Assembly (NCBI RefSeq): GCF_009807095.1
Contig: NZ_WUCC01000008.1
Coordinates: 124,001-188,000, forward strand
DNA from: Rathayibacter sp. VKM Ac-2754
GTDB taxonomy: Bacteria > Actinomycetota > Actinomycetes > Actinomycetales > Microbacteriaceae
Direction: 5' to 3'
Length of the DNA stretch: 64,000 nt
This document shows, piece by piece, positions 1-64,000 of this stretch. Each line of letters opens with the position of its first letter. Position 1 is the first letter of the stretch. The notes under the pieces were generated by a model. That model did no database searches. It had not been told where the DNA came from and saw only the letters and a program-made list of their open reading frames with translations. Position numbers and translations under genes: made by a program.

Positions 1-2
1 CC

Positions 3-1139
3 GCGCTCCCCCACGACGTGCCGAACCCGCCGACGGAGTCGTTCGCCGCGACCCTCGCGAGCGCCATCCAGCACGAGGCGGGCGTCGTGGTGAAGGCCTC
101 CGACTTCGAGCTGGAGCGGATCCCCACGCATCTGCGGGTGACCTTCGCGATCGCGGATGAGCGCGGCCGCACGATCGCCGCCGGCAAGGAGCTCGCGCCT
201 CTGTCCGAGCGGCTGCGCGGCCGGGTCCGCGACGAGGTCGCCCGCGTCGTCGAAGCGCGCGTGCCCGACGCGCTCGAGCGCCGGGGCCTGAAGACCTGGG
301 ACATGCCCGAGCTCCCCCGGGTGACCGACACCCGGCAGGGCGGCAACACCATCCGCGCCTACCCGGCTCTCATCGACGACGGCGACTCCGTGTCGATCCG
401 CCTGCTCGCGACGCCGGAGGACCAGGCCCGCGAGCACCCGCGCGGAGTGCGGCGCCTCCTGCTGCTCGCGACCCCCAGCCCGGTCGCCTACGTGCAGCAG
501 CACCTCACCTCGCACGAGAAGCTCGTGCTCGCGCAGAGCCCGTACCAGAACACGACCGCGCTGTTCACCGACTGCCTGCTCGCCTGCGTCGATGCGGTGC
601 TCTGGCGGATGAAGCCCGACGGGATGCTGTTCCTCCGCGCCGAGTTCGACGCCGTGCGCGACCGGGTCTCGGCGAGCGTCATGGACTCGATGTTCGAGAC
701 CGTGAAGACGGTGACCACGATCCTGACCACGGCCCGCGGTGTCGAGAAGGCGCTGAAGACGTCCTCGAGCATGGCCCTGCTGCCGGCGCTGACCGATGCG
801 CGCGAGCAGCTCTCGGGTCTCGTCTACCCGGGATTCGTCTCGGCGACCGGAGTGGAGCGCCTGCGCCACCTGCCCCGCTACCTCGCGGCGATCACCGAGC
901 GCTTCGGCAAGATCGGCGAGAACGTCGGTCGCGACCGCGTGTGGCTGAACGAGGTTCAGGCGGCGCAGGAGCTGTACCGCACGGCAGGAGGGGTGCGGCC
1001 CCTCCCGCCGCACGCCCCCGAGAACCTCGCGCGCGCTCGCTGGATGATCGAGGAGCTGCGGGTGAGCTTCTTCGCGCAGGGCCTCGGCACGGCCGAGAGC
1101 GTCTCACTGCAGCGCATCCGGAAGGTGCTCGCCGGCTGA
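3..1139 (+). CDS. hrpA: ATP-dependent RNA helicase HrpA, C-terminal part (5' truncated by window edge)
   Basis: This is the last 378 codons of a DEAH-box RNA helicase; the frame stays open to the window edge, so the start and the helicase core lie upstream. What is visible is the C-terminal region typical of bacterial HrpA (DUF3418), which follows the helicase and OB-like parts. It opens with the residues ALPHDVPNPP, resembling the 'LPK..RRN.VPAPD' entry to that domain, and runs to the expected end with a TGA stop. HrpA proteins unwind structured RNA and have been linked to mRNA processing and ribosome rescue. The GTG at 18 is only an internal codon. The next gene has its own promoter 26 nt downstream. 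Confidence 0.85.
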   Translation, partial: ALPHDVPNPPTESFAATLASAIQHEAGVVVKASDFELERIPTHLRVTFAIADERGRTIAAGKELAPLSERLRGRVRDEVARVVEARVPDALERRGLKTWDMPELPRVTDTRQGGNTIRAYPALIDDGDSVSIRLLATPEDQAREHPRGVRRLLLLATPSPVAYVQQHLTSHEKLVLAQSPYQNTTALFTDCLLACVDAVLWRMKPDGMLFLRAEFDAVRDRVSASVMDSMFETVKTVTTILTTARGVEKALKTSSSMALLPALTDAREQLSGLVYPGFVSATGVERLRHLPRYLAAITERFGKIGENVGRDRVWLNEVQAAQELYRTAGGVRPLPPHAPENLARARWMIEELRVSFFAQGLGTAESVSLQRIRKVLAG

Positions 1140-1164
1140 TCGCCGAGTCGCCTCCGCGGGCCGC

Positions 1165-1170
1165 TAGTGT
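1165..1170 (+). promoter_or_regulatory. Leaderless -10 box for the MFS gene at 1177
   Basis: TAGTGT lies exactly 6 nt before the GTG start at 1177, with no Shine-Dalgarno between them. This spacing places the transcription start at or next to the start codon, as in other leaderless actinobacterial genes. Confidence 0.65.
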
Positions 1171-1176
1171 CGTCCG

Positions 1177-2382
1177 GTGGGCAGCTACACCGAACTCCTG
1201 AAGACCCCTGGCGTGGGTCGGATCATCGCGGCGCAGCTCACTGCGCGGTTCCCGTTCGGGATGCTCTCGCTGGCCTTCCTCCTGCACGTCGAGCGCGTGC
1301 ACGACTCCTACGCCGCCGCCGGTCTGGTGCTCGGCTCGATGTCGATCGGCCAGGCGATCGCGGGCCCGCTGACGAGCCGCCTGATGGGCCGCCTCGGCAT
1401 GCGCCGGGTGCTCACGCTGACCCTGATCGTCTGCGCCGCCGCCATCATCGCGATGGCGCTGCTCGAGCTCGAGATCTGGCAGTTCGTGGTGATCGCGATG
1501 ATCGCCGGGCTGAGCATGCCTCCCGTGCAGCCGGCCGTGCGCACCATCTACCCCAAGATGGTCACCAGCTCGCAGCTCACTCCGCTGTTCTCGCTCGACG
1601 CCTCGGCGCAGGAGATCATCTGGGTGCTCGGCCCGGTGCTGACCACCTTCGTGTCGATCCAGATCTCGACGGTCGCGGGCATCCTCACGGCGGCGGCGTT
1701 CCTGATCGGAGGCGGCATCTGGTTCATCGCGTCGCCCGAGGTCGGCCGCGTGCGCATCCCGCGCTCCAAGCGCAAGCTCGGCGTCGTGCTCTCGAAGCCG
1801 CCGGTGCTGCTGGCGACCGTCGTGGGCTTCCTGCTGGTCGGCGCGTGCGCCGCGGTCGAGGCGGGGGTCGTCGCCGTGTTCGGCGAGGGCGGTGTCGAGT
1901 CGGGTGTGGTCCTCGCGATCTTCGCGGCCGGATCCCTGGTCGGCGGTCTGACGCTCGGGCACATCCCGATCAGCCGCTGGGCGACCGCGCGGCGCATGCT
2001 GATCGTGACCGTCGGCATGGGGCTCGCCGCCTTCTCGACCGACTTCTGGTGGCTGTCGGCGACCCTGTTCCTCGCGGGCGTCGGCATCGCTCCGGCTCTC
2101 GCCGCCCTGTTCACGATCACGGCCGCGAGCGTGCGCTTCTCGGACACGGCGGAGGCGTACGGCTGGGTCGGCACCGGCCAGCTCATCGGCGCCGCGCTCG
2201 GCTCGGCCATCGCCGGCGTGCAGATCGACCAGGCCGGCCCGACGGCCGCGATCGCCGTCGCGGCGGTCTTCGCGTTCGTCGGCTTCGTGGTCCCCGCGCT
2301 CGGCCGCCGCTACCACCCCGACCTGCGCGGGCGCGACGCGAGCCCCCTCCCCGACACCGAACCCGTGAACCTGCCCACCTGA
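1177..2382 (+). CDS. MFS transporter
   Basis: A 401-residue integral membrane protein of the major facilitator superfamily with about 12 hydrophobic segments split into two halves. The first half carries the loop motif SRLMGRLGMRRV after segment 2, the classical cytoplasmic signature of the superfamily. The substrate cannot be read from the sequence; bacterial relatives of this size are usually proton-driven drug or sugar exporters. Start GTG at 1177 is chosen because TAGTGT sits 6 nt upstream, giving a leaderless message. It stands alone between hrpA and a hypothetical gene with its own promoter. Confidence 0.85.
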   Translation: MGSYTELLKTPGVGRIIAAQLTARFPFGMLSLAFLLHVERVHDSYAAAGLVLGSMSIGQAIAGPLTSRLMGRLGMRRVLTLTLIVCAAAIIAMALLELEIWQFVVIAMIAGLSMPPVQPAVRTIYPKMVTSSQLTPLFSLDASAQEIIWVLGPVLTTFVSIQISTVAGILTAAAFLIGGGIWFIASPEVGRVRIPRSKRKLGVVLSKPPVLLATVVGFLLVGACAAVEAGVVAVFGEGGVESGVVLAIFAAGSLVGGLTLGHIPISRWATARRMLIVTVGMGLAAFSTDFWWLSATLFLAGVGIAPALAALFTITAASVRFSDTAEAYGWVGTGQLIGAALGSAIAGVQIDQAGPTAAIAVAAVFAFVGFVVPALGRRYHPDLRGRDASPLPDTEPVNLPT

Positions 2383-2417
2383 TCGGCCGCCCCGTTGCCC
2401 GGCCCGGGGTGCCGTCC

Positions 2418-2423
2418 TAGGGT
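2418..2423 (+). promoter_or_regulatory. Leaderless -10 box for the gene at 2431
   Basis: TAGGGT is 7 nt upstream of ATG 2431 with no ribosome binding site between. It supports the 2431 start over the alternative ATG at 2455. Confidence 0.6.
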
Positions 2424-2430
2424 TGGCCCC

Positions 2431-3012
2431 ATGACGGGGGATCCGGAGGTGCGCATGACGGTACTGCGCGCCGAGGCGGAGGATCTCGTGCGGAAGCACC
2501 AGCGCGCGGCGGCGGACGCCCAGGTGCTCGAGCCCTGGGCCGACCCGGAGACGCCCGAGTGGTGCGCGGAGCTCGCCGCGGCCCTCTGGGAGGGTTCCTT
2601 CCGGCCCAGCCCCGTGTACTACCGGGCGGAGGACCAGTCGCACGCGTGGCGCGGTCCGCACCAGGTCCGGCTCCACCACCTCGGCTTCGGCTGGCAGCTC
2701 ACGGCGAACCGCGAGACAGCCGGAGGCGGCTCGACGGCGACCACCGTGGTCGTGCTCGAGACGGGATCGCTCTGGTTCGGCGCGGGGCCGGGTCGTCGAC
2801 CCGGACGCGGGCTCCTCGGTCTCGGCGACCACGGACCGGTCGAGGGACTGCAGCCGGGGCACGACTCCTACTTCGCGGTGCAGAACCTCACGGAGCGCGA
2901 CGCCGCATCTCGCGCCGAGCGCCGCCTCCTGTTCGGAGTCGCCGGGCTCGCCGCCCTGATCGAGGACTCGGTGGGCGTCGGCCCGCACGGCGAGCTCGAC
3001 TGGACTCTCTGA
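2431..3012 (+). CDS. Hypothetical protein
   Basis: A 193-residue soluble protein that I do not recognise. It has no signal peptide, membrane segment or known catalytic motif. It is acidic and rich in Trp, Gly and Glu, with a region of alternating beta-type residues around 90-150 that includes LHHLGFGWQLTANRE and VVLETGSLWFG. Two starts compete: ATG 2431, placed 7 nt after a TAGGGT box (leaderless), and ATG 2455, preceded by GGAGG at 2445-2449, which would give 185 residues. Codon use and third-position G+C match the neighbours, so it is very likely expressed. It precedes the aldo/keto reductase by 28 nt, but that gene appears to have its own promoter. Confidence 0.7.
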   Translation: MTGDPEVRMTVLRAEAEDLVRKHQRAAADAQVLEPWADPETPEWCAELAAALWEGSFRPSPVYYRAEDQSHAWRGPHQVRLHHLGFGWQLTANRETAGGGSTATTVVVLETGSLWFGAGPGRRPGRGLLGLGDHGPVEGLQPGHDSYFAVQNLTERDAASRAERRLLFGVAGLAALIEDSVGVGPHGELDWTL

Positions 3013-3028
3013 CGTCGGTGGTGCGTGT

Positions 3029-3034
3029 CAGCAT
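3029..3034 (+). promoter_or_regulatory. Leaderless -10 box for the aldo/keto reductase
   Basis: CAGCAT is followed by the 6-nt spacer GGAGGC and then ATG 3041. The spacer also looks like a Shine-Dalgarno, but it is too close to the ATG to work as one, so a leaderless start is more likely. Confidence 0.5.
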
Positions 3035-3040
3035 GGAGGC

Positions 3041-3859
3041 ATGAGCCTCCCGCTGATCCCCCTCAACGACGGCGGCGCGATCCCGCAGATCGGGCTCGGC
3101 GTCTACAAGATCGGCGACGACGAGGCCGCCCGCGCGGTCGCGACGGCCCTCGAGGCGGGCTACCGCCACGTCGACACGGCCACCCTCTACGGCAACGAGC
3201 GCGGCGTCGGCGAGGGCATCCGCGCGAGCGGCGTCCCGCGCGAGCAGGTCTTCGTGACCACGAAGGTCTGGAACGACGACCACGGCTTCGACGAGACCCT
3301 CGCGGCCTTCGACCGCAGCCTCGAGCTGCTCGGCACCGACTACGTCGACCTCTACCTCGTGCACTGGCCGATCCCCTCGCGCGACCGCTACGTCGACACC
3401 TACCGCGCCCTCGAGCGCATCCGGCAGGAGGGGCGGGCGCGCTCGATCGGAGTGTCGAACTTCGCCGTCGAGCACCTCGAGCGCCTCCTCGGCGAGACCG
3501 AGGTCGTGCCCGCGATCAACCAGGTCGAGCTGCACCCGCGACTGCCGCAGGAGGAGCTGCGAGCCTTCGACGCCGCGCACGGCATCGTCACCGAGGCGTG
3601 GTCGCCGCTCGCCCGCGGCCGGCTCCTCGACGAGCCGGTGCTCGACAGGATCGCGGCGAAGCACGGCGTCTCACCCGCGCAGGTCGTCCTGCGCTGGCAT
3701 CTGCAGCTCGGTGTCGTCGTGATCCCCAAGTCGGTGACGCCCGCGCGGATCGTCGAGAACCTCGACGTGCTCGGCTTCGCCCTCGACGACGACGACCTCG
3801 CGACGATCCGCGCCCTCGAGACCGGCGAGCGCACGGGCCGCGACCCGCGGTTCGACTGA
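3041..3859 (+). CDS. Aldo/keto reductase
   Basis: A 272-residue NADPH-dependent (beta/alpha)8-barrel oxidoreductase close to the 2,5-diketo-D-gluconate reductase group. Visible landmarks are the N-terminal strand with GGAIPQIGLGVYKI, the catalytic Asp and Tyr regions (HVDTATLYGNE, Tyr at about residue 52), the catalytic Lys in VTTKVWN, the catalytic His in LVHWPIP, and the cofactor-binding IPKSVTPARI segment near the C-terminus. Length is typical. The true substrate is unknown; family members reduce aldehydes and ketones. The final 50 bp are partly duplicated about 500 bp downstream, beyond a cluster of repeats, as a gene remnant. Confidence 0.9.
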   Translation: MSLPLIPLNDGGAIPQIGLGVYKIGDDEAARAVATALEAGYRHVDTATLYGNERGVGEGIRASGVPREQVFVTTKVWNDDHGFDETLAAFDRSLELLGTDYVDLYLVHWPIPSRDRYVDTYRALERIRQEGRARSIGVSNFAVEHLERLLGETEVVPAINQVELHPRLPQEELRAFDAAHGIVTEAWSPLARGRLLDEPVLDRIAAKHGVSPAQVVLRWHLQLGVVVIPKSVTPARIVENLDVLGFALDDDDLATIRALETGERTGRDPRFD

Positions 3860-3890
3860 GCCGGCCCCGCGATGCGTCTCGGATCCATGC

Positions 3891-4011
3891 TGGTCGAGTA
3901 GCCCCGCAGGGGCGTATCGAGACCCACCAGCGTCAGCAGATGAGGCTTCTGCGCCGGACTTCTGACGGACGTGGATCTCGATACGCCCGCTGCGCGGGCT
4001 ACTCGATCAGC
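3891..4011 (+). repeat. Composite inverted-repeat element, copy 1
   Basis: A 121-bp element with a left arm (tggtcgagtagcccc, ending gtatcgagaccca), a core and a right arm (ggatctcgatacgcccgc, ending ggctactcgatcagc). The two arms of about 38 nt are near-complementary, and the core carries its own cgtcag...ctgacg stem, so the whole element can fold into one long hairpin. Four near-complete copies and one half copy occur in this window, all in the same orientation. No protein fits the element. Its function is unknown; it resembles REP/BIME-type intergenic repeats. Confidence 0.85.
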
Positions 4012-4065
4012 AGAAGTGGGACCTCACGTAGGAAGTCACTCTACTCAGAGACCCCCGCAAGCCCG

Positions 4066-4190
4066 CTGGTCGAGTAGCCGCCATAGGCGGCGTATCGAGA
4101 CCCACCAGCGTCAGCAGATGAGGCTTATGCGCCGGACTTCTGACGGACGTGGATCTCGATACGCCCGCTGCGCGGGCTACTCGATCAGCG
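4066..4190 (+). repeat. Composite inverted-repeat element, copy 2
   Basis: Same architecture as the copy at 3891 and in direct orientation to it, about 55 bp downstream. The core differs from copy 1 at one base (cttatgcg instead of cttctgcg). The left arm carries a gccgccataggcggc variant in which the tip of the arm has changed on both sides, so its small inner stem is kept. Confidence 0.85.
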
Positions 4191-4244
4191 AGAGACGGGG
4201 CCGCGCACACGACCTCACTTCTCGCCACGAACCCCGAAAGCCCG

Positions 4245-4285
4245 CTGGTCGAGCAGCCGCCGCAGGCGGCGTACCGAGACCCGCC
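4245..4285 (+). repeat. Composite inverted-repeat element, copy 3 (left arm only)
   Basis: Only the left arm is present (ctggtcgagcagccgccg, ending gtaccgagacccgcc), with two substitutions relative to the other copies (gagcag, gtaccg). Core and right arm are missing. The solo arm sits directly before the aldo/keto reductase remnant and suggests a deletion or rearrangement between repeat arms. Confidence 0.75.
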
Positions 4286-4315
4286 TCCCTGCGAACACGC
4301 ACGCTCAGGACCGGC

Positions 4316-4378
4316 GACGAACTGGCAGGAATCCGCGCCCTCGAGACCGGGCCGCGGCCCGCGGTTCGGCCGAGGCGG
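4316..4378 (+). pseudogene. Remnant of an aldo/keto reductase 3' end
   Basis: Translation in this frame gives DELAGIRALETGPRPAVR, matching the end of the upstream aldo/keto reductase (DDLATIRALETGERTGRDPRF). At DNA level 4331-4350 is identical to 3806-3825, and 4350-4368 matches 3836-3854 at 18 of 19 positions, with about 11 bp lost between the blocks. No start or upstream part of the gene survives; the stretch before it is the solo repeat arm. It is a vestige of a second or duplicated reductase gene. The promoter of the next gene lies immediately downstream. Confidence 0.7.
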
Positions 4379-4380
4379 CC

Positions 4381-4386
4381 TAGCGT
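4381..4386 (+). promoter_or_regulatory. Leaderless -10 box for the hydrolase at 4393
   Basis: TAGCGT, 6-nt spacer GGCGGG, then ATG 4393. No separate ribosome binding site is present. Confidence 0.65.
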
Positions 4387-4392
4387 GGCGGG

Positions 4393-5115
4393 ATGACGAA
4401 CCGCGACGCTCTCCTCCTGCACGGCCTCGGTGGCGCCTCCGGAACCTGGTGGCGGCTCGCCGCCGACCTGCGCGCCGCGGGATGGACCGTGAGCACCCCG
4501 GATCTGCGCGGTCACGGCGCCGGGCCGCGCGGCGGCTCCTCCGGCCACGACGCCTACGCCGACGACGCGCTCGCCGAGCGGCCGGCCCAGGGGGCGTGGG
4601 GCCTCGTCGTCGGGCACTCCCTCGGCGGCGCGGTCGCCGTGCGGGCGGCGGCCCGCGACTCCCGCTGGGCCGAGCGCCTCGTGCTGCTCGACCCCGTCCT
4701 CCGCCTCGAGCAGACGGTGCGAGCGGAGGTGCGCGAGGGCGAGCTCGCCGACCTCGACGTCACTGCCGAGCAGCTCGCGACGAGCCACCCGCACTGGGAC
4801 GAGCGCGACCGCGCCGAGAAGCTCGCCGCCGCCCGCGCTGCGGACCCGTCGGCCGTCACGGCGACGATCGACGAGAACGACCCGTGGGACGTGGTCGCCG
4901 ACGTCGCCGCGCTGCGGGCTCCCGTGCTCGTGCTGGCCGGCGATCCTGAGATCTTCACATTCTTCCCGCCGCGCCTCGCCGCCGAGGTGCTGCGGGAGAA
5001 CCCGCGCGTGCGCTACGCGGTGGTGTCCGGAGCCGGTCACAGCCCCCATCGCGACCGCCCCGCCGAGACCACGGCCATGCTGCGGGAGTGGGCGGAGAGC
5101 GACGCCACGGCCTGA
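4393..5115 (+). CDS. Alpha/beta fold hydrolase
   Basis: A 240-residue cytoplasmic alpha/beta hydrolase. It has the oxyanion-hole region HGLGGASGTWWRL near the N-terminus, the nucleophile elbow GHSLGG (Ser about residue 77), an acid in VLAGDPE, and the catalytic His in GAGHSPHRD near the C-terminus. The family includes esterases, haloperoxidase-like enzymes and C-C hydrolases; the substrate is not predictable. It is transcribed alone from a leaderless promoter and is separated from the aminopeptidase by 167 bp. Confidence 0.85.
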   Translation: MTNRDALLLHGLGGASGTWWRLAADLRAAGWTVSTPDLRGHGAGPRGGSSGHDAYADDALAERPAQGAWGLVVGHSLGGAVAVRAAARDSRWAERLVLLDPVLRLEQTVRAEVREGELADLDVTAEQLATSHPHWDERDRAEKLAAARAADPSAVTATIDENDPWDVVADVAALRAPVLVLAGDPEIFTFFPPRLAAEVLRENPRVRYAVVSGAGHSPHRDRPAETTAMLREWAESDATA

Positions 5116-5186
5116 TGCGCAAGGCCGCCGGTGTTTCGTGCCCGTGAACTCTGAGAAGAGGGGGTGCGCTCGGCGTCGCCTGTGAA

Positions 5187-5192
5187 TAGCCT
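5187..5192 (+). promoter_or_regulatory. Probable -10 box for the M28 peptidase gene
   Basis: TAGCCT about 90 nt before the start codon is the best -10 match in this 167-bp intergenic region. The predicted leader contains an 18-nt perfect palindrome at 5239-5256. Confidence 0.4.
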
Positions 5193-5238
5193 CGTGAAAG
5201 GCGCCGGCTGCTCCCAGAAGGGGGACAGCCACCGCGCC

Positions 5239-5256
5239 GGTCGTCCCCGGACGACC
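5239..5256 (+). repeat. Palindrome in the leader of the M28 peptidase gene
   Basis: GGTCGTCC-CC-GGACGACC is a perfect 8-bp inverted repeat with a 2-nt centre, 27 nt before the start codon. With so short a loop it looks more like a protein-binding dyad than an RNA hairpin. Confidence 0.45.
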
Positions 5257-5282
5257 CCCTGTCATCGACGAAAGGGACCACC

Positions 5283-6983
5283 ATGGTGAACACCATCCAC
5301 GGAGCGCAAGGCGCACGGCGCCGACGCTCGCTCCTCGGCACGAGCGCGATGATCGGGGTCGGCGCCGTCGTCGCCGGCTTCGCCTTCGCCCCTGCGGCGA
5401 GCGCCGTCGAGCCGGTCGACTTCGCTGAGACCGTCACGGTCGACGGCATCATGAACCACCTGGAGGCGTTCCAGGCGATCGCGGACGCCAATGACGGCAA
5501 CCGCGCGATCGGCACGGAGGGCTACGAGCTCAGCGGCCAGTACGTCGAGGCCGTGCTGGCCGAGGCCGGCTACACGACCGAGCGCCAGGACTTCTCGACC
5601 GCCACCCAGGTCATCGACGCGTTCTCGCTCACGACGACGCCCGCCGTCGTCGGCACCCCGATGGAGTTCACCCCGTCGACGCCCGAGGGCGGAGTGACCG
5701 GCGAGCTCATCACTCCGGTCGACCCGCTGGGCTGCACCGCCGACGCCTGGACGGGCCTCGACGCGACCGGCAAGATCGCGCTGGTCAGCCGCGGCACGTG
5801 CGCCTTCCTCGAGAAGTCGATCGCCGCCGGCGCAGCGGGCGCCTCGGCGATCCTGATCTACGACAACGCGCCGAGCGACGCTCTGAACGGCACCTACGGT
5901 GCCCAGGACGAGGCCGCGATCCCCGGCGCCGGCCTGACCCAGGCCGAGGGCGAGTCGCTCCTCGCCGCGCTGCCCTCGACGGCGACGCTGTCGATCCAGC
6001 AGACCACCACCGTCGTGGACACCTTCAACATCATCACCGAGACCGCGGGCGGCGACCACGACAACGTCGTGATGCTCGGCGCGCACCTCGACGGCGTGCC
6101 CGAGGGCCCCGGCATCAACGACAACGGCTCCGGATCGGCGACGCTGCTCGAGACCGCCGTCCAGCTCGCCGAGGCGGGCGAGACCACCAACGCGGTGCGC
6201 TTCGCCTGGTGGGGCGCTGAAGAGGTCGGCCTCGTCGGCTCCTACAACTACGTCGACTCGCTGACGCAGGAGGACGCGGACAAGATCGCGACCTACATGA
6301 ACTTCGACATGGTCGCCTCGCCGAACTACGTGATCTCGGTCTACGACGCGAACGAGTCCACCTACGAGGCGCCGGTCGAGGTCCCCGCGGGCTCGATCGC
6401 CACCGAGAAGGCGTTCACCGACTACTTCGACTCGATCGACCAGCCGTGGATCGACACCGCGTTCGACGGACGCAGCGACTACGACGGCTTCATCTCGGTC
6501 GGCATCCCGTCCTCCGGCGTGTTCACCGGCGCTGACGACATCAAGACCGAGGAGGAGGCGGCTCTGTTCGGCGGTACCGTCGGCATCCCCCACGACCCGA
6601 ACTACCACTCGGCCGGTGACGACCTGGCGAACATCAACCAGGAGGCGCTCGGCATCACCTCGAAGGCGATCGCCTACGTGACCGCCTCGTTCGCGGAGGA
6701 CACCTCGGCCATCGACGCCGAGAAGGACCCGACGACGCCGACGCCGACCCCCACGCCCGCTCCTCCCATCACGCTCCCCACTCGGGAGCAGGTGCTCGAG
6801 CTGATCGCCGCCGGTCTGTCGCCGCGCGAGATCGCCGCTGAGCTCGGCATCACGCAGGGCAACGCCTCGCAGTACGTCGATGCTGTCCTGGACCAGCTGG
6901 GCATCTCCGACCGGGCCGAGGCCGAGCGTCTCGTCCGCGAGTACCTGGCCGACCGGGGCCTGCTCACCGGCGCGACGCTCTGA
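5283..6983 (+). CDS. Secreted M28 family aminopeptidase with PA domain and C-terminal LuxR-like helix-turn-helix
   Basis: This 566-residue exported metallopeptidase starts at ATG 5283, preceded by a gaaaggga Shine-Dalgarno. A Sec signal peptide (Arg-rich start, hydrophobic core, cleavage near ASA at about residue 41) is followed by a protease-associated domain (about 120-225) and an M28 zinc peptidase domain (about 245-480). Candidate di-zinc ligands and catalytic residues appear in order: GAHLDG, NDNGSGS, WGAEEVG, NFDMVAS and PNYHSAGD. Enzymes of this type release N-terminal amino acids outside the cell. A TPTPTPTPAPP linker leads to a final 65 residues that read like a LuxR/GerE DNA-binding domain (LELIAAGLSPREIAAELGIT), which is very odd on an exported enzyme. 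A strong terminator hairpin follows. Confidence 0.9.
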   Translation: MVNTIHGAQGARRRRSLLGTSAMIGVGAVVAGFAFAPAASAVEPVDFAETVTVDGIMNHLEAFQAIADANDGNRAIGTEGYELSGQYVEAVLAEAGYTTERQDFSTATQVIDAFSLTTTPAVVGTPMEFTPSTPEGGVTGELITPVDPLGCTADAWTGLDATGKIALVSRGTCAFLEKSIAAGAAGASAILIYDNAPSDALNGTYGAQDEAAIPGAGLTQAEGESLLAALPSTATLSIQQTTTVVDTFNIITETAGGDHDNVVMLGAHLDGVPEGPGINDNGSGSATLLETAVQLAEAGETTNAVRFAWWGAEEVGLVGSYNYVDSLTQEDADKIATYMNFDMVASPNYVISVYDANESTYEAPVEVPAGSIATEKAFTDYFDSIDQPWIDTAFDGRSDYDGFISVGIPSSGVFTGADDIKTEEEAALFGGTVGIPHDPNYHSAGDDLANINQEALGITSKAIAYVTASFAEDTSAIDAEKDPTTPTPTPTPAPPITLPTREQVLELIAAGLSPREIAAELGITQGNASQYVDAVLDQLGISDRAEAERLVREYLADRGLLTGATL

Positions 6984-6999
6984 CCGGTCGCACCACCCG

Positions 7000-7061
7000 G
7001 GGAACCCCGGTCCGTCGAGGCAGCCGGCACCCGCTGGCCGCCTCGACGGGCCGGGGTTCCC
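7000..7061 (+). terminator. Long hairpin terminator after the M28 peptidase
   Basis: Inverted arms 7000-7021 and 7040-7061 pair over 22 nt with one G-U, around an 18-nt loop. The rest of 6984-7185 holds nothing recognisable. A related hairpin lies at 19189-19249, so this may be a dispersed terminator-type repeat. It may also end the opposing gene at 7186. Confidence 0.75.
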
Positions 7062-7185
7062 TCGTGCAAGCATGTGCGACGGGTGCGGTGAGGTGCCCGG
7101 TGCGGTGAGCTGCAAGGCGGAGGAGGAAGCGATACCGGCGGTATCGCGCCCGACGACAACGCCGCAGATCGCCGTGCCGGGCACC

Positions 7186-7815
7186 TCACCGGCGGGCGCG
7201 GGCGAAGGCCTCCTCGACGTCCTCCTCGGGGTCGGCGAGGAGGCGGAGGGTCGCGAGGGCGTGGATCCGCCGGGCCTGCTCGCCCGACCGGGCAGCGGTC
7301 TCGAGGACGTCGGCGGCGACGTCGCCGAGTATGAGCAGCGCGCGGGTGAGGCTCCGCTGCTCCGGTCGGTCGCCCTCGCCGAGGTGCTCGGCGAGCTGCC
7401 GGGCGAGGGCGGGGCGCTCGCTCTCGGGCGCGAGTCGCGCGGCCGTCCGCCAGGCCGCCCGGGCGACCTCGGGATGCTCGTCGTGCAGCAGCGCGGGCGT
7501 GATCGCGGGCCACGCGCGCGGATCCCCCACCTTCGACAGCGTGTGCAGCGACTGGCTGCGGGCCTGCGGCGACTCCGACACCAGCTCGGGCAGGAGGAGG
7601 TCGACGGTGACAGCGGGATCGTGCCGGGTCAGCGCCCAGGTGAGCATCTCGCGGACCCCGAAGTCGGTCTCGACGGCGCACTGCGCGACGAGCACCGCGG
7701 CGTACTCGTCGGCGGGCCGGGTGCCGGCTGTCATCGCGGCCTGGAGCCTGGAGGACGCGTCGGGCGCGCGAAGGGCCGCGCGGAGCCTGTCGGCAGGTCG
7801 GGTCTCGTCGCTCAT
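7186..7815 (-). CDS. HEAT-repeat protein
   Basis: A 209-residue all-helical protein with HEAT/armadillo-like repeats, for example LLPELVSESPQARSQSLHTL followed by DPRAWPAITPALLHDEHPEV. Similar actinobacterial proteins are annotated as HEAT repeat domain-containing; the repeats usually form a scaffold for protein binding, and no enzymatic motif is seen. The start is placed at ATG 7815 (MSDETRP), 3 nt after AGGAGG; an upstream in-frame start at 7884 would run into the Ku promoter region. It is divergent from ku with 92 bp between start codons. Confidence 0.75.
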   Translation of the reverse strand: MSDETRPADRLRAALRAPDASSRLQAAMTAGTRPADEYAAVLVAQCAVETDFGVREMLTWALTRHDPAVTVDLLLPELVSESPQARSQSLHTLSKVGDPRAWPAITPALLHDEHPEVARAAWRTAARLAPESERPALARQLAEHLGEGDRPEQRSLTRALLILGDVAADVLETAARSGEQARRIHALATLRLLADPEEDVEEAFARARR

Positions 7816-7895
7816 ATGCCTCCTATTCGACACCCTCCCGCCGGGAGGACGTCGAGTGCGGGCGGGAGGGGTTCCCGCGGCCACGGCGCACGGTG

Positions 7896-7901
7896 TTCAC
7901 T
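7896..7901 (+). promoter_or_regulatory. Probable leaderless -10 box for ku
   Basis: TTCACT, spacer GGGCGC (6 nt), then ATG 7908. The spacing matches other leaderless starts here, although the second base is T instead of A. It supports the MRAIWKG start over the in-frame GTG at 7893. Confidence 0.45.
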
Positions 7902-7907
7902 GGGCGC

Positions 7908-8852
7908 ATGCGAGCCATCTGGAAGGGCGCGATCACCTTCGGCCTGGTCAACGTGCCGGTGAAGATCTACAGCGCGACCGAGGACCACGACATCGCCCTG
8001 CACCAGGTGCACGACGCCGACGGCGGACGGATCCGGTACCAGCGCAAGTGCGAGATCTGCGGCGAGGTCGTCAGCTTCGACCACATCGACAAGGCCTACG
8101 ACGACGGGGAGCGCACCGTCGTGCTCTCGAAGGACGAGCTCAAGGCGCTGCCGGAGGAGCGCGACCGCGAGATCGACGTCGTGCAGTTCGTGCCGAGCGA
8201 CCAGGTCGACCCGATCATGTTCGACCGCGCGTACATCCTCGAGCCCGACTCCTCCTCGCCCAAGGCCTACGTGCTGCTGCGGCGCACCCTCGAAGCGACG
8301 GATCGCACCGCGATCGTCGAGTTCGCGCTGCGGCAGAAGACGCGGCTCGCGGCGCTGCGGGTGCGCGGCAAGCTGCTGATGCTGCAGACGCTGCTCTGGG
8401 CCGACGAGGTCCGCGAGGTCGAGTTCCCCTCACTCGAGGGTACGACGCGGATCGCGGCGCGCGAGCTCGAGATGTCGTCGCACCTCGTCGACTCCTACTC
8501 GGAGGACTTCGACGCGACGAAGTTCACCGACGCCTACCAGGTGCAGCTGCGCACCCTCATCGACGCGAAGATCGAGCAGGGCGACGCGCTCGACACGTCG
8601 GCCACCTTCGGCTCGGCGCCCGAGGAGGAGGGCGGCGGCGAGGTGCTCGACCTGATGGAGGCGCTCAAGCGATCGGTGGAGCGCAGCCGCGGGGCGAAGG
8701 CGGAGGCGGGGGCGGCTCCGGAGAAGAAGGCTGCTGCGCCGAAGAAGGCCGCATCCGAGAAGAAGGCGCCGAAGAAGCCGACGGCGAAGAAGGCCGCGAA
8801 GAAGCCCACCGCGGAGTCGGACGCCGCGGACGAGAAGAAGGCCGCGTCCTGA
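7908..8852 (+). CDS. ku: Ku protein for non-homologous end joining
   Basis: A 314-residue bacterial Ku homologue. Prokaryotic Ku binds double-strand DNA ends as a homodimer and recruits LigD. The N-terminus MRAIWKGAITFGLVNVPVK is the family hallmark, and the Ku core spans about residues 1-260, with CEICGEVV in the first third. The last 60 residues form a Lys/Ala/Pro-rich tail (for example APKKAASEKKAPKKPTAKKA) like the basic C-terminal extensions of some actinobacterial Ku proteins that help bind DNA. ATG 7908 is preferred. LigD is not encoded in this window. Confidence 0.95.
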   Translation: MRAIWKGAITFGLVNVPVKIYSATEDHDIALHQVHDADGGRIRYQRKCEICGEVVSFDHIDKAYDDGERTVVLSKDELKALPEERDREIDVVQFVPSDQVDPIMFDRAYILEPDSSSPKAYVLLRRTLEATDRTAIVEFALRQKTRLAALRVRGKLLMLQTLLWADEVREVEFPSLEGTTRIAARELEMSSHLVDSYSEDFDATKFTDAYQVQLRTLIDAKIEQGDALDTSATFGSAPEEEGGGEVLDLMEALKRSVERSRGAKAEAGAAPEKKAAAPKKAASEKKAPKKPTAKKAAKKPTAESDAADEKKAAS

Positions 8853-8855
8853 GCC

Positions 8856-9284
8856 TCAGTCGAGGTCGTCGAGGTCGACCGCGACCGAGCTGACCAGCGC
8901 GAGCAGCGCCTCCGCATAGGCGTTCTCGGCGGCCTCGTCCTCGAAGACGCGCGGCTGCCCGCCGAGCTCGATCTCGACCGCGTACCGCGATGCGGCGGTG
9001 CGCCGGAGCGAGCGGAACGTGCCCCGGAGCAGCTCGCGGAGCTGGTCCTCCCGCGGCAGCCACAGCGAGTCGTCGACCGAGACGGAGTCGAGCGCCCACT
9101 CCGTCGTGCCGTTGAAGCCCAGGACCGTGCCGCCGGGGTACTCGTGCGCCTCGATGGTCATGTCGCTGACGGTGAAGACGTCGCCGTCGAAGCCCTCGCG
9201 CTCGATGCGGAAGCGGTCGCCGGTGACGGGCGCCCAGCGCACGCCCGCGGTCCGCAGGGCCCTGGCCAGCTCGGAGGAGATCAT
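8856..9284 (-). CDS. Conserved actinobacterial protein of unknown function
   Basis: A 142-residue soluble protein. It contains FNGTTEWALDSV and WLPREDQLRELL motifs that I associate with a conserved Microbacteriaceae/actinobacterial family, sometimes labelled a pilus assembly protein on weak grounds. No catalytic or membrane motif is visible. ATG 9284 is supported by CAGACT placed 6 nt upstream on the minus strand. It converges with ku with only 3 nt between the two coding regions, so transcription of the two genes probably interferes or uses overlapping ends. Confidence 0.75.
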   Translation of the reverse strand: MISSELARALRTAGVRWAPVTGDRFRIEREGFDGDVFTVSDMTIEAHEYPGGTVLGFNGTTEWALDSVSVDDSLWLPREDQLRELLRGTFRSLRRTAASRYAVEIELGGQPRVFEDEAAENAYAEALLALVSSVAVDLDDLD

Positions 9285-9290
9285 CCCGAG

Positions 9291-9296
9291 AGTCTG
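9291..9296 (-). promoter_or_regulatory. Leaderless -10 box for the gene starting at 9284
   Basis: On the minus strand CAGACT is followed by CTCGGG and ATG, a 6-nt spacing with no Shine-Dalgarno. Confidence 0.55.
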
Positions 9297-9541
9297 GCGC
9301 GCCTTCCCGGGTGTCGGCCGCGAGCCGGGGGCACTCCTCCCCGCCGCGACCGTTCGCGGTCCGGATCGCGCCGGATGTCGGTGGGTGAGTTTACGTTCAT
9401 GAAACGCCCGGTTCACGAGCCGGGCACCCGCGGTGCTTAGCGTGGCTATTCTGTGCCTCCTTCGAGGTGCGGAGGAGCTGCGGACCACTGCGGCAGAGCA
9501 CCAGCGCCCGCTCCCCGGAGCGGCGATCGAGAGGACCACCC

Positions 9542-12373
9542 ATGCCAGACGTCCCCGCAACGACCGAGCGCCACCGGAGGCGCGGTCTCGGCCTGGCGCT
9601 CCTCGCCGGCCTGTCCCTCGCCGCCGCCCCGCTCGTCGCGGCACCGGCCTCCGCGGCGCCGAGCGGCGACGAGCTGGTGATCAGCGAGATCTTCGCCCGC
9701 GGCGGCTCGGCCGGCGCGACCTACGCCAACCGCTTCGTCGAGCTGTTCAACCCGACCGGGTCCGACATCGCGCTCTCGGGGCTGACGCTGCAGTACCGCT
9801 CGGCGACGGGCACCGCGAACCCGACCACGACCGTCGCCCTCACCGGCACCGTCCCCGCCGAGGGGCACTTCCTCGTCGCCGGCGCGAGCAACGGAGCGAA
9901 CGGCGCACCCCTCCCCGCGGCCGATCAGACCGCCGGCAACCTCAACATCGCCGCGGCTGGCGGCACCCTCTTCCTCGTCGAGGGCACCACCACCCTGGTC
10001 GCCCCGCCGACCGGCACGGCGGCGCAGCCCGACGCGGTCGTCGACCTCCTCGGCTACGGCACCTCCAACACCTTCGAGACGACCCCGGCGACGGCGCCGA
10101 CCCTCACGGAGTCGATCGCCCGCGCCGAGACGACCACCGGCGACACCGACGTCAACTCGGCCGACTTCGCGCTCGGCGCCATGACGCCCGAGGCGAGCGG
10201 GGGCACGAGCACGCCGGCGCCGACCGCGACGCCCACGCCCACCCCGACGCCGGTCCCGACCGGCTCCCCCGAGCCCGCACCCGTCGTCACGATCGCCGAG
10301 ATCCAGGGCAGCGGAGCCGCCTCCCCGCTCGTCGGCAGCACCGTCACCACGACCGGCGTGGTCACCGCCCGCTACCCCTCCGGCGGCTACAACGGCTACG
10401 TGATCCAGACCCCGGGCACGGGCGCGCAGACCGGCGGGCGCACCGCCTCCGACGCGGTCTTCGTCTACTCCTCGGCCTCCGTCGGCTCGGTCGCGATCGG
10501 CGACCACCTCGAGATCACCGGCGCCGTCAGCGAGTTCAACGGACTCACCGAGCTCACGCCGACCTCCGCCGCGACCGTCGTCGAGCTCGACACCCCCGCC
10601 GCCGCTCCGGTTCCCGCCGCCGTCGGACTCCCCCGCACGACCGAGGAGCGCGAGACGCTCGAGAGCATGCTGATCGCCCCGCAGGGCGCCTTCACGGTCA
10701 CCGATACCTACGACCTCAACAGCTACGGCTCGATCGGCCTCGCCGCCGGCGACTCCCCGCTGCTGACGCCGACCGAGGTCGCCCGCCCCGGGACCCCGGA
10801 GCTCGCCGCCGTCGTCGCCGACAACGCCGCCCGCGCGATCACGCTCGACGACGGAGCCTCGATCAACTTCCTCGGCTCCGCCGCCAATAAGGCGATCCCG
10901 CTGCCCTACCTCACCCCGACCGAGCCGATCCGCGTGGGGGCTCCCACGACCTTCACCCAGCCGGTCGTCCTCGACTTCCGCAACAGCGCCTGGGCCTTCC
11001 AGCCGACGACGCAGCTGAGCGTCGACAACGCCGACACGGTGCAGCCTGCGACGTTCGCGAACACCCGCGAGGCGCAGCCCGAGGCCGTCGGCGGCGATCT
11101 CTCGATCGCCTCCTTCAACGTCCTCAACTACTTCCCCACGACCGGTGACTCGATCACCGGCTGCACCTTCTACACCGACCGCGACGGCGACCCCGTCACG
11201 GTGAACTCCGGCTGCGACGCCCGCGGAGCCGCGAACGCGGACGACCTCGAGCGCCAGCAGGCCAAGATCGTCACCGCGATCAACACCCTGGGCGCCGGCG
11301 TCGTCTCGCTCGAGGAGATCGAGAACTCGGCCAAGTTCGGCAAGCCGCGCGACGAGGCCCTCGCCACGCTGACCGCCGCTCTCAACACGGCCGCGGGCTC
11401 GGAGGTCTGGGCCTACGTGCCCTCGCCAGCCGCCCTCCCGGCCCTCGCCGAGGAGGACGTCATCCGCACCGGGTTCATCTACAGGAAGGCCGGGATCGAG
11501 CCGGTCGGCGAGTCCGAGATCCTGCTCGACTCCACCGCCTTCTCGAACGCGCGGAAGCCCCTCGCCCAGGAGTTCCGCCTGATCGATGATGCCGAGAGCG
11601 AGTTCGTCGCGATCGTCAACCACTTCAAGTCCAAGGGCTCCGGAGAGGGCGCCGATGCCGACCAGGGCGACGGCCAGGGCGCATCGAACGCCTCGCGCGT
11701 GGCTCAGGCGACCGCGCTCGTCGCCTTCGCCGACCGGCTCGAGACCGAGAAGGCGACCGATCTCGTCTACCTGCTCGGCGACTTCAACGCCTACTCGAAG
11801 GAGGACCCGGTGAAGGTCATCACCGACGCCGGCTACATCGACCAGGGCTCGAAGGACGGGAAGTACTCCTACTCCTTCGATGGCGCAGTCGGCTCGCTCG
11901 ACCACGTCTTCGCCTCCCCGGCCGCCGACGCGACGGTCACCGGAGTCGACACCTGGAACATCAACAGCGGCGAGTCCGTGGCGCTGGAGTACAGCCGCTA
12001 CGACTACAACGCGACGATCTTCTACGACACGTCCGCCTTCCGCTCCAGTGACCACGACCCGGTCGTCGTCGGCCTCGACCTGCCGGAGACGGTGGTCTCG
12101 ACCATCGACGTCGCCACGAGCGCGCAGACCAAGCGCCTGGGGCCGCTCCGCTCGCTCACCGTCACCGCGGTCAACAACGGGCCCGAGACGGTCGCCGTCG
12201 AGATCTCGACCCCGTACGGCACCCGCACCAAGAGCGCGGTGAAGCCGGGTCAGAAGTTCACCACCACGTTCGTCACGCTGCTGCGCCCGATCAAGGCCGG
12301 AGTCGCGACGATCGAGGTCACCGCGAAGGACGGCACCGAGCGGACCTACGAGCAGGCGTACCGGGCCCGGTAG
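9542..12373 (+). CDS. ExeM/NucH-type secreted endonuclease with lamin-tail domain
   Basis: A 943-residue exported nuclease. A Sec signal peptide covers about residues 1-38. A lamin-tail domain follows (LVISEIFARGG, then NRFVELFNPTGS), then a TPTPTPTPVPTG linker, an OB-like strand region opening VVTIAEIQGSG, and an endonuclease/exonuclease/phosphatase domain at about 515-840. Catalytic landmarks of that domain are visible: SIASFNVLNYF, SLEEIEN, NHFKSKG, LLGDFNAYS, LDHVFAS and SSDHDPVVV. A final Ig-like segment of about 90 residues ends the protein. Such enzymes degrade extracellular DNA for nutrients or biofilm turnover. ATG 9542 follows a gagagga ribosome site; the upstream in-frame start would not precede a signal peptide properly. 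Confidence 0.9.
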   Translation: MPDVPATTERHRRRGLGLALLAGLSLAAAPLVAAPASAAPSGDELVISEIFARGGSAGATYANRFVELFNPTGSDIALSGLTLQYRSATGTANPTTTVALTGTVPAEGHFLVAGASNGANGAPLPAADQTAGNLNIAAAGGTLFLVEGTTTLVAPPTGTAAQPDAVVDLLGYGTSNTFETTPATAPTLTESIARAETTTGDTDVNSADFALGAMTPEASGGTSTPAPTATPTPTPTPVPTGSPEPAPVVTIAEIQGSGAASPLVGSTVTTTGVVTARYPSGGYNGYVIQTPGTGAQTGGRTASDAVFVYSSASVGSVAIGDHLEITGAVSEFNGLTELTPTSAATVVELDTPAAAPVPAAVGLPRTTEERETLESMLIAPQGAFTVTDTYDLNSYGSIGLAAGDSPLLTPTEVARPGTPELAAVVADNAARAITLDDGASINFLGSAANKAIPLPYLTPTEPIRVGAPTTFTQPVVLDFRNSAWAFQPTTQLSVDNADTVQPATFANTREAQPEAVGGDLSIASFNVLNYFPTTGDSITGCTFYTDRDGDPVTVNSGCDARGAANADDLERQQAKIVTAINTLGAGVVSLEEIENSAKFGKPRDEALATLTAALNTAAGSEVWAYVPSPAALPALAEEDVIRTGFIYRKAGIEPVGESEILLDSTAFSNARKPLAQEFRLIDDAESEFVAIVNHFKSKGSGEGADADQGDGQGASNASRVAQATALVAFADRLETEKATDLVYLLGDFNAYSKEDPVKVITDAGYIDQGSKDGKYSYSFDGAVGSLDHVFASPAADATVTGVDTWNINSGESVALEYSRYDYNATIFYDTSAFRSSDHDPVVVGLDLPETVVSTIDVATSAQTKRLGPLRSLTVTAVNNGPETVAVEISTPYGTRTKSAVKPGQKFTTTFVTLLRPIKAGVATIEVTAKDGTERTYEQAYRAR

Positions 12374-12411
12374 CCTCCGCGCGACCCCTGGTCGGTCCCC
12401 GTCGCCGCACC

Positions 12412-12417
12412 TAGGGT
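12412..12417 (+). promoter_or_regulatory. Leaderless -10 box for the Nei-type glycosylase
   Basis: TAGGGT, spacer TCGGAC (6 nt), then ATG 12424. Confidence 0.65.
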
Positions 12418-12423
12418 TCGGAC

Positions 12424-13242
12424 ATGCCCGAGGGAGACAGCGTCCACCGTCTCGCCGCCCGCCTCAGGCGGGCGGCGGACGGGCGGACGATCGTCTCGGG
12501 AGAGCTCCGCTCCGGTGACGCCGCGGGGACCGACCTCGCCGGGGTGCGCGTGCTCGAGCACGACACCCACGGCAAGCACCTCCTCACCCGCCTCGACACC
12601 GGCGCGACCCTGCACACCCACCTGCGGATGCAGGGCTCCTGGACCGTGACCGCCCCCGGGCGCGCGGTCCCCCGCCACGTGCAGAAGGACGTGCGGGTGC
12701 GCCTCCGCCTCGACGACGGCTCGACCGTGTGGGGGCTGGACCTGCCCGTGGTCGAGCTGCTGCCGACCCGCGACGAGCATCGCGCGATCGGCCACCTCGG
12801 CCCCGACCCGCTCCGGGCCGACTGGGACGCCGAGGAGGCGATCCGCCGCCTCTCCCTCTCGCCCGACCGGCCGGTGATCGCCGCGCTGCTCGATCAGCGT
12901 CCGCTCGCGGGGCTCGGCAACCTCTGGGCCAACGAGGTGTGCTTCCTCCGCGGCGCCTGGCCCTGGCGGCCGATCGGCTCGCTCGACGTCCGCGCGCTCG
13001 TCGCCACCGCCTCCCGCGCCCTCCGCGCCTCCGTCACCGTGCCGGGGATGTTCCAGACCACGACGGGCGACACCCGCCAGGGCGAGCGCCACTGGGTGGT
13101 CGGCCGCGCGGGCCGTCCCTGCCGCCGGTGCGGCACGACCGTGCTCGTGCGGGCCGAGGTCCCGGACGACCCGGAGCGCCGGCGCACCTGGTGGTGCCCG
13201 CACTGCCAGCCCGAGCCGCGCGACGCCGGGGAGCCTGCGTAG
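12424..13242 (+). CDS. Fpg/Nei family DNA glycosylase (endonuclease VIII type)
   Basis: A 272-residue bifunctional DNA glycosylase/AP lyase for oxidised bases in base-excision repair. The N-terminus MPEGDSVHRLA supplies the catalytic Pro2 and Glu3 after Met removal. The helix-two-turn-helix region carries PLAGLGNLWANEVCF, and a C-terminal zinc finger has the Cys pairs CRRC and CPHC. The MPEGD start favours the Nei subgroup over Fpg (MPELPE). Leaderless start at 12424. The TAG stop codon at 13240-13242 is also the first half of the -10 box of the next gene. Confidence 0.92.
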   Translation: MPEGDSVHRLAARLRRAADGRTIVSGELRSGDAAGTDLAGVRVLEHDTHGKHLLTRLDTGATLHTHLRMQGSWTVTAPGRAVPRHVQKDVRVRLRLDDGSTVWGLDLPVVELLPTRDEHRAIGHLGPDPLRADWDAEEAIRRLSLSPDRPVIAALLDQRPLAGLGNLWANEVCFLRGAWPWRPIGSLDVRALVATASRALRASVTVPGMFQTTTGDTRQGERHWVVGRAGRPCRRCGTTVLVRAEVPDDPERRRTWWCPHCQPEPRDAGEPA

Positions 13243-13245
13243 TCT
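13240..13245 (+). promoter_or_regulatory. -10 box overlapping the stop codon of the glycosylase gene
   Basis: TAGTCT consists of the nei-type gene's TAG stop plus TCT. Transcription would start near 13252 and give a short leader holding the tggagggg ribosome site of the gene at 13273. Confidence 0.5.
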
Positions 13246-13272
13246 GGGCGCCACGACGAGTGGAGGGGCACG

Positions 13273-13662
13273 ATGCCGGAGAACGAGTGGGGATCCCCGG
13301 ATCCCGCGGCGCGACGAGACCAGCAGCCGGCGGCGGAGGTCGAACGGGCCGCCGGTGCGGCGTCGACTCCGGCCGCGGCAGAGCGCCTGGAGGACATCGA
13401 GCGCGCCCAGGCCGTCAAGGACCTCAAGCACCGACGCGACTTCGCCGGCTCGGTGGGCGGCTGGCTGAGCGTCTCGGCGATCACGACCGCGGTCTGGTTC
13501 GCCACCGGGGCCGACGGCTACTTCTGGCCGATCTGGCCGATGATCGGCTTCGGCATCGGAGTCGTCGGCCAGGCGGCCTCGATCTGGGGCCCCGCGAAGA
13601 AGGACATCACCGAGGCCGACATCGCCGCGCAGATGCGCCGCCGCGAGGAGCGCGGGCGCTAG
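13273..13662 (+). CDS. 2TM domain protein
   Basis: A 129-residue small membrane protein. An Ala/Glu-rich, probably disordered and cytoplasmic N-terminus of about 60 residues precedes two hydrophobic segments (about 68-84 and 88-108) separated by a GADGYFWPIWPM turn. It then ends in a charged tail rich in Arg and Glu. The hairpin resembles the 2TM domain (PF13239) often seen as a stand-alone protein or on histidine kinases. No histidine kinase is nearby. ATG 13273 has a tggagggg ribosome site 6 nt upstream. Confidence 0.75.
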   Translation: MPENEWGSPDPAARRDQQPAAEVERAAGAASTPAAAERLEDIERAQAVKDLKHRRDFAGSVGGWLSVSAITTAVWFATGADGYFWPIWPMIGFGIGVVGQAASIWGPAKKDITEADIAAQMRRREERGR

Positions 13663-13715
13663 CGCTGCACTCCCCTTCCCGGCAGTCTCCCCAGAGCCTG
13701 TCCCGAGGCGGCTGC

Positions 13716-13721
13716 TAGTCT
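13716..13721 (+). promoter_or_regulatory. Probable -10 box for the beta-helix gene
   Basis: TAGTCT lies about 107 nt upstream of the TTG start at 13829 and is the best -10 match in the 166-bp intergenic stretch. The leader holds no clear hairpin or strong ribosome site. Confidence 0.4.
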
Positions 13722-13828
13722 CGCCAGGAGCGCTCCGGCGACCCGACGGCGGCGCTCACGGCACAGCGTGGCGCGCCGGATCCGGGGCGTGCCGCCTCCG
13801 GCACCGCCCTCTGACGGTTTGGACACCC

Positions 13829-15133
13829 TTGGCCGACTCCACCCAGCCCCCCTTCGACTTCGACGAAGCGCCGCCGCCGAAGCGGCCCAGTCGTCGCGCC
13901 GTGCTCCTCGGAGCGGTCGGCGCCGGTCTCGGCATCGCGGCCGTCGGCGGCGCCGGCTACGCCGCGTACCGCGTCTTCGGTCCCGAGGAGTCCCCCGGAG
14001 TCCCCGGGGACCCCGATGCGCTGGCGCCCGAGCTCGACAAGCTGGCCGGTGTCCCCGACACGCAGGCGTCCTTCGGACCCAACGGCACGCACTGGCCCTC
14101 GATCACCCCGTGGGTGACGGGCGACGTCGACGTCGAGGTCGAGGTCGACTGCTCGTGGTCGGCGATCAGCGAGGCGATCACCACGGCGATCGCGGAGGCG
14201 GGACCCTCCGACACCATCCGGATCCTGGTGGCCCCGGGCGAGCTCCCGGGCGGCGGCGCGGGCTCGAGCTCGTCGCCGATGATGCAGGACGTCGGGTCGC
14301 TCGACCGCGAGAACCGCGTCCTCGTCTACCCCCGCGACGGCTACGGCACCGTGACCACCGCGAACTCGTGGCGCATCCTCCGCGTCTACGGAGTCACGCT
14401 CGCCGGCATCGTCACGAACGGCGCGTTCCTCGCCAGCGGCTGCAGCGGCTCGGCCGTCGCCCGGATCAGGACGAACGCTTACAACGTCTACGGCGTCGAC
14501 AACACCGACTTCACCGAGAACTTCGAACTCGTCGAGGTCGTCGTCCCCGACGCGCAGCTGCGCAACGAGGACGTCTCGAGCATGCGCACGCCGACCGACG
14601 GCGCGGGCGGGCTGCGCTACATCTACCGGATCGGCTGCTACACCGCTCCCGCCTACAAGGAGAAGGGCTCCGACGCGCACACGGACACCGTCCAGTTCTC
14701 GGGTCAGGGCGGCAACTACTACGGCGACATCACGAGCATCGACTGCATCGACTTCGCCTCGTCGAACACCGCGTTCCAGATCGGCTCGGCCGCCAACGTC
14801 GGCTACCAGCACTGCCTGGTCGTCGGCGGCGACGTCGTGAAGCGGGTCTTCCCGCTGCCCGACGGGGCCGACACCGGGGGCGGCTTCGGCGCCTCGAACG
14901 GCCCGGGCTCCGACTTCGGCTGCACGGCGGTCGACAGCGTCTTCGTCGGGCCGATGGGCGCCGCGACCTGGGCGTCGGTCATCGACTCCGTCGCCGGCTA
15001 CGAGACCAGCGGAGCAGCGCCCCAGGAGGGCGAGTGGACGATCGACCCGTCGATCCTCGAGTGGAGCGCCGACGATGTGCACGAGCGCAGCCCGCAGGTC
15101 ACCGACGAGTACCTGGCGACCATCTGGGCCTGA
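13829..15133 (+). CDS. Exported protein with probable Tat signal and beta-helix-like repeats
   Basis: A 434-residue protein beginning at a TTG codon. The N-terminus has SRRAVLLGAVGAGLGIAAVGG, a twin-arginine-like motif followed by a hydrophobic stretch, so it is probably exported or membrane-anchored by the Tat route. The mature part (about 50-434) is rich in short Gly/Asn/Val-containing strands (LRVYGVTLAGIVTNGAFL; ASSNTAFQIGSAANVGYQHC), as in right-handed parallel beta-helix proteins that bind or cleave polysaccharide, but no recognised catalytic motif is seen. A TAGTCT -10 at 13716-13721 would give a leader of about 100 nt. The gene converges with the acyltransferase gene 7 nt away. Confidence 0.65.
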   Translation: MADSTQPPFDFDEAPPPKRPSRRAVLLGAVGAGLGIAAVGGAGYAAYRVFGPEESPGVPGDPDALAPELDKLAGVPDTQASFGPNGTHWPSITPWVTGDVDVEVEVDCSWSAISEAITTAIAEAGPSDTIRILVAPGELPGGGAGSSSSPMMQDVGSLDRENRVLVYPRDGYGTVTTANSWRILRVYGVTLAGIVTNGAFLASGCSGSAVARIRTNAYNVYGVDNTDFTENFELVEVVVPDAQLRNEDVSSMRTPTDGAGGLRYIYRIGCYTAPAYKEKGSDAHTDTVQFSGQGGNYYGDITSIDCIDFASSNTAFQIGSAANVGYQHCLVVGGDVVKRVFPLPDGADTGGGFGASNGPGSDFGCTAVDSVFVGPMGAATWASVIDSVAGYETSGAAPQEGEWTIDPSILEWSADDVHERSPQVTDEYLATIWA

Positions 15134-15140
15134 GCGATCC

Positions 15141-16232
15141 CTAGGCGTGCCGCCCGCGGCGGGTCGGCCGGGCGAGGGCGACGAGCACCGGCGGCACCGT
15201 GAACAGCGGATCGCCGGGGACGCGTGCGAGCAGGCCGCGGATCCCGAGCGACAGGGCGATGATCCCCGCGGTGACGAGCGGCGGGTAGGCCAGCTCGGCG
15301 AGCGGGTTCCTCAGCAGCGCGACGAGCCACTCCGCTTCGGGGTTCGCCACCAGCGACCACAGGCCGAGCAGCGGCACCTGCAGGAGGTAGATCGGCAGCG
15401 TGCGCCGTCCGATCGCCGACCCCAGTCGAGCGGCCGGCCCCCAGAGGCACAGCAGCGCGGCCGAGACGACGGCGAGCGGGATCGCTGCGGCGCTCGCGAC
15501 GAAGCCGAGCACCTCGGCGGCGGGGCCGTCGACCAGGTGCCCGCCGAGGACCGCGAGGAGGAAGACGCCGAGCGGAGCAGCGAACGTCACGAGGCCCGGC
15601 CGCGAGAAGCGGCGCAGCTGCTCCGCCCCGAGCACGCCGAGGGCGAAGAAGACGAAGTTCTGCAGCAGCGCGTCGCCGAAGAGGATCACGCGGAGGTTCG
15701 CACCCACGAACCAGGCGGCGGCTCCGAGCAGCAGGACTCCCCACCACGGCACCCGCAGCGCGCGGAGCCCGACCAGGACGAGCGGGTACAGCCCCAGCGC
15801 GAAGATGAACCACAGCGTCGTCGTGGGGAAGACGAATTGCAGCGCGAACTGCGCGAGGGTGTCGATCGAGTGCGGGAAGTCGGGCCGCGCGAGCAGTGCG
15901 AAGACGCCGCCGTAGACGACGACCCAGACCACGTAGAGGTAGGCGTTCGACACCAGTCGCAGCCGGGCCGTCCCGACCCGCCAGCCGAGGAGGAGCCCGC
16001 GATGGGCGAGCAGCCCCGAGAGGGCGAACAGGATCGGCATCCGGATGCGGCCGAGCGAGCTGCCGACCTGCTCCCACGCCGCCGCGACGGCCGAGGTGCC
16101 GTCGACGAGGCCGGAGTAGTTCCAGATGAGGACGTGGAAGACGACGACCGCGAGGACGCCGAGGCCCCGGGTGGTGTCGACCCAGGCGAGCCGCTCGCGC
16201 ACTGCACCGCCCTGCCCTGCTCCCCCGACCAC
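15141..16232 (-). CDS. Acyltransferase 3 family membrane protein
   Basis: A 363-residue polytopic membrane protein with about ten hydrophobic segments. It has the family's N-terminal signature RLAWVDTTRGLGVLAVVVFH, where the Arg and the later His act in acyl transfer, and an R-x-P motif in RIRMPILFALSG. Members acylate exported sugars, peptidoglycan or lipids at the membrane. GTG 16232 is chosen because CATACT lies 7 nt upstream on the minus strand; GTG 16202 (VRERLAW) is the alternative. Longer upstream extensions would overlap the helicase gene and are not credible. Confidence 0.85.
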   Translation of the reverse strand: MVGGAGQGGAVRERLAWVDTTRGLGVLAVVVFHVLIWNYSGLVDGTSAVAAAWEQVGSSLGRIRMPILFALSGLLAHRGLLLGWRVGTARLRLVSNAYLYVVWVVVYGGVFALLARPDFPHSIDTLAQFALQFVFPTTTLWFIFALGLYPLVLVGLRALRVPWWGVLLLGAAAWFVGANLRVILFGDALLQNFVFFALGVLGAEQLRRFSRPGLVTFAAPLGVFLLAVLGGHLVDGPAAEVLGFVASAAAIPLAVVSAALLCLWGPAARLGSAIGRRTLPIYLLQVPLLGLWSLVANPEAEWLVALLRNPLAELAYPPLVTAGIIALSLGIRGLLARVPGDPLFTVPPVLVALARPTRRGRHA

Positions 16233-16239
16233 GGTCCCC

Positions 16240-16245
16240 AGTATG
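16240..16245 (-). promoter_or_regulatory. Leaderless -10 box for the acyltransferase
   Basis: On the minus strand CATACT is followed by GGGGACC (7 nt) and GTG 16232. Confidence 0.5.
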
Positions 16246-16294
16246 CGGGCTCCGCCGTCGCGAGCGGATCCTGCTCGGCGGGGCTCGACGCCGC

Positions 16295-18823
16295 TCAGAC
16301 CGTGCCGTCCAGACGCCCGACCGAGGTGATGCGGACGACGGCCGCACCGGCCTCGTCCGACTCGGCGAGGTCGACGACGGCCGAGATGCCCCAGTCGTGG
16401 TCGCCCGCCGGGTCGTCGAGGATCTGGCGGACGCGCCACTGCGTCGCCTCCTCCGTCACCAGCAGCATCGACGGACCGCGCGCGTCGGAGCCGGTGCCGA
16501 TGCTGTCGTGCTCGTCGTAGTAGTCGTCGAGAGCCGCACCCCAGGCGTCGGCTCCGAAGCCTGCGTCGAGCTCGCCCAGCGCCTCATGGTCGTCGAGGGC
16601 CGCGAGCGTCACGCGGCGGAACAGCTCGTTGCGCACCAGCACCCGGAACGCGCGGTGGTTGGCCGTGAGGCGGCGCGGAGCCGGCGGCACGATCGACTGG
16701 TCGGCCGCGTGCAGGGTCGGGTTGATCAGCTCCTCCCACTCGTCGACCAGCGACGAGTCGACCTGGCGCACCAGCTCGCCGAGCCACTCGATCAGGTCGT
16801 GCAGCTCCTCGTTCTTGAGCTCGTCGGGGATCGTCTGCCGGGCCGCGCGGAAGGCGTCCGACAGGTAGCGCAGGACGAGGCCCTCCGAGCGGGAGAGCTT
16901 GTAGAAGGCGGTGTACTCGCCGAACGACATCGCCCGCTCGTACATGTCGCGGACGACCGACTTGGGCGAGAGCTCGAAGTCGCGCACCCACGGCTGCACG
17001 GACGTGTAGGTGGCGAACATCGCCTCGAGCAGCTCGTCGAGGGGCTTGGGATGCGTGACGCCCTCGAGCAGCTCCATCCGCTCCTCGTACTCGATCCCCT
17101 CGGCCTTCATCGCCGCGACCGCCTCGCCGCGCGCCTGGAACTGCTGGGCGCCGAGGATCGGCCGCGGGTCGTCCAGGGTCGCCTCGAGCACCGAGATCAC
17201 GTCGAGCGCGAAGCTCGGCGACTCGGGGTCGAGCACGTCGAAGACGGCGAGCGCGAACGGCGACAGGGGCTGGTTGAGCGCGAAGTTGGGCTGCAGATCG
17301 ACGGTGAGGCGGATCCGCACCACGCCGTCCTCGCCGACGCTCTGCTCGACCACTCCCGCCTCGCGGAGGGTGCGGTAGATGCCGAGCGCGCGGCGCGCGA
17401 GCGTGAGCTGCCTCCGCCACGGCTCGTGGTTGTCGAAGATCAGGGAGTGCACGTTCGCGTAGGCGTCGCCGCCGCGCGCGATCACGTTCAGCAGCATCGC
17501 CGAGGTGATCGTCATGTGCGAGGTGAGGGTCTCGGGCTCGGCGTCGACCAGCTTGCGGAAGCTCGGCTCGCCCCAGCTGATGAAGCCCTGCGGCGCGCGC
17601 TTCGCGACCCACTTGCGCCGCTTCTTGGGGTCGTCGCCCATCTTGTCGAGAGCCTTCCGGTTCTCGGACTCGTGCTCGGGCGCCTGCACCACCACGGTGC
17701 CCGCGGTGTCGTAGCCCGCGCGGCCGGCGCGCCCCGCGATCTGGTGGAACTCGCGGGCCGAGAGCTGGCGCATCCGGGTGCCGTCGTACTTCGTCAGCGC
17801 GGTGAGCAGCACGGTGCGGATGGGCACGTTGATGCCGACGCCCAGGGTGTCGGTGCCGCAGATGACCCGCAGCATGCCCTGCTGCGCGAGCTGCTCGACC
17901 AGGCGGCGGTACTTGGGCAGCATGCCGGCGTGGTGCACGCCGATGCCCAGCCGCAGCAGCCGCGAGAGCGTCTTGCCGAACGCGGTCGTGAAGCGGAAGC
18001 CTCCGATCACCTCCGCGATGCGGTCGCGGTGCTCGCGGCTGGCGATGTTCGCGCTCGTCAGCGCCTGGGCGCGCTCGAGCGCCGCCGCCTGCGAGAAGTG
18101 CACGACGTACACCGGCGACTGGTTCGTCGACAGCAGCTCCTCGATCGAGTCGTGGATCGGCGCGATCTCGTAGAAGTAGTGCAGCGGCACGGGTCGCTCG
18201 ACACCGGTCACGCGGGCCGTCTCGCGCCCGGTGCGCCGGGTGAGGTCGGCGGCGAGCGCCGTCACGTCGCCCAGGGTCGCCGACATCAGCACGAACTGCA
18301 CGTGCGGGAGGGTCAGCAGCGGTACCTGCCACGCCCAGCCGCGTGACGGGTCGGCGTAGAAGTGGAACTCGTCCATCACGACCTGGTCGACATCGGTCTC
18401 GGCGCCGTGCCGCAGCGCGAGGTTCGCCAGGATCTCGGCCGTGCAGCAGATGATCGGCGCATCGGGGTTCACGGAGGAGTCGCCCGTCACCATCCCGACG
18501 TTGGACGCCCCGAACACGTCGACCAGCGCGAAGAACTTCTCGGAGACCAGCGCCTTGATCGGCGCCGTGTAGTAGCTGCGCCGGCCGTTCGCGAGCGCCG
18601 CCGCGTGCGCCCCGATCGCCACGAGCGACTTGCCGGTGCCGGTCGGCGTCGACAGGATCAGGTTCGCCCCCGACGCGATCTCGATCATCGACTCGTCCTG
18701 CGCCGGATACAGCGGCAGCCCGCGCGCCTCGGCCCACTCCGTGAACGCCAGGTACACCGCGTCGTCGTCGACGCGCCCGTCGGCATCGGGCGTCGGCATG
18801 CGTTCGAGCAGCGTCGGGGTCAT
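16295..18823 (-). CDS. DEAD/DEAH-box helicase with DUF3516 domain
   Basis: An 842-residue superfamily 2 helicase. The core has Walker A STPTGTGKSL (about residue 55), a DEFH-type box II in VVMDEFHFY, SAT box LMSATLGD, and helicase motif VI HQIAGRAGRAGYDT. The C-terminal 350 residues correspond to DUF3516, which defines a Ski2/Mtr4-related actinobacterial group. The family is presumed to remodel RNA or nucleoprotein, but its exact role is unknown. ATG 18823 (MTPTLLERMP) is supported by GAGGAT 6 nt upstream; the open frame continues 85 codons further but through repeat DNA. Confidence 0.92.
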   Translation of the reverse strand: MTPTLLERMPTPDADGRVDDDAVYLAFTEWAEARGLPLYPAQDESMIEIASGANLILSTPTGTGKSLVAIGAHAAALANGRRSYYTAPIKALVSEKFFALVDVFGASNVGMVTGDSSVNPDAPIICCTAEILANLALRHGAETDVDQVVMDEFHFYADPSRGWAWQVPLLTLPHVQFVLMSATLGDVTALAADLTRRTGRETARVTGVERPVPLHYFYEIAPIHDSIEELLSTNQSPVYVVHFSQAAALERAQALTSANIASREHRDRIAEVIGGFRFTTAFGKTLSRLLRLGIGVHHAGMLPKYRRLVEQLAQQGMLRVICGTDTLGVGINVPIRTVLLTALTKYDGTRMRQLSAREFHQIAGRAGRAGYDTAGTVVVQAPEHESENRKALDKMGDDPKKRRKWVAKRAPQGFISWGEPSFRKLVDAEPETLTSHMTITSAMLLNVIARGGDAYANVHSLIFDNHEPWRRQLTLARRALGIYRTLREAGVVEQSVGEDGVVRIRLTVDLQPNFALNQPLSPFALAVFDVLDPESPSFALDVISVLEATLDDPRPILGAQQFQARGEAVAAMKAEGIEYEERMELLEGVTHPKPLDELLEAMFATYTSVQPWVRDFELSPKSVVRDMYERAMSFGEYTAFYKLSRSEGLVLRYLSDAFRAARQTIPDELKNEELHDLIEWLGELVRQVDSSLVDEWEELINPTLHAADQSIVPPAPRRLTANHRAFRVLVRNELFRRVTLAALDDHEALGELDAGFGADAWGAALDDYYDEHDSIGTGSDARGPSMLLVTEEATQWRVRQILDDPAGDHDWGISAVVDLAESDEAGAAVVRITSVGRLDGTV

Positions 18824-18829
18824 CCCCCC

Positions 18830-18835
18830 ATCCTC
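18830..18835 (-). promoter_or_regulatory. Leaderless -10 box for the DUF3516 helicase
   Basis: On the minus strand GAGGAT, then GGGGGG (6 nt), then ATG 18823. It is a weak hexamer but keeps A at position 2 and T at position 6. Confidence 0.45.
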
Positions 18836-18927
18836 GCGCGCTTTCCCCGGAGGGGCGTCCCCGCCGCCCCTCCCGCAGTCGGCTTCTCGGAGCGGCCGGG
18901 TCCCCAAGAGCGGGTTGCGTTCGCTGC

Positions 18928-18954
18928 GTCGAATCGCTTGGCACGCGATTCGAC
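18928..18954. repeat. Perfect inverted repeat upstream of the helicase
   Basis: GTCGAATCGC and GCGATTCGAC (10 bp, 7-nt loop) lie about 105 bp upstream of the helicase start, in a 459-bp intergenic region that also holds repeat copy 4 and a terminator. It may be a hairpin or a regulator site; nothing ties it to a known regulator. Confidence 0.55.
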
Positions 18955-19040
18955 GAATCGCTCGCGGGGGGAGGTCATTGACGCCCGAGGCCCTGAACCT
19001 GCTTCTCGAGCGGGGAAGTCGGCGCACGTCGCCACCCATG

Positions 19041-19161
19041 CTGGTCGAGTAGCCCCGGAGGGGCGTATCGGGACCCACAGCGTCAGCAGATCAGGCTTCT
19101 GCCCTGCCCTTCTGACGGACGTGGATCTCGATACGCCGCGTTCCGCGGCTACTCGATCAGC
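19041..19161 (+). repeat. Composite inverted-repeat element, copy 4
   Basis: Same arms and core as the copies at 3891 and 4066, in the same orientation. The core has changed (cagatcaggcttctgccctgccctt) but keeps the outer cgtcag...ctgacg stem, and the right arm tip reads cgcgttccgcgg. It lies between the helicase 5' end and the MOSC 3' end. Confidence 0.8.
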
Positions 19162-19188
19162 GAAGGCTGGGCGGGAGCGCACGCCGAG

Positions 19189-19249
19189 GGAGCCGCGGAC
19201 CGTCGAGGGAGCCCGCCGTCCCGGGCGGCCTCGACGGTTCGGGGTCCCC
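19189..19249. terminator. Hairpin related to the 7000-7061 terminator, 3' of the MOSC gene
   Basis: Arms 19189-19208 and 19229-19249 pair imperfectly around an inner GC-rich stem (gcccg...cgggc). The arms share ccgtcgagg/cctcgacgg and ggggt-ccc words with the terminator at 7000-7061. It lies 33 nt beyond the stop of the minus-strand MOSC gene. Confidence 0.6.
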
Positions 19250-19282
19250 TGGCGACGGGCGCGACGAACCGGTGAGGTCGCG

Positions 19283-19918
19283 TCAGGCCAGGGCGCGCTG
19301 GAGGTACGGGCGGAGGGCCTCGGCGAGCTGCAGCTCACCCGCCGCGTCGGCGTCGAGGAGCGTCTGCGCGTCGTCGGCGCGGCGCTCGACGAACCAGCGG
19401 CGCAGCGGCACGCCGCGGCCGGGGCGCGACAGCACCTCGATGGGGTCGCCCGCCTCGACGGAGCCGCGGTGCAGCACCCGCAGGTAGGCGCCCGTACGAC
19501 CCTCCTCGGCGAAGCGCTTCACCCACTGCGGCTCGTCGAGGTGCCGCTGGAAGGTGGCGCACGGAGTACGCGGCATCGTCACCTCGACCTCGACGCGCTC
19601 GCCGATCCGCCAGCGCTCGCCGATCACGGCGTCCGAGAGGTCGAGTCCCTCGGTGCGCAGGTTCTCGCCGAAGAACCCCGGAGGCGTCGCCCGGCCGAGC
19701 CGCTCGCCCCACCACTGGGCGTCCTGCTCCGAGTAGGCGTAGAGCGCCTTCGCCTCACCGCCGTGGTGAGCGCGGTCGGCCTGCACATCCGCGTAGAGAC
19801 CGAGATCGCGGACGACGACGGGACCCTCGACGGGGCGCTTGTCGATCGCGGTCACCCCCACGCTCCCGGAGTCGGGCAGCAGGCGGTCGACACGGCACAC
19901 GGCGAGGAGTCGGGGCAT
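19283..19918 (-). CDS. MOSC domain protein (YiiM-like)
   Basis: A 211-residue protein of the molybdenum cofactor sulfurase C-terminal (MOSC) family. The N-terminal strand region is followed by ADVQADRAHHGGEAKALYAY and GFFGENLRTEGLD, the usual YiiM core, with the conserved Cys in RTPCATFQRH. YiiM-type enzymes reduce N-hydroxylated compounds using a Mo cofactor bound at the Cys. ATG 19918 is chosen for the CACGAT hexamer 6 nt upstream. Divergent from the pentapeptide-repeat gene, with 49 bp between the two start codons and both -10 boxes inside that gap. Confidence 0.88.
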   Translation of the reverse strand: MPRLLAVCRVDRLLPDSGSVGVTAIDKRPVEGPVVVRDLGLYADVQADRAHHGGEAKALYAYSEQDAQWWGERLGRATPPGFFGENLRTEGLDLSDAVIGERWRIGERVEVEVTMPRTPCATFQRHLDEPQWVKRFAEEGRTGAYLRVLHRGSVEAGDPIEVLSRPGRGVPLRRWFVERRADDAQTLLDADAAGELQLAEALRPYLQRALA

Positions 19919-19924
19919 CCCCAC

Positions 19925-19930
19925 ATCGTG
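19925..19930 (-). promoter_or_regulatory. Leaderless -10 box for the MOSC gene
   Basis: On the minus strand CACGAT, spacer GTGGGG (6 nt), ATG 19918. Confidence 0.45.
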
Positions 19931-19955
19931 CCACCGCCCGGCCCCCCAGGGCGCG

Positions 19956-19961
19956 TAGGCT
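19956..19961 (+). promoter_or_regulatory. Leaderless -10 box for the pentapeptide-repeat gene
   Basis: TAGGCT, spacer CCCCGG (6 nt), ATG 19968. The divergent MOSC promoter is 25 bp away, so the two polymerase sites overlap. Confidence 0.6.
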
Positions 19962-19967
19962 CCCCGG

Positions 19968-20624
19968 ATGCGCGCCGCGATCCCCGCTCCCCGACTCGAT
20001 CCGCTCGTCCTCGACGACCTCGCCGAGGGGTACGCCGGCGACCTCGGCGCCCGCGAGCACGCGGAGGGGCTGCGCTTCACCGACGTCGACCTCTCGGCGG
20101 TCGACCTGACCGCCTCCTCCTTCAGCGAGTGCGTGCTCGACGGCGCGCTGCTCGACCGGGCGCAGCTGCGCGCCGCCTCCGTCGTCGAGTCGCGCCTCGA
20201 GCGGCTCGACGTGCCGGGGCTCTCGGCACCGCGGAGTCGCTGGCGCTCGGTCGAGCTGCTCGCCTCCCGCCTCGGCTCGGCCGAGCTCTACGAGAGCACC
20301 TTCGAGCAGGTGCGCGTCGCCGACTGCAAGCTCGGCTACGTCAACCTGCGCGGCGCGGCCCTGCGCGACGTGGTCTTCGAGCGCTGCACGATCGACGAGC
20401 TCGACCTCGGCGGCGCGAGCGGCTCGCGGGTGGCGTTCGTCGACTGCGACGTCCGCTCGCTCGAGCTGCCGAATGCGCGGATCGACGACCTCGACCTGCG
20501 CGGAGCCGAGCTGCACGTGCTGGGCGGGCTCGACGGCCTCCGGGGAGCCGCCCTCACCGAGCTTCAGCTCGGCCTGATGCTGCCGCTGTTCGCGCAGCAC
20601 TTCGGGGTCCGCGTGCTGGGCTGA
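19968..20624 (+). CDS. Pentapeptide-repeat protein
   Basis: A 218-residue protein with A(D/N)LxX-type pentapeptide units from about residue 35 onward (LRFTDVDLSAVDLTASSFSE; LGYVNLRGAALRDVVFERCT; IDDLDLRGAELH). These stack into a right-handed quadrilateral beta-helix. Some members mimic DNA and protect gyrase from fluoroquinolones; here the repeats are degenerate and the role is unknown. No signal peptide. Leaderless start. Confidence 0.85.
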   Translation: MRAAIPAPRLDPLVLDDLAEGYAGDLGAREHAEGLRFTDVDLSAVDLTASSFSECVLDGALLDRAQLRAASVVESRLERLDVPGLSAPRSRWRSVELLASRLGSAELYESTFEQVRVADCKLGYVNLRGAALRDVVFERCTIDELDLGGASGSRVAFVDCDVRSLELPNARIDDLDLRGAELHVLGGLDGLRGAALTELQLGLMLPLFAQHFGVRVLG

Positions 20625-20627
20625 GCC

Positions 20628-20984
20628 TCAGCGCCGACCCACCCGCCGCGTCAGCACGCGGCGCCCGAGCAGGAACGCGGCGAGCACGAGCGTCGTGACG
20701 ATCACGAAGCTCCACTGCACCCCCTGCCCGGAGGCGATCCGCAGCAGCATGCCGCCGATCACCGTCGTCGCCCAGACCACGAGGCCCGCGGGCACGATCC
20801 GGTCGGGCGCCCGCCACGAGCGGGAGAGGAGCCAGCCGGCCAGGAGCCCGACGAGGAACGGCCAGAGGGTCACCACGAACCCGGCGGCCTCCGACCCCTC
20901 GTCGTGACTGCGCCGCCCGATCAGGACGAAGACGACGACGAGCGCGACGTCGATCCCGAGGCCGAGCCACGCGCGGCGGCTCAC
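20628..20984 (-). CDS. DUF3054 family membrane protein
   Basis: A 118-residue protein with four predicted transmembrane segments (for example GIDVALVVVFVLIG and LWPFLVGLLAGWLL). It matches the small actinobacterial DUF3054 family, whose function is unknown. The GTG start at 20984 overlaps the TGA of the upstream DUF3097 gene as GTGA, so the two are translationally coupled. It converges with the pentapeptide gene. Confidence 0.8.
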   Translation of the reverse strand: MSRRAWLGLGIDVALVVVFVLIGRRSHDEGSEAAGFVVTLWPFLVGLLAGWLLSRSWRAPDRIVPAGLVVWATTVIGGMLLRIASGQGVQWSFVIVTTLVLAAFLLGRRVLTRRVGRR

Positions 20985-21829
20985 GCCGGCTCCGTCACGA
21001 AATCGATCAGCTGCTCCACCCGGCCGAGCAGGGCCGGCTCGAGGTCCTGGAAGGTCCGCACCTGCCCGAGGATCCGCTGCCACGCGCGAGCGATGTCGGC
21101 CTGCTCCTCGTGCGGCCAGCCGAGCGCCGCGCAGATGCCGTGCTTCCACTCGACCGAGCGCGGGATCTCGGGCCAGCGCTCGAGCCCGACCCGCGCGGGC
21201 TTCACCGCCTGCCAGACGTCGACGTAGGGGTGCCCGACGACGAGGACGTGCGCGCCGTGCGGGCCCGCCGCGACCGCGTCGGCGATGCGCGACTCCTTCG
21301 AGCCGCGGACGAGGTGGTCGACGAGCACGCCGATGCGGCGGCCCGGGCCCGGCCGGAACGCGCGCACGAGCTCGTCGAGGTTGTCGACGCCCTCGATGTA
21401 CTCGACCACGACGCCCTCGATCCGCAGATCGTGTCCCCAGACCTTCTCGACGAGCTCGGCGTCGTGCCGGCCCTCGACGTAGATGCGGCTCGGCAGCGCC
21501 ACGCGCGCCTTCGCCTCGGCGACGTGGAACGACCCGGAGGCGGAGCGCGCCCGCCCGAGGTTCGCGTCGCGCTTGAGCCCCGGCGCCTTGAGCGACACCG
21601 GCTTGCCGTCGATCAGGAATCCCGGGCCGATCGGGAACACGCGGACCTTGCCGAAGCGGTCCTCGAGCTTCACCATCCGCAGCTCCACGCCGACGACGGC
21701 GCCCACGAATCCGGAGGCGACCTCCTCGACCACGAGATCGCGCACGGCCTCGACCACCGCGACCTCGACCTTGTTCTTCGCCCGCCAGTCGCCCGCGAGC
21801 ACGTCACGCCCGTACCTGTCGTCATCCAC
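20981..21829 (-). CDS. DUF3097 family protein
   Basis: A 282-residue soluble protein of the actinobacterial DUF3097 family. The central part has YVEGRHDAELVEKVWG and GVLVDHLVRGSKESRIA, which resemble a TOPRIM fold (Glu in one strand, D-x-D-like residues later), suggesting nucleic-acid or phosphate chemistry. This is an inference from pattern only. ATG 21829 follows a ggtgg ribosome site and a TACCCT -10 box 11 nt upstream. It is the first gene of a two-gene operon with DUF3054. Confidence 0.8.
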   Translation of the reverse strand: MDDDRYGRDVLAGDWRAKNKVEVAVVEAVRDLVVEEVASGFVGAVVGVELRMVKLEDRFGKVRVFPIGPGFLIDGKPVSLKAPGLKRDANLGRARSASGSFHVAEAKARVALPSRIYVEGRHDAELVEKVWGHDLRIEGVVVEYIEGVDNLDELVRAFRPGPGRRIGVLVDHLVRGSKESRIADAVAAGPHGAHVLVVGHPYVDVWQAVKPARVGLERWPEIPRSVEWKHGICAALGWPHEEQADIARAWQRILGQVRTFQDLEPALLGRVEQLIDFVTEPA

Positions 21830-21836
21830 CTGGCCG

Positions 21837-21842
21837 AGGGTA
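21837..21842 (-). promoter_or_regulatory. -10 box for the DUF3097-DUF3054 operon
   Basis: TACCCT on the minus strand, 11 nt before ATG 21829. The short leader contains aggtgg. Confidence 0.5.
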
Positions 21843-21909
21843 GCCCGGGGGTGTGCGCGGGCTCACTCGGACGCGCGGGCGACCCGCCCCGCCCCGGTGC
21901 CTCCCCATG

Positions 21910-22031
21910 CTGGTCGAGTAGCCCCGGAGGGGCGTATCGAGACCCACCTGCGTCAGCAGATGCGCCTTCTGCCCCGGCCTTCTGACGGACATGGATCTCG
22001 ATACGCCCGCTGCGCGGGCTACTCGATCAGC
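21910..22031 (+). repeat. Composite inverted-repeat element, copy 5
   Basis: Full-length member of the family at 3891, 4066 and 19041, in the same orientation. The core has several changes (cagatgcgccttctgccccggcctt) while the cgtcag...ctgacg stem and both arms are kept. It lies in the divergent region between the DUF3097 start and the FMN riboswitch promoter, so it cannot act as a plain terminator of a gene end here. Confidence 0.85.
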
Positions 22032-22151
22032 GAGGGGGGGCAGCACGCAAAAGGTCTTCGTCTCTGAGGTCCACCGACGTCAGCATCGCCTCTCCGCCGC
22101 TCCCCCGGCCTCCTCATGACGACGGAATACGGCACTCCCAGCCGCGTTGAC

Positions 22152-22157
22152 TAGGGT
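22152..22157 (+). promoter_or_regulatory. -10 box of the riboflavin operon
   Basis: TAGGGT lies 14 nt before the start of the FMN aptamer. Transcription should begin around 22164. The nearby TTGAC is too close to be the -35. Confidence 0.6.
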
Positions 22158-22170
22158 GAGAGAGATAGAA

Positions 22171-22301
22171 CGTGCTCCGGGGTCGGTGAGAGTCCGAACC
22201 GGCGGTGACAGTCCGCGAGCCGCTGACCACTTCGGTGAGAGGCGGTTGACCTGGTGGAACTCCGGGACCGACGGTGAAAGTCCGGATGGGAGGCAGCACG
22301 A
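22171..22301 (+). promoter_or_regulatory. FMN riboswitch (RFN element)
   Basis: The leader carries the hallmarks of the RFN aptamer: a gtgctccggggtcggtg opening, gagagtccgaaccggcggt, a gacagtccgcgagccg segment, a variable arm, then ggtgaaagtccggatgggag and the closing cagcacg that pairs with the 5' end. FMN binding shuts down downstream expression. Between the aptamer and ribD (22302-22388) a GCGGCGC/GCGCCGC stem may form the expression platform, acting on translation or termination. It heads ribD-ribE-ribBA-ribH. Confidence 0.95.
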
Positions 22302-22388
22302 GCGTCGCGCGCGAGCGCGGCGCCTGTCGACGGTGCCCGCGCGCCGCCGATCGCACCCCGGAGTTCGGCGACGAACGGAAGACCGGGA

Positions 22389-23420
22389 ATGACGATCGAC
22401 TTCGAGCACGCGATGCGCAGGGCGCTCGCACTCGCCGAGCACGGGCCCGCCCGCGGGGTGAACCCGCGCGTCGGCTGCGTCATCCTCGCGCCCGACGGCA
22501 CCGTGCTGGCCGAGGGCTGGCACCACGGCGCCGGCACCGCCCACGCCGAGGTCGACGCCCTCTCGGGCCTCGCTCCCGGCGCCGCCGCCGGAGCCACCGC
22601 CGTCGTGTCGCTCGAGCCCTGCAATCACACCGGCCGCACCGGTCCCTGCAGCCGCGCGCTGATCGATGCCGGCGTCACCCGGGTGGTCTACGCCGTCGGC
22701 GATCCCGGCGACCGCTCCTCCGGCGGTGCCGAGACCCTGCGCGCGGCGGGCGTCGAGGTGGTCGAGGGCGTCCTCGCCGACGAGGCGGAGGAGTTCCTGC
22801 ACGTCTGGCTCACCGCGACCCGCCGCCGCCGCCCCTGGGTCACCCTCAAGTGGGCGTCGACGCTCGACGGTCGCACCGCCGCCGCCGACGGCAGCAGCCG
22901 CTGGATCACGGGCACCGCGGCCCGGCAGCGGGTGCACGAGCAGCGCGGGGCGGCCGACGCGATCCTCGTCGGCACCGGCACCGTGCTCGCCGACGATCCG
23001 AGCCTCACCGCGCGGGGCGACGCGGGCGAGCTGCTGCCCGACCAGCCGGTCCCGGTGGTCGTCGGCCGACGCGCCGTCCCCGCCGACGCCCGCGTGCTCG
23101 CCCATCCGCACCCGCCGATCCTCGAGCGCACCCACGACCTCGCCGCCGTGCTCGACCGCCTCTACGAGGCCGAGGTGCGCCACGTCTACGTCGAGGGCGG
23201 GCCGACCCTCGCCTCCGCGCTCGTGACCGACGGCCTCGTCGACGAGTTCCTCGTCTACCTCGCTCCGGCGCTGCTGGGCGGCCCCCGCCTCGCCCTCGAC
23301 GACCTGGGTGTCCACAGCATCACCGGGGCCCACCGCCTCGAGCTCCGCTCCGTCGAGATCCTCGGAGACGACCTCCTGGTCGCCGCCCGCCCCTCACCCG
23401 TCCTGCAGAAGGAGACCTGA
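22389..23420 (+). CDS. ribD: Bifunctional diaminohydroxyphosphoribosylaminopyrimidine deaminase / reductase RibD
   Basis: A 343-residue bifunctional enzyme for steps two and three of riboflavin synthesis. The N-terminal deaminase has the zinc site HAEVDAL and PCNHTGRTGPC; the C-terminal reductase has the NADPH-binding LKWASTLDGRTA, GTGTVLADDPSLTAR and VEGGPTLASALV. It begins 88 nt after the FMN aptamer and ends in TGATG, overlapping the ribE start. The ribosome site (cggaag) is weak, in line with control by the riboswitch. Confidence 0.95.
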   Translation: MTIDFEHAMRRALALAEHGPARGVNPRVGCVILAPDGTVLAEGWHHGAGTAHAEVDALSGLAPGAAAGATAVVSLEPCNHTGRTGPCSRALIDAGVTRVVYAVGDPGDRSSGGAETLRAAGVEVVEGVLADEAEEFLHVWLTATRRRRPWVTLKWASTLDGRTAAADGSSRWITGTAARQRVHEQRGAADAILVGTGTVLADDPSLTARGDAGELLPDQPVPVVVGRRAVPADARVLAHPHPPILERTHDLAAVLDRLYEAEVRHVYVEGGPTLASALVTDGLVDEFLVYLAPALLGGPRLALDDLGVHSITGAHRLELRSVEILGDDLLVAARPSPVLQKET

Positions 23421-24052
23421 TGTTCACCGGAATCATCGAGGAGATCGGCGTCGTCACGGCGATCGATGCGGGAGCCGAAGCGATCCGGCTGACGGTGCGC
23501 GGCCCGCTCGCGGTCGAGGGGGCGCGCCACGGCGACTCCATCGCGGTCTCGGGCGTCTGCCTCACCGTCGTCGACCAGTCGGCCGACGGCTTCACCGCCG
23601 ACGTGATGGCGCAGACCCTCCGGATGTCGACCCTCGACGGCGTGGCCGTGGGCGACTCCGTGAACCTCGAGCGGGCGGCCCTCGTCGGCGACCGCCTCGG
23701 CGGCCACATCGTGCAGGGCCACATCGACGGCACGGCGACGCTGCTGTCGATCACTCCCGGAGACGCGTGGCGGGTCCTCCGCTTCTCGCTCCCTCCCGAG
23801 GCCGCTCCGCTCGTCACCGACAAGGGCTCGATCGCGGTCGACGGAGTCTCGCTGACCGTCTCGGCGATCAGCCCGGCGACCGAGGCCGACCAGTGGTTCG
23901 AGGTCTCGCTCATCCCCGAGACCCTCGCGGCCACCACCCTCGGCGCGCGCGCGATCGGCGAGCGGGTCAACATCGAGACCGACATCCTGGCGCGCCACGT
24001 CGAGCGGATGCTCGCGCTGCACGCCGTCACCCTTCCCGGAGGTGGGAAATGA
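23420..24052 (+). CDS. ribE: Riboflavin synthase alpha subunit
   Basis: A 210-residue enzyme that converts two 6,7-dimethyl-8-ribityllumazine molecules to riboflavin. It has two homologous lumazine-binding barrels, each with an MFTGIIEE- or IVQGHIDG-type signature and the motifs SGVCLTV and DGVSLTV. The start ATG 23420 overlaps the ribD stop (TGATG) and the stop overlaps the ribBA start (ATGA), so the operon is translationally coupled. In some genomes this gene is named ribC or ribE. Confidence 0.95.
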   Translation: MFTGIIEEIGVVTAIDAGAEAIRLTVRGPLAVEGARHGDSIAVSGVCLTVVDQSADGFTADVMAQTLRMSTLDGVAVGDSVNLERAALVGDRLGGHIVQGHIDGTATLLSITPGDAWRVLRFSLPPEAAPLVTDKGSIAVDGVSLTVSAISPATEADQWFEVSLIPETLAATTLGARAIGERVNIETDILARHVERMLALHAVTLPGGGK

Positions 24053-25344
24053 CTCTCTCCAGCATCCCCGAGGCCGTCGAGGCGCTGCGCGCCGGCCGGC
24101 CGATCATCGTCGCCGACGACGAGGGTCGCGAGAACGAGGGCGACGTCATCGTCTCGGCGCAGCTCGCCAGCCAGGAGACGATCGCCTGGATGGTGCGCAA
24201 CTCCTCCGGATTCATCTGCGCCCCGATGACGAACGAGATCGCCGACCGCCTCGAGCTGCCGCTGATGGTCGTGGACAACGAGGATCCGCGCGGCACCGCC
24301 TACACGCTCTCGGTCGACGCCGCCGACCGCCTCTCGACCGGCATCAGCGCCTCCGACCGCGCGCACACCCTCCGGGTCCTCGCCGATCCGGAGGCGACAC
24401 CCTCGCGACTGCACCGCCCCGGCCACATCCTGCCGCTGCGCGCCGTCGAGGGCGGGGTCCGCGAGCGCGACGGCCACACCGAGGCCGCCGTCGACCTGAT
24501 GAAGCTCGCCGGCCTCTACCCCGTCGCCGCCATCTCCGAGATCGTGGCCGAGGACGGCGAGATGATGCGCCTCCCGGGTCTGATCGCCCTCGGCGAGCGC
24601 GAGGACGTCCCCGTGACCACCGTCGCCGCGCTGATCGCGTACCTGCAGGAGTTCCACTGCGACGCCGAGGTCCCCCTCGCCGTGCCGGTGCCCGAGAGCG
24701 CCCGGGTGAGCTTCGAGGTCGAGACGGTCGTGCCGACCACCCACGGGCCGTTCCGGATGCGCGCCTACCGCGACCGCCAGACGGGCGCCGACCACGTCGC
24801 GATCGTCGCGGGGACCGTGGGCGCCGGGCGTCCCACGCTGGTGCGGGTCCACTCCGAGTGCCTCACCGGCGAGGCGTTCGGCTCGCTCAGGTGCGAGTGC
24901 GGCCCGCAGCTCGACGCGGCTCTCGACACGGTGCAGCGCGACGGCGGAGTCGTCGTGTACCTCCGCGGGCACGAGGGCCGGGGCATCGGGCTGATCAACA
25001 AGCTGCGCGCCTACCGCCTGCAGGACGACGGCCTCGACACGCTCGACGCGAACCTGGCGCTCGGCCTCCCCGCCGACGCGCGCGACTACGGAGCCGCCGC
25101 CGGGATCCTCGAGGACCTCGGGATCTCGGACGTCCGCCTGCTCACCAACAACCCCGAGAAGGTGCGCCAGCTCACCGACCGCGGCATCACCGTCTCCGAG
25201 CGCGTCCCGCTCGTGGTCGGCGTCGGCGCGTTCAACGAGGGCTACCTCGCGACCAAGCGCGACCGGATGGGCCACGACTTCACCCTCGACCACCTCGACC
25301 ACCTCGACGCCGGGATCGCCGGCGCCGCCCGTACGAAGGAGTAG
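24049..25344 (+). CDS. ribBA: Bifunctional 3,4-dihydroxy-2-butanone-4-phosphate synthase / GTP cyclohydrolase II
   Basis: A 431-residue fusion supplying both precursors of riboflavin. The N-terminal DHBP synthase (about 1-200) has [19 protein letters not shown] and GHTEAAVDL; the C-terminal GTP cyclohydrolase II (about 205-420) has [20 protein letters not shown] with three zinc Cys residues and [10 protein letters not shown]. Start overlaps the ribE stop. The cyclohydrolase half keeps all the zinc Cys and catalytic residues I can check, so both activities are likely functional. Confidence 0.95.
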
Positions 25345-25348
25345 CACC

Positions 25349-25822
25349 ATGGCCGGTAGCGGCGCACCCACCACCTCCGCGATCGACGGCTCAGGCCTGC
25401 GCATCGTCGTCATCGCCGGAACCTGGCACGAGCAGATCAGCGACGGCCTGATCGCGGGCGCGAGCCGCGCGCTCGACGAGACGGGCGCCTCCTGGTCGCT
25501 CGTGCGCGTGCCCGGCTCGTTCGAGCTTCCGGTCGCCTCGAAGGTCGCGCTCGAGGCGGGCGCCGACGCGGTGGTCGCCCTCGGCGTCATCATCCGCGGC
25601 GGCACCCCGCACTTCGAGTACGTCTCCGACGCGGCGACCTCGGGCCTGACGAACGTCTCGATCCAGACCGGCAAGCCCGTCGGCTTCGGCGTGCTGACCC
25701 TCGACACCGAGCAGCAGGGCCTCGACCGGGCGGGCCTCCCCGGCTCGAAGGAGGACAAGGGCCGCGAGGCGGCGGAGGCGGCGGTCGCCACCGCGATCCT
25801 CCTCCGCTCGCTGCGCGGCTGA
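25349..25822 (+). CDS. ribH: 6,7-dimethyl-8-ribityllumazine synthase
   Basis: A 157-residue lumazine synthase that condenses the two riboflavin precursors and assembles into a multimeric shell. Landmarks are the substrate-binding [22 protein letters not shown], the catalytic His in [13 protein letters not shown], and [11 protein letters not shown]. It starts 4 nt after ribBA and ends the operon, with a perfect hairpin terminator 5 nt beyond the stop. Confidence 0.95.
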
Positions 25823-25827
25823 TCGGC

Positions 25828-25863
25828 GGCGTCGGCGGCCCCCTTCGTAGGGCCGCCGACGCC
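25828..25863 (+). terminator. Terminator of the riboflavin operon
   Basis: Perfect 14-bp arms (GGCGTCGGCGGCCC and its complement) around an 8-nt loop, directly after ribH. There is no U-tract, as is common in high-GC actinobacteria. Confidence 0.75.
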
Positions 25864-25884
25864 CCAAGCTGGGAGAACACGGAG

Positions 25885-25890
25885 TAATGT
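25885..25890 (+). promoter_or_regulatory. Probable -10 box for the MHS transporter
   Basis: TAATGT lies about 112 nt upstream of ATG 26002. It is A/T-rich for this genome and is the clearest promoter hexamer between the ribH terminator and the gene. Confidence 0.45.
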
Positions 25891-26001
25891 GGTCGGGTCG
25901 TCACGAGCGGCTCTACTCTTCCTCCCCTCGCGGCCCGCGGCGCCTGATCGACGCCCGCCCGCCGCTCCGGGATCCTCGTCTATCGGAGCTCCCTGCCTTC
26001 C

Positions 26002-27348
26002 ATGTCCTCTTCCCCTGCCACCGCCGACGCTCCCTCCGCCCCGCAGAACTCCCGCGGGCGCGTGATCCTCGCGAGCCTCATCGGCACGTCGATCGAGTTC
26101 TACGACTTCTACGCCTACGCGACCGCCGCGGTCCTGGTCTTCCCGACCCTCTTCTTCGTCAACGAGGACCCGGCCGTCGCCCTCCTCGCCTCCTTCGCGG
26201 TCTTCGGAGTCGCGTTCATCGCGCGCCCGATCGGGTCGATCATCTTCGGCCACTTCGGCGACCGGGTCGGCCGCAAGGGCACGCTCGTCGCCTCCCTGCT
26301 CACCATGGGCGTCGCGACCTTCCTGATCGGCTGCCTGCCGACCGCGCTCACGCCCGGCTGGGAGTTCCTCGCCCCGCTCCTGCTCGTCGTCATGCGCTTC
26401 TGCCAGGGCCTCGGGCTCGGCGGCGAGTGGTCGGGGGCAGCGCTGCTCGCGACCGAGAACGCGCCTGCCGGGAAGCGCGCGATCTACGGCACCTTCCCGC
26501 AGCTCGGCGCCCCGATCGGCTTCATCGTCGCCAACGTGCTCTTCCTCGTGCTCGCCAGCACGATGAGCGACGAGACGTTCATGGCGTGGGGCTGGCGCGT
26601 GCCGTTCCTCGCGAGCGCCGTGCTCGTGATCATCGGCCTCTACGTGCGCTTCAAGCTCGTCGAGACCCCCGCGTTCCAGAAGGTCGTCGACAGCGGAGAG
26701 GTGGCCAAGCTGCCCCTCGCGCGCGTCTTCAAGACCAGCTGGCGCCCGCTCATCCTGGGCACGTTCATCATGCTCGCGACCTACGTGCTCTTCTACCTGA
26801 TGACCACGTTCACGCTGACCTACGGCACGACTCCGACGGACGGCCCCACCCCGGGCCTGGGCTACACCCGCAACGACTTCCTGATCATGCTGATCGTCGG
26901 AGTCGTGTTCTTCGGCGTCTTCACGCTGGTCTCGGGTCCGCTCGCCGAGAAGTACGGCCGCCGCAGGACGCTCCTCACGGTCACCGCCGCGATCATCGTC
27001 TTCGGCCTCCTGTTCGTCCCGCTCTTCGGCGGCGGCTTCGTCGGCGTGATGGCCGTGCTGATCCTCGGCTTCACCCTGATGGGCCTGACCTTCGGACCGA
27101 TGGGCGCCGTGCTGCCCGAGCTGTTCCCGACCAACGTCCGCTACACCGGCTCGGCGATGGCCTACAACCTGGCGTCGATCCTCGGAGCGGCACTCGCCCC
27201 GATCATCGCGGTCGCGCTCTGGCAGTCGGCCGGCGGCAGCCCCGTCCTGGTCGGCCTCTACCTCAGCGGCGCCGGCGTGCTGACGCTGATCGCGCTGCTG
27301 CTCTCGAAGGAGACGCAGCACATGGCCTACCACGACAACGTGTCGTAG
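26002..27348 (+). CDS. MHS-family MFS transporter
   Basis: A 448-residue proton symporter of the metabolite:H+ symporter (MHS) group within the MFS. It carries the family signature GTSIEFYDFYAYATAA in the first helix, FGHFGDRVGRKGTL after helix 2, RFCQGLGLGGEWSGAALL in helix 4, and PELFPTNVRYTGSAMAYN in helix 10-11. Characterised relatives take up shikimate, proline/betaine, alpha-ketoglutarate or citrate; the substrate here is unknown. Its leader is about 110 nt and a 10-bp hairpin terminator follows. Confidence 0.9.
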   Translation: MSSSPATADAPSAPQNSRGRVILASLIGTSIEFYDFYAYATAAVLVFPTLFFVNEDPAVALLASFAVFGVAFIARPIGSIIFGHFGDRVGRKGTLVASLLTMGVATFLIGCLPTALTPGWEFLAPLLLVVMRFCQGLGLGGEWSGAALLATENAPAGKRAIYGTFPQLGAPIGFIVANVLFLVLASTMSDETFMAWGWRVPFLASAVLVIIGLYVRFKLVETPAFQKVVDSGEVAKLPLARVFKTSWRPLILGTFIMLATYVLFYLMTTFTLTYGTTPTDGPTPGLGYTRNDFLIMLIVGVVFFGVFTLVSGPLAEKYGRRRTLLTVTAAIIVFGLLFVPLFGGGFVGVMAVLILGFTLMGLTFGPMGAVLPELFPTNVRYTGSAMAYNLASILGAALAPIIAVALWQSAGGSPVLVGLYLSGAGVLTLIALLLSKETQHMAYHDNVS

Positions 27349-27364
27349 GAGGCTGCTCCCGTTC

Positions 27365-27397
27365 GTCCGGCCCGTCGGTGCACCCGGCGGGCCGGAC
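27365..27397 (+). terminator. Terminator after the MHS transporter
   Basis: GTCCGGCCCG and CGGGCCGGAC form a perfect 10-bp stem around a 13-nt loop that can itself extend the stem by ccgg/tcgg pairs. It begins 17 nt past the stop codon. Confidence 0.7.
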
Positions 27398-27507
27398 GCG
27401 TCTCCGGGGGCTCGCGAGTCCGAGCCCCAGGACGACCCCACCCCGCCGTCTCGCAGCGACCAGCAGGCAGAATGGACGACGGCACGATGAGCGAGGACGG
27501 ACGAGCG

Positions 27508-29313
27508 ATGAGCAGCACCACCCCCCGGCGGCCCGGCCGCGCGAAGAAGGACGACGGACCGCGCGCCTCCTTCTCGCAGCTCGTCCCCTACCTGCTCGAG
27601 CACCGCGGCATCCTGTCGGTCGTCGTCGTCCTCAGCCTGATCGGCGCCGCGGCGAGCCTCGCGCAGCCGCTCCTCGTCGGCCAGGTCATCACCCGTGTCC
27701 AGGACGGCCTCGACCTCGGCCCGCTCGTCTGGGGGCTCGCCGGTCTGGTGATCGTCTCGGGCCTCATCTCGGGCTTCGCGCACTACCTCCTCCAGCGCAC
27801 CGGCGAGGGCATCGTGCTCTCGAGCCGCCGGCGCATCGTGGCGCGGCTGCTGCGCCTGCCCATCCGCGAGTTCGACGCCCGCCGCACCGGAGACCTCGTC
27901 TCGCGGGTCGGCTCCGACTCCACCCTGCTGCGCGCCGTGCTGACCCAGGGGCTCGTCGACTCCATCGCGGGCTCGCTCGTCTTCGTCGGCGCCATCATCG
28001 CCATGGCGATCATCGACTGGGTCCTGCTGCTCATCATCGTCGCGGTGGTCGCCGCGGCCCTCACCCTCGCGCTCACGCTCGGCCGGGGCATCCGCACGGC
28101 GAGCCGCAAGGCCCAGGAGAAGGTCGGCGACCTCGCCGCCTCCGTCGAGCGCGCCATCAGCGCGGTGCGCACGATCCGCGCGGCCGGCGCCACCGATCGC
28201 GAGATCGCCGTGGTCGACTCGCACGCGACGGAGGCGTACCGACTCGGCCTGCGCGTCGCGCACGTCTCCGCCCTCGTCGTCCCGGTCGCCGGGATCGCCC
28301 TGCAGGTCGCGTTCCTCGCGGTCCTCGGAGTCGGCGGCTACCGCGTCGCGTCCGGCGCGATCGACATCGCCCAGCTGGTCTCGTTCATCCTCTTCCTCTT
28401 CATGATGGTGATGCCGCTGGGCAACTTCATCGGCGCGATCACCTCGGTCAACTCCGCCCTCGGTGCGCTCGGGCGCATCCAGGAGATCATCGACCTCCCG
28501 ATCGAGGGCGACGGCGACACCTCGGCCGGCGGACTCGGCGCCGGAGTGTCCGCCGACGCCCTTTCCTTCGACGACGTGGTCTTCTCGTACGATCCCCGCG
28601 CGCTGACGGACGAGGCGGCCGACGACGGCGACCGCACGGTGCTGCGCGGCGTCTCCTTCACCGTCCCGCGCGGCAAGCGCACGGCCCTCGTCGGCCCCTC
28701 GGGCGCCGGCAAGAGCACGATCCTGGCGCTCATCGAGCGCTTCTACGACCCGGAGGCGGGCGTCGTGCGCCTGGGCGGAGTCGACATCACCGCGATCGAC
28801 CGCGACGCCCTCCGCGCGCAGATCGGCTACGTCGAGCAGGACGCGCCCGTGCTCGCCGGCACCATCCGCGAGAACCTCGTCCTCGGCCGCCCCGACGCCG
28901 ACGACGCCGACTGCCTGCGCGTGCTCGAGGCCGTCAACCTCACCGACGTGCTCGAACGCAACCCGCTCGGTCTCGGCGCTCCCGTCGGCGAGAGCGGCGT
29001 GATGCTCTCCGGAGGCGAGCGCCAGCGCCTCGCGATCGGCCGCGCGCTCCTGGCCGCGCCGCCGATCCTGCTGCTCGACGAGTCGACCTCGAGCCTCGAC
29101 GGGCTGAACGAGCAGCGCCTCCGCCTCGCGATCGACGCGGTCGCCGAGAACCGGACCCTGCTCGTCATCGCCCACCGGCTCTCGACCGTCGTCGACTCCG
29201 ATCGGATCGTCGTGCTGAACAAGGGCGAGGTCGTCGGAGTCGGCACCCACTCCGAGCTCGTCGAGTCGACTCCGCTCTACCGCGACCTGGCGAAGCACCA
29301 GCTGCTGGTCTGA
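27508..29313 (+). CDS. ABC transporter, fused permease/ATP-binding protein (exporter type)
   Basis: A 601-residue half-transporter, presumably a homodimer. The membrane domain (about 25-330) has six hydrophobic segments; the ATPase (about 345-600) has Walker A GPSGAGKST, Q-loop VEQDAPVL, signature LSGGERQR, Walker B ILLLDEST and H-loop AHRLS. It is similar to multidrug or lipid exporters of the MsbA/BmrA type. A CAGAAT box lies at 27468-27473. The start could be ATG 27487 or 27508; 27508 has a gaggacgg ribosome site and is used here. It converges with the SDR gene 6 nt away. Confidence 0.88.
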   Translation: MSSTTPRRPGRAKKDDGPRASFSQLVPYLLEHRGILSVVVVLSLIGAAASLAQPLLVGQVITRVQDGLDLGPLVWGLAGLVIVSGLISGFAHYLLQRTGEGIVLSSRRRIVARLLRLPIREFDARRTGDLVSRVGSDSTLLRAVLTQGLVDSIAGSLVFVGAIIAMAIIDWVLLLIIVAVVAAALTLALTLGRGIRTASRKAQEKVGDLAASVERAISAVRTIRAAGATDREIAVVDSHATEAYRLGLRVAHVSALVVPVAGIALQVAFLAVLGVGGYRVASGAIDIAQLVSFILFLFMMVMPLGNFIGAITSVNSALGALGRIQEIIDLPIEGDGDTSAGGLGAGVSADALSFDDVVFSYDPRALTDEAADDGDRTVLRGVSFTVPRGKRTALVGPSGAGKSTILALIERFYDPEAGVVRLGGVDITAIDRDALRAQIGYVEQDAPVLAGTIRENLVLGRPDADDADCLRVLEAVNLTDVLERNPLGLGAPVGESGVMLSGGERQRLAIGRALLAAPPILLLDESTSSLDGLNEQRLRLAIDAVAENRTLLVIAHRLSTVVDSDRIVVLNKGEVVGVGTHSELVESTPLYRDLAKHQLLV

Positions 29314-29319
29314 TCGGGC

Positions 29320-30063
29320 TCAGCGCGGCGGCAGCCTCAGCGCTCCGTCGAGGCGCACGACCTCGCCGTTGAGCATCGGGTTCTCGATCACGTGGCGCAC
29401 GAGCGCGGCGAACTCCGCGGGGCGACCGAGGCGGGCGGGATGCGGCGTCGCGGATCCGAGGGCGGTGCGCGCCCGCTCCGGCAGGCCTGCGAGCAGGGGG
29501 GTGTCGAAGGTGCCCGGCGCGATCGAGACGACGCGGATGAGCGTCTCGGCCAGCTCCCGCGCGAGCGGCAGCGTGAGCGCGGCGACAGCCCCCTTCGACG
29601 CCGCGTAGGCCGCCTGGCCGATCTGCCCCTCGAAGGCCGCGATCGACGAGGTGGTGACGAGCACCCCTCGCTCGCCGTCGATCGGCTCCCGCTCGGCGAT
29701 CGCCGCCGCCGCGAGCCGCAGCACGTTCAGCGTGCCCACCGTGTTGACCCGGAGCACGCGCTCGAACGCCTCGAGGGCGAGCGGGCCGTCGCGGCCGAGG
29801 AGCCGGCCCGGCGTCGCGATCCCCGCGCAGACCACCGCGATCCGCAGCTCCCCCGACGCCTCGATCGCCCGCGCGACGGCGTCGGAGTCGAGCACGTCTC
29901 CGGCGATCAGCGTCACGGAGTCGGGGAGCCGGGCCGCCGCGACGGCGTCGGGGAGGTCGAGGACGCTCACCCGGGCCCCGGCGTCGAGCAGGGCCGTCGC
30001 AGTGGCGGCACCCAGGCCGGAGGCGCCGCCGGCGACCAGCGCGGACATCCCCTCCGGCCGCAT
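29320..30063 (-). CDS. Short-chain dehydrogenase/reductase (SDR)
   Basis: A 247-residue NAD(P)-dependent Rossmann oxidoreductase. The cofactor motif is GGASGLGAATA, followed by the NTVGTLNVLRL strand, the catalytic Ser in TTSSIAAFEG, and Tyr-x-x-x-Lys in AAYAASKGA. The C-terminal region (RRVSIAPGTFDTP type) fits 3-hydroxyacyl-CoA dehydrogenase-like SDRs. Length is typical. ATG 30063 comes 2 nt after the stop of the lipoprotein gene; MSALVAGG at 30048 is an alternative. It is the last gene of an operon with the lipoprotein and, further upstream, TrmH and the aldehyde dehydrogenase. Confidence 0.9.
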   Translation of the reverse strand: MRPEGMSALVAGGASGLGAATATALLDAGARVSVLDLPDAVAAARLPDSVTLIAGDVLDSDAVARAIEASGELRIAVVCAGIATPGRLLGRDGPLALEAFERVLRVNTVGTLNVLRLAAAAIAEREPIDGERGVLVTTSSIAAFEGQIGQAAYAASKGAVAALTLPLARELAETLIRVVSIAPGTFDTPLLAGLPERARTALGSATPHPARLGRPAEFAALVRHVIENPMLNGEVVRLDGALRLPPR

Positions 30064-30065
30064 GA

Positions 30066-30476
30066 TCAGGAGGAGGGGGTCGCGCTCGGACGGTTCGTCC
30101 CGAGCGCCTCGGCCGAGCAGTCGGTGAGGGTCGCGTCGTACGTGTCGATCTGCTGCTGCACCGCCATCTGCTCCTCCGAGCTCGCCGACTCGTCCGGCGG
30201 GGACGGCCGCTCGCCGAGTCCGTACCGGGCGAGGCAGAGCGTGATCCGCTGCGTCAGCTCGTCGCCGCCGGCCCCGAGTCCGCCGGTCGGTGCGATCGTG
30301 ACCGCCGGCGCGGAGGTGCCGGGGCTCATCACCGCGTCGTCGGGCACCTCGGCGGGAGGCGCGGTGCAGGCCGTGAGCGCGAGGAGCACCGCGACGAGGG
30401 GCGGCAGCGCGCGACTCGCGCGGCGCCTGGCCGAGCGACGGGCCTCGGTGCGCTCGCGCGCGCTTCGATCGGGCAT
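30066..30476 (-). CDS. Putative lipoprotein
   Basis: A 136-residue exported protein. An Arg-rich start and hydrophobic stretch lead to the lipobox LLALTACT, so Cys37 should be lipidated. The mature part is Pro/Thr/Ser-rich, then has a short conserved-looking region, TQRITLCLARYGLGER, with a second Cys in LTDCSAE that could form a disulfide. No known domain. Start ATG 30476 has gagg 8 nt upstream. The SDR gene begins 2 nt after its stop. Confidence 0.75.
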   Translation of the reverse strand: MPDRSARERTEARRSARRRASRALPPLVAVLLALTACTAPPAEVPDDAVMSPGTSAPAVTIAPTGGLGAGGDELTQRITLCLARYGLGERPSPPDESASSEEQMAVQQQIDTYDATLTDCSAEALGTNRPSATPSS

Positions 30477-30571
30477 GGGGGACCTCGCTCGATTCGGCGC
30501 CGACAGGATGGCTGCGAGCGTAGCGCAGCGCTCCCTCCGGCGAGGTGCCGCGGCGCGATCCGGTCACCCTC

Positions 30572-31375
30572 CTAGGAGGGTGCCGCCAGCGCCCACATCG
30601 CCACGGCGCTGGCCGCCGCGACGTTGAGCGAGTCGATGCCGTGCCGCATCGGGATCTGCACGGCGACGTCGGCCGCGGCGAGCGCCTCGGCGGTGAGTCC
30701 GGCTCCCTCCGTGCCGAGGACCAGGGCGACCCGCTCGGGAGCCGTCGCCGCGAAGTCGCGCAATGGCACCGCCTCCGGGGTGAGCGCCATGGCCGCGATC
30801 GTGAAGCCGGCGGAGTGCAGGAGCGCCGCCGTCTCGTCCCAGCCGCCGACCCGCGTCCACGGGACCTGCAGCACCGTGCCCATGCTGACGCGGATGGCGC
30901 GACGGTAGAACGGGTCGGAGCAGCGCGGCGTGACGAGGACGGCGTCGGCGCCGATTGCGCCGACCGACCGGAAGATCGCGCCGACATTGGTCGGATCGAC
31001 GACGTCCTCGAGCACCACCACTCGGCGCGCCCCCGCCACCAGCGCCGCAGGATCGGGGAGCGGCGGCCGCTCCATCGCCGCGACCAGCCCGCGGTGCAGG
31101 GTGTAGCCGGTCAGCTCCGCGAGCAGCTGGGCGGGGCCGGTGAACACGGGGGCGTCGGACCCCTCGACGAGGCGAGCGGCCTCGTCCGCCGATCCGCCGA
31201 GCGCGAGGACCGAGCGGGGCCGGTGGCCGGCCGCGAGGGCGCGCTCGAGCACGAGCGCCGACTCCGCGATGTAGATCCCGTGCGGACCGCGCGCGTTCTT
31301 CAGCGCGACGTCGGTCGCGTGAGCGTAGTCGCGCAGTCGCGGGTCGTCGAGCGAGCGGACCTCCGTCGGCGGCAT
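30572..31375 (-). CDS. TrmH/SpoU-family RNA 2'-O-methyltransferase
   Basis: A 267-residue SPOUT methyltransferase that transfers a methyl group from S-adenosylmethionine to a ribose 2'-OH of tRNA or rRNA. The N-terminal part (about 1-100) is a substrate-binding domain. The C-terminal trefoil-knot domain has the three SpoU motifs: VVVLEDVVDPTNVGAIFRS, ALVLGTEGAGL and IPMRHGIDSLNVAAASAVA. Which RNA it modifies is not readable. It starts 7 nt after the aldehyde dehydrogenase stop and is probably co-transcribed with it. Confidence 0.92.
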   Translation of the reverse strand: MPPTEVRSLDDPRLRDYAHATDVALKNARGPHGIYIAESALVLERALAAGHRPRSVLALGGSADEAARLVEGSDAPVFTGPAQLLAELTGYTLHRGLVAAMERPPLPDPAALVAGARRVVVLEDVVDPTNVGAIFRSVGAIGADAVLVTPRCSDPFYRRAIRVSMGTVLQVPWTRVGGWDETAALLHSAGFTIAAMALTPEAVPLRDFAATAPERVALVLGTEGAGLTAEALAAADVAVQIPMRHGIDSLNVAAASAVAMWALAAPS

Positions 31376-31382
31376 CGCGGGA

Positions 31383-32864
31383 TCAGGCGAACGGGTCGGG
31401 GGTGAGCGTGTACTTCGTGCTGAGGTACTCGTGGATGCCCTCGAGTCCGCCCTCGCGGCCGAGACCCGACTGCTTCACGCCGCCGAAGGGCGCGGCGGCG
31501 TTCGAGACGACGCCGATGTTCAGGCCCATCATGCCGGTGGCGAGGCGCTCGATCATCCGCTGGCCGCGCGCCAGGTCCCTGGTGAAGACGTACGAGACGA
31601 GGCCGAACTCGGTGTCGTTGGCGAGGGCGACCGCGTGGTCCTCGTCGCGGAACGGCACGATCGCCACGACCGGGCCGAAGATCTCGGTGCGCAGGATCTC
31701 GCTGCCGCCGTCGACGTCCGACAGCACCGTGGGCTCGTAGAAGTGACCGCTGCGCTCGATGCCGTGCCCGCCGATCCTGACCCGGGCGCCCCGGCCGACC
31801 GCGTCCTCCACGAGGGACTCCGCCTTCGCGACCGCGCGGTCGTCGATGAGCGGGCCGATGGTGACTCCGTCCTCGGTGCCGCGGCCCACGCGCAGAGCGG
31901 CGACCCGCTCCGTCAGGCGCGCGGCGAACTCCTCGGCGATCGACTCGTGCACGAAGAAGCGGTTCGCCGCTGTGCAGGCCTGGCCGATGTTGCGGAACTT
32001 GGCGAGCATCGCCCCGTCGACGGCCTTGCCGAGGTCGGCGTCCTCGAAGACGACGAACGGCGCGTTGCCGCCGAGCTCCATCGAGGTCCGCAGGACGTTC
32101 GCGGAGGCCTGCTTCAGCAGCGTCTGCCCGACCGGGGTCGACCCCGTGAACGAGACCTTCCGCAGCCGCGGATCGCTCATGATCGGCTCCGACAGCGCGG
32201 CTGCCGACGAGGTGGTCACGACGTTGACGACTCCGTCGGGAACGCCGGCCTCGGCGAGCAGCGCCGCCAGGGCGAGGGTGGTGAGCGGGGTGAGCTCGGC
32301 CGGCTTGACGACGACCGTGCAGCCGGCGGCGAGCGCCGGGGCGATCTTGCGGGTGGCCATGGCGAGCGGGAAGTTCCACGGCGTGATGAGGTAGCAGGGT
32401 CCGACGGGGTGCTGCGAGACGATCATCCGCCCGGTGCCCTCTGGGCTGACGCCGTAGCGTCCCGAGATCCGCACGGCCTCCTCGCTGAACCAGCGGAGGA
32501 ACTCGCCTCCGTAGGCCACCTCGCCGAGCGCCTCCGCGAACGGCTTGCCCATCTCGAGGGTCATCAGCAGCGCGAACTCGTCCTTGCGCTCCTGCAGCAG
32601 GTCGAAGGCGCGGCGGAGGATCTCACCGCGCCTGCGGGGCGCCGTCGCCGCCCACGACTCCCCCGCGGCCACCGCGGCGTCGAGAGCGCGCAGGCCGTCC
32701 TCGGGAGTCGCGTCGGCGATGGTGCGGATCGTCGCCCCGGTCGCCGGGTCCTCGACGTCGATCGTCCGGCCGCCGCTCGCATCGACCCAGGCTCCGCCGA
32801 TGAACAGCTGCGCGGGGACGCGGGCGAGGAGGGCGGCCTCTGAGGCCTCGACGGAAGCGGACAC
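31383..32864 (-). CDS. gabD: NAD(P)-dependent succinate-semialdehyde dehydrogenase-type aldehyde dehydrogenase
   Basis: A 493-residue aldehyde dehydrogenase, closest in pattern to succinate-semialdehyde dehydrogenases of GABA breakdown. Landmarks: TPWNFPLAMATRKIAPALAA (cofactor and Asn), the FTGSTPVGQTLL Rossmann turn, catalytic Glu in MELGGNAPFVV, catalytic Cys in NIGQACTAANR, and GGVKQSGLGREGG near the end. The substrate assignment is by family resemblance only, as no GABA transaminase gene is in the window. GTG 32864 is used as start; TAGACT at 32932-32937 is a likely -10 box, with a perfect palindrome at 32905-32919 just downstream. Confidence 0.88.
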   Translation of the reverse strand: MSASVEASEAALLARVPAQLFIGGAWVDASGGRTIDVEDPATGATIRTIADATPEDGLRALDAAVAAGESWAATAPRRRGEILRRAFDLLQERKDEFALLMTLEMGKPFAEALGEVAYGGEFLRWFSEEAVRISGRYGVSPEGTGRMIVSQHPVGPCYLITPWNFPLAMATRKIAPALAAGCTVVVKPAELTPLTTLALAALLAEAGVPDGVVNVVTTSSAAALSEPIMSDPRLRKVSFTGSTPVGQTLLKQASANVLRTSMELGGNAPFVVFEDADLGKAVDGAMLAKFRNIGQACTAANRFFVHESIAEEFAARLTERVAALRVGRGTEDGVTIGPLIDDRAVAKAESLVEDAVGRGARVRIGGHGIERSGHFYEPTVLSDVDGGSEILRTEIFGPVVAIVPFRDEDHAVALANDTEFGLVSYVFTRDLARGQRMIERLATGMMGLNIGVVSNAAAPFGGVKQSGLGREGGLEGIHEYLSTKYTLTPDPFA

Positions 32865-32904
32865 GGCACGGCTCTCTCTCTGAACAGGGGCTCGGGAGAC
32901 GGGA

Positions 32905-32919
32905 TGCGCGGACCGCGCA
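32905..32919. promoter_or_regulatory. Perfect palindrome downstream of the gabD-operon -10 box
   Basis: TGCGCGG-A-CCGCGCA is a perfect 15-nt dyad located where the gabD transcript should begin, about 13 nt after the TAGACT -10 box at 32932-32937 (minus strand). The position suits an operator; the binding regulator is unknown. Confidence 0.45.
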
Positions 32920-32949
32920 GGAGGGGAGCCCAGTCTACGGCGGTGGCCG

Positions 32950-33525
32950 TCAGGCCGACGGCTCGACGACGACCCCCGCGTCGGCGAGCTCGCGCAGGGC
33001 GGCGGCGCTCGCCTCCGACGAGACCCCCTCGACCAGGTCGTCGAGCACGTGCACCTCGAGCCCCGCGCTCCGGGCGTCGAGAGCCGAGGCGCGCACGCAG
33101 TAGTCGGTGGCGAGACCCACCACATCGAGCCGAGTCACGCCGAGACGGCCGAGCAGGTCCGGTACGGCCTCTCCGTCGGTCGTCGTCCCCTCGAAAGCCG
33201 AGTACGACGGGCGGCCCTGACCCTTGCGGATGTGCACGTCGATCAGGTCGAGGTCGAGGCTCGGGTGGTACTCGGCGCCGGGGGTGCCCGCGACGCAGTG
33301 CACCGGCCAGGTGTCGACGAAGTCGGGAGTCTCGGCGAAGTGCCCGCCGTTGTCCGAGCCGCCGTCGTGCCAGTCGCGCGAGGCGAGCACGGTGTCGTAG
33401 CGGTCGCCGTGGGCGATGAGGTGCGCACTCACCCCGGACGCCACGCGGGTGCCGCCGGCGACAGCGAGCGCGCCCTCCTCGGTGAAGTCGTTCTGCACGT
33501 CGACGATCAGCAGTGCCGTGGTCAT
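32950..33525 (-). CDS. pncA: Nicotinamidase / isochorismatase-family hydrolase
   Basis: A 191-residue hydrolase of the isochorismatase fold that most resembles nicotinamidase, which turns nicotinamide into nicotinate for NAD salvage. The catalytic triad is visible as Asp in LIVDVQNDF, Lys in HIRKGQGRP and Cys in LATDYCVRAS; the metal site is in ASRDWHDGGSDNGGHF. ATG 33525 follows a gagagga ribosome site. It begins 28 nt after the PBP4-type carboxypeptidase gene and may be read with it. Family members with this pattern also activate pyrazinamide. Confidence 0.9.
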   Translation of the reverse strand: MTTALLIVDVQNDFTEEGALAVAGGTRVASGVSAHLIAHGDRYDTVLASRDWHDGGSDNGGHFAETPDFVDTWPVHCVAGTPGAEYHPSLDLDLIDVHIRKGQGRPSYSAFEGTTTDGEAVPDLLGRLGVTRLDVVGLATDYCVRASALDARSAGLEVHVLDDLVEGVSSEASAAALRELADAGVVVEPSA

Positions 33526-33553
33526 CGGGGTCCTCTCGTTCGAAGTCGGGGGG

Positions 33554-34975
33554 TCAGGAGTCGGAGAGCGAGCCGCCGCAGCGGTAGAACCCGGTGACCA
33601 GCGTGTCGATCGCGGTCTTCGCCGAGTCGGAGACCTCGCCGAGCGCATAGACGGCGAAGGTCAGCACGGTGCCGTCCTGCGCGGTGACGACGCCGGCGAG
33701 GGTGTAGCCGGTGTCGATCCAGCCGGTCTTGGCCAGCACCGCACCGTCGGCGACGGCGTTGTCGCCTGCGAAGCGGTCGGCGTACGCGAGCGAGCCGGTG
33801 CGCCCCGAGACCGGGAGTCCGTCGAGGACGATGCCGAGCTCGCCCTCCCTGGCCTTGACCTTGCGCAGCAGCGAGGTGAAGTAGGCGGGGGCGACCGCGT
33901 TGTCGTCGCTCAGGCCCGAGCCGTCGGCGATCGTGATGCCGGCCGTGTCCACTCCGTAGCCGGCCAGACCCTGCAGGACGCCGGCCTGCTCGGCGCCGAA
34001 GTCGTTGCCGGCCCCGGTGCGGATCGCGACGAGTCGCGCGAGCATCTCGGCGATCGCGTTGTCCGACACGAGCAGCATCTGCTGCACGAGGTCGCGCACC
34101 GGTGCCGACTCGACCGTGCCGAGCACCGCCGCACCCGCCGGGGCCGTTCCGGTCGAGATCGCGGGATCGCCCGAGAGCTCGGCGGCGAACGCCGTGCCGG
34201 CGCGCCCGACGGGATCGGTGCCGCGCGTCGAGGTCGAGGCCGTCGGATCCGCGCGGTCGCCGTCGACCTGCAGCGCCGTGATCTCGGGCATGTAGCCGTC
34301 GGTCTGCTCCTTGCGGTTCCAGCTCGGCTGCCAGGTGTCGCCCGAGTAGAGGGAGGCGTCGAGGACGACCGACGTGATCGACGTGCCGGCCGTCGACGGG
34401 TCGGCGTCCCACGCGCGCTCGACCTGCGCGGCGAGATCGTCGAGGTGCGCGGCTCCGGTGTAGAACGACTCCTGCCCGCTCGGCAGGCGGCTGAGCGTCA
34501 GGTCTCCCCCGCCGACGAGCACGATGCTCCCCGGTTCGGCGCCGCGGACGACGGTCGTGGCGATCCGGGTGTCGGGGCCGAGCACCGCGAGCGCCGAGGC
34601 CGCGGTCAGGATCTTGAGCGCCGAGGCCGTCCGCGAGGCCGTCCCACCCCCGCGATCGAAGAGCACCTCGCCCGTCGCCGCATCGACCACGCGGGCCTGC
34701 ATCGACCCCAGGCGCGGATCGGCGGCCGACTCCACGACGGAGCAGGTGCGCAGCGCCTCGGCCGTCGCGGCTCCGGTCGGTCGCGCCGTCGGGGTCGGAG
34801 TGGGAGTGGGCGTGCTCGAGATCGTCGGGGCCGAGGCGGTCGGCGCGATCGTCGACGAGGCGTTCCGCCCGAGCGCCGTCCCCGCGCCGAAAGCACCCGC
34901 AGCCAGGAGGGCGAGAGCCAGCACCGCCGCGGCCACGAGGAGCCACGGCCTGCGTCGGGGAGGCGTGTCGGTCAT
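33554..34975 (-). CDS. dacB: D-alanyl-D-alanine carboxypeptidase/endopeptidase (PBP4, peptidase S13)
   Basis: A 473-residue cell-envelope enzyme that trims peptidoglycan stem peptides. One N-terminal hydrophobic segment (LLVAAAVLALALLAAGAFGA) anchors or exports it, followed by a Thr/Pro-rich stretch. The penicillin-binding core has SxxK as TASALKILTAAS, SxN as VSDNAIAEML, and KTG as VLAKTGWIDTG. The start ATG 34975 is leaderless, with TACCCT 7 nt upstream. Its product works outside the membrane; pncA follows closely. Confidence 0.9.
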   Translation of the reverse strand: MTDTPPRRRPWLLVAAAVLALALLAAGAFGAGTALGRNASSTIAPTASAPTISSTPTPTPTPTARPTGAATAEALRTCSVVESAADPRLGSMQARVVDAATGEVLFDRGGGTASRTASALKILTAASALAVLGPDTRIATTVVRGAEPGSIVLVGGGDLTLSRLPSGQESFYTGAAHLDDLAAQVERAWDADPSTAGTSITSVVLDASLYSGDTWQPSWNRKEQTDGYMPEITALQVDGDRADPTASTSTRGTDPVGRAGTAFAAELSGDPAISTGTAPAGAAVLGTVESAPVRDLVQQMLLVSDNAIAEMLARLVAIRTGAGNDFGAEQAGVLQGLAGYGVDTAGITIADGSGLSDDNAVAPAYFTSLLRKVKAREGELGIVLDGLPVSGRTGSLAYADRFAGDNAVADGAVLAKTGWIDTGYTLAGVVTAQDGTVLTFAVYALGEVSDSAKTAIDTLVTGFYRCGGSLSDS

Positions 34976-34982
34976 CCGTCCC

Positions 34983-34988
34983 AGGGTA
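34983..34988 (-). promoter_or_regulatory. Leaderless -10 box for dacB
   Basis: TACCCT on the minus strand, spacer GGGACGG (7 nt), ATG 34975. Confidence 0.6.
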
Positions 34989-35121
34989 GCCGCGCCTCCC
35001 GGGCGAGCCCTGGGCCTCACCGCGGCGCGGGGAGGACGGGCCCGCGATCAGGGCTGTGGAGGATCGACCGCGGAGGAGGCCCCGCTGCAAGGAGGGGAAC
35101 TGCTGCGAGGAGGGGAGACGG

Positions 35122-35194
35122 AGCCGCCTGTCGGAATCGAACCGACGACCTTCTCATTACGAGTGAGACGCTCTACCGACTGAGCTAAGGCGGC
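35122..35194 (-). tRNA. tRNA-Thr (anticodon CGT)
   Basis: The minus strand folds as a standard tRNA: acceptor GCCGCCT/AGGCGGC, D arm GCTC...GAGC, anticodon stem TCTCA/TGAGA enclosing loop CTCGTAA, T arm GTCGG TTCGATT CCGAC. Anticodon CGT reads the ACG threonine codon. Discriminator is T and CCA is not encoded. A TATGCT -10 box lies at 35229-35234. The flank 34989-35121 shows nothing else, only purine-rich gaggagg-type runs. Confidence 0.95.
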
Positions 35195-35285
35195 GTGCAC
35201 GCGAGGCAGGCCCCGGACACGATTACACAGCATAGCCTGCTCGCGGACGGACGTGCGCACCGGTGGCGGCGCCGTGACGAAGGCC

Positions 35286-35939
35286 TCAGGACAGAGCGGC
35301 GCGCAGCTCGTCGAAGGAGCGGGCCGCGAGCCCCGGGAGGGCGTCGCGACCGTCGTGGTCGACCCAGCCCGCCCAGGCGTGCCGCATGGCGGCCAGACCC
35401 AGGAGGGTCAGCATCCGCGCGCGGTTCACGACACGCTCCGGGTCCGACTCGTCCCGCCGGATCCGCTCGGCGACCAGCCCTTCGACCGCGACCTCGAACT
35501 CGCGCATCCCGGCGATCTTGAGGCCGACGAGGTGCGGGTGGTCGCGGAAGAGCGCGCGGCGGAGCAGGTGCAGCTCGCGGTCCTCCTCCAGCGGCTCCTC
35601 CATCGCGGCGACGAACACCGGCTGGAGGTCGTCGAGGATCGGCCCGGTGCCCTCGAGGAACGTCGCCGCCGTCTCGTCGGTGATCGCCGGGAGCCCGCCC
35701 ACCAGGGCGTCCTCCTTCGAGGTGAAGTAGTTGAAGAAGGTGCGGGTCGAGACGTCGGCGAGCCGGGAGACGTCCTCGATGGTGACCCGGTCGGGGCCGC
35801 GCTCGCTCGCAAGCCGGAGCACCGCGATCTCGATGCTGCGACGCGTGGCGATCCGCTTGCGCTCCCGGAGCCCCGGCTGCTCGCGCGCCGCGCTCTCTAT
35901 CGGGGTCCGCGCGGCTCGACGGCCCTGTTCGCTCAGCAT
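35286..35939 (-). CDS. TetR-family transcriptional regulator
   Basis: A 217-residue repressor-type regulator. The N-terminal helix-turn-helix (about 30-75) reads RSIEIAVLRLASERGPDRVT followed by IEDVSRLADVSTRTFFNYFTSKEDAL, the TetR hallmark; the C-terminal all-helical part would bind an unknown ligand. ATG 35939 overlaps the stop of the upstream peptidase gene (ATGCTGA), so it is the last gene of the topA-tmk-holB-peptidase operon and translationally coupled to it. Its target is not visible in the window. Confidence 0.9.
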   Translation of the reverse strand: MLSEQGRRAARTPIESAAREQPGLRERKRIATRRSIEIAVLRLASERGPDRVTIEDVSRLADVSTRTFFNYFTSKEDALVGGLPAITDETAATFLEGTGPILDDLQPVFVAAMEEPLEEDRELHLLRRALFRDHPHLVGLKIAGMREFEVAVEGLVAERIRRDESDPERVVNRARMLTLLGLAAMRHAWAGWVDHDGRDALPGLAARSFDELRAALS

Positions 35940-37462
35940 CGGGGATCCTCCTCGGGAACGACGCCCTCGAGCAGATACGCGTCGACCGCGTCGTTCACGC
36001 ACGAGTTCGACTTGTTGTAGGCGGTGTGGCCCTCGCCCGTGTAGGTGACGAGGTGGCCGTCGGCGAGCTGGCCGGCGAGGGCCTGCGCCCAGACGTAGGG
36101 GGTCGCGGGGTCGTTGGTCGTGCCGACGACCAGGATCGGCGCGGCACCGTCGGCCGCGATGGGCTCGCGCGAGCCCTCGAAGGCCACCGGCCACTCGCTG
36201 CAGAGGATGTCGCCGTAGGCCATGTAGCGTCCGATCGTGGGCGCCGCCTCCTCGAGGGCGGCCGCGTCGGCGCGCATCGCCGCGGTGTCTCCGTCGTACG
36301 CGTAGTCGACGCAGTTGATCGCGAGGAACGCCTCGGTCGCGTTGTCGGTGTAGCGCCCGTCGGCGCCTCGGCCGTTGTACGCATCGGCGTACTGGAAGGC
36401 GATCTCGGCCCCGCCCTGCTCGACGTCGGTCAGCATCTCGCTGAGCGCACTCCAGCCCGCGGCGTCGTAGAGCGGGTAGACGATCGCGGTCAGCAGCGTG
36501 CTCGATCCGAGCTGCCGCCCATCGGCCGCGCGGATCGGCGAGGCGTCGACGGTGTCGAGCAGCTCGCGCACCTCGGCCAGGCCGTCGTCGACCGATCCGG
36601 TGAAGGGGCAGTCGTCCGAGCCGAGGCAGTCGGTGACGTAGGCGCGCAGGGCGCTCTCGAACCCCTTCGCCTGCTCGCGGACCACGTCGAGCGAGGAGGC
36701 GGCCGGGTCGATCGCGCCGTCGAGCACGAGGCGGCCGACGCGGTCGGGGAAGAGCCCCGCGTAGGTCGCGCCGAGGAAGGTGCCGTAGGAGTAGCCGAGG
36801 TAGTTCAGCGTCTCGTCGCCGAGCGCGGCGCGGAGCACGTCGAGATCGCGCGCCGCGTTCGGCGTGCCCACCTCGCCGAGCAGAGCGCCGGTGCGCTCCT
36901 GGCAGGCGGCGGCGAACTCCGCGGAGCCGGCACGCTGGGCGGCGATCCACTCGTCTCCGCCGCGCTCGCCCGGCACGATGTCGTAGAGGTAGGAGTCGAG
37001 CCCGGCGTCGTCGAGGCACGACACGGCGCTCGAGGCGCCGACTCCGCGCGGGTCGAAGCCGACGATGTCGTAGTCGGCCGCGAGCTCCTCGTCGACCGCG
37101 TAGTCGGCGCTGTCGCGGATGAAGTCGACCCCCGAGCCGCCCGGTCCGCCCGGGTTGACGAGGAGGGAGCCGAGGGCGGTGCCGCTGGTCGCCGGCCGGC
37201 GCACCAGGGCGATCGTCGCGGTCTCGCCGGCGGGGTCGCTCCAGTCGAGCGGTACGGTCGCGTCGGTGCACTGGGCGCCCTCGCCGCAGTCGTCCCACAC
37301 GAGGACCTGGCCGTAGTAGGGCTCGAGATCGGCGGCGACGGCCTGCGGGGCGGGTGTCGACGTGCGCTCGGCCGAGGGTCCTCCGGGCGCGAAGCAGGCG
37401 GTGAGCAGAGCCGAGACCGCGACGACCACGGCGACCGCCGCACCCCGCCGGGCGCGCCTCAC
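35933..37462 (-). CDS. Lipoprotein alpha/beta hydrolase, tripeptidyl-aminopeptidase type
   Basis: A 509-residue exported hydrolase of the Streptomyces SlpD/SlpE-like tripeptidyl aminopeptidase group. The signal ends in lipobox LLTACF, so Cys23 is probably lipidated. The core has LLVNPGGPGGSGVDF (oxyanion), the nucleophile elbow GYSYGTFLGA, the acid in ILVVGTTNDPATP and the His in GEGHTAYNKS, with a TAP-like C-terminal domain. It should cleave peptides outside the cell. GTG 37462 overlaps the holB stop as GTGA, and its own stop overlaps the TetR start. Confidence 0.9.
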   Translation of the reverse strand: MRRARRGAAVAVVVAVSALLTACFAPGGPSAERTSTPAPQAVAADLEPYYGQVLVWDDCGEGAQCTDATVPLDWSDPAGETATIALVRRPATSGTALGSLLVNPGGPGGSGVDFIRDSADYAVDEELAADYDIVGFDPRGVGASSAVSCLDDAGLDSYLYDIVPGERGGDEWIAAQRAGSAEFAAACQERTGALLGEVGTPNAARDLDVLRAALGDETLNYLGYSYGTFLGATYAGLFPDRVGRLVLDGAIDPAASSLDVVREQAKGFESALRAYVTDCLGSDDCPFTGSVDDGLAEVRELLDTVDASPIRAADGRQLGSSTLLTAIVYPLYDAAGWSALSEMLTDVEQGGAEIAFQYADAYNGRGADGRYTDNATEAFLAINCVDYAYDGDTAAMRADAAALEEAAPTIGRYMAYGDILCSEWPVAFEGSREPIAADGAAPILVVGTTNDPATPYVWAQALAGQLADGHLVTYTGEGHTAYNKSNSCVNDAVDAYLLEGVVPEEDPRC

Positions 37463-38625
37463 GCGGCCACCGGGCGGCGGGCGGCCACGACGAGCATCGC
37501 CTCGAGGGCGAGCACCGGCGAGACGTTGGCGTCGATGCGCTCGCGCGCCTCCTGGACGGCGTCGAGCACCGCGAGCGTGCGCTCGGGAGAGGTCGACTCG
37601 GCGATCGCGGTCATCTCGGCGCGGACCTCCTCGTTGATGACCCCGCCCGGCGCACCGAGCTGGAGGCGGACGATGTCGCGGTAGAGCGACAGCAGATCGA
37701 CGAGGATGCGGTCGAGACCGTCGCGGAGGCTGCGCGTCGCGCGCCGCTTCTGGTCCTCCTCGAGCGCCCGGAGCTGCGACCGCAGCTGGGCGGGGACCGT
37801 GCCGCCCGCCTCGACGCCGAGGGAGCGCAGCGCCTGCTGCCGCTCGACCTCGTCACGCTCGAGCGTGATCGCCTTCGCGTCGTCGGTGGCGACCTCGATG
37901 AGCCGGGCGGCGCCGAGGACGGCGTCCGACACTCCGCGCAGACCGAGGGCGATCCGGAGGGTCTCGTCGCGTCGCTCCTGTGCATTGGCGTTCGTGGCGA
38001 GGCGGTGCGCCATGCCGATGTGGCTCTGCGCCTGGCGGGCGGCGCGCTCGGCGGTCGCGGCATCGACTCCGTCGCGGCGCTCGAGCAGCCCGGCGACATC
38101 GTCGACGCTCGGGACCCGGAGGCGCACGGAGCGCACCCGCGAGCGGATCGTCGGCAGCAGATCGGCCTCGCTCGGGGCGCAGAGGATCCAGACGGTGCGC
38201 TCCGGCGGCTCCTCGAGCGCCTTCAGGAGGACGTTGGAGGTGCGCTCGGCCATGCGGTCGGCGTCCTCGATGACCATCACGCGGTAGCGCGACACCGAGG
38301 GCGAGTACTGCGAGCTCGCGACCAGGCGCCGCACCTCGTCGATCGAGATGATCACGCGCTCGGTGCTGAGGTCGGAGAGGTCGGGGTGCGACCGCGCCGC
38401 CACCTGCCGGCAGTCGGGGCACTCGCCGCAGCCGCCGCGACGGCACAGCAGAGCGGAGGCGAAGGCGTAGGCGAGGTTGGAGCGCCCTGATCCGGGCGGG
38501 CCGGTGATCAGCCACGAGTGCGTCATCGCGGACGACTCGCGACCGCGCTCGTCGCGGGGGGTCGAGGCGTCCTGCAGGGCGCCGATGGCGTGCTCCTGCC
38601 CGACGAGCTGGCTCCAGACGGTCAC
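37459..38625 (-). CDS. holB: DNA polymerase III delta' subunit
   Basis: A 388-residue clamp-loader AAA+ subunit. It has Walker A GPPGSGRSN, a four-Cys zinc module (CRRGGCGECPDC), sensor regions VMVIEDADRM and LLKALEEPPERT, then a C-terminal collar domain. The Arg in place of Lys in the P-loop (SGRSN) is usual for delta', which does not hydrolyse ATP. GTG start 38625 is 9 nt after tmk. This order, tmk then holB, occurs in many bacteria. Confidence 0.93.
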   Translation of the reverse strand: MTVWSQLVGQEHAIGALQDASTPRDERGRESSAMTHSWLITGPPGSGRSNLAYAFASALLCRRGGCGECPDCRQVAARSHPDLSDLSTERVIISIDEVRRLVASSQYSPSVSRYRVMVIEDADRMAERTSNVLLKALEEPPERTVWILCAPSEADLLPTIRSRVRSVRLRVPSVDDVAGLLERRDGVDAATAERAARQAQSHIGMAHRLATNANAQERRDETLRIALGLRGVSDAVLGAARLIEVATDDAKAITLERDEVERQQALRSLGVEAGGTVPAQLRSQLRALEEDQKRRATRSLRDGLDRILVDLLSLYRDIVRLQLGAPGGVINEEVRAEMTAIAESTSPERTLAVLDAVQEARERIDANVSPVLALEAMLVVAARRPVAA

Positions 38626-38634
38626 GGGATCAGG

Positions 38635-39282
38635 CTAGCCGCGAGCACTGACAGCGGGCCGATCGTCGAGCAGCCCGGCGACGCGCTCGCGGACCGACTC
38701 GGCGATCTGCTCGATCGCCAGACTCGCGTCGACGACCAGGAACCGCGCGGGATCGGCTTCGGCGATCGCGAGGAAGGCGCGGCGCACCCGCTCGTGGAAC
38801 TCCTCCTTCTCGGCCTCGAGCCGATCGAAGCGGGTGCGGGCGGCGTCGAGCCTCGTCCGGGCCGCCGCGGGGTCGAGGTCGAGGAGCACCGTCAGATCGG
38901 GACGCAGATCGTGGGTCGCCCACTCCGACAGCGTGCGGACCTCGCCCGCGTCGAGCACGCGTCCGGCGCCCTGGTAGGCGACGGAGGAGTCGATGTAGCG
39001 GTCCTGGATCACCACGTCGCCGCGCTCGAGTGCCGGGCGGACCAGGGTTCCGATGTGCTGTGCGCGGTCGGCGGCGTAGAGCAGGGCCTCGGCGCGCGGA
39101 TCGATCTCGCCGCGGTGGTGCAGGACGATCTCGCGGATCTGCACGCCCACCTCGGTGCCGCCGGGCTCCCGGGTGCGCACGACGGCGCGACCCCGCGAGC
39201 CCAGCCACTCCTCGAGCAGCCGGGCCTGCGTGGTCTTGCCCGCTCCGTCCCCGCCCTCGAGGGTGACGAACAGCCCGGTCAC
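38635..39282 (-). CDS. tmk: Thymidylate kinase
   Basis: A 215-residue kinase making dTDP from dTMP. Motifs: P-loop LEGGDGAGKTTQ, DRY-type motif VIQDRYIDSS, substrate loop REPGGTEVG, and lid residues ARTRFDRLEAE. GTG 39282 overlaps the topA stop as GTGA, so it is translated after topA. Length is typical. Together with thymidine kinase at 60003 it covers two steps of thymidine nucleotide supply. Confidence 0.95.
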   Translation of the reverse strand: MTGLFVTLEGGDGAGKTTQARLLEEWLGSRGRAVVRTREPGGTEVGVQIREIVLHHRGEIDPRAEALLYAADRAQHIGTLVRPALERGDVVIQDRYIDSSVAYQGAGRVLDAGEVRTLSEWATHDLRPDLTVLLDLDPAAARTRLDAARTRFDRLEAEKEEFHERVRRAFLAIAEADPARFLVVDASLAIEQIAESVRERVAGLLDDRPAVSARG

Positions 39283-42197
39283 GACTCCGTCGCGCCCGTC
39301 GTCTCCGCCGGCTTCTTCGCTGCCGGCTTCCTGGCGGTCGTGCGCGCGGCGGGGGCCTTGGCGGTTGTGGTCTTCGCCGCGGTGGTCTTGGCCGCCGTCG
39401 TCTTGGCCGCGGTGGTCTTCGCCGCTGTCGTCTTGGCCGCCGTCGTCTTGGCCGCAGTCGTCTTCGCGGCAGGAGCCTTCGCCGCGGTGGTCTTCGCGGC
39501 GGGCTTCTTCGCGGGAGCCCGCTTGACCGGGGCCTTCTTCGCCGGTCCCTTCGCGCGCTTGTCGGCGAGCATCTGGACCGCCTGCTCGAAGTCGATCTCC
39601 TCGATCGTCTGCGTCTTGGGGATCGTGACGTTCGTCTCGCCGTCGGTCACGTAGGCGCCGAACCGGCCGTCGCGGATACGGATCGGCTTGCCGCTGACCG
39701 GATCCGCGTCGAACTCCTTGAGCGCGCTCGACGCCTTGCGGGCGCCGTACTTGGGCTCCGCGAACACCTCGAGGGCGGTCGCGAGGTCGACCTCGAAGAT
39801 CTGGTCCTCGCTGGTGAGCGACCGGCTGTCGGTCCCCTTCTTGAGGTAGGGACCGTAGCGCCCGTTCTGCGCCGTGATCGGCTCGCCCGACTCCGGGTCC
39901 TCACCGACCGTGCGGGGCAGGTCGAGCAGGCGGAGAGCCGTCGCGAGGTCGATCGACGCGACGTCCATCGACTTGAACAGGGAGGAGGTGCGCGGCTTGA
40001 CGACCGCCGGCTTCTTCGCGCCGCGCTTCGCGGGGGCGGGCTCGACGACCTCGCCCGTCGCGGGATCGGCGGCCGTGTCGGGCTCGGGGTCGGTCTCGGT
40101 CACGTACGGACCGAAGCGGCCGTCCTTCACCACGACGGTCTTGCCGGTGTCGGGGTTGCTGCCGAGGACGCGGTCGGTCTGGACCGGCGCGTCGATCAGC
40201 TCCTGCGCCTTGGCGGGAGTGAGCTCGTCGGGGGCGAGCTCGAGCGGGAGGTTCACGCGGCGGGGCGTCTCCTGCCCCTCCTCCTCGGCGACCTCGAGGT
40301 AGGGGCCGTACTTGCCGATCCGCAGGGTGATGTCGTCGGTGATCCTGATGGAGTTGATGCTCTTCGCATCGATCTCGCCCAGGTTGTCGACGACGTGGCG
40401 GAGGCCGGGGTGCGTGCCGCCGCCGAAGTAGAAGCGGTTGAGCCAGCCGACCCGGTCCTCCTCGCCGCCGGCGATCTTGTCGAGGTCGCCCTCCATCTCG
40501 GCGGTGAAGTCGTACTCGACGAGGTCCGAGAAGAAGTCCTCGAGCAGGCGGACCACCGAGAAGGCGATCCAGTTCGGGACGAGCGCGGTCCCGCGCGGGG
40601 TGACGTAGCCGCGGTCGACGATGGTCGAGATGATCGATGCGTAGGTCGAGGGGCGCCCGATCCCCAGCTCTTCGAGCGACTTGACGAGGCTCGCCTCGGT
40701 GTAGCGCGGGGGCGGCGAGGTCTCGTGGCCCTTCGCCTCGACGTCGGTGACGACCAGGCTCTGGCCGACCTCGAGCACGGGGAGCTTCGCGTCCTTGTCG
40801 TCGCGGGCGCCGTGGCGCTCCTCGTCGCGACCCTCCTCGTAGGCGAGGAGGAAACCGCGGAAGGTGATGACCGTTCCGGAGGCGGTGAACTCGGCGACGG
40901 TGGCGGTGTCCCCGGCCGGGTGCGCCTCGAGGGTCACCGTCGCGGTGGAGCCCTTGGCATCGGCCATCTGCGAGGCGACGGTGCGCTTCCAGATGAGCTC
41001 GTAGAGGCGCAGGTCGTTGCCGCGCAGCGTTCCCGACAGCTGGTCGGGCGTGCGGAACGTCTCGCCGGCGGGGCGGATAGCCTCGTGCGCCTCCTGGGCG
41101 CTCTTGTTCTTGCCCGAGTACATCCGCGGCTTGTCGGGCACCGTCTCGGCGCCGTAGAGCGCGGTCGCCTGCGAGCGGGCGGCGTTGAGCGCCTGCTGCG
41201 AGAGGTTCGGCGAGTCCGTCCTCATGTAGGTGATGAAGCCGTTCTCGTAGAGCGACTGCGCGACGCTCATCGTCTGCCGGGCCGAGAAGCGGAGCTTGCG
41301 CGCCGCCTCCTGCTGGAGCGTCGACGTGGTGAACGGGGCCGCGGGACGACGGGAGTAGGGCTTGGACTCGAGGTTCGAGACGCGCACCGTGGTGGCGGAG
41401 TCGCGCAGTGCGTCGGCGAGGGAGGCGGCGGACGCCTCGTCGAGGACGGTCACGTCGCCCTTGAGCTGTCCGCGGTCGTCGAAGTCGCGGCCGCTTCCGA
41501 CGCGCTTGCCGTCCAGGCGCGCCAGGCGGGCGTCGAACGCCGCCGAGGCGTCGGACTCGGGGGCGAGCACGGTGGCCAGATCCCAGTAGCTCGCCGACAC
41601 GAAGGCGAGGCGCTCGCGCTCGCGGTCGACGACGAGCCGGGTCGCAGCGGACTGCACGCGGCCGGCCGAGAGGCCCGGGCCCACCTTGCGCCACAGCACC
41701 GGCGAGATCTCGTACCCGTAGAGGCGGTCGAGGATCCGGCGGGTCTCCTGGGCGTCGACGAGGGAGGTGTCGATGTCGCGGGTGTTCTCGCGCGCCTTCT
41801 GGATGGCGTCCTTGGTGATCTCGTGGAAGACCATGCGGTGCACGGGGACCTTGGGCTTGAGCTCGTCGAGGAGGTGCCACGCGATGGCCTCGCCCTCGCG
41901 GTCCTCATCTGTGGCGAGGTAGAGCTCGTCGGCGTTCTTGAGCGCGCGCTTGAGGTCGGCGACCGTCTTCTTCTTCTGGTCCGAGACGACGTAGTAGGGC
42001 TCGAAGCCGTTGTCGACGTCGACCGAGAACTTGCCCAGCGGGCCCTTCTTGAGCTCCGGCGGCAGGTTCTTGGGCTCGATGAGGTCGCGGATGTGGCCGA
42101 CTGAGGCGAGCACCTCGTACCCGTCGCCCAGGTACTGGGCGATGGTCTTGGCCTTCGCCGGAGACTCGACGATCACCAGCTTCTTCGTGCCGGACAC
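39279..42197 (-). CDS. topA: DNA topoisomerase I
   Basis: A 972-residue type IA topoisomerase that relaxes negative supercoils. The Toprim domain opens with KKLVIVESPAKAKTIAQYLG; the active-site Tyr is in GFITYMRTDSPNLS. The C-terminal part lacks zinc fingers and has three Toprim C-terminal repeats with TxNGRYGPY- and GRFGAYV-like motifs, as in mycobacteria. It ends in a Lys/Ala/Thr-rich tail with repeated TTAAK units coded by a 15-bp DNA repeat. GTG 42197 (VSGTKKLV) has gagga 8 nt upstream; a TATGGT -10 at 42369-42374 gives a leader of about 165 nt. Confidence 0.96.
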   Translation of the reverse strand: MSGTKKLVIVESPAKAKTIAQYLGDGYEVLASVGHIRDLIEPKNLPPELKKGPLGKFSVDVDNGFEPYYVVSDQKKKTVADLKRALKNADELYLATDEDREGEAIAWHLLDELKPKVPVHRMVFHEITKDAIQKARENTRDIDTSLVDAQETRRILDRLYGYEISPVLWRKVGPGLSAGRVQSAATRLVVDRERERLAFVSASYWDLATVLAPESDASAAFDARLARLDGKRVGSGRDFDDRGQLKGDVTVLDEASAASLADALRDSATTVRVSNLESKPYSRRPAAPFTTSTLQQEAARKLRFSARQTMSVAQSLYENGFITYMRTDSPNLSQQALNAARSQATALYGAETVPDKPRMYSGKNKSAQEAHEAIRPAGETFRTPDQLSGTLRGNDLRLYELIWKRTVASQMADAKGSTATVTLEAHPAGDTATVAEFTASGTVITFRGFLLAYEEGRDEERHGARDDKDAKLPVLEVGQSLVVTDVEAKGHETSPPPRYTEASLVKSLEELGIGRPSTYASIISTIVDRGYVTPRGTALVPNWIAFSVVRLLEDFFSDLVEYDFTAEMEGDLDKIAGGEEDRVGWLNRFYFGGGTHPGLRHVVDNLGEIDAKSINSIRITDDITLRIGKYGPYLEVAEEEGQETPRRVNLPLELAPDELTPAKAQELIDAPVQTDRVLGSNPDTGKTVVVKDGRFGPYVTETDPEPDTAADPATGEVVEPAPAKRGAKKPAVVKPRTSSLFKSMDVASIDLATALRLLDLPRTVGEDPESGEPITAQNGRYGPYLKKGTDSRSLTSEDQIFEVDLATALEVFAEPKYGARKASSALKEFDADPVSGKPIRIRDGRFGAYVTDGETNVTIPKTQTIEEIDFEQAVQMLADKRAKGPAKKAPVKRAPAKKPAAKTTAAKAPAAKTTAAKTTAAKTTAAKTTAAKTTAAKTTAAKTTTAKAPAARTTARKPAAKKPAETTGATES
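39364..39500 (-). repeat. 15-bp tandem repeat inside the topA 3' end
   Basis: On the plus strand, units of the form gtcgtcttggccgcc recur about nine times with a few substitutions. They encode TTAAK/TTTAK pentapeptides in the TopA tail. In-frame gain or loss of units would change only tail length. Confidence 0.8.
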
Positions 42198-42368
42198 AGT
42201 TCTCCTCGATTGATGCTGTCGGTCGGACTGACAGGTGAGTCCGACGGGTCCCCTGCTTCGGGGAGGCGGTGCGCGGCGACCGCTGAGACGACCGTGCAGC
42301 CGGTCGCCGTCCGCTGGGACGGTGCCGACTCCGGGTTCACTGTCGGCTTCGGGCGCCCGACAGCCACA

Positions 42369-42374
42369 CCATAC
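42369..42374 (-). promoter_or_regulatory. Probable -10 box of the topA operon
   Basis: TATGGT on the minus strand in an unusually A/T-rich spot of the 312-bp gap 42198-42509. Apart from this and a short TGTCGG/CCGACA stem at 42341-42362, the gap shows nothing else. Confidence 0.45.
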
Positions 42375-42509
42375 ACACTGACTCCGGGCGTCACTCCCCG
42401 CCGGCGTCTGCCCGGAGGCTGGGAGCGGGCATCGAGCAGCGTGAACGTCGACCGTGCCGGATGCACGCCGCTGGTGACGGCGAGCACCGATCGGCGCATG
42501 ATGAGGGGC

Positions 42510-42767
42510 ATGGCAATGACGCACACGACCTCGTCCCCTTCCACCGCCGCCTACACCGCGAAGCTCGTCGACGGACCGCTCGAGGGCAAGACCCTCCGGC
42601 GCAGCTACGACGGCGCGTCGACCCCCGCCGCGAGACTCGCGATCCCGGGGCCCCGAGCCGGATCCCACTACGTGTACCTCTACTCCGGTGCGCTGGAGCA
42701 CGACGAGGGGTCGGGCTCCCTCCCGACCGCCGCCGCCTACCGGTACCAGCGGCTCAGCTCCGACTGA
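42510..42767 (+). CDS. Small hypothetical protein
   Basis: An 85-residue protein that I do not recognise: no signal, no membrane segment, Tyr-rich near the end (HYVYLYSGAL, AYRYQRL). ATG 42510 is preferred because CATGAT lies 7 nt upstream; ATG 42498 and 42516 are also possible. Its pattern of GC-rich third positions supports a real gene. It is divergent from topA and faces the minus-strand Tad operon end, 10 nt away. Confidence 0.55.
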   Translation: MAMTHTTSSPSTAAYTAKLVDGPLEGKTLRRSYDGASTPAARLAIPGPRAGSHYVYLYSGALEHDEGSGSLPTAAAYRYQRLSSD

Positions 42768-42777
42768 TCCCCGCGGG

Positions 42778-43128
42778 TCACGGCGGTGGTCCCGCACGCG
42801 ACCGCGCCGGGAGCGTCAGTGGCCCTACGGTGATCGCGACCTCGACGGTCGCCACGCCTGCGTCGAGCGCGCACCCCGTGACCTCGGCACCACCCGCTGC
42901 CGCGACCAGTGCGGCCGCGGCGCACGGCTCCCCCGCGACCAGGCCGGAGGCGGTGTCGGCCGCCGCGAGCGCCGCCCCGTCGGCCGCGGCCACGGCGCGC
43001 TGGTGCGCGACCACCGCACCGCAGCCGCCCAGGACGGCCGCCGTGACGAGCACCGTCGCCGCCACCACCGAGATCGCGACGACCGCAGCGGACCCCTCCT
43101 CTCCCGGCCCGGCGACGACGGCCGTCAC
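42778..43128 (-). CDS. Tad-locus pseudopilin-like protein (Rv3654c-type)
   Basis: A 116-residue protein with a hydrophobic N-terminal helix (VVAISVVAATVLVTAAVLGG) preceded by GEEGSAAVV, the layout of TadE/TadG-type proteins. It then has an Ala-rich region with several Cys. It corresponds in position and shape to Rv3654c, the last gene of the mycobacterial tad-like cluster. GTG 43128 overlaps the upstream TadE stop (GTGA). Its role in the pilus is not settled. Confidence 0.75.
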   Translation of the reverse strand: MTAVVAGPGEEGSAAVVAISVVAATVLVTAAVLGGCGAVVAHQRAVAAADGAALAAADTASGLVAGEPCAAAALVAAAGGAEVTGCALDAGVATVEVAITVGPLTLPARSRAGPPP

Positions 43129-43478
43129 TGTCCGCCCCCGAGGGCGCACGAGCGGACCGCGACCGGCACGGTGACCGCGGGCAGCGGCCGGAGACTCGCC
43201 GCCACGCTCACGCAGACGAGCCCGCCCTCCTCCGCGACCGCGACGGACGCTCCGGCGTCGATGCGCCCCACGGGGACGGCGGCGTCGTCGCCCCGCGCGG
43301 CCGATCGCGCGCCGTCCGCCGCGGCGTCGACCAGCCGGACGTACTGGGCCGACGCCGCCACCGACCCCAGGCACAGCGCGAGCACGACCACCACGGCGGG
43401 GAGGACGACCGCGAACTCCGCGGTCGCCGATCCCTCCGCCGCGGCCAGGCGACGCAGGACACCGCGCGCGGCTCTCAT
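43125..43478 (-). CDS. TadE-like pseudopilin
   Basis: A 117-residue TadE-family minor pilin. The N-terminal AAEGSATAEFAVVLPAVVVV shows the G-x-x-x-x-E pattern of type IV-like pilins, where cleavage comes after the Gly and Glu+5 is conserved. The remainder is a short extracytoplasmic domain with two Cys. ATG 43478 overlaps the DUF4244 stop (ATGA) and its stop overlaps the next start (GTGA). Confidence 0.85.
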   Translation of the reverse strand: MRAARGVLRRLAAAEGSATAEFAVVLPAVVVVLALCLGSVAASAQYVRLVDAAADGARSAARGDDAAVPVGRIDAGASVAVAEEGGLVCVSVAASLRPLPAVTVPVAVRSCALGGGQ

Positions 43479-43792
43479 CCGCCCGAGGTGAGCGCCCGCG
43501 TCACCAGGTCGGTGAGGATCCCGCGCACCTCGTCGCCCTTGAGGATCACCACGAGGAGACCGGCGAATCCCACCGCGGCCATGGTCGCGATCGCGTACTC
43601 GGCGGTGGCCGACCCCTCCTCGTCGGCGAGGTGGGCGAGGAGCCCACCGCTTCCTCGTCCGCCCGACGGCGTACACGGGCCCTGCCACCGTCGTGCGACC
43701 GCACTGCCCGCCCGATCGCCGCCTCCCTCTCTACCCGCCCCGTTCCTTCCGACCTGCTCCACCCGAGTTCCGTCCATCAGAGTCCGCTCCAT
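43475..43792 (-). CDS. DUF4244 Flp-type major pilin
   Basis: A 105-residue small protein with a long basic leader of about 55 residues and then DEEGSATAEYAIATMAAVGFAG, the pilin cleavage and hydrophobic segment, and a short charged end. This matches the DUF4244 group in actinobacterial Flp/Tad clusters (Rv3656c type). The Gly before SATAEY should be the processing point. No prepilin peptidase gene is seen in the window. ATG 43792 is 120 nt from the stop of the TadB/C-like gene. Confidence 0.85.
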   Translation of the reverse strand: MERTLMDGTRVEQVGRNGAGREGGGDRAGSAVARRWQGPCTPSGGRGSGGLLAHLADEEGSATAEYAIATMAAVGFAGLLVVILKGDEVRGILTDLVTRALTSGG

Positions 43793-43912
43793 CTCCGCCC
43801 CGTTCGCCCCGTCCCTCGAGGATCGCCGAGTCCGCGCACCCCCGGGTCGGAGGACAGCGGAACGGTGCAGAACCTCGACGCGAGGTTCCTGTGGAGGGCG
43901 GCGACGCCACCC

Positions 43913-44893
43913 TCACGCCTCGACCGCGAACGTCGACAGCAGCACCGAGATCACGAGCGGCGCCACCCCGAGCAGGAGGAACGCCGGCAGCACGCACACC
44001 CCGAGCGGGAGCATCAGGGTCACGCCGAGTCTCGCCGCGCGCTCCCTCGCCCGCCCCGCCGCGCGCACCCGCGTCAGTGCCGCCTCGCTCCGCAGCAGAC
44101 GACCGGCGGGCACTCCCGCGGCCGACGACAGGGCCAGCACCGGATCGGCGCCCTCGAGCGCCCGCGGACCGGCACCGAGCCCGCACTCGGCGAGCGCCGA
44201 CACGACGTGCTCGCGGGCGCGGTCGACCGCTCCGCCGCCCGCCAGAGCGACCGCGAGCAGATCGAGTGCCAGCCCGGGCGCCGGGTCGCCGGGATCCGCA
44301 CCCCGGACGAGGCGCCTGGTCCACAGCTGAGCGGCGAGCATCAGCACGCCGCCGCCACCGAGGCAGACGAGACCCGGGGCCGTGCCGACCAGCACTCCTG
44401 CGACGTCGAAGCCGAGCAGGCTGCCGAAGCCGAGGGCCACCAGAGGCAGGGCGCTCACGACGCGTCCGGTCGCGGCGGGCCCGGCGAGCGCGACGTCGAT
44501 GTCGCGCCGCGCCCTGGCGAGCTCGCGCAGCGACTCCGCCAGCTCGCCGAGGGCCGCGGCGATCGGCGCTCCCGAATCGGTCGCCACGCGCCAGGCCGCG
44601 GCGAGCGCCGCCCACCCCGCCTCCTCTTCCCCGTCCCGCCTCCGACGTCGCTGGCGGCGCCCTCGCGAGGCCGGCGGGCCGCGGAGGATCGCCGCGGTCA
44701 CGTCCTCCCCGCGCGCCGCATCGAGCGCGACGGCACGCAGGAGTCGGCGTCGCCCCGCGGCTCCGGGCGCGGTCGACATCGCCGACGACGCCAGATGCTC
44801 GAACGCCGACCCGGGCGCCACTCCCGACGAGAGCAGGACGGCGAGGCGGTGGACGACGGCGGCGACCTCGTCGAGCCCGTCCTGCCGCCTCAC
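43913..44893 (-). CDS. Type II/IV secretion F-family protein (TadB/TadC-like)
   Basis: A 326-residue inner-membrane platform protein of the Tad system. There are hydrophobic segments in the middle (VSALPLVALGFGSLLGFDVAGVL and adjacent) and at the end (LPLGVCVLPAFLLLGVAPLVISVLL), with the GspF-type motif LAESLRELARARRDI between helices. Mycobacteria carry two genes, TadB- and TadC-like, where this locus has one protein of 326 residues, perhaps a fusion. GTG 44893 overlaps the TadA stop (GTGA). Confidence 0.85.
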   Translation of the reverse strand: MRRQDGLDEVAAVVHRLAVLLSSGVAPGSAFEHLASSAMSTAPGAAGRRRLLRAVALDAARGEDVTAAILRGPPASRGRRQRRRRRDGEEEAGWAALAAAWRVATDSGAPIAAALGELAESLRELARARRDIDVALAGPAATGRVVSALPLVALGFGSLLGFDVAGVLVGTAPGLVCLGGGGVLMLAAQLWTRRLVRGADPGDPAPGLALDLLAVALAGGGAVDRAREHVVSALAECGLGAGPRALEGADPVLALSSAAGVPAGRLLRSEAALTRVRAAGRARERAARLGVTLMLPLGVCVLPAFLLLGVAPLVISVLLSTFAVEA

Positions 44894-45939
44894 GCCGCCG
44901 ACCTCGAGCGGCGCGGCAGAGCGCCCTCCTCGATCCGCAGCCGGCCGCCCGGGTCGAGAGCGAACCGGCCCCACGACGCCAGGCGCCGCCTCCCGTCGCT
45001 CCGCTCGAGGTGCAGCACAAGATCGATCGCACTCACCGTCTGGCGGGCGATCGCCTCCTGCCCCATCCCCGCGAGGGCGCCGAGCGCCTCGAGCCGGGCG
45101 GGCACGTCGGCGAGGGAGTTCGCATGGAGCGTGCCCGCCCCGCCGTCGTGCCCGGTGTTCAGCGCCGAGAGCAGCTCCCGCAGCTCGACCCCGCGGCACT
45201 CGCCGAGGACGAGACGATCGGGACGCATCCGCAGCGCCTCGCGGACGAGGCGGTCGAGACCGATCGCGCCGGCTCCCTCCAGGTTCGGCTGCCTCGACTC
45301 GAGGGCGACGAAGTGCGGGTGCGCGGGACGCAGCTCGCCGACGTCCTCGATCGCGATGATGCGCTCGTGCGGCGGCGCGAAGCCGAGGAGCGCGCCGAGG
45401 AGGGTGGTCTTGCCCGACCCGCCCGCCCCCGAGATCAACAGGTTCCAGCGCGCGTCGACCGCGCCGCGGAGGAGCTGCCTGCCCGGCTCGTCGAGCATCC
45501 CCGAGGCGTGCAGCTCGTCGAGGGTCCAGGCGTCGGCGCGGGGCACCCGGACCGAGATGAGGGTCCCGCCGGTGGCGATCGGCGGGAGCACGACGTGCAC
45601 GCGGACGCCGTGCCGGAGGCGGACATCGACGCAGGGACTCGCCTCGTCGACGTGCCGCCCGCCCGCCGCGACCAGCGAGACAGCCAGGCGCCGCGTCCCT
45701 GCGGCGTCGAGAGTCCAGGCCGGATCGCGGACCGCACCCCTCCCCCGATCGATCCAGAGCCCGGAGCCGCCGTTGACGAACAGATCGGTGACGGCCGGAT
45801 CGGCCGCGTACGGTGCGAGGAGGCCGAGCGCCGCGGCTCCCGGCCGGACCGGCCGCTGGAACGCATCGCTCCCACCGCCCGGAGACGGGTCGTCCCGGCG
45901 GTAGGCGGCGGGCACACGGGGCACGAAGTCAGCGGTCAT
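44890..45939 (-). CDS. tadA: TadA/CpaF-type pilus assembly ATPase
   Basis: A 349-residue secretion ATPase that powers Flp pilus assembly. The Walker A is ISGAGGSGKTTLL, followed by the Asp box IIAIEDVGEL, Walker B LRMRPDRLVLGECRG and His-box GAGTLHANS. The N-terminal domain has AADPAVTDLFVNG typical of the family. ATG 45939 is leaderless, with TAGCGT 6 nt upstream. It heads tadA-tadB/C-DUF4244-tadE-Rv3654c-like, where nearly every junction overlaps by 4 nt. No CpaE-like (Ssd) gene is adjacent. Confidence 0.93.
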   Translation of the reverse strand: MTADFVPRVPAAYRRDDPSPGGGSDAFQRPVRPGAAALGLLAPYAADPAVTDLFVNGGSGLWIDRGRGAVRDPAWTLDAAGTRRLAVSLVAAGGRHVDEASPCVDVRLRHGVRVHVVLPPIATGGTLISVRVPRADAWTLDELHASGMLDEPGRQLLRGAVDARWNLLISGAGGSGKTTLLGALLGFAPPHERIIAIEDVGELRPAHPHFVALESRQPNLEGAGAIGLDRLVREALRMRPDRLVLGECRGVELRELLSALNTGHDGGAGTLHANSLADVPARLEALGALAGMGQEAIARQTVSAIDLVLHLERSDGRRRLASWGRFALDPGGRLRIEEGALPRRSRSAA

Positions 45940-45945
45940 GCCGGA

Positions 45946-45951
45946 ACGCTA
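45946..45951 (-). promoter_or_regulatory. Leaderless -10 box of the Tad operon
   Basis: TAGCGT on the minus strand, spacer TCCGGC (6 nt), ATG 45939. Confidence 0.65.
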
Positions 45952-46083
45952 GGGGCGCACGGGAAGCCGCGGCACGCTCCCCCGTCGATCGGTGGACGGA
46001 CGCGACGAGGACGCCCTGTGGAGGCGTCCGGCTCGTGCCGCGAGCGCCGGTGCTCGAGCGACAGTCCGTCGGAGGAAGAAGGG

Positions 46084-46115
46084 GGCGGCACCCATTGGGG
46101 GGAACAGGTGCCGCC
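46084..46115. repeat. Inverted repeat with a repeated attggggggaa word upstream of acs
   Basis: Arms ggcggcacc (46084-46092) and ggtgccgcc (46107-46115) are perfect complements. Inside the loop at 46094-46104 is attggggggaa, which recurs exactly at 46129-46139. The function is unknown. The 412-bp gap 45952-46363 also contains the dyad at 46163-46184 and the acs promoter. Confidence 0.6.
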
Positions 46116-46162
46116 TCGGCGGCGCGGGATTGGGGGGAATCACTTGCGCCGCTGAGACCGAA

Positions 46163-46184
46163 CTTTCATTCGGCCGTATGAAAG
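46163..46184. promoter_or_regulatory. Candidate operator dyad upstream of acs
   Basis: CTTTCAT and ATGAAAG form a perfect 7-bp dyad with an 8-nt GC-rich centre; flanking A/A bases extend it slightly. It is A/T-rich against the genome background and lies about 120 nt before the acs -10 box. Confidence 0.5.
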
Positions 46185-46300
46185 AGTACGTGACCCCGCC
46201 CGTTTCGCCAAGCCCGATCGGCGTTCCCGGCGAACTCTTATCCGAAACCGGCCCCACTGCCAGGTTCGGGGGCCGCGCTCGCGGCGTCGGACCCTGGCGC

Positions 46301-46306
46301 TACGGT
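46301..46306 (+). promoter_or_regulatory. Probable -10 box for acs
   Basis: TACGGT, about 58 nt before ATG 46364. The leader ends with the gaaggag ribosome site at 46347-46353. Confidence 0.55.
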
Positions 46307-46363
46307 GGTCGAGGTCGACCGCGCGGTCGGCGAACGGTGCACTCGCGAAGGAGCGAATCGCAG

Positions 46364-48400
<2,037 letters not shown>

Positions 48401-48430
48401 CGGCCCGCGTCCTGGATCCGTTCGACGCTC

Positions 48431-48462
48431 CCCGCCCCCTCCGGCGAACCGGAGGGGGCGGG
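48431..48462. terminator. Bidirectional terminator between acs and ridA
   Basis: Perfect 14-bp stem CCCGCCCCCTCCGG with a CGAA loop, 30 nt past the acs stop and 25 nt past the RidA stop on the other strand. Both genes converge on it. Confidence 0.85.
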
Positions 48463-48487
48463 AGCTGCCGAACGGGGCGGACGGTCG

Positions 48488-48943
48488 TCAGGCGAAGGCG
48501 ACGATCAGCTCGACCTCGACGGGAGCGCCGAGCGGCAGCTCAGCGACGCCGACGGCCGAGCGCGCGTGCTTGCCCGCCTCGCCGAAGATCTCGCCGAGCA
48601 CCTCCGAGGCCCCGTTGATCACGCCGGGCTGCCCGGTGAAGCCCGACGCGGAGGCGACGAAGCCGGTCATCTTGACGATCTGCGTCACGCGATCGAGCGA
48701 GCCGAGCACCTCGGCCACCGCGGCGAGCGCGTTCAGCGCGCAGACGCGAGCGAGATCCTTCGCGACCTCGGGCGAGACGCCGTCGCCGACCTTGCCCGTC
48801 GCCGGCAGCGCGCCGTCGACGAAGGGGACCTGGCCCGCGGTGAAGACGAGCGAGCCGGTGACGACCGCGGGCACGTAGGCGCCGGCGGGAGTCGCGACGG
48901 CGGGGAGCTCGATGCCGAGCTCGGCGAGACGCTCCGCGATCAC
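48488..48943 (-). CDS. ridA: RidA family enamine/imine deaminase
   Basis: A 151-residue RidA/YER057c/UK114 protein, which removes reactive 2-aminoacrylate. Landmarks: AGAYVPAVVTGSLVFTAGQV near the N-terminus, VCALNALAAVAEVLGSL and VGVAELPLGAPVEVELIVAF at the end; the usual catalytic Arg is replaced or shifted, as in several subgroups (RidA-like rather than canonical). GTG 48943 overlaps the DUF4177 stop (GTGA), so the two small genes form an operon. Confidence 0.85.
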   Translation of the reverse strand: MIAERLAELGIELPAVATPAGAYVPAVVTGSLVFTAGQVPFVDGALPATGKVGDGVSPEVAKDLARVCALNALAAVAEVLGSLDRVTQIVKMTGFVASASGFTGQPGVINGASEVLGEIFGEAGKHARSAVGVAELPLGAPVEVELIVAFA

Positions 48944-49110
48944 GCGCCGGCCTCGGCGATCGGGCGCTTGAGGTAGGCGACGAGCCCGCCCTCGGGGCCG
49001 GTGACGACCTGCACGAGCTCCCAGCCCTCCGATCCCCAGGTGTTCAGGATCGCCGTGGTGTTGTGGATCATCAGCGGCGTGGTGACGTACTCCCAGCGGG
49101 GGACGGACAT
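48940..49110 (-). CDS. DUF4177 family small protein
   Basis: A 56-residue protein, WEYVTTPL at the N-terminus and NTWGSEGWELVQVV in the middle, the consensus of the DUF4177 family. Function unknown. ATG 49110 has gaggag 6 nt upstream. It is coupled to ridA by GTGA, and it is divergent from the penicillin-binding protein gene; three 18-bp tandem repeats lie in the 126-bp gap. As I recall, mycobacteria have the same pair near ponA2. Confidence 0.85.
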   Translation of the reverse strand: MSVPRWEYVTTPLMIHNTTAILNTWGSEGWELVQVVTGPEGGLVAYLKRPIAEAGA

Positions 49111-49122
49111 GGCTCTCCTCGA

Positions 49123-49176
49123 GTGAACGGTGCGCAGACCGTGAAAGGTGCGCGGATCGTGAAAGGTGCGCGGATC
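49123..49176 (+). repeat. Three 18-bp tandem repeats between DUF4177 and the PBP gene
   Basis: GTGAACGGTGCGCAGACC is followed by two identical GTGAAAGGTGCGCGGATC units. They lie in the divergent promoter region, 13 nt beyond the DUF4177 start and about 50 nt before the PBP -10 box, so they may bind a regulator or affect both promoters. Confidence 0.8.
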
Positions 49177-49224
49177 GGGCCCGCACGGCGGACAGGCCGC
49201 GGCGAGGCGTCCGAGTGCGGCGAC

Positions 49225-49230
49225 TACGCT
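49225..49230 (+). promoter_or_regulatory. Leaderless -10 box for the penicillin-binding protein
   Basis: TACGCT, spacer GATTCT (6 nt), ATG 49237. Confidence 0.65.
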
Positions 49231-49236
49231 GATTCT

Positions 49237-51603
49237 ATGTCGGGGGCGCGCGGTACCAGGGTCGTCAAGTCGGTCGGAGGCGCTGTCGGCGGACTCATCG
49301 GGATCGTCGCCATGAGCGTCATCGCGGGGGTGCTCGTCGCCGCGTCGATCACGCCGGCGATCGCCCTCGGCGGCATGGCCGCGAACAACACCGTCGAGAT
49401 GTTCGACAACCTCCCCGAGTACCTCGAGATCGGCACGCTGGCCGAGAAGAGCAACGTCTACGCGAAGGACGCGAACGGCGGCGATGTGCTGCTCGCCTCG
49501 TTCTACGCGCAGAACCGCGTCGAGGTGGGCTGGGACGACATCTCGCCGTTCGTGAAGGACGCGGTGGTCGCCTCCGAGGACCCGCGCTTCTACGAGCACG
49601 GCGGCATCGACCTGCTGGGCACGGTGCGCGCCGCCGCGACGACCGCCATGGGCGGGAACGTGCAGGGCGGCTCCTCCATCACCCAGCAGTACGTCAAGAA
49701 CGTGCTCGTGCAGAAGGCCGAGGCGCTGTCCGACCCGATCGAGCGCGACGCCGCGTACCGCGAGGCCACCGAGACGACGCCGGAGCGCAAGGTCGCCGAG
49801 ATGCGGCTCGCCATCGGGCTCGAGAAGGAGTACCCGAAGAACGACATCCTGCTGGGCTACCTCAACATCGCGCTCTTCGGAGGCACGGTGTACGGCATCG
49901 AGGCGGCCTCGAAGTACTACTTCGGGATCAGCGCCCGCGACCTGTCGCTCGCCCAGTCGGCCGCCCTGGTCGCCATCGTCAACAACCCCGAGAAGTTCCG
50001 CTTCGACCGCCCGGCCGACGAGGCGAACCCCGCCGCGGCGGGCTACCCCGTGACGCTCGACCGGCGCAACTACATCCTCGGCCGCATGGGGCTCGAGTCG
50101 AAGGTCACCCCCGAGCAGATCGCCGAGGCCGCCGCCACTCCCGTCTCCCCCGTCATCACCGAGCCGAGCACCGGATGCCAGACCGCCGGCATCTCGGCAT
50201 TCTTCTGCGACTACGTGACCTGGGTGATCAAGAACGACGACGCGTTCGGTGCGAGCCAGGACGAGCGCGACGCCACCTTCAAGCGCGGCGGGTACCAGAT
50301 CTACACCACCCTCGACAGCGAGCTGCAGGCGGCCGCCGTCGCGGCGACCGACGCCTGGGTCCCGAAGTCGATGGCGACCGTCAACATCGGCAGCGCGAGC
50401 GTGTCGGTCGAGGTCGGCACCGGCCGGATCCTCGCGATGACGCAGAACAAGGACTACTCGAACGACCCCGACGTCTCGGGCGCCAACTACACCAGCGTCA
50501 ACTACAGCACCGACTTCGGCTACGGCGGCTCCTCCGGCTTCCAGGTGGGCTCGACCTACAAGGTGTTCACCCTCGCCGAGTGGCTGCAGGAGGGCCGCTC
50601 GCTCGGCGAGAGCGTCGACGGGACCCGCCGCGCCTACACGACCTTCCGCGACAGCTGCGAGCCCGACGGCGTCTACTACGGCGAATCGTGGAACCCGGGC
50701 AACGACGAGGGCGGCAACGGAGGCGTCACCACCGCGCTCCAGGCGACGACCGGCTCGATCAACACCTCCTTCGCGGCGATGGCGCAGCAGCTCGACCTCT
50801 GCGGGATCCGCAACACCGCACTGGCGATGGGCGTGCACCGCGCCGACGGGACGGAGCTGCAGAAGCTCGCCCCGACGATCCTCGGCACCAACGAGATCGC
50901 CCCGCTCACCATGGCCACCGCCTTCGCCGGCTTCGCGAACAAGGGCACCGTGTGCTCCCCGATCGCGATCGACCGGATCGTCGACCGGGCCGGCGCGGAT
51001 GTCGCACCGCCGGCCTCCGAGTGCACGCAGGGCATGTCGGAGCAGGTCGCCGCGACCGCCGGCTTCGCCCTGCAGCAGGTGATGACGGGCGGTACCGGCA
51101 CGCCCTCGAACCCGAAGACCGGCATCCCCCACATCGGCAAGACCGGAACGACCGACGACGCGCTGCACACCTGGATGGTCGGTGCGAGCACCGAGGTGGC
51201 GACCGCGACCTGGGTCGGCAACGTCTCGGGACTGACCTCGATGCGCGGCTTCCGGCTCAACGGCGTGAACGCCGGCCAGGTGCGCCACCAGATCTGGCCG
51301 CGGATCATGCGGGTCGCCGACGCGCGGTACGGAGGCTCCGCCTTCCCCGCCCCCGAGCGCTCGCTGGTCGAGGCACCCCAGGAGGCGGTGCCCGAGGTGA
51401 CCGGCCAGAGCCCGGCCGCGGCGACCGCGCGCCTGAAGGGTCTCGGTTTCACTGTCACGGTCGACCCGAACCGGGTCCCCTCCGACCGCCCCGCCGGCAC
51501 CGTCGCGCAGACCAACCCGCCCGCCGGGTCCAGGGTGTCGCGGGGCTCCGCGATCACGCTGCAGATCAGCGCCGGGCCCGCCACACCACCGCCAGGAGGC
51601 TGA
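49237..51603 (+). CDS. Bifunctional penicillin-binding protein with PASTA domain (PonA2-like)
   Basis: A 788-residue class A PBP that polymerises and crosslinks peptidoglycan. One TM segment (about 12-45); glycosyltransferase domain with VASEDPRFYEHGGID and GGSSITQQYVKN; transpeptidase with SxxK GSTYKVFTL, SxN GSINTSF and KTG IGKTGTTDD; C-terminal PASTA (about 712-778) with VPEVTGQSPAAATARLKGLG. PASTA and gene order match mycobacterial PonA2. The start MSGARG at 49237 is leaderless. It is followed after 74 nt by a metallophosphoesterase gene, as in mycobacteria. Confidence 0.93.
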   Translation: MSGARGTRVVKSVGGAVGGLIGIVAMSVIAGVLVAASITPAIALGGMAANNTVEMFDNLPEYLEIGTLAEKSNVYAKDANGGDVLLASFYAQNRVEVGWDDISPFVKDAVVASEDPRFYEHGGIDLLGTVRAAATTAMGGNVQGGSSITQQYVKNVLVQKAEALSDPIERDAAYREATETTPERKVAEMRLAIGLEKEYPKNDILLGYLNIALFGGTVYGIEAASKYYFGISARDLSLAQSAALVAIVNNPEKFRFDRPADEANPAAAGYPVTLDRRNYILGRMGLESKVTPEQIAEAAATPVSPVITEPSTGCQTAGISAFFCDYVTWVIKNDDAFGASQDERDATFKRGGYQIYTTLDSELQAAAVAATDAWVPKSMATVNIGSASVSVEVGTGRILAMTQNKDYSNDPDVSGANYTSVNYSTDFGYGGSSGFQVGSTYKVFTLAEWLQEGRSLGESVDGTRRAYTTFRDSCEPDGVYYGESWNPGNDEGGNGGVTTALQATTGSINTSFAAMAQQLDLCGIRNTALAMGVHRADGTELQKLAPTILGTNEIAPLTMATAFAGFANKGTVCSPIAIDRIVDRAGADVAPPASECTQGMSEQVAATAGFALQQVMTGGTGTPSNPKTGIPHIGKTGTTDDALHTWMVGASTEVATATWVGNVSGLTSMRGFRLNGVNAGQVRHQIWPRIMRVADARYGGSAFPAPERSLVEAPQEAVPEVTGQSPAAATARLKGLGFTVTVDPNRVPSDRPAGTVAQTNPPAGSRVSRGSAITLQISAGPATPPPGG

Positions 51604-51677
51604 GGCCGACTCGCCCGGCGCCGGCCGTTCGGCGCCGTCCGGCAGAATGGACCCCCGCCCCGTCGAGAGAAGGACCC

Positions 51678-52610
51678 ATGAGCCGACGTCCCCTGACCAC
51701 CGCACTCGCGACCGTCGCCGCTGTCGGCAGCGCCGCAGCCGTCTGGGGCATCGGCATCGAACGGACGATGTTCACCCTCCGCCGGGTCTCGGCGCCCGTC
51801 CTGCCCGCCGGCGCACCGCCGCTGCGCATCCTGCACCTCTCCGACCTGCACATGGCTCCGTGGCAGTCGAAGAAGCAGGAGTGGATCCGCTCGCTCGCCT
51901 CGCTCGCCCCCGACCTGATCGTCGACACCGGTGACAACCTCGGCCACCGCGACGGCGTCCTCGGCGTCCGCCGCGCCCTCGAGCCCTTCGCCGGCATCCC
52001 CGGCGTCTTCGTGCACGGCTCGAACGACTACTTCGGCCCGCGGGTGAAGAACCCCCTGCGCTACTTCCGCGGTCCGTCGAAGAACCCGAAGCCGAACCAG
52101 GCCGACCTCGACACCGACGCCCTGACCGGATTCTTCACCGACTCGCTCGGCTGGACCGACCTGAACAACCGGGCCGAGAACCTGACGATCCGAGGCACCC
52201 GCGTCGAGTTCTTCGGCGTCGACGACCCCCACATCGGGCTCGACCGGATCGACGTCGTGGCCGGCGCCGTGGACGAGCTGCGCGCCTCCGAGGACGGGGC
52301 TGCCGAGATCAGCATCGGCGTCGCCCACGCTCCCTACCAGCGCATCCTCGACGACTTCGTGACCCGGGGAGCGGATCTCATCCTCGCCGGCCACACGCAC
52401 GGCGGTCAGCTCTGCGTCCCCGGCTTCGGCGCCCTCGTCACGAACTGCGACATCCCCCGCGACAAGGTGGCGGGCTTCAGCACCTGGCACAACGGCCGTC
52501 GGAGCGCGCGCCTCAACGTCTCGGCCGGGCTGGGCACCTCGATCTACGCGCCGATGCGCTTCGCCTGCCGACCCGAGGCGACCCTCCTGACTCTGGAGCC
52601 GGTGAGCTGA
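51678..52610 (+). CDS. Metallophosphoesterase
   Basis: A 310-residue calcineurin-like phosphoesterase. The N-terminus has a hydrophobic segment (LATVAAVGSAAAVWGIGI) that likely anchors it. Metal ligands appear in order: LHLSDLHMAPW, DTGDNLGHRD, HGSNDYF, GVAHAP and AGHTHGGQLC. The group includes YaeI/YkuE-like enzymes; the substrate may be a lipid or cyclic nucleotide phosphate. ATG 51678 has agagaagga 5 nt upstream and a CAGAAT box about 30 nt upstream. Co-located with PonA2-type PBPs in actinobacteria. Confidence 0.9.
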   Translation: MSRRPLTTALATVAAVGSAAAVWGIGIERTMFTLRRVSAPVLPAGAPPLRILHLSDLHMAPWQSKKQEWIRSLASLAPDLIVDTGDNLGHRDGVLGVRRALEPFAGIPGVFVHGSNDYFGPRVKNPLRYFRGPSKNPKPNQADLDTDALTGFFTDSLGWTDLNNRAENLTIRGTRVEFFGVDDPHIGLDRIDVVAGAVDELRASEDGAAEISIGVAHAPYQRILDDFVTRGADLILAGHTHGGQLCVPGFGALVTNCDIPRDKVAGFSTWHNGRRSARLNVSAGLGTSIYAPMRFACRPEATLLTLEPVS

Positions 52611-52659
52611 CCCGGGTCGGGGCCGTCGCCCGGTGTGCGGCGACCCCGGAGAAATCGGC

Positions 52660-52665
52660 TATCAT
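52660..52665 (+). promoter_or_regulatory. -10 box of the tRNA-Pro gene
   Basis: TATCAT about 39 nt before the tRNA. The leader contains a GAGCGG-ttctg-CCGCTC hairpin at 52679-52695 that may help 5' processing. Confidence 0.5.
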
Positions 52666-52703
52666 TGTCGAGGCTCGTGAGCGGTTCTGCCGCTCGAGTC
52701 CAC

Positions 52704-52777
52704 CGGGGTGTGGCGCAGCTTGGTAGCGCGCCTCGTTCGGGACGAGGAGGTCGTGGGTTCGAATCCCGCTACCCCGA
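52704..52777 (+). tRNA. tRNA-Pro (anticodon CGG)
   Basis: Acceptor CGGGGTG/TACCCCG with one G-U, D arm GCGC...GCGC, anticodon stem CCTCG/CGAGG enclosing TTCGGGA, T arm GTGGG TTCGAAT CCCGC. Anticodon CGG reads CCG proline codons. Discriminator A, CCA not encoded. A terminator hairpin follows at 52785-52820. Confidence 0.95.
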
Positions 52778-52784
52778 CCGGTGA

Positions 52785-52820
52785 GGAACCCGGCCAGGAT
52801 CATCGATCCGGCCGGGTTCC
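52785..52820 (+). terminator. Terminator after tRNA-Pro
   Basis: GGAACCCGGCC and GGCCGGGTTCC make an 11-bp stem, continued inward by GGATC/GATCC. The sequence after it has gtttcc. The rest of 52821-53003 shows nothing recognisable. Confidence 0.8.
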
Positions 52821-53003
52821 GTCGTTTCCGGGCCTCGTCGTCTCAGGTCTCGACGTTCCCCGGCATCGCCGTTCCCGGAGACAGCCGTCCCGGGTCACGT
52901 GGCGCGCCGATGCCGGCCCCGGGCCGCCCGCGCCCGGGCTGAGACGTCAGACTGGTGATCCCGTCGCCGCCGACCGCCCTCCCCGCTGCCGAGAGGAGGC
53001 ACC

Positions 53004-53504
53004 GTGCCCCGGTCCCTCACCCGCCTCATCGTCGTCGTCGGCGCGCTCTACCTGGCCGCGCTCACGGCGATCGTGTTCTGGCCGACCCCGGTCGACGCCT
53101 CCTTCACCGGCGTCCTGGCCCGCCTGATCGCCTGGCTCGGCCGGCGCGGCCTCGGCTGGATCGACTACGGGGTGATCGAGTCGGGCGCCAACGTGCTGCT
53201 CTTCGTGCCGTTCGGCCTCCTCGGCGCGCTGCTGCTGCGCGCACGGTGGGCCTGGCTGGCGATCGTGCTCGCGGCCGCGACCAGCACGGCGATCGAGACG
53301 GCGCAGCTGCTCCTGCTGTCGGCCCGCTACTCGAGCACGCAGGACGTGCTGATGAACACGCTCGGGGCGACGCTCGGCGCCGCCGCCGGGATCGTCCTCC
53401 GCGCCTGGCTCACGGCACGAGAACGCCGGAGGGCGGCGGAGTCGGATCTCGCTTTCGCGCACATCCCGCTCCGCAGCTCCTCCGGCGTCGTCGGTGATCA
53501 GTGA
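53004..53504 (+). CDS. VanZ-like family membrane protein
   Basis: A 166-residue membrane protein with four hydrophobic segments: LIVVVGALYLAALTAIVFWP, ANVLLFVPFGLLGALLL (the VanZ N-x-x-x-F-x-P-x-G motif), WLAIVLAAATSTAIETAQLL and LGATLGAAAGIVLRAWL. In VanZ the group confers low-level teicoplanin resistance, but most members have unknown roles in the envelope. GTG 53004 follows gaggaggcac. It converges with ugd, and a GACCGCC/GGCGGTC stem at 53503-53519 overlaps its stop. Confidence 0.88.
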   Translation: MPRSLTRLIVVVGALYLAALTAIVFWPTPVDASFTGVLARLIAWLGRRGLGWIDYGVIESGANVLLFVPFGLLGALLLRARWAWLAIVLAAATSTAIETAQLLLLSARYSSTQDVLMNTLGATLGAAAGIVLRAWLTARERRRAAESDLAFAHIPLRSSSGVVGDQ

Positions 53505-53519
53505 CCGCCCTCGGCGGTC
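53503..53519. terminator. Short hairpin between VanZ and ugd
   Basis: GACCGCC-CTC-GGCGGTC, a perfect 7-bp stem covering the VanZ stop codon and 12 nt short of the ugd stop on the other strand. Confidence 0.5.
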
Positions 53520-53531
53520 GGTGACCGGGTC

Positions 53532-54836
53532 TCAGCGGCCGAGGCCGCGGTACTCCCAGCCTGCGGCACGCCAGGCGGCCGGGTCGAGGCAGTTGCGACC
53601 GTCGACGACGAGGCGCTGCGCGACCGCCTCGCCCGCGGCGACCGGGTCGATCGCCCGGAACTGCTTCCACTCCGTCACGACGAGCACGGCGTCGGCACCG
53701 CTGAGCGCCTCGTCGATGTCGGTCGTGTAGGAGATGTCGGGGTACTTGCGCTGCGCGTTGGCGATGGCCTCGGGATCGGTGGCGATGACCGTGGCGCCGA
53801 GGTCGTGCAGGCGCGCGGCGACGTCGAGTGACGGCGAGTCGCGGATGTCGTCCGACTCCGGCTTGAACGCCAGACCGAGCACGGCGATCCGCTTGCCCGA
53901 GACCGAGCCGCCGAGGCCCTCGGTGACGAGGTCGACCACGCGCTGACGGCGGCGCAGGTTGATGGCGTCGACCTCCTTGAGGAACGCCACCGACTCCCCC
54001 ACGCCCAGCTCGTCGGCGCGGGCCGCGAAGGCGCGGATGTCCTTGGGGAGGCAGCCGCCGCCGAAGCCGATGCCGGCGTTGAGGAAGCGGCGGCCGATGC
54101 GCGCGTCGAAGCCGATCGCGTCGGCGAGCTGCGTCACGTCCGCTCCCGTGACCTCGGCGATCTCGGCGATCGCGTTGATGAACGAGATCTTGGTCGCCAG
54201 GAAGGCGTTCGCCGAGACCTTGACCAGCTCAGCGGTCGCGTAGTCGGTCACGACGAGCGGGGTGTCGGCGGCGAGGGCGGTGGCGTAGACCTCGTCGAGC
54301 GTCGCCTTGGCGGCCGCTCCCGCGTCTCCGGCCGGCACGCCGTAGACGAGGCGGTCGGGGCTGATGGTGTCCTGGACGGCGAAGCCCTCGCGCAGGAACT
54401 CGGGGTTCCACGCCAGCGTGGCGCCGGTCGCCTCGACCTTCTCGGCGAGGCGGGACGCGGTGCCGACCGGCACGGTCGACTTCCCGACCACCAGGGAGTC
54501 GGCGCTCAGGTACGGGAGGAGACCGTCGATGGCCGCGTCGACGTAGGTCATGTCGGCGGCGTTCTCGCCCTTCTTCTGGGGCGTGCCGACGGCGACGAAG
54601 TGCACGGCGGCACCGGCCGCGTCGGCCGTGTTCGTCGAGAAGCGCAGGCGGCCCGAGGCGACGCCGGCGGACAGCAGCTCGGGCAGCCCGGGCTCGAAGA
54701 AGGGGGCGGTGCCGGCGGCCAGAGCATCGATCTTGGACTGGTCGACGTCGATGCCGATGACGTCGTGGCCGAGCTCGGCCATCGCCGCCGCGTGGACGGC
54801 GCCGAGGTAGCCGCAGCCGATGACAGAAAGCTTCAC
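53532..54836 (-). CDS. ugd: UDP-glucose 6-dehydrogenase
   Basis: A 434-residue enzyme that oxidises UDP-glucose to UDP-glucuronate, a precursor of acidic surface polysaccharides. Landmarks: GCGYLGAVHAAAMAELGH (NAD-binding), GKSTVPVGTA, EFLREGFAVQD, the catalytic Cys in IGFGGGCLPKDI, and the C-terminal GLAFKPESDDIRDSPS. GTG 54836 has ggag 8 nt upstream. In some organisms BY-kinases phosphorylate this enzyme; here it shares the locus with one. It is the last gene of the polysaccharide locus, 118 nt past the phosphatase gene. Confidence 0.93.
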   Translation of the reverse strand: MKLSVIGCGYLGAVHAAAMAELGHDVIGIDVDQSKIDALAAGTAPFFEPGLPELLSAGVASGRLRFSTNTADAAGAAVHFVAVGTPQKKGENAADMTYVDAAIDGLLPYLSADSLVVGKSTVPVGTASRLAEKVEATGATLAWNPEFLREGFAVQDTISPDRLVYGVPAGDAGAAAKATLDEVYATALAADTPLVVTDYATAELVKVSANAFLATKISFINAIAEIAEVTGADVTQLADAIGFDARIGRRFLNAGIGFGGGCLPKDIRAFAARADELGVGESVAFLKEVDAINLRRRQRVVDLVTEGLGGSVSGKRIAVLGLAFKPESDDIRDSPSLDVAARLHDLGATVIATDPEAIANAQRKYPDISYTTDIDEALSGADAVLVVTEWKQFRAIDPVAAGEAVAQRLVVDGRNCLDPAAWRAAGWEYRGLGR

Positions 54837-54954
54837 AGTGCTTCTCCAAGCTTCAAGGGGATTCTCCGTACGGTGGTCGAGGGGTGTCGCGGCAGCGACG
54901 AGAGGGGCGACGGCGACCCGCGGGAACGGTCACGGCGAGCCGTGCTCGGCATCG

Positions 54955-55626
54955 TCACCGCGCCAATGCTCTCAGATCGCGCGACACGCTGGAGACGGCA
55001 GCGGCGATCTCGGCGGCGACCCTCGCGTGGGTGGTCTCGCTGCGACCGATGGGATCGTCGATGTCGTCGCCGCGCTCACCCCCGGGCGCGCGGCCTCGAT
55101 GCGTCGCCGCCAGCCGCACGACCGCCCGCAGTCGCGCCGCGGGGTCGTCGATCACGGGCAGCGGGACCTCGGCGACGACGAACGGCAGCACCCGGGCGAA
55201 TTCGAGCAGCGTGAAGCCGCGGAGCAAGGTCGTCGGGAATCGGCGGGCGGCGTCGATCAGCTGCTCGCGCGTCATGGTGAGCACGACGTCGGCCTCGGTC
55301 GCCCGCGCCTCGACGAGGCGGGCGCTCGAGTGCGCGGCCGGGTCGCCTCCGTACTCGGCCGAGAAGCGGGCCGAGGTCGGGTCCATCGCGTAGCCGTCCC
55401 TCGTCTCGAGGCCTGCACTGCGGAAGGCGAAGAGCGGTCCACCCCGGGGCGACTCCTCCGCACCCAGCGCCGCACGCAGCAGCTGCTCCGACATCGGCGA
55501 CCGGCAGATGTTCCCGGTGCAGACGGAGAGGATCGTGAACACGGGCGCGCCGGCCCCGAGGACCGACTCCACCCGCTGCCGACCGCGTCGTGCGCGCCGG
55601 GAGCCGTCGTCCCCGGGGAACGTCAT
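54955..55626 (-). CDS. Low-molecular-weight protein-tyrosine phosphatase
   Basis: A 223-residue Wzb-like phosphatase. The P-loop CTGNICRSPMSEQ supplies the catalytic C(x)5R near the N-terminus, and the general acid is in LPVIDDPIGRS. The protein is longer than the usual 150 residues because of an Arg-rich N-terminus (if ATG 55626 is right) and an insertion around 120-175. It should dephosphorylate the BY-kinase encoded 10 nt upstream. Start could also be internal, close to VFTILSVCTG. Confidence 0.88.
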   Translation of the reverse strand: MTFPGDDGSRRARRGRQRVESVLGAGAPVFTILSVCTGNICRSPMSEQLLRAALGAEESPRGGPLFAFRSAGLETRDGYAMDPTSARFSAEYGGDPAAHSSARLVEARATEADVVLTMTREQLIDAARRFPTTLLRGFTLLEFARVLPFVVAEVPLPVIDDPAARLRAVVRLAATHRGRAPGGERGDDIDDPIGRSETTHARVAAEIAAAVSSVSRDLRALAR

Positions 55627-55636
55627 CTCCGGCCGC

Positions 55637-57091
55637 TCAGACGGTGCTCGGCTCGGGGGAGGTCGCCGGCTCGACCCGCGCGCCCGCGCGCTCCGAGCCG
55701 TAGTAGCTCGTGTAGTAGTAGCCGTAGCCGCGGCCGACCTGCCCGCGCGGCGGCACGCGGTTGAGGATCACGCCGAGGGTGTGACCGCTGACCCGCTCGA
55801 GGTTCTGGATCGCTCGGCCCAGCTCGTCGGTGGTGGTCCTGCCCGCCGAGATGACGACGAGCGCGCCGTCGGTCCGGGCGGTGAGGATCGCGCCGTCGGT
55901 GACGGGCAGGAGGGGCGGAGCGTCGACCAGCACGATCGCCTCGCGGGCGATCTCGTGCAGGAGGATGTCCATCCCGTTGGAGCCGAGCAGCTCGCTCGGG
56001 TTGGGCGGGATCGACCCGGCGCCGAGGATCCACAGGTTGCCAGACGGCCCCCACGGCTGCAGGACGTCCTGCAGCTCGGCCTTGCCGATCAGCAGATCGG
56101 TGAGACCGACTCCCGGCACGAGACCGAACGACTTGGCGACGGTGGGCTTGCGGAGGTCGCCGTCGACGACGACCGTGCGCTGGCCGGACGCCGCGAGGGT
56201 CACCGCGAGGTTGGCGGTCACGGTCGACTTGCCGTCGGAGGGCAGCGGGCTCGTCACGACGATGATGCGCGGCGGGCTGTCGACGTTCATGAACTGCAGG
56301 TTCGTCCGCAGCTCGCGCAGCGCCTCGGCCAGGGCGTGCTTGCCGTCGGACTTCACGTAGTCGGTCGTGTCGGCCTCGGGGACGATGCGGTTGGTCTCGC
56401 TCAGGCGCTTGTCGACGGGCAGGGTGCCGACCACGGGGAGGTCGAACAGGCGCTCGACCATCTCGGCGGTGCGGATGCGGCGGTCGAGCGTGTTGCGCAC
56501 GAAGGCGTAGACCAGCCCGAGCACGAGGCCCGCGAGGGCGCCGATCGCGAGGACGAGGCGGAGGTTGGGGTACGCCGGCGACGAGGGGAGCGACGCCTCC
56601 TGGACGACGTTGAGGGTGACGGTGTCGCCGACGCCCGTCTCCTCGTTGACCTGCTGGATGCGCGTCGCGATGGCCGACACCCAGGCGTCGGCGAGCTTCT
56701 GGGCGCCGTCGGCCGTGGAGGCGCTGGCCGTGACGGTCATCACGGGCGCATCCGTCTCGGACGTGACGGTGATCGCCGAGATCAGGGACGCCGGGCTCAC
56801 GTCGAGGCCGAGGTTCTGGATCGCGATGTCGGCCACGTCGCGGGAGGTCGCGATCGGCAGGTAGCCCTTGAGGCTCGAGTTCGCGACGGTCAGGGCGATC
56901 TGCTGCAGGTAGACGGCCTGACTCGGGTCTCCCCCGGAGACGGCGACCGACACGGTCCCCGTCGACTCGGCGACGTAGCGCGGCTTCTGGGTCAGCGACC
57001 AGCCGAAGGCGACGAGAGTGCCGAGGAGGATCGCTGCGACGATCGCCAGCCAGTGATCGCGGAGAAGTCGGAGGACGTCTCTAAGTTCCAC
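55637..57091 (-). CDS. Wzz chain-length regulator fused to BY tyrosine kinase
   Basis: A 484-residue polysaccharide co-polymerase/kinase. The N-terminal Wzz domain has two TM segments (HWLAIVAAILLGTLVAFGWS and LRLVLAIGALAGLVLGLVYAF); the cytoplasmic kinase has Walker A SPLPSDGKSTVTANLA, Walker A' VVVDGDLRKP and Walker B VLVDAPPLLP, and ends in a Tyr-rich cluster (GYGYYYTSYYGSE) that is autophosphorylated in related enzymes. GTG 57091 (VELRDVLRLL) has aagga 10 nt upstream; GTG 57109 is possible. It probably controls chain length of the exported polymer. Confidence 0.92.
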   Translation of the reverse strand: MELRDVLRLLRDHWLAIVAAILLGTLVAFGWSLTQKPRYVAESTGTVSVAVSGGDPSQAVYLQQIALTVANSSLKGYLPIATSRDVADIAIQNLGLDVSPASLISAITVTSETDAPVMTVTASASTADGAQKLADAWVSAIATRIQQVNEETGVGDTVTLNVVQEASLPSSPAYPNLRLVLAIGALAGLVLGLVYAFVRNTLDRRIRTAEMVERLFDLPVVGTLPVDKRLSETNRIVPEADTTDYVKSDGKHALAEALRELRTNLQFMNVDSPPRIIVVTSPLPSDGKSTVTANLAVTLAASGQRTVVVDGDLRKPTVAKSFGLVPGVGLTDLLIGKAELQDVLQPWGPSGNLWILGAGSIPPNPSELLGSNGMDILLHEIAREAIVLVDAPPLLPVTDGAILTARTDGALVVISAGRTTTDELGRAIQNLERVSGHTLGVILNRVPPRGQVGRGYGYYYTSYYGSERAGARVEPATSPEPSTV

Positions 57092-57193
57092 AGTGTCAGG
57101 TTCCTTCACTGGTTCGGATCGGTGTGCAGGCGTCGGAGACGAACAGCTCTCGAATTGTTGCACAGGGGTGTATCGGGGCTGTTTCCAGGCACG

Positions 57194-58339
57194 TCATGCG
57201 TGCACCCCGTCAGGGGCGGGCGCAGAGCTGGTCGTCGTGATGACTCCGAGAGCCGACAGCTCGAGCAGGGCGGCGTCCACGGCCTCTCGAGGATCGACCC
57301 CGGCCGGAGCCGGACCGACCGCCTCGACCACGGCATCGACCAGGTCGCCCGCGGGGATCGCCTCACCCGCGAGGAGCCAGATGGCCGGCCCGATCCCCTC
57401 GAGCCGCACCAGGCGGTTCTCGCAGAAGACGAGGAGCCGGCCGGCCGGTAGTGCGAGCGCGTCGTCGGCCGGCGCGCGGACGACGAGGCCGCTCGACCCT
57501 CCGTCGGGAGTGCGGAGATCGAGCGGGACGATCTCGCTCCACGAGTCGGGGGCGGCCGGTCTCTCCGAGGAGAACGCGGCGGTGATCAGGTCGACCGCCG
57601 CGGTCGCCTCCGAGTAGACGAGTCGCGAGACTCCCCCGAGCTCCCGCAGCGTCTGCACGAGAGCGGAGAGGGCACGCGGTCGCGCGGACAGGTAGGAGGT
57701 CTGCGGCACGAGCAGGTCGATCGCGTCGAGGGGCTCGACGGCCTCGAGGAACGGGGTCTCGACGCCGTCGCGCCGATCGAGCAGCACGACGCCGGCGAGG
57801 ACGAGCGGCGCCTCGGGCATCGGCCGGAGACCGAGGGAGTCGGGTGCGAGCTGCGCCTTGGGCGCCGACCCGGTCAGCGGCTTGACCGAGAGCGGCTTCG
57901 GATAGGGCAGCACGCGTCCGTCGGGAGTCACCCCGACCGTCTCGTCCGTCACGTAGCCGAAGCGGGTGCCGAGCGTGCGCGCGATCGTGGTCTTGCCGGT
58001 CCCGGAGGCCGCGACGAGGGCGAGGACCCGGCCGTCGTCGGCCGCCAGACCGCAGGCGTGCAGCATCAGCAGGTCGTGGCGGCGGGCCCCGATCGCCTCG
58101 ACCGTGAGGGTCGAGGTCAGGGACTCCTCCAGCTGCTCGACCGACCGGGTGTGCACGCGGATCCCCGACATCGGCCGCGGGGAGCCGTCGGACACGACGT
58201 CGGCGTCCACGATCAGCGCCGACGGGTCGGGAGCGGCGGCGCAGGAGGACCAGCTCGCGACGATCCGCTCCACGTCGCCGTCGTCGAGACCGGGACCGAG
58301 GTCGACCCGGAAGGGGACCTCGAGGATCGTGACCGACAT
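57194..58339 (-). CDS. HPr-kinase-like ATPase fused to a PqqD-like domain
   Basis: A 381-residue protein. The central part (about 90-290) has a P-loop LVAASGTGKTTIART and downstream residues typical of HprK-type serine kinases; the last 85 residues (starting at about 300, VFCENRLVRLEGIGPAIWLL; LELSALGVI) resemble PqqD, a small winged domain that binds leader peptides or partner proteins. The N-terminal 85 residues are unassigned. No RiPP precursor peptide is adjacent. ATG 58339 is 7 nt after GACCAT; ATG 58348 is the alternative. It sits between the initiating sugar transferase and the Wzz/BY-kinase gene. Confidence 0.7.
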   Translation of the reverse strand: MSVTILEVPFRVDLGPGLDDGDVERIVASWSSCAAAPDPSALIVDADVVSDGSPRPMSGIRVHTRSVEQLEESLTSTLTVEAIGARRHDLLMLHACGLAADDGRVLALVAASGTGKTTIARTLGTRFGYVTDETVGVTPDGRVLPYPKPLSVKPLTGSAPKAQLAPDSLGLRPMPEAPLVLAGVVLLDRRDGVETPFLEAVEPLDAIDLLVPQTSYLSARPRALSALVQTLRELGGVSRLVYSEATAAVDLITAAFSSERPAAPDSWSEIVPLDLRTPDGGSSGLVVRAPADDALALPAGRLLVFCENRLVRLEGIGPAIWLLAGEAIPAGDLVDAVVEAVGPAPAGVDPREAVDAALLELSALGVITTTSSAPAPDGVHA

Positions 58340-58374
58340 GCTGCGCATGGTCGGTGCCGGGTCGGTGGTGCCGA

Positions 58375-59859
58375 TCAATATGCTCCGTCCCGCGCGAGGA
58401 CGGCGCGCGCGGTCTTGAAGAGGATGATGAGGTCGCCCGTCATCGACCAGTTCTCGACGTAGTAGAGGTCGAGGCGGACGGTGTCCTCCCACGAGAGGTT
58501 CGAGCGGCCGCTGACCTGCCAGAGACCGGTGATGCCGGGCTTCATCAGGAAGCGGCGGTGCACGTGCTCCTCGTACTGCTCGACCTCGCGCGCCAGCGGC
58601 GGCCGCGGCCCGATCAGGGACATGTCGCCGCGGAAGACGTTGAGGAACTGCGGCAGCTCGTCGAGGCTGAAGCGGCGCAGCACGGTGCCGACCTTCGTGA
58701 CGCGCGGGTCCTTGGCCATCTTGAAGAGGATCGAGTTGCCCTCGTCGCGCTGCTGGGCCGCGAGCTCGGCGAGGCGGGCCTCGGCGTCGACGACCATCGA
58801 GCGGAACTTGAGCATCTCGAACGTCGCGCCGTTCAGGCCGATGCGCTCCTGCCGGAACAGGATCGGCCCGGGGCTCGTCGCCTTGACCAGGATCGCCACG
58901 ACGACGAGGACGGGCGCGCTGAGGATGATGAGCATCGTGGACGCGGCGATGTCGAAGAGGCGCTTCGCGAAGCGCTGGCGGCCGTCGAACCTCGGGGTCT
59001 CGACGTGGATCAGCGGCAGGCCCGCCACCGGACGGGTGTGGATGCGCGGGCCGCCGATGTCGGTGAGGCTCGGCGCCACGACCAGGTGCTCGCGACCGGG
59101 CTCGAGCGTCCAGCTCAGCTCGCGGATGCGCTGCGGCGCCAGTTCGTCGGAGCTCGTGACCACGACCGTGTCGGCCCCCGTGGCGTCCATGACGGCGCGG
59201 ACGCCGTCGATGCCGGTGAAGCCGTGCAGCGCGAGCCCCGACAGCTCGTCCTCGGTGCGGAGCGCGTCGGCGCCGCCCGGCGACGTCGACACCGCGCCGA
59301 CGAGCTTGTAGCCGGCCTCGGTCCCGCGGCGGAGTTCGCGTGCGGTGTGCAGCACGCTCGCGCGGGAGCCGAGCAGCACGACCTGGTTCGCGAAGCGGCC
59401 GTCGCGGCGCTGCCGGGTGAGCCAGGAGCGCCAGCCCAGCCGGCCCACGCAGATGAGGAGGATGCCGAAGGGGAAGGCGGTGATGATGTAGCCGCGCGCC
59501 AGCAGGATCTGCAGGAGGTAGGCGATGATCGCGACGATGCCGAAGAGCCAGATGGAGGCGTCCACGATGCGGCGGTACTCGACGTACCCGGTGCCGACGA
59601 TGCGGCGGTCGCGGGTGTCGAAGACCTGCAGGGCGAGCAGCCAGGCGACCGACAGGACGACCGAGACCCACGTGTAGTTGATCGCGATGTCGACCGGGTT
59701 GTTGAAGCCGACGTCGGAGTTGAGGTCGAGGTCGAACCAGACGAGCTGCGTGCCGAAGACCGAGACGACGATGGCGATGACATCGGTGAGGAGGAGCCGG
59801 CGCCGGTAGTCCTGCTCCCACGACGGACGGCGCTTCGGCGTGATCCCCTGCGCCGTCAT
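58375..59859 (-). CDS. Exopolysaccharide polyprenyl glycosylphosphotransferase (initiating sugar transferase)
   Basis: A 494-residue membrane enzyme that places the first sugar-phosphate on undecaprenyl phosphate. Four TM segments (about 30-150), a CoA-binding-like middle (LLGSRASVLHTA) and a fifth TM before the C-terminal transferase domain with KRLFDIAAS, SPGPILFRQERIG, KMAKDPRVTKVG, DELPQFLNVFRGD and LMKPGITGLWQVSGRS, the WbaP-type motifs. ATG 59859 has aggggg 6 nt upstream. It heads the polysaccharide operon; a TAGCCT box lies at 59945-59950 on the minus strand. Confidence 0.93.
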   Translation of the reverse strand: MTAQGITPKRRPSWEQDYRRRLLLTDVIAIVVSVFGTQLVWFDLDLNSDVGFNNPVDIAINYTWVSVVLSVAWLLALQVFDTRDRRIVGTGYVEYRRIVDASIWLFGIVAIIAYLLQILLARGYIITAFPFGILLICVGRLGWRSWLTRQRRDGRFANQVVLLGSRASVLHTARELRRGTEAGYKLVGAVSTSPGGADALRTEDELSGLALHGFTGIDGVRAVMDATGADTVVVTSSDELAPQRIRELSWTLEPGREHLVVAPSLTDIGGPRIHTRPVAGLPLIHVETPRFDGRQRFAKRLFDIAASTMLIILSAPVLVVVAILVKATSPGPILFRQERIGLNGATFEMLKFRSMVVDAEARLAELAAQQRDEGNSILFKMAKDPRVTKVGTVLRRFSLDELPQFLNVFRGDMSLIGPRPPLAREVEQYEEHVHRRFLMKPGITGLWQVSGRSNLSWEDTVRLDLYYVENWSMTGDLIILFKTARAVLARDGAY

Positions 59860-59920
59860 CGATCCCCCTGACCTCTCGTGCTGCGTCGACCTCTCCTGCT
59901 GCTTCGAAAGGCGTTCTTCC

Positions 59921-59971
59921 GTTTCCGGTGATGTCACGCCCGCAAGGCTACCCACATCCTCGTTTCCGGTG
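59921..59971 (-). promoter_or_regulatory. Promoter of the polysaccharide operon flanked by direct repeats
   Basis: Minus-strand TAGCCT (59945-59950) is flanked by two identical 10-bp words CACCGGAAAC (59921-59930 and 59962-59971), 41 bp apart, close to four helical turns. They look like paired sites of one regulator around the promoter. The rest of the 143-bp gap shows nothing. Confidence 0.5.
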
Positions 59972-60002
59972 GGTATCGCAGACGCGACGGATCCTCGACA
60001 CT

Positions 60003-60611
60003 CTACCCTCGGAGTCGGCCGCGACTCTCCTGCAGATAGCACGAGCCGCAGAGCGCCTCGTAGCCGACCTCGACCCCGTCGATCGCCACCTGGTCGCCGT
60101 CGAAGACGAACCGGCCGTCGACGACACGGCCGTTGAAGATGGCCTTGCGACCGCACCGGCAGATCGTCTTGAGCTCTTCGAGGCTGTGCGCGATCTCGAG
60201 GAGCCGCCTGCTTCCGGGGAAAGCGGCGGTTCTGAAGTCGGTCCGGATCCCGTACGCGAGGACCGGCACGTTCTCGAGGATCGCGATCCGCAGCAGATCG
60301 TCGACGTGCTCCTCGGCGAGGAACTGCGCCTCGTCGACGAGCAGCGCGCTGACGTCGCGCGCCGATTCCGCGAGGACCCGGGCGCGCGCCGCGCTGAAGA
60401 CGGCGACGGGATCCTCGCCGGGGTGGAAGAGGATGTCCACCGGACGGGTGACGCCGAGTCGCGACACGATGAGCTCGTCGCCCTTGGTGTCGACGGCCGG
60501 CTTCGCCAGCAGCACGCGGTGCCCGCGCTCCTCGTAGTTGAAGGCGGCCTGGAGCAGGGAGGTGCTCTTGCCGCTGTTCATCGCCCCGTACCGGAAGTAC
60601 AGCTTGGCCAT
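60003..60611 (-). CDS. tdk: Thymidine kinase
   Basis: A 202-residue type II thymidine kinase. P-loop YFRYGAMNSGKSTSLLQ, active-site Glu in LLVDEAQFLAEEH, lasso region with four zinc Cys (CRCG and CGSC), and the substrate loop VAIDGVEVGYEALC. ATG 60611 follows gaggggtcc. It is transcribed in the same direction as the response regulator 46 nt upstream and the polysaccharide genes downstream. Confidence 0.94.
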   Translation of the reverse strand: MAKLYFRYGAMNSGKSTSLLQAAFNYEERGHRVLLAKPAVDTKGDELIVSRLGVTRPVDILFHPGEDPVAVFSAARARVLAESARDVSALLVDEAQFLAEEHVDDLLRIAILENVPVLAYGIRTDFRTAAFPGSRRLLEIAHSLEELKTICRCGRKAIFNGRVVDGRFVFDGDQVAIDGVEVGYEALCGSCYLQESRGRLRG

Positions 60612-60657
60612 CGGACCCCTCAGATCTCTCGCGCCGGCCGGAGCCGCATCCGGATGA

Positions 60658-61362
60658 TCACTCGAGGAATCCGTCCTCGGCGGCACGACGGATCAGCTCG
60701 GCCCGCCGACTCGCCGGACGTCCGATCTTGACGTACTTCTGACGGACGCGGCGCAGGTAGGTCTTCGCCGTCTCGAACTGCACGTTCATCCGGGCCGCGA
60801 CCTCGGGGGTGCTCGCTCCCGCGACGTAGAGGCGCAGCGCCTCGAGCTCGCCGGCGCTCAGTCGCGGGCGCTGGAGGGCGGCGATGCCGATCGGGAGGGG
60901 GCGCCACTGACTCGCCGTGCCGGCGTCGGAGCGCATCCGCATCGCCGCTCGCGCGCTCTCCATGACCTCGCGCATCGGCTGCGACTTGGTGAGATGCCCG
61001 GCGGCACCGGCCCGGAGCGAGCGCTCCCGGGTCTCGTCGTCCTCGCGCTCGGAGAGCACGACGACCGTCGCCCCCGCCGCACGGCACGTGCGGATCCGCG
61101 CCTCGATCGAGATCGGCTCGCGCAGCTCGAAGTCCATGATCACGAGCTGCGTGGGGAACACCGTGCTCGTCACCAGGTCGAGCCAGGTGCCCGCGCTGAC
61201 GACGAGCTCGAAGTCCGCGGCGTGCGCCGCGATCCAGCTGCTCATGCTGTCGCGGAGGAGCTCGTGATCGTCGAGGATCCCGAGGCGGACGCGTCGGGGC
61301 GCATCGTCGTCGCTGCTCCGGGAGGAGGAGCCGCCCGCGGGCTCACCGGGGCGGGTGACCAT
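60658..61362 (-). CDS. Orphan NarL/LuxR-type response regulator
   Basis: A 234-residue regulator. The receiver (about 25-140) has the acidic pair LDDHE, the phospho-acceptor Asp in VIMDFELREP, Ser in VVVLSERED and Lys in GHLTKSQP, so phosphorylation is plausible. The C-terminal LuxR helix-turn-helix reads LSAGELEALRLYVAGASTPE followed by VAARMNVQFETAKTYLRRV. No histidine kinase gene is adjacent. ATG 61362 is leaderless, 6 nt after TAGGAT. Confidence 0.9.
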   Translation of the reverse strand: MVTRPGEPAGGSSSRSSDDDAPRRVRLGILDDHELLRDSMSSWIAAHAADFELVVSAGTWLDLVTSTVFPTQLVIMDFELREPISIEARIRTCRAAGATVVVLSEREDDETRERSLRAGAAGHLTKSQPMREVMESARAAMRMRSDAGTASQWRPLPIGIAALQRPRLSAGELEALRLYVAGASTPEVAARMNVQFETAKTYLRRVRQKYVKIGRPASRRAELIRRAAEDGFLE

Positions 61363-61368
61363 GCGACG

Positions 61369-61374
61369 ATCCTA
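61369..61374 (-). promoter_or_regulatory. Leaderless -10 box for the response regulator
   Basis: TAGGAT on the minus strand, spacer CGTCGC (6 nt), ATG 61362. Confidence 0.65.
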
Positions 61375-61416
61375 ACCGCGGTCGCGTGAGCCTCGACGGT
61401 GCGCGGAGCACACGGG

Positions 61417-62544
61417 TCAGAAGAGCGTCGGCTGGCCCACCCCCGGCAGCATCGCGGCACCCGCCGGCCCGAGCTCCTCGGCGAGGAGCCCGTCGTGCTG
61501 GAGCGAGCGGCGCTCGCCCCCGAGGGTCCGCAGCGTCCCGAGCGACCCCAGCGCCGAGGAGCGCATCGAGCCGGTCGCCGGATCCTCCTCGCCCCGCTCC
61601 AATCGATGGGCTCGCATCAGCGGGCGCATCCGCTCGGACAGCCACCGGCGGTACTCGACCGGTGCGTACGCGGCGCGCCCCGGATAGAGGGAGCGGTAGC
61701 GGTCGAGGAGCTCGGGGTGCTCGTGCGCGAGCCACTGCAGGAACCACTCCTTCACCCCGGGCTTGAGGTAGAGCGTCGAGTACATGATCGAGCTCGCCCC
61801 CGCCGCTCGGCAGGCCCGCAGCGACGCGTCGAGGTGCGCCTTCGTGTCGGTGAGGAAGGGCAGGATCGGCATCAGGAAGACCGAGCACTCGAACCCCGCC
61901 TCGCGGGCGGCCGTGACCGTCGCCAGCCGCGCGGCGGCCGACGGAGCACCGGGCTCGACGGAGCGCTGCAGATCCTCGTCCCAGACGGCGATCGAGACCC
62001 CGAGGTCGACCGGGACGTGCTCGGCCGCCTCGCGCAGCAGCGGGAGGTCGCGCCGGAGGAGCGAGCCCTTGGTCAGGATCGAGAGCGGCGTCCCCGAGGC
62101 GGCGAGAGCGGCGATGATGCCGGGCATGAGCCGGTAGCGCCCCTCAGCCCGCTGATAGGGGTCGGTGTTGGTGCCGAGGGCGACCGGATGCCGCTCCCAG
62201 CTCGGCCGCGCCAGCTCGCGGGTGAGGACCTCGGCGACGTTGACCTTGACGACGATCTGCGAGTCGAAGTCGCGGCCGCCGTCGAACTCGAGGTACTCGT
62301 GGGTCGGGCGCGCGAAGCAGTAGGTGCAGGCGTGCGTGCAGCCCCGCATCGGATTGATGGTCCAGCCGAACGGCATCTTCGACGACGTGTGCACCCGGTT
62401 GAGCGCCGACTTCGCGAGGATCTCGTAGAAGGTGATGCCGTCGAACTCGGGCGTCCGGACCGTCCGCACCAGATCGGACACCCGGACGAGCCCGGGGAGC
62501 GCGCTGTCGTCTTGCGCTCCCACTGACTGCCCGCTCCACCTCAT
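61417..62544 (-). CDS. Rv2578c-family radical SAM protein
   Basis: A 375-residue radical SAM enzyme related to spore photoproduct lyase. The iron-sulfur site CTHACTYCFAR is at about residues 69-79, preceded by GWTINPMRGC, and followed by barrel strands with VNVAEVLTREL, LGTNTDPYQRAEGRYRL and SILTKGSLLRRD. The product may repair or modify nucleic acid, but the reaction is unknown. ATG 62544 is preceded by TCTAAT 6 nt upstream and by a near-consensus LexA box, so it is predicted to be induced by DNA damage. Confidence 0.9.
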   Translation of the reverse strand: MRWSGQSVGAQDDSALPGLVRVSDLVRTVRTPEFDGITFYEILAKSALNRVHTSSKMPFGWTINPMRGCTHACTYCFARPTHEYLEFDGGRDFDSQIVVKVNVAEVLTRELARPSWERHPVALGTNTDPYQRAEGRYRLMPGIIAALAASGTPLSILTKGSLLRRDLPLLREAAEHVPVDLGVSIAVWDEDLQRSVEPGAPSAAARLATVTAAREAGFECSVFLMPILPFLTDTKAHLDASLRACRAAGASSIMYSTLYLKPGVKEWFLQWLAHEHPELLDRYRSLYPGRAAYAPVEYRRWLSERMRPLMRAHRLERGEEDPATGSMRSSALGSLGTLRTLGGERRSLQHDGLLAEELGPAGAAMLPGVGQPTLF

Positions 62545-62552
62545 GGAGCAAT

Positions 62553-62568
62553 TAGAACATATGTTCGA
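62553..62568. promoter_or_regulatory. LexA-type SOS box
   Basis: TAGAACATATGTTCGA matches the actinobacterial/Gram-positive SOS consensus TCGAACRNRYGTTYGA at 15 of 16 positions, with a perfect 12-bp dyad GAACATATGTTC. It overlaps the -10 region (62551-62556, minus strand) of the radical SAM gene, where a bound repressor would block polymerase. Confidence 0.8.
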
Positions 62569-62596
62569 ACACCGCGGGACGCCCGACGCGGAACGC

Positions 62597-64000
62597 TCAG
62601 ACGGAGGCGCTGAGCGCGAGCACCTCCGACGTGGCGGCGACGGTGCGCTCCGCCGTCTCGGGAGCGTCGTTCAGTGTCGAGCCGTAGCTCGGCACGAGCG
62701 AGCGGATGCGCGGCTCCCAGGCCTTCATCCGGTCGGGGAAGCAGCGCTTGACGATGTCGAGCATGATCGGCACGGCCGTCGAGGCGCCGGGCGAGGCCCC
62801 GAGCAGCCCGGCGATGGTGCCGTCTCCCCCGGTGATGACCTCGGTGCCGAACTGCAGCACCCCGCCCTTCTTCTCGTCCTTCTTCATCACCTGGACGCGC
62901 TGGCCGGCGGTGATCAGGTACCAGTCCTCCGAGCGGGCGGTCGGCAGGAACTCGCGCAGCGCCTTCAGCTTCTTGGAGCGCCCGGCGAGGACCTCGCCGA
63001 GGAGGTACTTCATGAGGTCGAGGTTGTCGCGGGCGACCGCGAGCATCGGGCCGATGTTGTGCGGGCGGATCGAGAGCGGCAGGTCGAGCCATGAACCGCG
63101 CTTGAGGAACTTGGGGGTGAATCCGGCGTACGGACCGAAGAGGAGGGAGGCCTGACCGTCGACCACGCGCGTGTCGAGGTGCGGCACCGACATCGGCGGC
63201 GCACCGACCGCGGCCTTGCCGTAGACCTTCGCCTGGTGCTTCGCCACGAGCTCGGGATTGTCGGTGCGGAGGAACTGCCCCGAGATGGGGAAGCCTCCGA
63301 AGCCCTTGATCTCGGGGATGCCCGACTTCTGCAGCAGGTGCAGAGCGCCACCGCCGGCGCCGACGAAGACGAAGCGCGCGGTGACGCGCTTGGGGGTGCC
63401 GCCGACGACCTGCTTGAGGTCGAGACGCCACGTGCCGTCCTTCTGGCGGGTGATGTTCGTGACCTCGTGGCCGGTGTCGAGCGTGCCCCCGTGAGCGACG
63501 ACGTGGTCGAAGAGCTGGTGGGTGAGCGCGCCGAAGTCGACATCGGTGCCGGCCGGGATCCGGGTGGCGGCGTAGGGACCGCCGCCGGCGGGGCGCTGCT
63601 CCATCAGCAGCGGGGCCCACTCGTGGATCGTCTTGATGCTCTCGGTGAACTCCATGCCGGCGAAGAGCGGCTGGTCCTTCAGCGCCTCGTAGCGCTTGCG
63701 GAGGTACTCGACGTTGGCCTCGCCGTGCACGAAGGTCATGTGCGGGGCGGGGTTGATGAAGCTCGAGGGCTCGCGGATGTCACCCGCCTCGACCAGGCTC
63801 GACCAGAACTGGCGCGAGATCTGGAATTGCTCGTTGATCTGGATCGCCTTGGCGGGATCGACGGAGCCGTCGGCCGCCTCGGGCATGTAGTTCAGCTCGC
63901 AGAGGGCGGCGTGGCCCGTGCCCGCGTTGTTCCACGGGTTGGACGACTCCTGCGCGACGTCACCGAGGCGCTCGTACGCGGCGATCGTCCAGTCGGGCTG
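62597..64000 (-). CDS. mqo: Malate:quinone oxidoreductase (start truncated by window edge)
   Basis: The last 467 residues of a membrane-associated FAD enzyme that oxidises malate to oxaloacetate and passes electrons to quinone. Landmarks: LGDVAQESSNPWNNAGTGHA and LCELNYMPEA close to the window edge, MEFTESIKTIHEWAPLLM, VFVGAGGGALHLLQKSGIPE, GFTPKFLKRGSW, and the FAD-binding LLGASPGASTAVPIMLD near the end. The frame is open to base 64000, so the N-terminal FAD motif lies outside. Its stop is 52 nt before the radical SAM start. Confidence 0.95.
   Translation of the reverse strand, partial: QPDWTIAAYERLGDVAQESSNPWNNAGTGHAALCELNYMPEAADGSVDPAKAIQINEQFQISRQFWSSLVEAGDIREPSSFINPAPHMTFVHGEANVEYLRKRYEALKDQPLFAGMEFTESIKTIHEWAPLLMEQRPAGGGPYAATRIPAGTDVDFGALTHQLFDHVVAHGGTLDTGHEVTNITRQKDGTWRLDLKQVVGGTPKRVTARFVFVGAGGGALHLLQKSGIPEIKGFGGFPISGQFLRTDNPELVAKHQAKVYGKAAVGAPPMSVPHLDTRVVDGQASLLFGPYAGFTPKFLKRGSWLDLPLSIRPHNIGPMLAVARDNLDLMKYLLGEVLAGRSKKLKALREFLPTARSEDWYLITAGQRVQVMKKDEKKGGVLQFGTEVITGGDGTIAGLLGASPGASTAVPIMLDIVKRCFPDRMKAWEPRIRSLVPSYGSTLNDAPETAERTVAATSEVLALSASV

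Follow-up and report, generated by a model that had tools for sequence, protein, structure and literature searches.

The window, the whole 64,000-nucleotide stretch analyzed here, comes from the 3.97 Mb genome of Rathayibacter sp. VKM Ac-2754. On its forward strand an open reading frame of 566 codons with an ATG start encodes a protein predicted to be an exported aminopeptidase that ends in a domain resembling the DNA-binding domain of LuxR-type regulators. The features of the gene and of its 3' side are as follows.

5283..6983, + strand: exported PA and M28 aminopeptidase with a GerE-like tail, 566 amino acids (open reading frame and Pfam)
5283..5405, + strand: putative export signal, residues 1-41, with cleavage after ASA placed by eye; RRSLL is also compatible with Tat (sequence reading)
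5694..5960, + strand: PA domain, residues 138-226 (Pfam, 5.2e-20)
6027..6680, + strand: Peptidase_M28 domain, residues 249-466 (Pfam, 2e-41)
6717..6773, + strand: short Thr/Pro-rich linker, 19 residues (comparison of orthologues)
6774..6980, + strand: GerE/LuxR-like four-helix tail, residues 498-566 (Pfam, AlphaFold2, and Foldseek)
6855..6896, + strand: equivalent of the recognition helix, residues 525-538, where conservation within the tail is lowest (pairwise identity)
6912..6953, + strand: fourth helix, residues 544-557, containing the conserved ERLVREYLADR, where conservation within the tail is highest (identity and alignment)
7000..7061, no strand assigned: terminator-like hairpin 3' of the stop codon with 29-nt arms, present also in the wall-anchored allele of genome G004

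The PA and Peptidase_M28 profiles were both matched above the Pfam cut-off, and the best solved relative of the peptidase is keratinase KP1 (8ac9; E 2.7e-87 across residues 44-480). H268, D280, E313/E314, D342, and H442, the putative zinc and catalytic residues by comparison with M28 enzymes, are present in the M28 domain and invariant across five aligned orthologues. Because its closest solved relative is a keratinase and the expected zinc residues are kept, the protein looks like an active aminopeptidase.

Inspected by eye, the N-terminus of the peptidase, RRRR-SLLGTSAMIGVGAVVAGFAFAPAASA, looks like an export signal. An earlier note on this DNA had described it as a clear Sec signal peptide; export is borne out by this reading, whereas the assignment to Sec is not, since RRSLL fits the twin-arginine rule too, as does RRRRSLL as a whole (window 5316-5345). 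A motif of the RRRRSLL type was seen by eye in most orthologues, G012 having no exact copy. The layout of an export signal was recognized by eye in 14 of 15 orthologues, including all eight that carry the tail, the N-terminus of the remaining one (L022) not being covered. If Tat is the route used, the GerE-like tail would leave the cell already folded.

The earlier note had proposed that the end of the protein follows the layout of a LuxR/GerE DNA-binding domain. This was confirmed, and its start at L498 (position 6774) was correct, although the tail counts 69 residues rather than the 65 given. With the whole protein as query, Pfam placed a GerE match at residues 503-549 (E 1.3e-6; 28.4 bits against a cut-off of 23.5), which spans positions 9-55 of the 57 in the PF00196 profile, and with the tail alone the match improved to 4.1e-8. 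Among PDB sequences, the best relatives of the tail are NarL/LuxR-type response regulators, with DesR (4ldz) at 1.5e-5 and the LiaR domain (4wsz) at 8e-4. AlphaFold2, given five tails, predicted with moderate confidence (mean pLDDT 76, pTM 0.56) four helices at tail residues 4-12, 17-24, 28-41, and 47-60, as in the GerE layout. When this model was submitted to Foldseek, the best 50 rows were all regulators of the LuxR/NarL/GerE type, with TMq of 0.61-0.78 and a best E of 3e-3, none of these rows reaching 1e-3. Profile, sequence, and model evidence thus agree and confirm, at the level of prediction, a GerE/LuxR-type four-helix fold on an exported peptidase. The full-length structure was predicted at a pLDDT of only 33, too low to assess whether the tail touches the enzyme.

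The comparison set consisted of 15 genomes of the genus (G codes), each of which contains one copy of the orthologue at E 1e-30; in 12 of the 14 other genomes it is 81-86% identical to the window protein over the aligned part. The C-termini fall into two kinds. The tail ends the orthologue in eight genomes (G000, G001, G005, G006, G008, G010, G011, and G013), and the other seven (G002, G003, G004, G007, G009, G012, and G014) encode a Thr/Pro-rich linker followed by a sorting signal, LAATG or LASTG (LPSTG in G014, whose contig ends before the stop codon of the allele), a membrane segment, and a basic end. The linker measures 16-19 residues in the eight tail alleles versus 44-71 in the seven anchored ones. 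In soil and freshwater Actinobacteria, LAXTG is the sorting signal of the class E sortase system (PMC5148588), and most sister alleles have an anchor that matches it. A signal of this kind is absent from the window protein, and a simple scan of the window for ends made up of sorting signal, membrane segment, and basic end found none. Sortase genes are present in all 15 genomes, one to five in each, and it is therefore the peptidase, rather than the organism, that would have left the sortase pathway.

Outside the genus, matches at 1e-80 were obtained in 27 of 150 sampled family genomes, three of these 27 being members of the genus. Among the 25 loci from other genera, 21 were read; for L093, L097, and L098 no reading frame was obtained, and the one obtained for L101 was wrong. 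The nine nearest of these orthologues (55-65% identity) possess sorting signals, LAxTG/LPxTG in eight and LPSVG in one, each accompanied by a membrane segment, and an anchor-type end was not found in the 12 more distant ones read. A GerE-like tail occurs in none of the 21. Since the nine nearest relatives outside the genus are anchored, we infer that the anchor is most simply the older state and that the tail most simply replaced it. The anchored orthologues, seven within the genus and nine outside, resemble the window protein in export signal, PA and M28 domains, and, in most of the genus, synteny, and differ from it in ending with linker, sorting signal, membrane segment, and basic end where it has a GerE-like domain. 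What the earlier note had overlooked is thus that, by allele comparison, the tail occupies the place of a sortase anchor in relatives, so that the event is one of C-terminal module exchange. The note's own proviso, that homologues might lack the tail owing to a frameshift in this copy, does not apply, as seven of the 15 carry a different and functional-looking C-terminus and the tail recurs in seven genomes besides that of the window. Chance, frameshift, misassembly, or read-through as the source of the tail was ruled out, the tail being in frame in eight genomes and under selection.

The gene order around the peptidase, comprising an aldo-keto reductase, an alpha/beta hydrolase, the M28 gene, a HEAT-like protein, Ku, and a nuclease (names assigned by reading of the sequences and without family searches), is conserved in the genomes with tails and partly elsewhere. 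In the trees of the upstream genes (15 genomes) and of the downstream genes (12 genomes), the window's genome groups with the anchored G004 and G007, with splits of 100 and 98. In the M28 tree the window branches apart from these two genomes, and this disagreement with the flanking-gene trees fits a mosaic gene. The window and G004 are 89.5% identical over the 258 bases up to the linker and 90.6% identical over the 416 bases after the stop codon, the latter including 131 intergenic bases, mostly a dispersed repeat, of which 129 match; from linker to stop codon the two sequences are unrelated. The alignment shows the difference between the two alleles to be confined to the linker-to-stop segment. 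The tails are monophyletic, with UFBoot support of 100 in three trees, and therefore arose once. In the close group of the window, homologous recombination is the simplest way in which the tail was introduced or, alternatively, the anchor restored. A separate irregularity was seen within the coding region: at approximately codons 200-250 of the alignment (window ~5880-6030, from the end of PA to M28) the window sequence is nearest to G002/G003, at 80.7%, whereas its identity to G004, G007, and the remaining genomes with tails is no more than 66-71%, a pattern pointing to intragenic recombination.

A tentative source of the tail, in our estimation possible and short of likely, is a NarL-type regulator gene situated immediately downstream of the peptidase, as in G007, from which a single deletion would yield the fusion. 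This would explain where the tail came from and not what it does. The anchored G007 has a histidine kinase and a NarL-type regulator directly downstream on the same strand, and, tails aside, no sequence in the 15 genomes matches the tail profile better than the HTH of this regulator (1.8e-10), the next (3.3e-8) being a relative of it in G009. However, the clade uniting the tails with three such regulators, read unrooted, received a support of only 52 and was lost once 12 more regulators were added (67 of 80 sequences were used in the regulator tree, domains below 8 bits being omitted, and order-level matches below 30 bits were omitted from the enlarged tree). Furthermore, L028, a regulator of another genus, scores equally well or better against the tails, other regulators match equally well at the DNA level, the kinase-regulator pair is located elsewhere in G009 and G012, and no significant remnants of the kinase or of the downstream gene were found beside the tails. 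We therefore regard the G007-type pair as a lead only. Kinase, regulator, and a secreted protein appear together as a cassette, which is found behind the peptidase in G007 (L074, reverse strand 2225-2842 and neighbors) and at the other locations in G009 and G012.

Constraint on the tail was estimated with a codon model and by simple counting. The codon model gave an omega of 0.084 for the tail and 0.044 for the body, and neutrality of the tail was rejected at a cost of 70 log units (lnL -817.4 with omega 0.084 versus -887.2 once omega was set to 1 and kappa to 2). Counting gave a pN/pS of 0.62 for the tail versus 0.23 for the body. Both approaches indicate constraint on the tail, and counting indicates a much weaker one. 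The higher pN/pS, together with the drift of the former DNA face described below, is what would be expected if the tail were an inert, stable C-terminal cap, a folded end acquired by chance fusion that shields the linker from proteolysis and binds nothing. Conservation within the tail argues the other way: the fourth helix and its extension (tail columns 47-61) are 87% identical, the highest value in the tail, and contain the charged and probably exposed ERLVREYLADR, which exceeds the apparent need of core packing. We consider an inert cap doubtful for this reason.

The opposite extreme of conservation is the helix that in regulators reads DNA. Among the eight tails, pairwise identity in this helix (tail columns 28-41) is 45%, the lowest in the tail, compared with 82% in helix 2. 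In four groups of regulators from the same genomes, picked by eye (6, 9, 3, and 3 sequences), the recognition helix is 90, 94, 93, and 100% identical and is never the least conserved part; since overall similarity is higher within the regulator groups than among the tails, only the rank of the helix is comparable. The genome of the window has 25 GerE hits including the tail. Over 57 residues, the window tail has a net charge of -5 versus -1 to +8 in the other 24, and the whole-tail charge is -1 to -5 across the eight tails, only -1 to -2 in G006, G008, G010, and G011. The charge of the recognition helix is 0 to +5 in the regulators, -2 to -5 in four tails, and 0 to +1 in the tails of G006, G008, G010, and G011. 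The Lys that precedes the LG turn in 23 of the 24 regulators is found in none of the eight tails, being replaced by Gln in the window and by Arg in four tails. Of three positions checked, two still have Arg in the tails of G006, G008, G010, and G011. With the recognition helix unconserved among the eight tails, the conserved basic DNA-reading helix of LuxR/NarL regulators is not found in these proteins. Judged from these residues, half of the tails have lost most of their DNA-reading face, and in the other half it is weakened; DNA binding is unlikely for the tails of the window protein, G001, G005, and G013, and the tails of G006, G008, G010, and G011 may bind DNA weakly.

A receiver domain was detected at E 1e-5 in 15 of the 24 other GerE hits, and a domain of an exported enzyme in none of them (stretches of up to 330 amino acids). 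LuxR/NarL regulators are cytoplasmic with a receiver, ligand, or ATPase domain, and by Pfam the window protein is not of this kind. It shares with NarL/FixJ/LuxR regulators (PF00196) the four-helix fold, the profile match, and the spacing, and differs from them in being without a receiver domain, predicted to be exported, acidic, and unconserved in the recognition helix. The earlier note had also considered that part of the protein is retained or released inside the cell. The fold alone speaks for a dual role in which such a part would regulate transcription, and the export signal recognized by eye in all eight tail carriers and the unconserved recognition helix make it highly improbable. It is less far-fetched, and still quite unlikely, that the tail binds DNA outside the cell and tethers the peptidase to extracellular biofilm DNA or to DNA that plant or microbial cells have released: domains of this fold bind DNA and four tails keep Arg at two usual positions, but all eight tails are acidic, the recognition helix drifts, and the Lys of the regulators is missing throughout. 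That the protein is exported and does not bind DNA is, in our assessment, probable.

We searched for the tail in other genomes, scoring at most 15 candidates per genome in the family and order searches, so that weaker or lower-ranked sites may be missed. Among 398 family genomes, five gave a tail match at 1e-9, four of which are the peptidase gene in the genus and one a plain response regulator. Among 396 order genomes there were 13 with a match at 1e-9, that of the window and 12 others that read as ordinary regulators. Plasmid matches amounted to 43 records; among the 20 listed, the annotated ones are regulators and several are without annotation. The phage matches were four records, all without annotation. 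A scan of genome contigs with the tail returned eight loci, four of them from Rathayibacter genomes already among the 15 (VKM Ac-2857, VKM Ac-2856, SD072, and VKM Ac-2630) and four others (L033-L036), namely one response regulator, one sigma-factor-like protein, and two Nocardia frames of great length. Among the matches read from family genomes, order genomes, and genome contigs, the tail was not seen on any other exported protein. In the two Nocardia loci (L034 and L035), the LuxR-like HTH stretch is preceded by more than 1300 codons of the same open frame, which extends beyond the fetched DNA.

Joining of a peptidase-type domain to an HTH is already known, as is module exchange as such. In PMC4000134, metallopeptidase-type domains with a winged HTH are described for CA_C2195 (DUF4910/DUF2172/HTH_47) and Met-AP2, and the authors propose that the HTH of CA_C2195 recognizes the peptide substrate and not DNA, a role stated there to have been shown for Met-AP2. 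The window protein is like these proteins in combining a peptidase-type domain with an HTH. Their HTH, however, is a circularly permuted winged one attached to other peptidase families, whereas the tail of the window protein is predicted to be a tetrahelical GerE domain, and the accessible part of the same paper describes neither an export signal nor an exchange of anchors for them. The RapF-ComA complex (PMC3246441) shows that a GerE-type domain can use its DNA face as a protein interface, although ComA is an intracellular regulator whose domain still binds DNA and the window tail would be exported. The titles and opening lines of abstracts listed from the open-licence literature contain no account of a GerE tail on an exported peptidase; as evidence of absence this is weak. 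The use of a GerE domain in place of a sortase anchor on an exported enzyme appears to be new.

We lean towards the explanation that a peptidase released from the wall acquired the GerE fold in a single event, and that the fold serves outside the cell as a module facing proteins and is not a DNA binder. The suggestion in the earlier note that the fold has been recruited as an extracellular module is the best reading of the data. According to this proposal, the peptidase would be exported and its signal removed; because the sorting signal is missing, it would not be coupled to the wall and would be soluble or loosely held. The GerE module would then work outside the cell facing proteins, its scaffold and helix 4 being kept and the DNA-reading helix being free to drift, to the point of acidity in half of the tails. 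NarL-type regulators dimerize through helix 4. Since this helix is also the best kept part of the tail, our first guess is that the released enzyme self-associates through it. A second guess is that the tail holds a peptide substrate or a partner in the envelope, a role proposed by analogy with Met-AP2 for the winged helix of the peptidase-like protein CA_C2195. We give a slight preference to self-association or binding of a partner or substrate over an inert cap.

The third guess is retention at the surface by noncovalent means, the tail taking over from the lost anchor by binding a wall polymer or a membrane or wall protein. Its conservation and its location exactly at the former position of the anchor are consistent with such a role. 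Against it, no wall-binding family is found among the Pfam and NCBIfam matches, and the tail is acidic, wall polymers often being anionic; the linker of 16-19 residues, compared with 44-71 in the anchored alleles, is short for crossing the wall. We hold retention to be improbable, and continue to favor a protein-facing module on a released enzyme. In evolutionary terms, the chances are even that a GerE/LuxR-type domain was on a single occasion put to use outside the cell in place of the sortase anchor and that the C-termini are exchangeable alleles within the genus, of which one keeps the enzyme bound to the wall and the other sets it free together with a new protein-binding module.

The locus offers a natural experiment in which the same enzyme, at the same locus and with the same flanks, bears a wall anchor in some genomes and a former DNA-binding domain in others. 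If the explanation is correct, it would show a transcription-factor fold losing its ability to read DNA while the scaffold stays under selection, and bacteria switching an enzyme between a wall-bound and a released form. It also carries a warning for annotation, in that an LuxR-type HTH call on an exported protein need not denote a regulator.

A further element was observed 3' of the gene. At window 7086-7191 there is a palindromic element of approximately 105 bases with 28-nt arms, present at the same site in G004. It has 14 further matches in the genome, of 54-98 bases and 78-98% identity (16 rows including the match to itself and its own reverse match), and resembles a small dispersed repeat or MITE.
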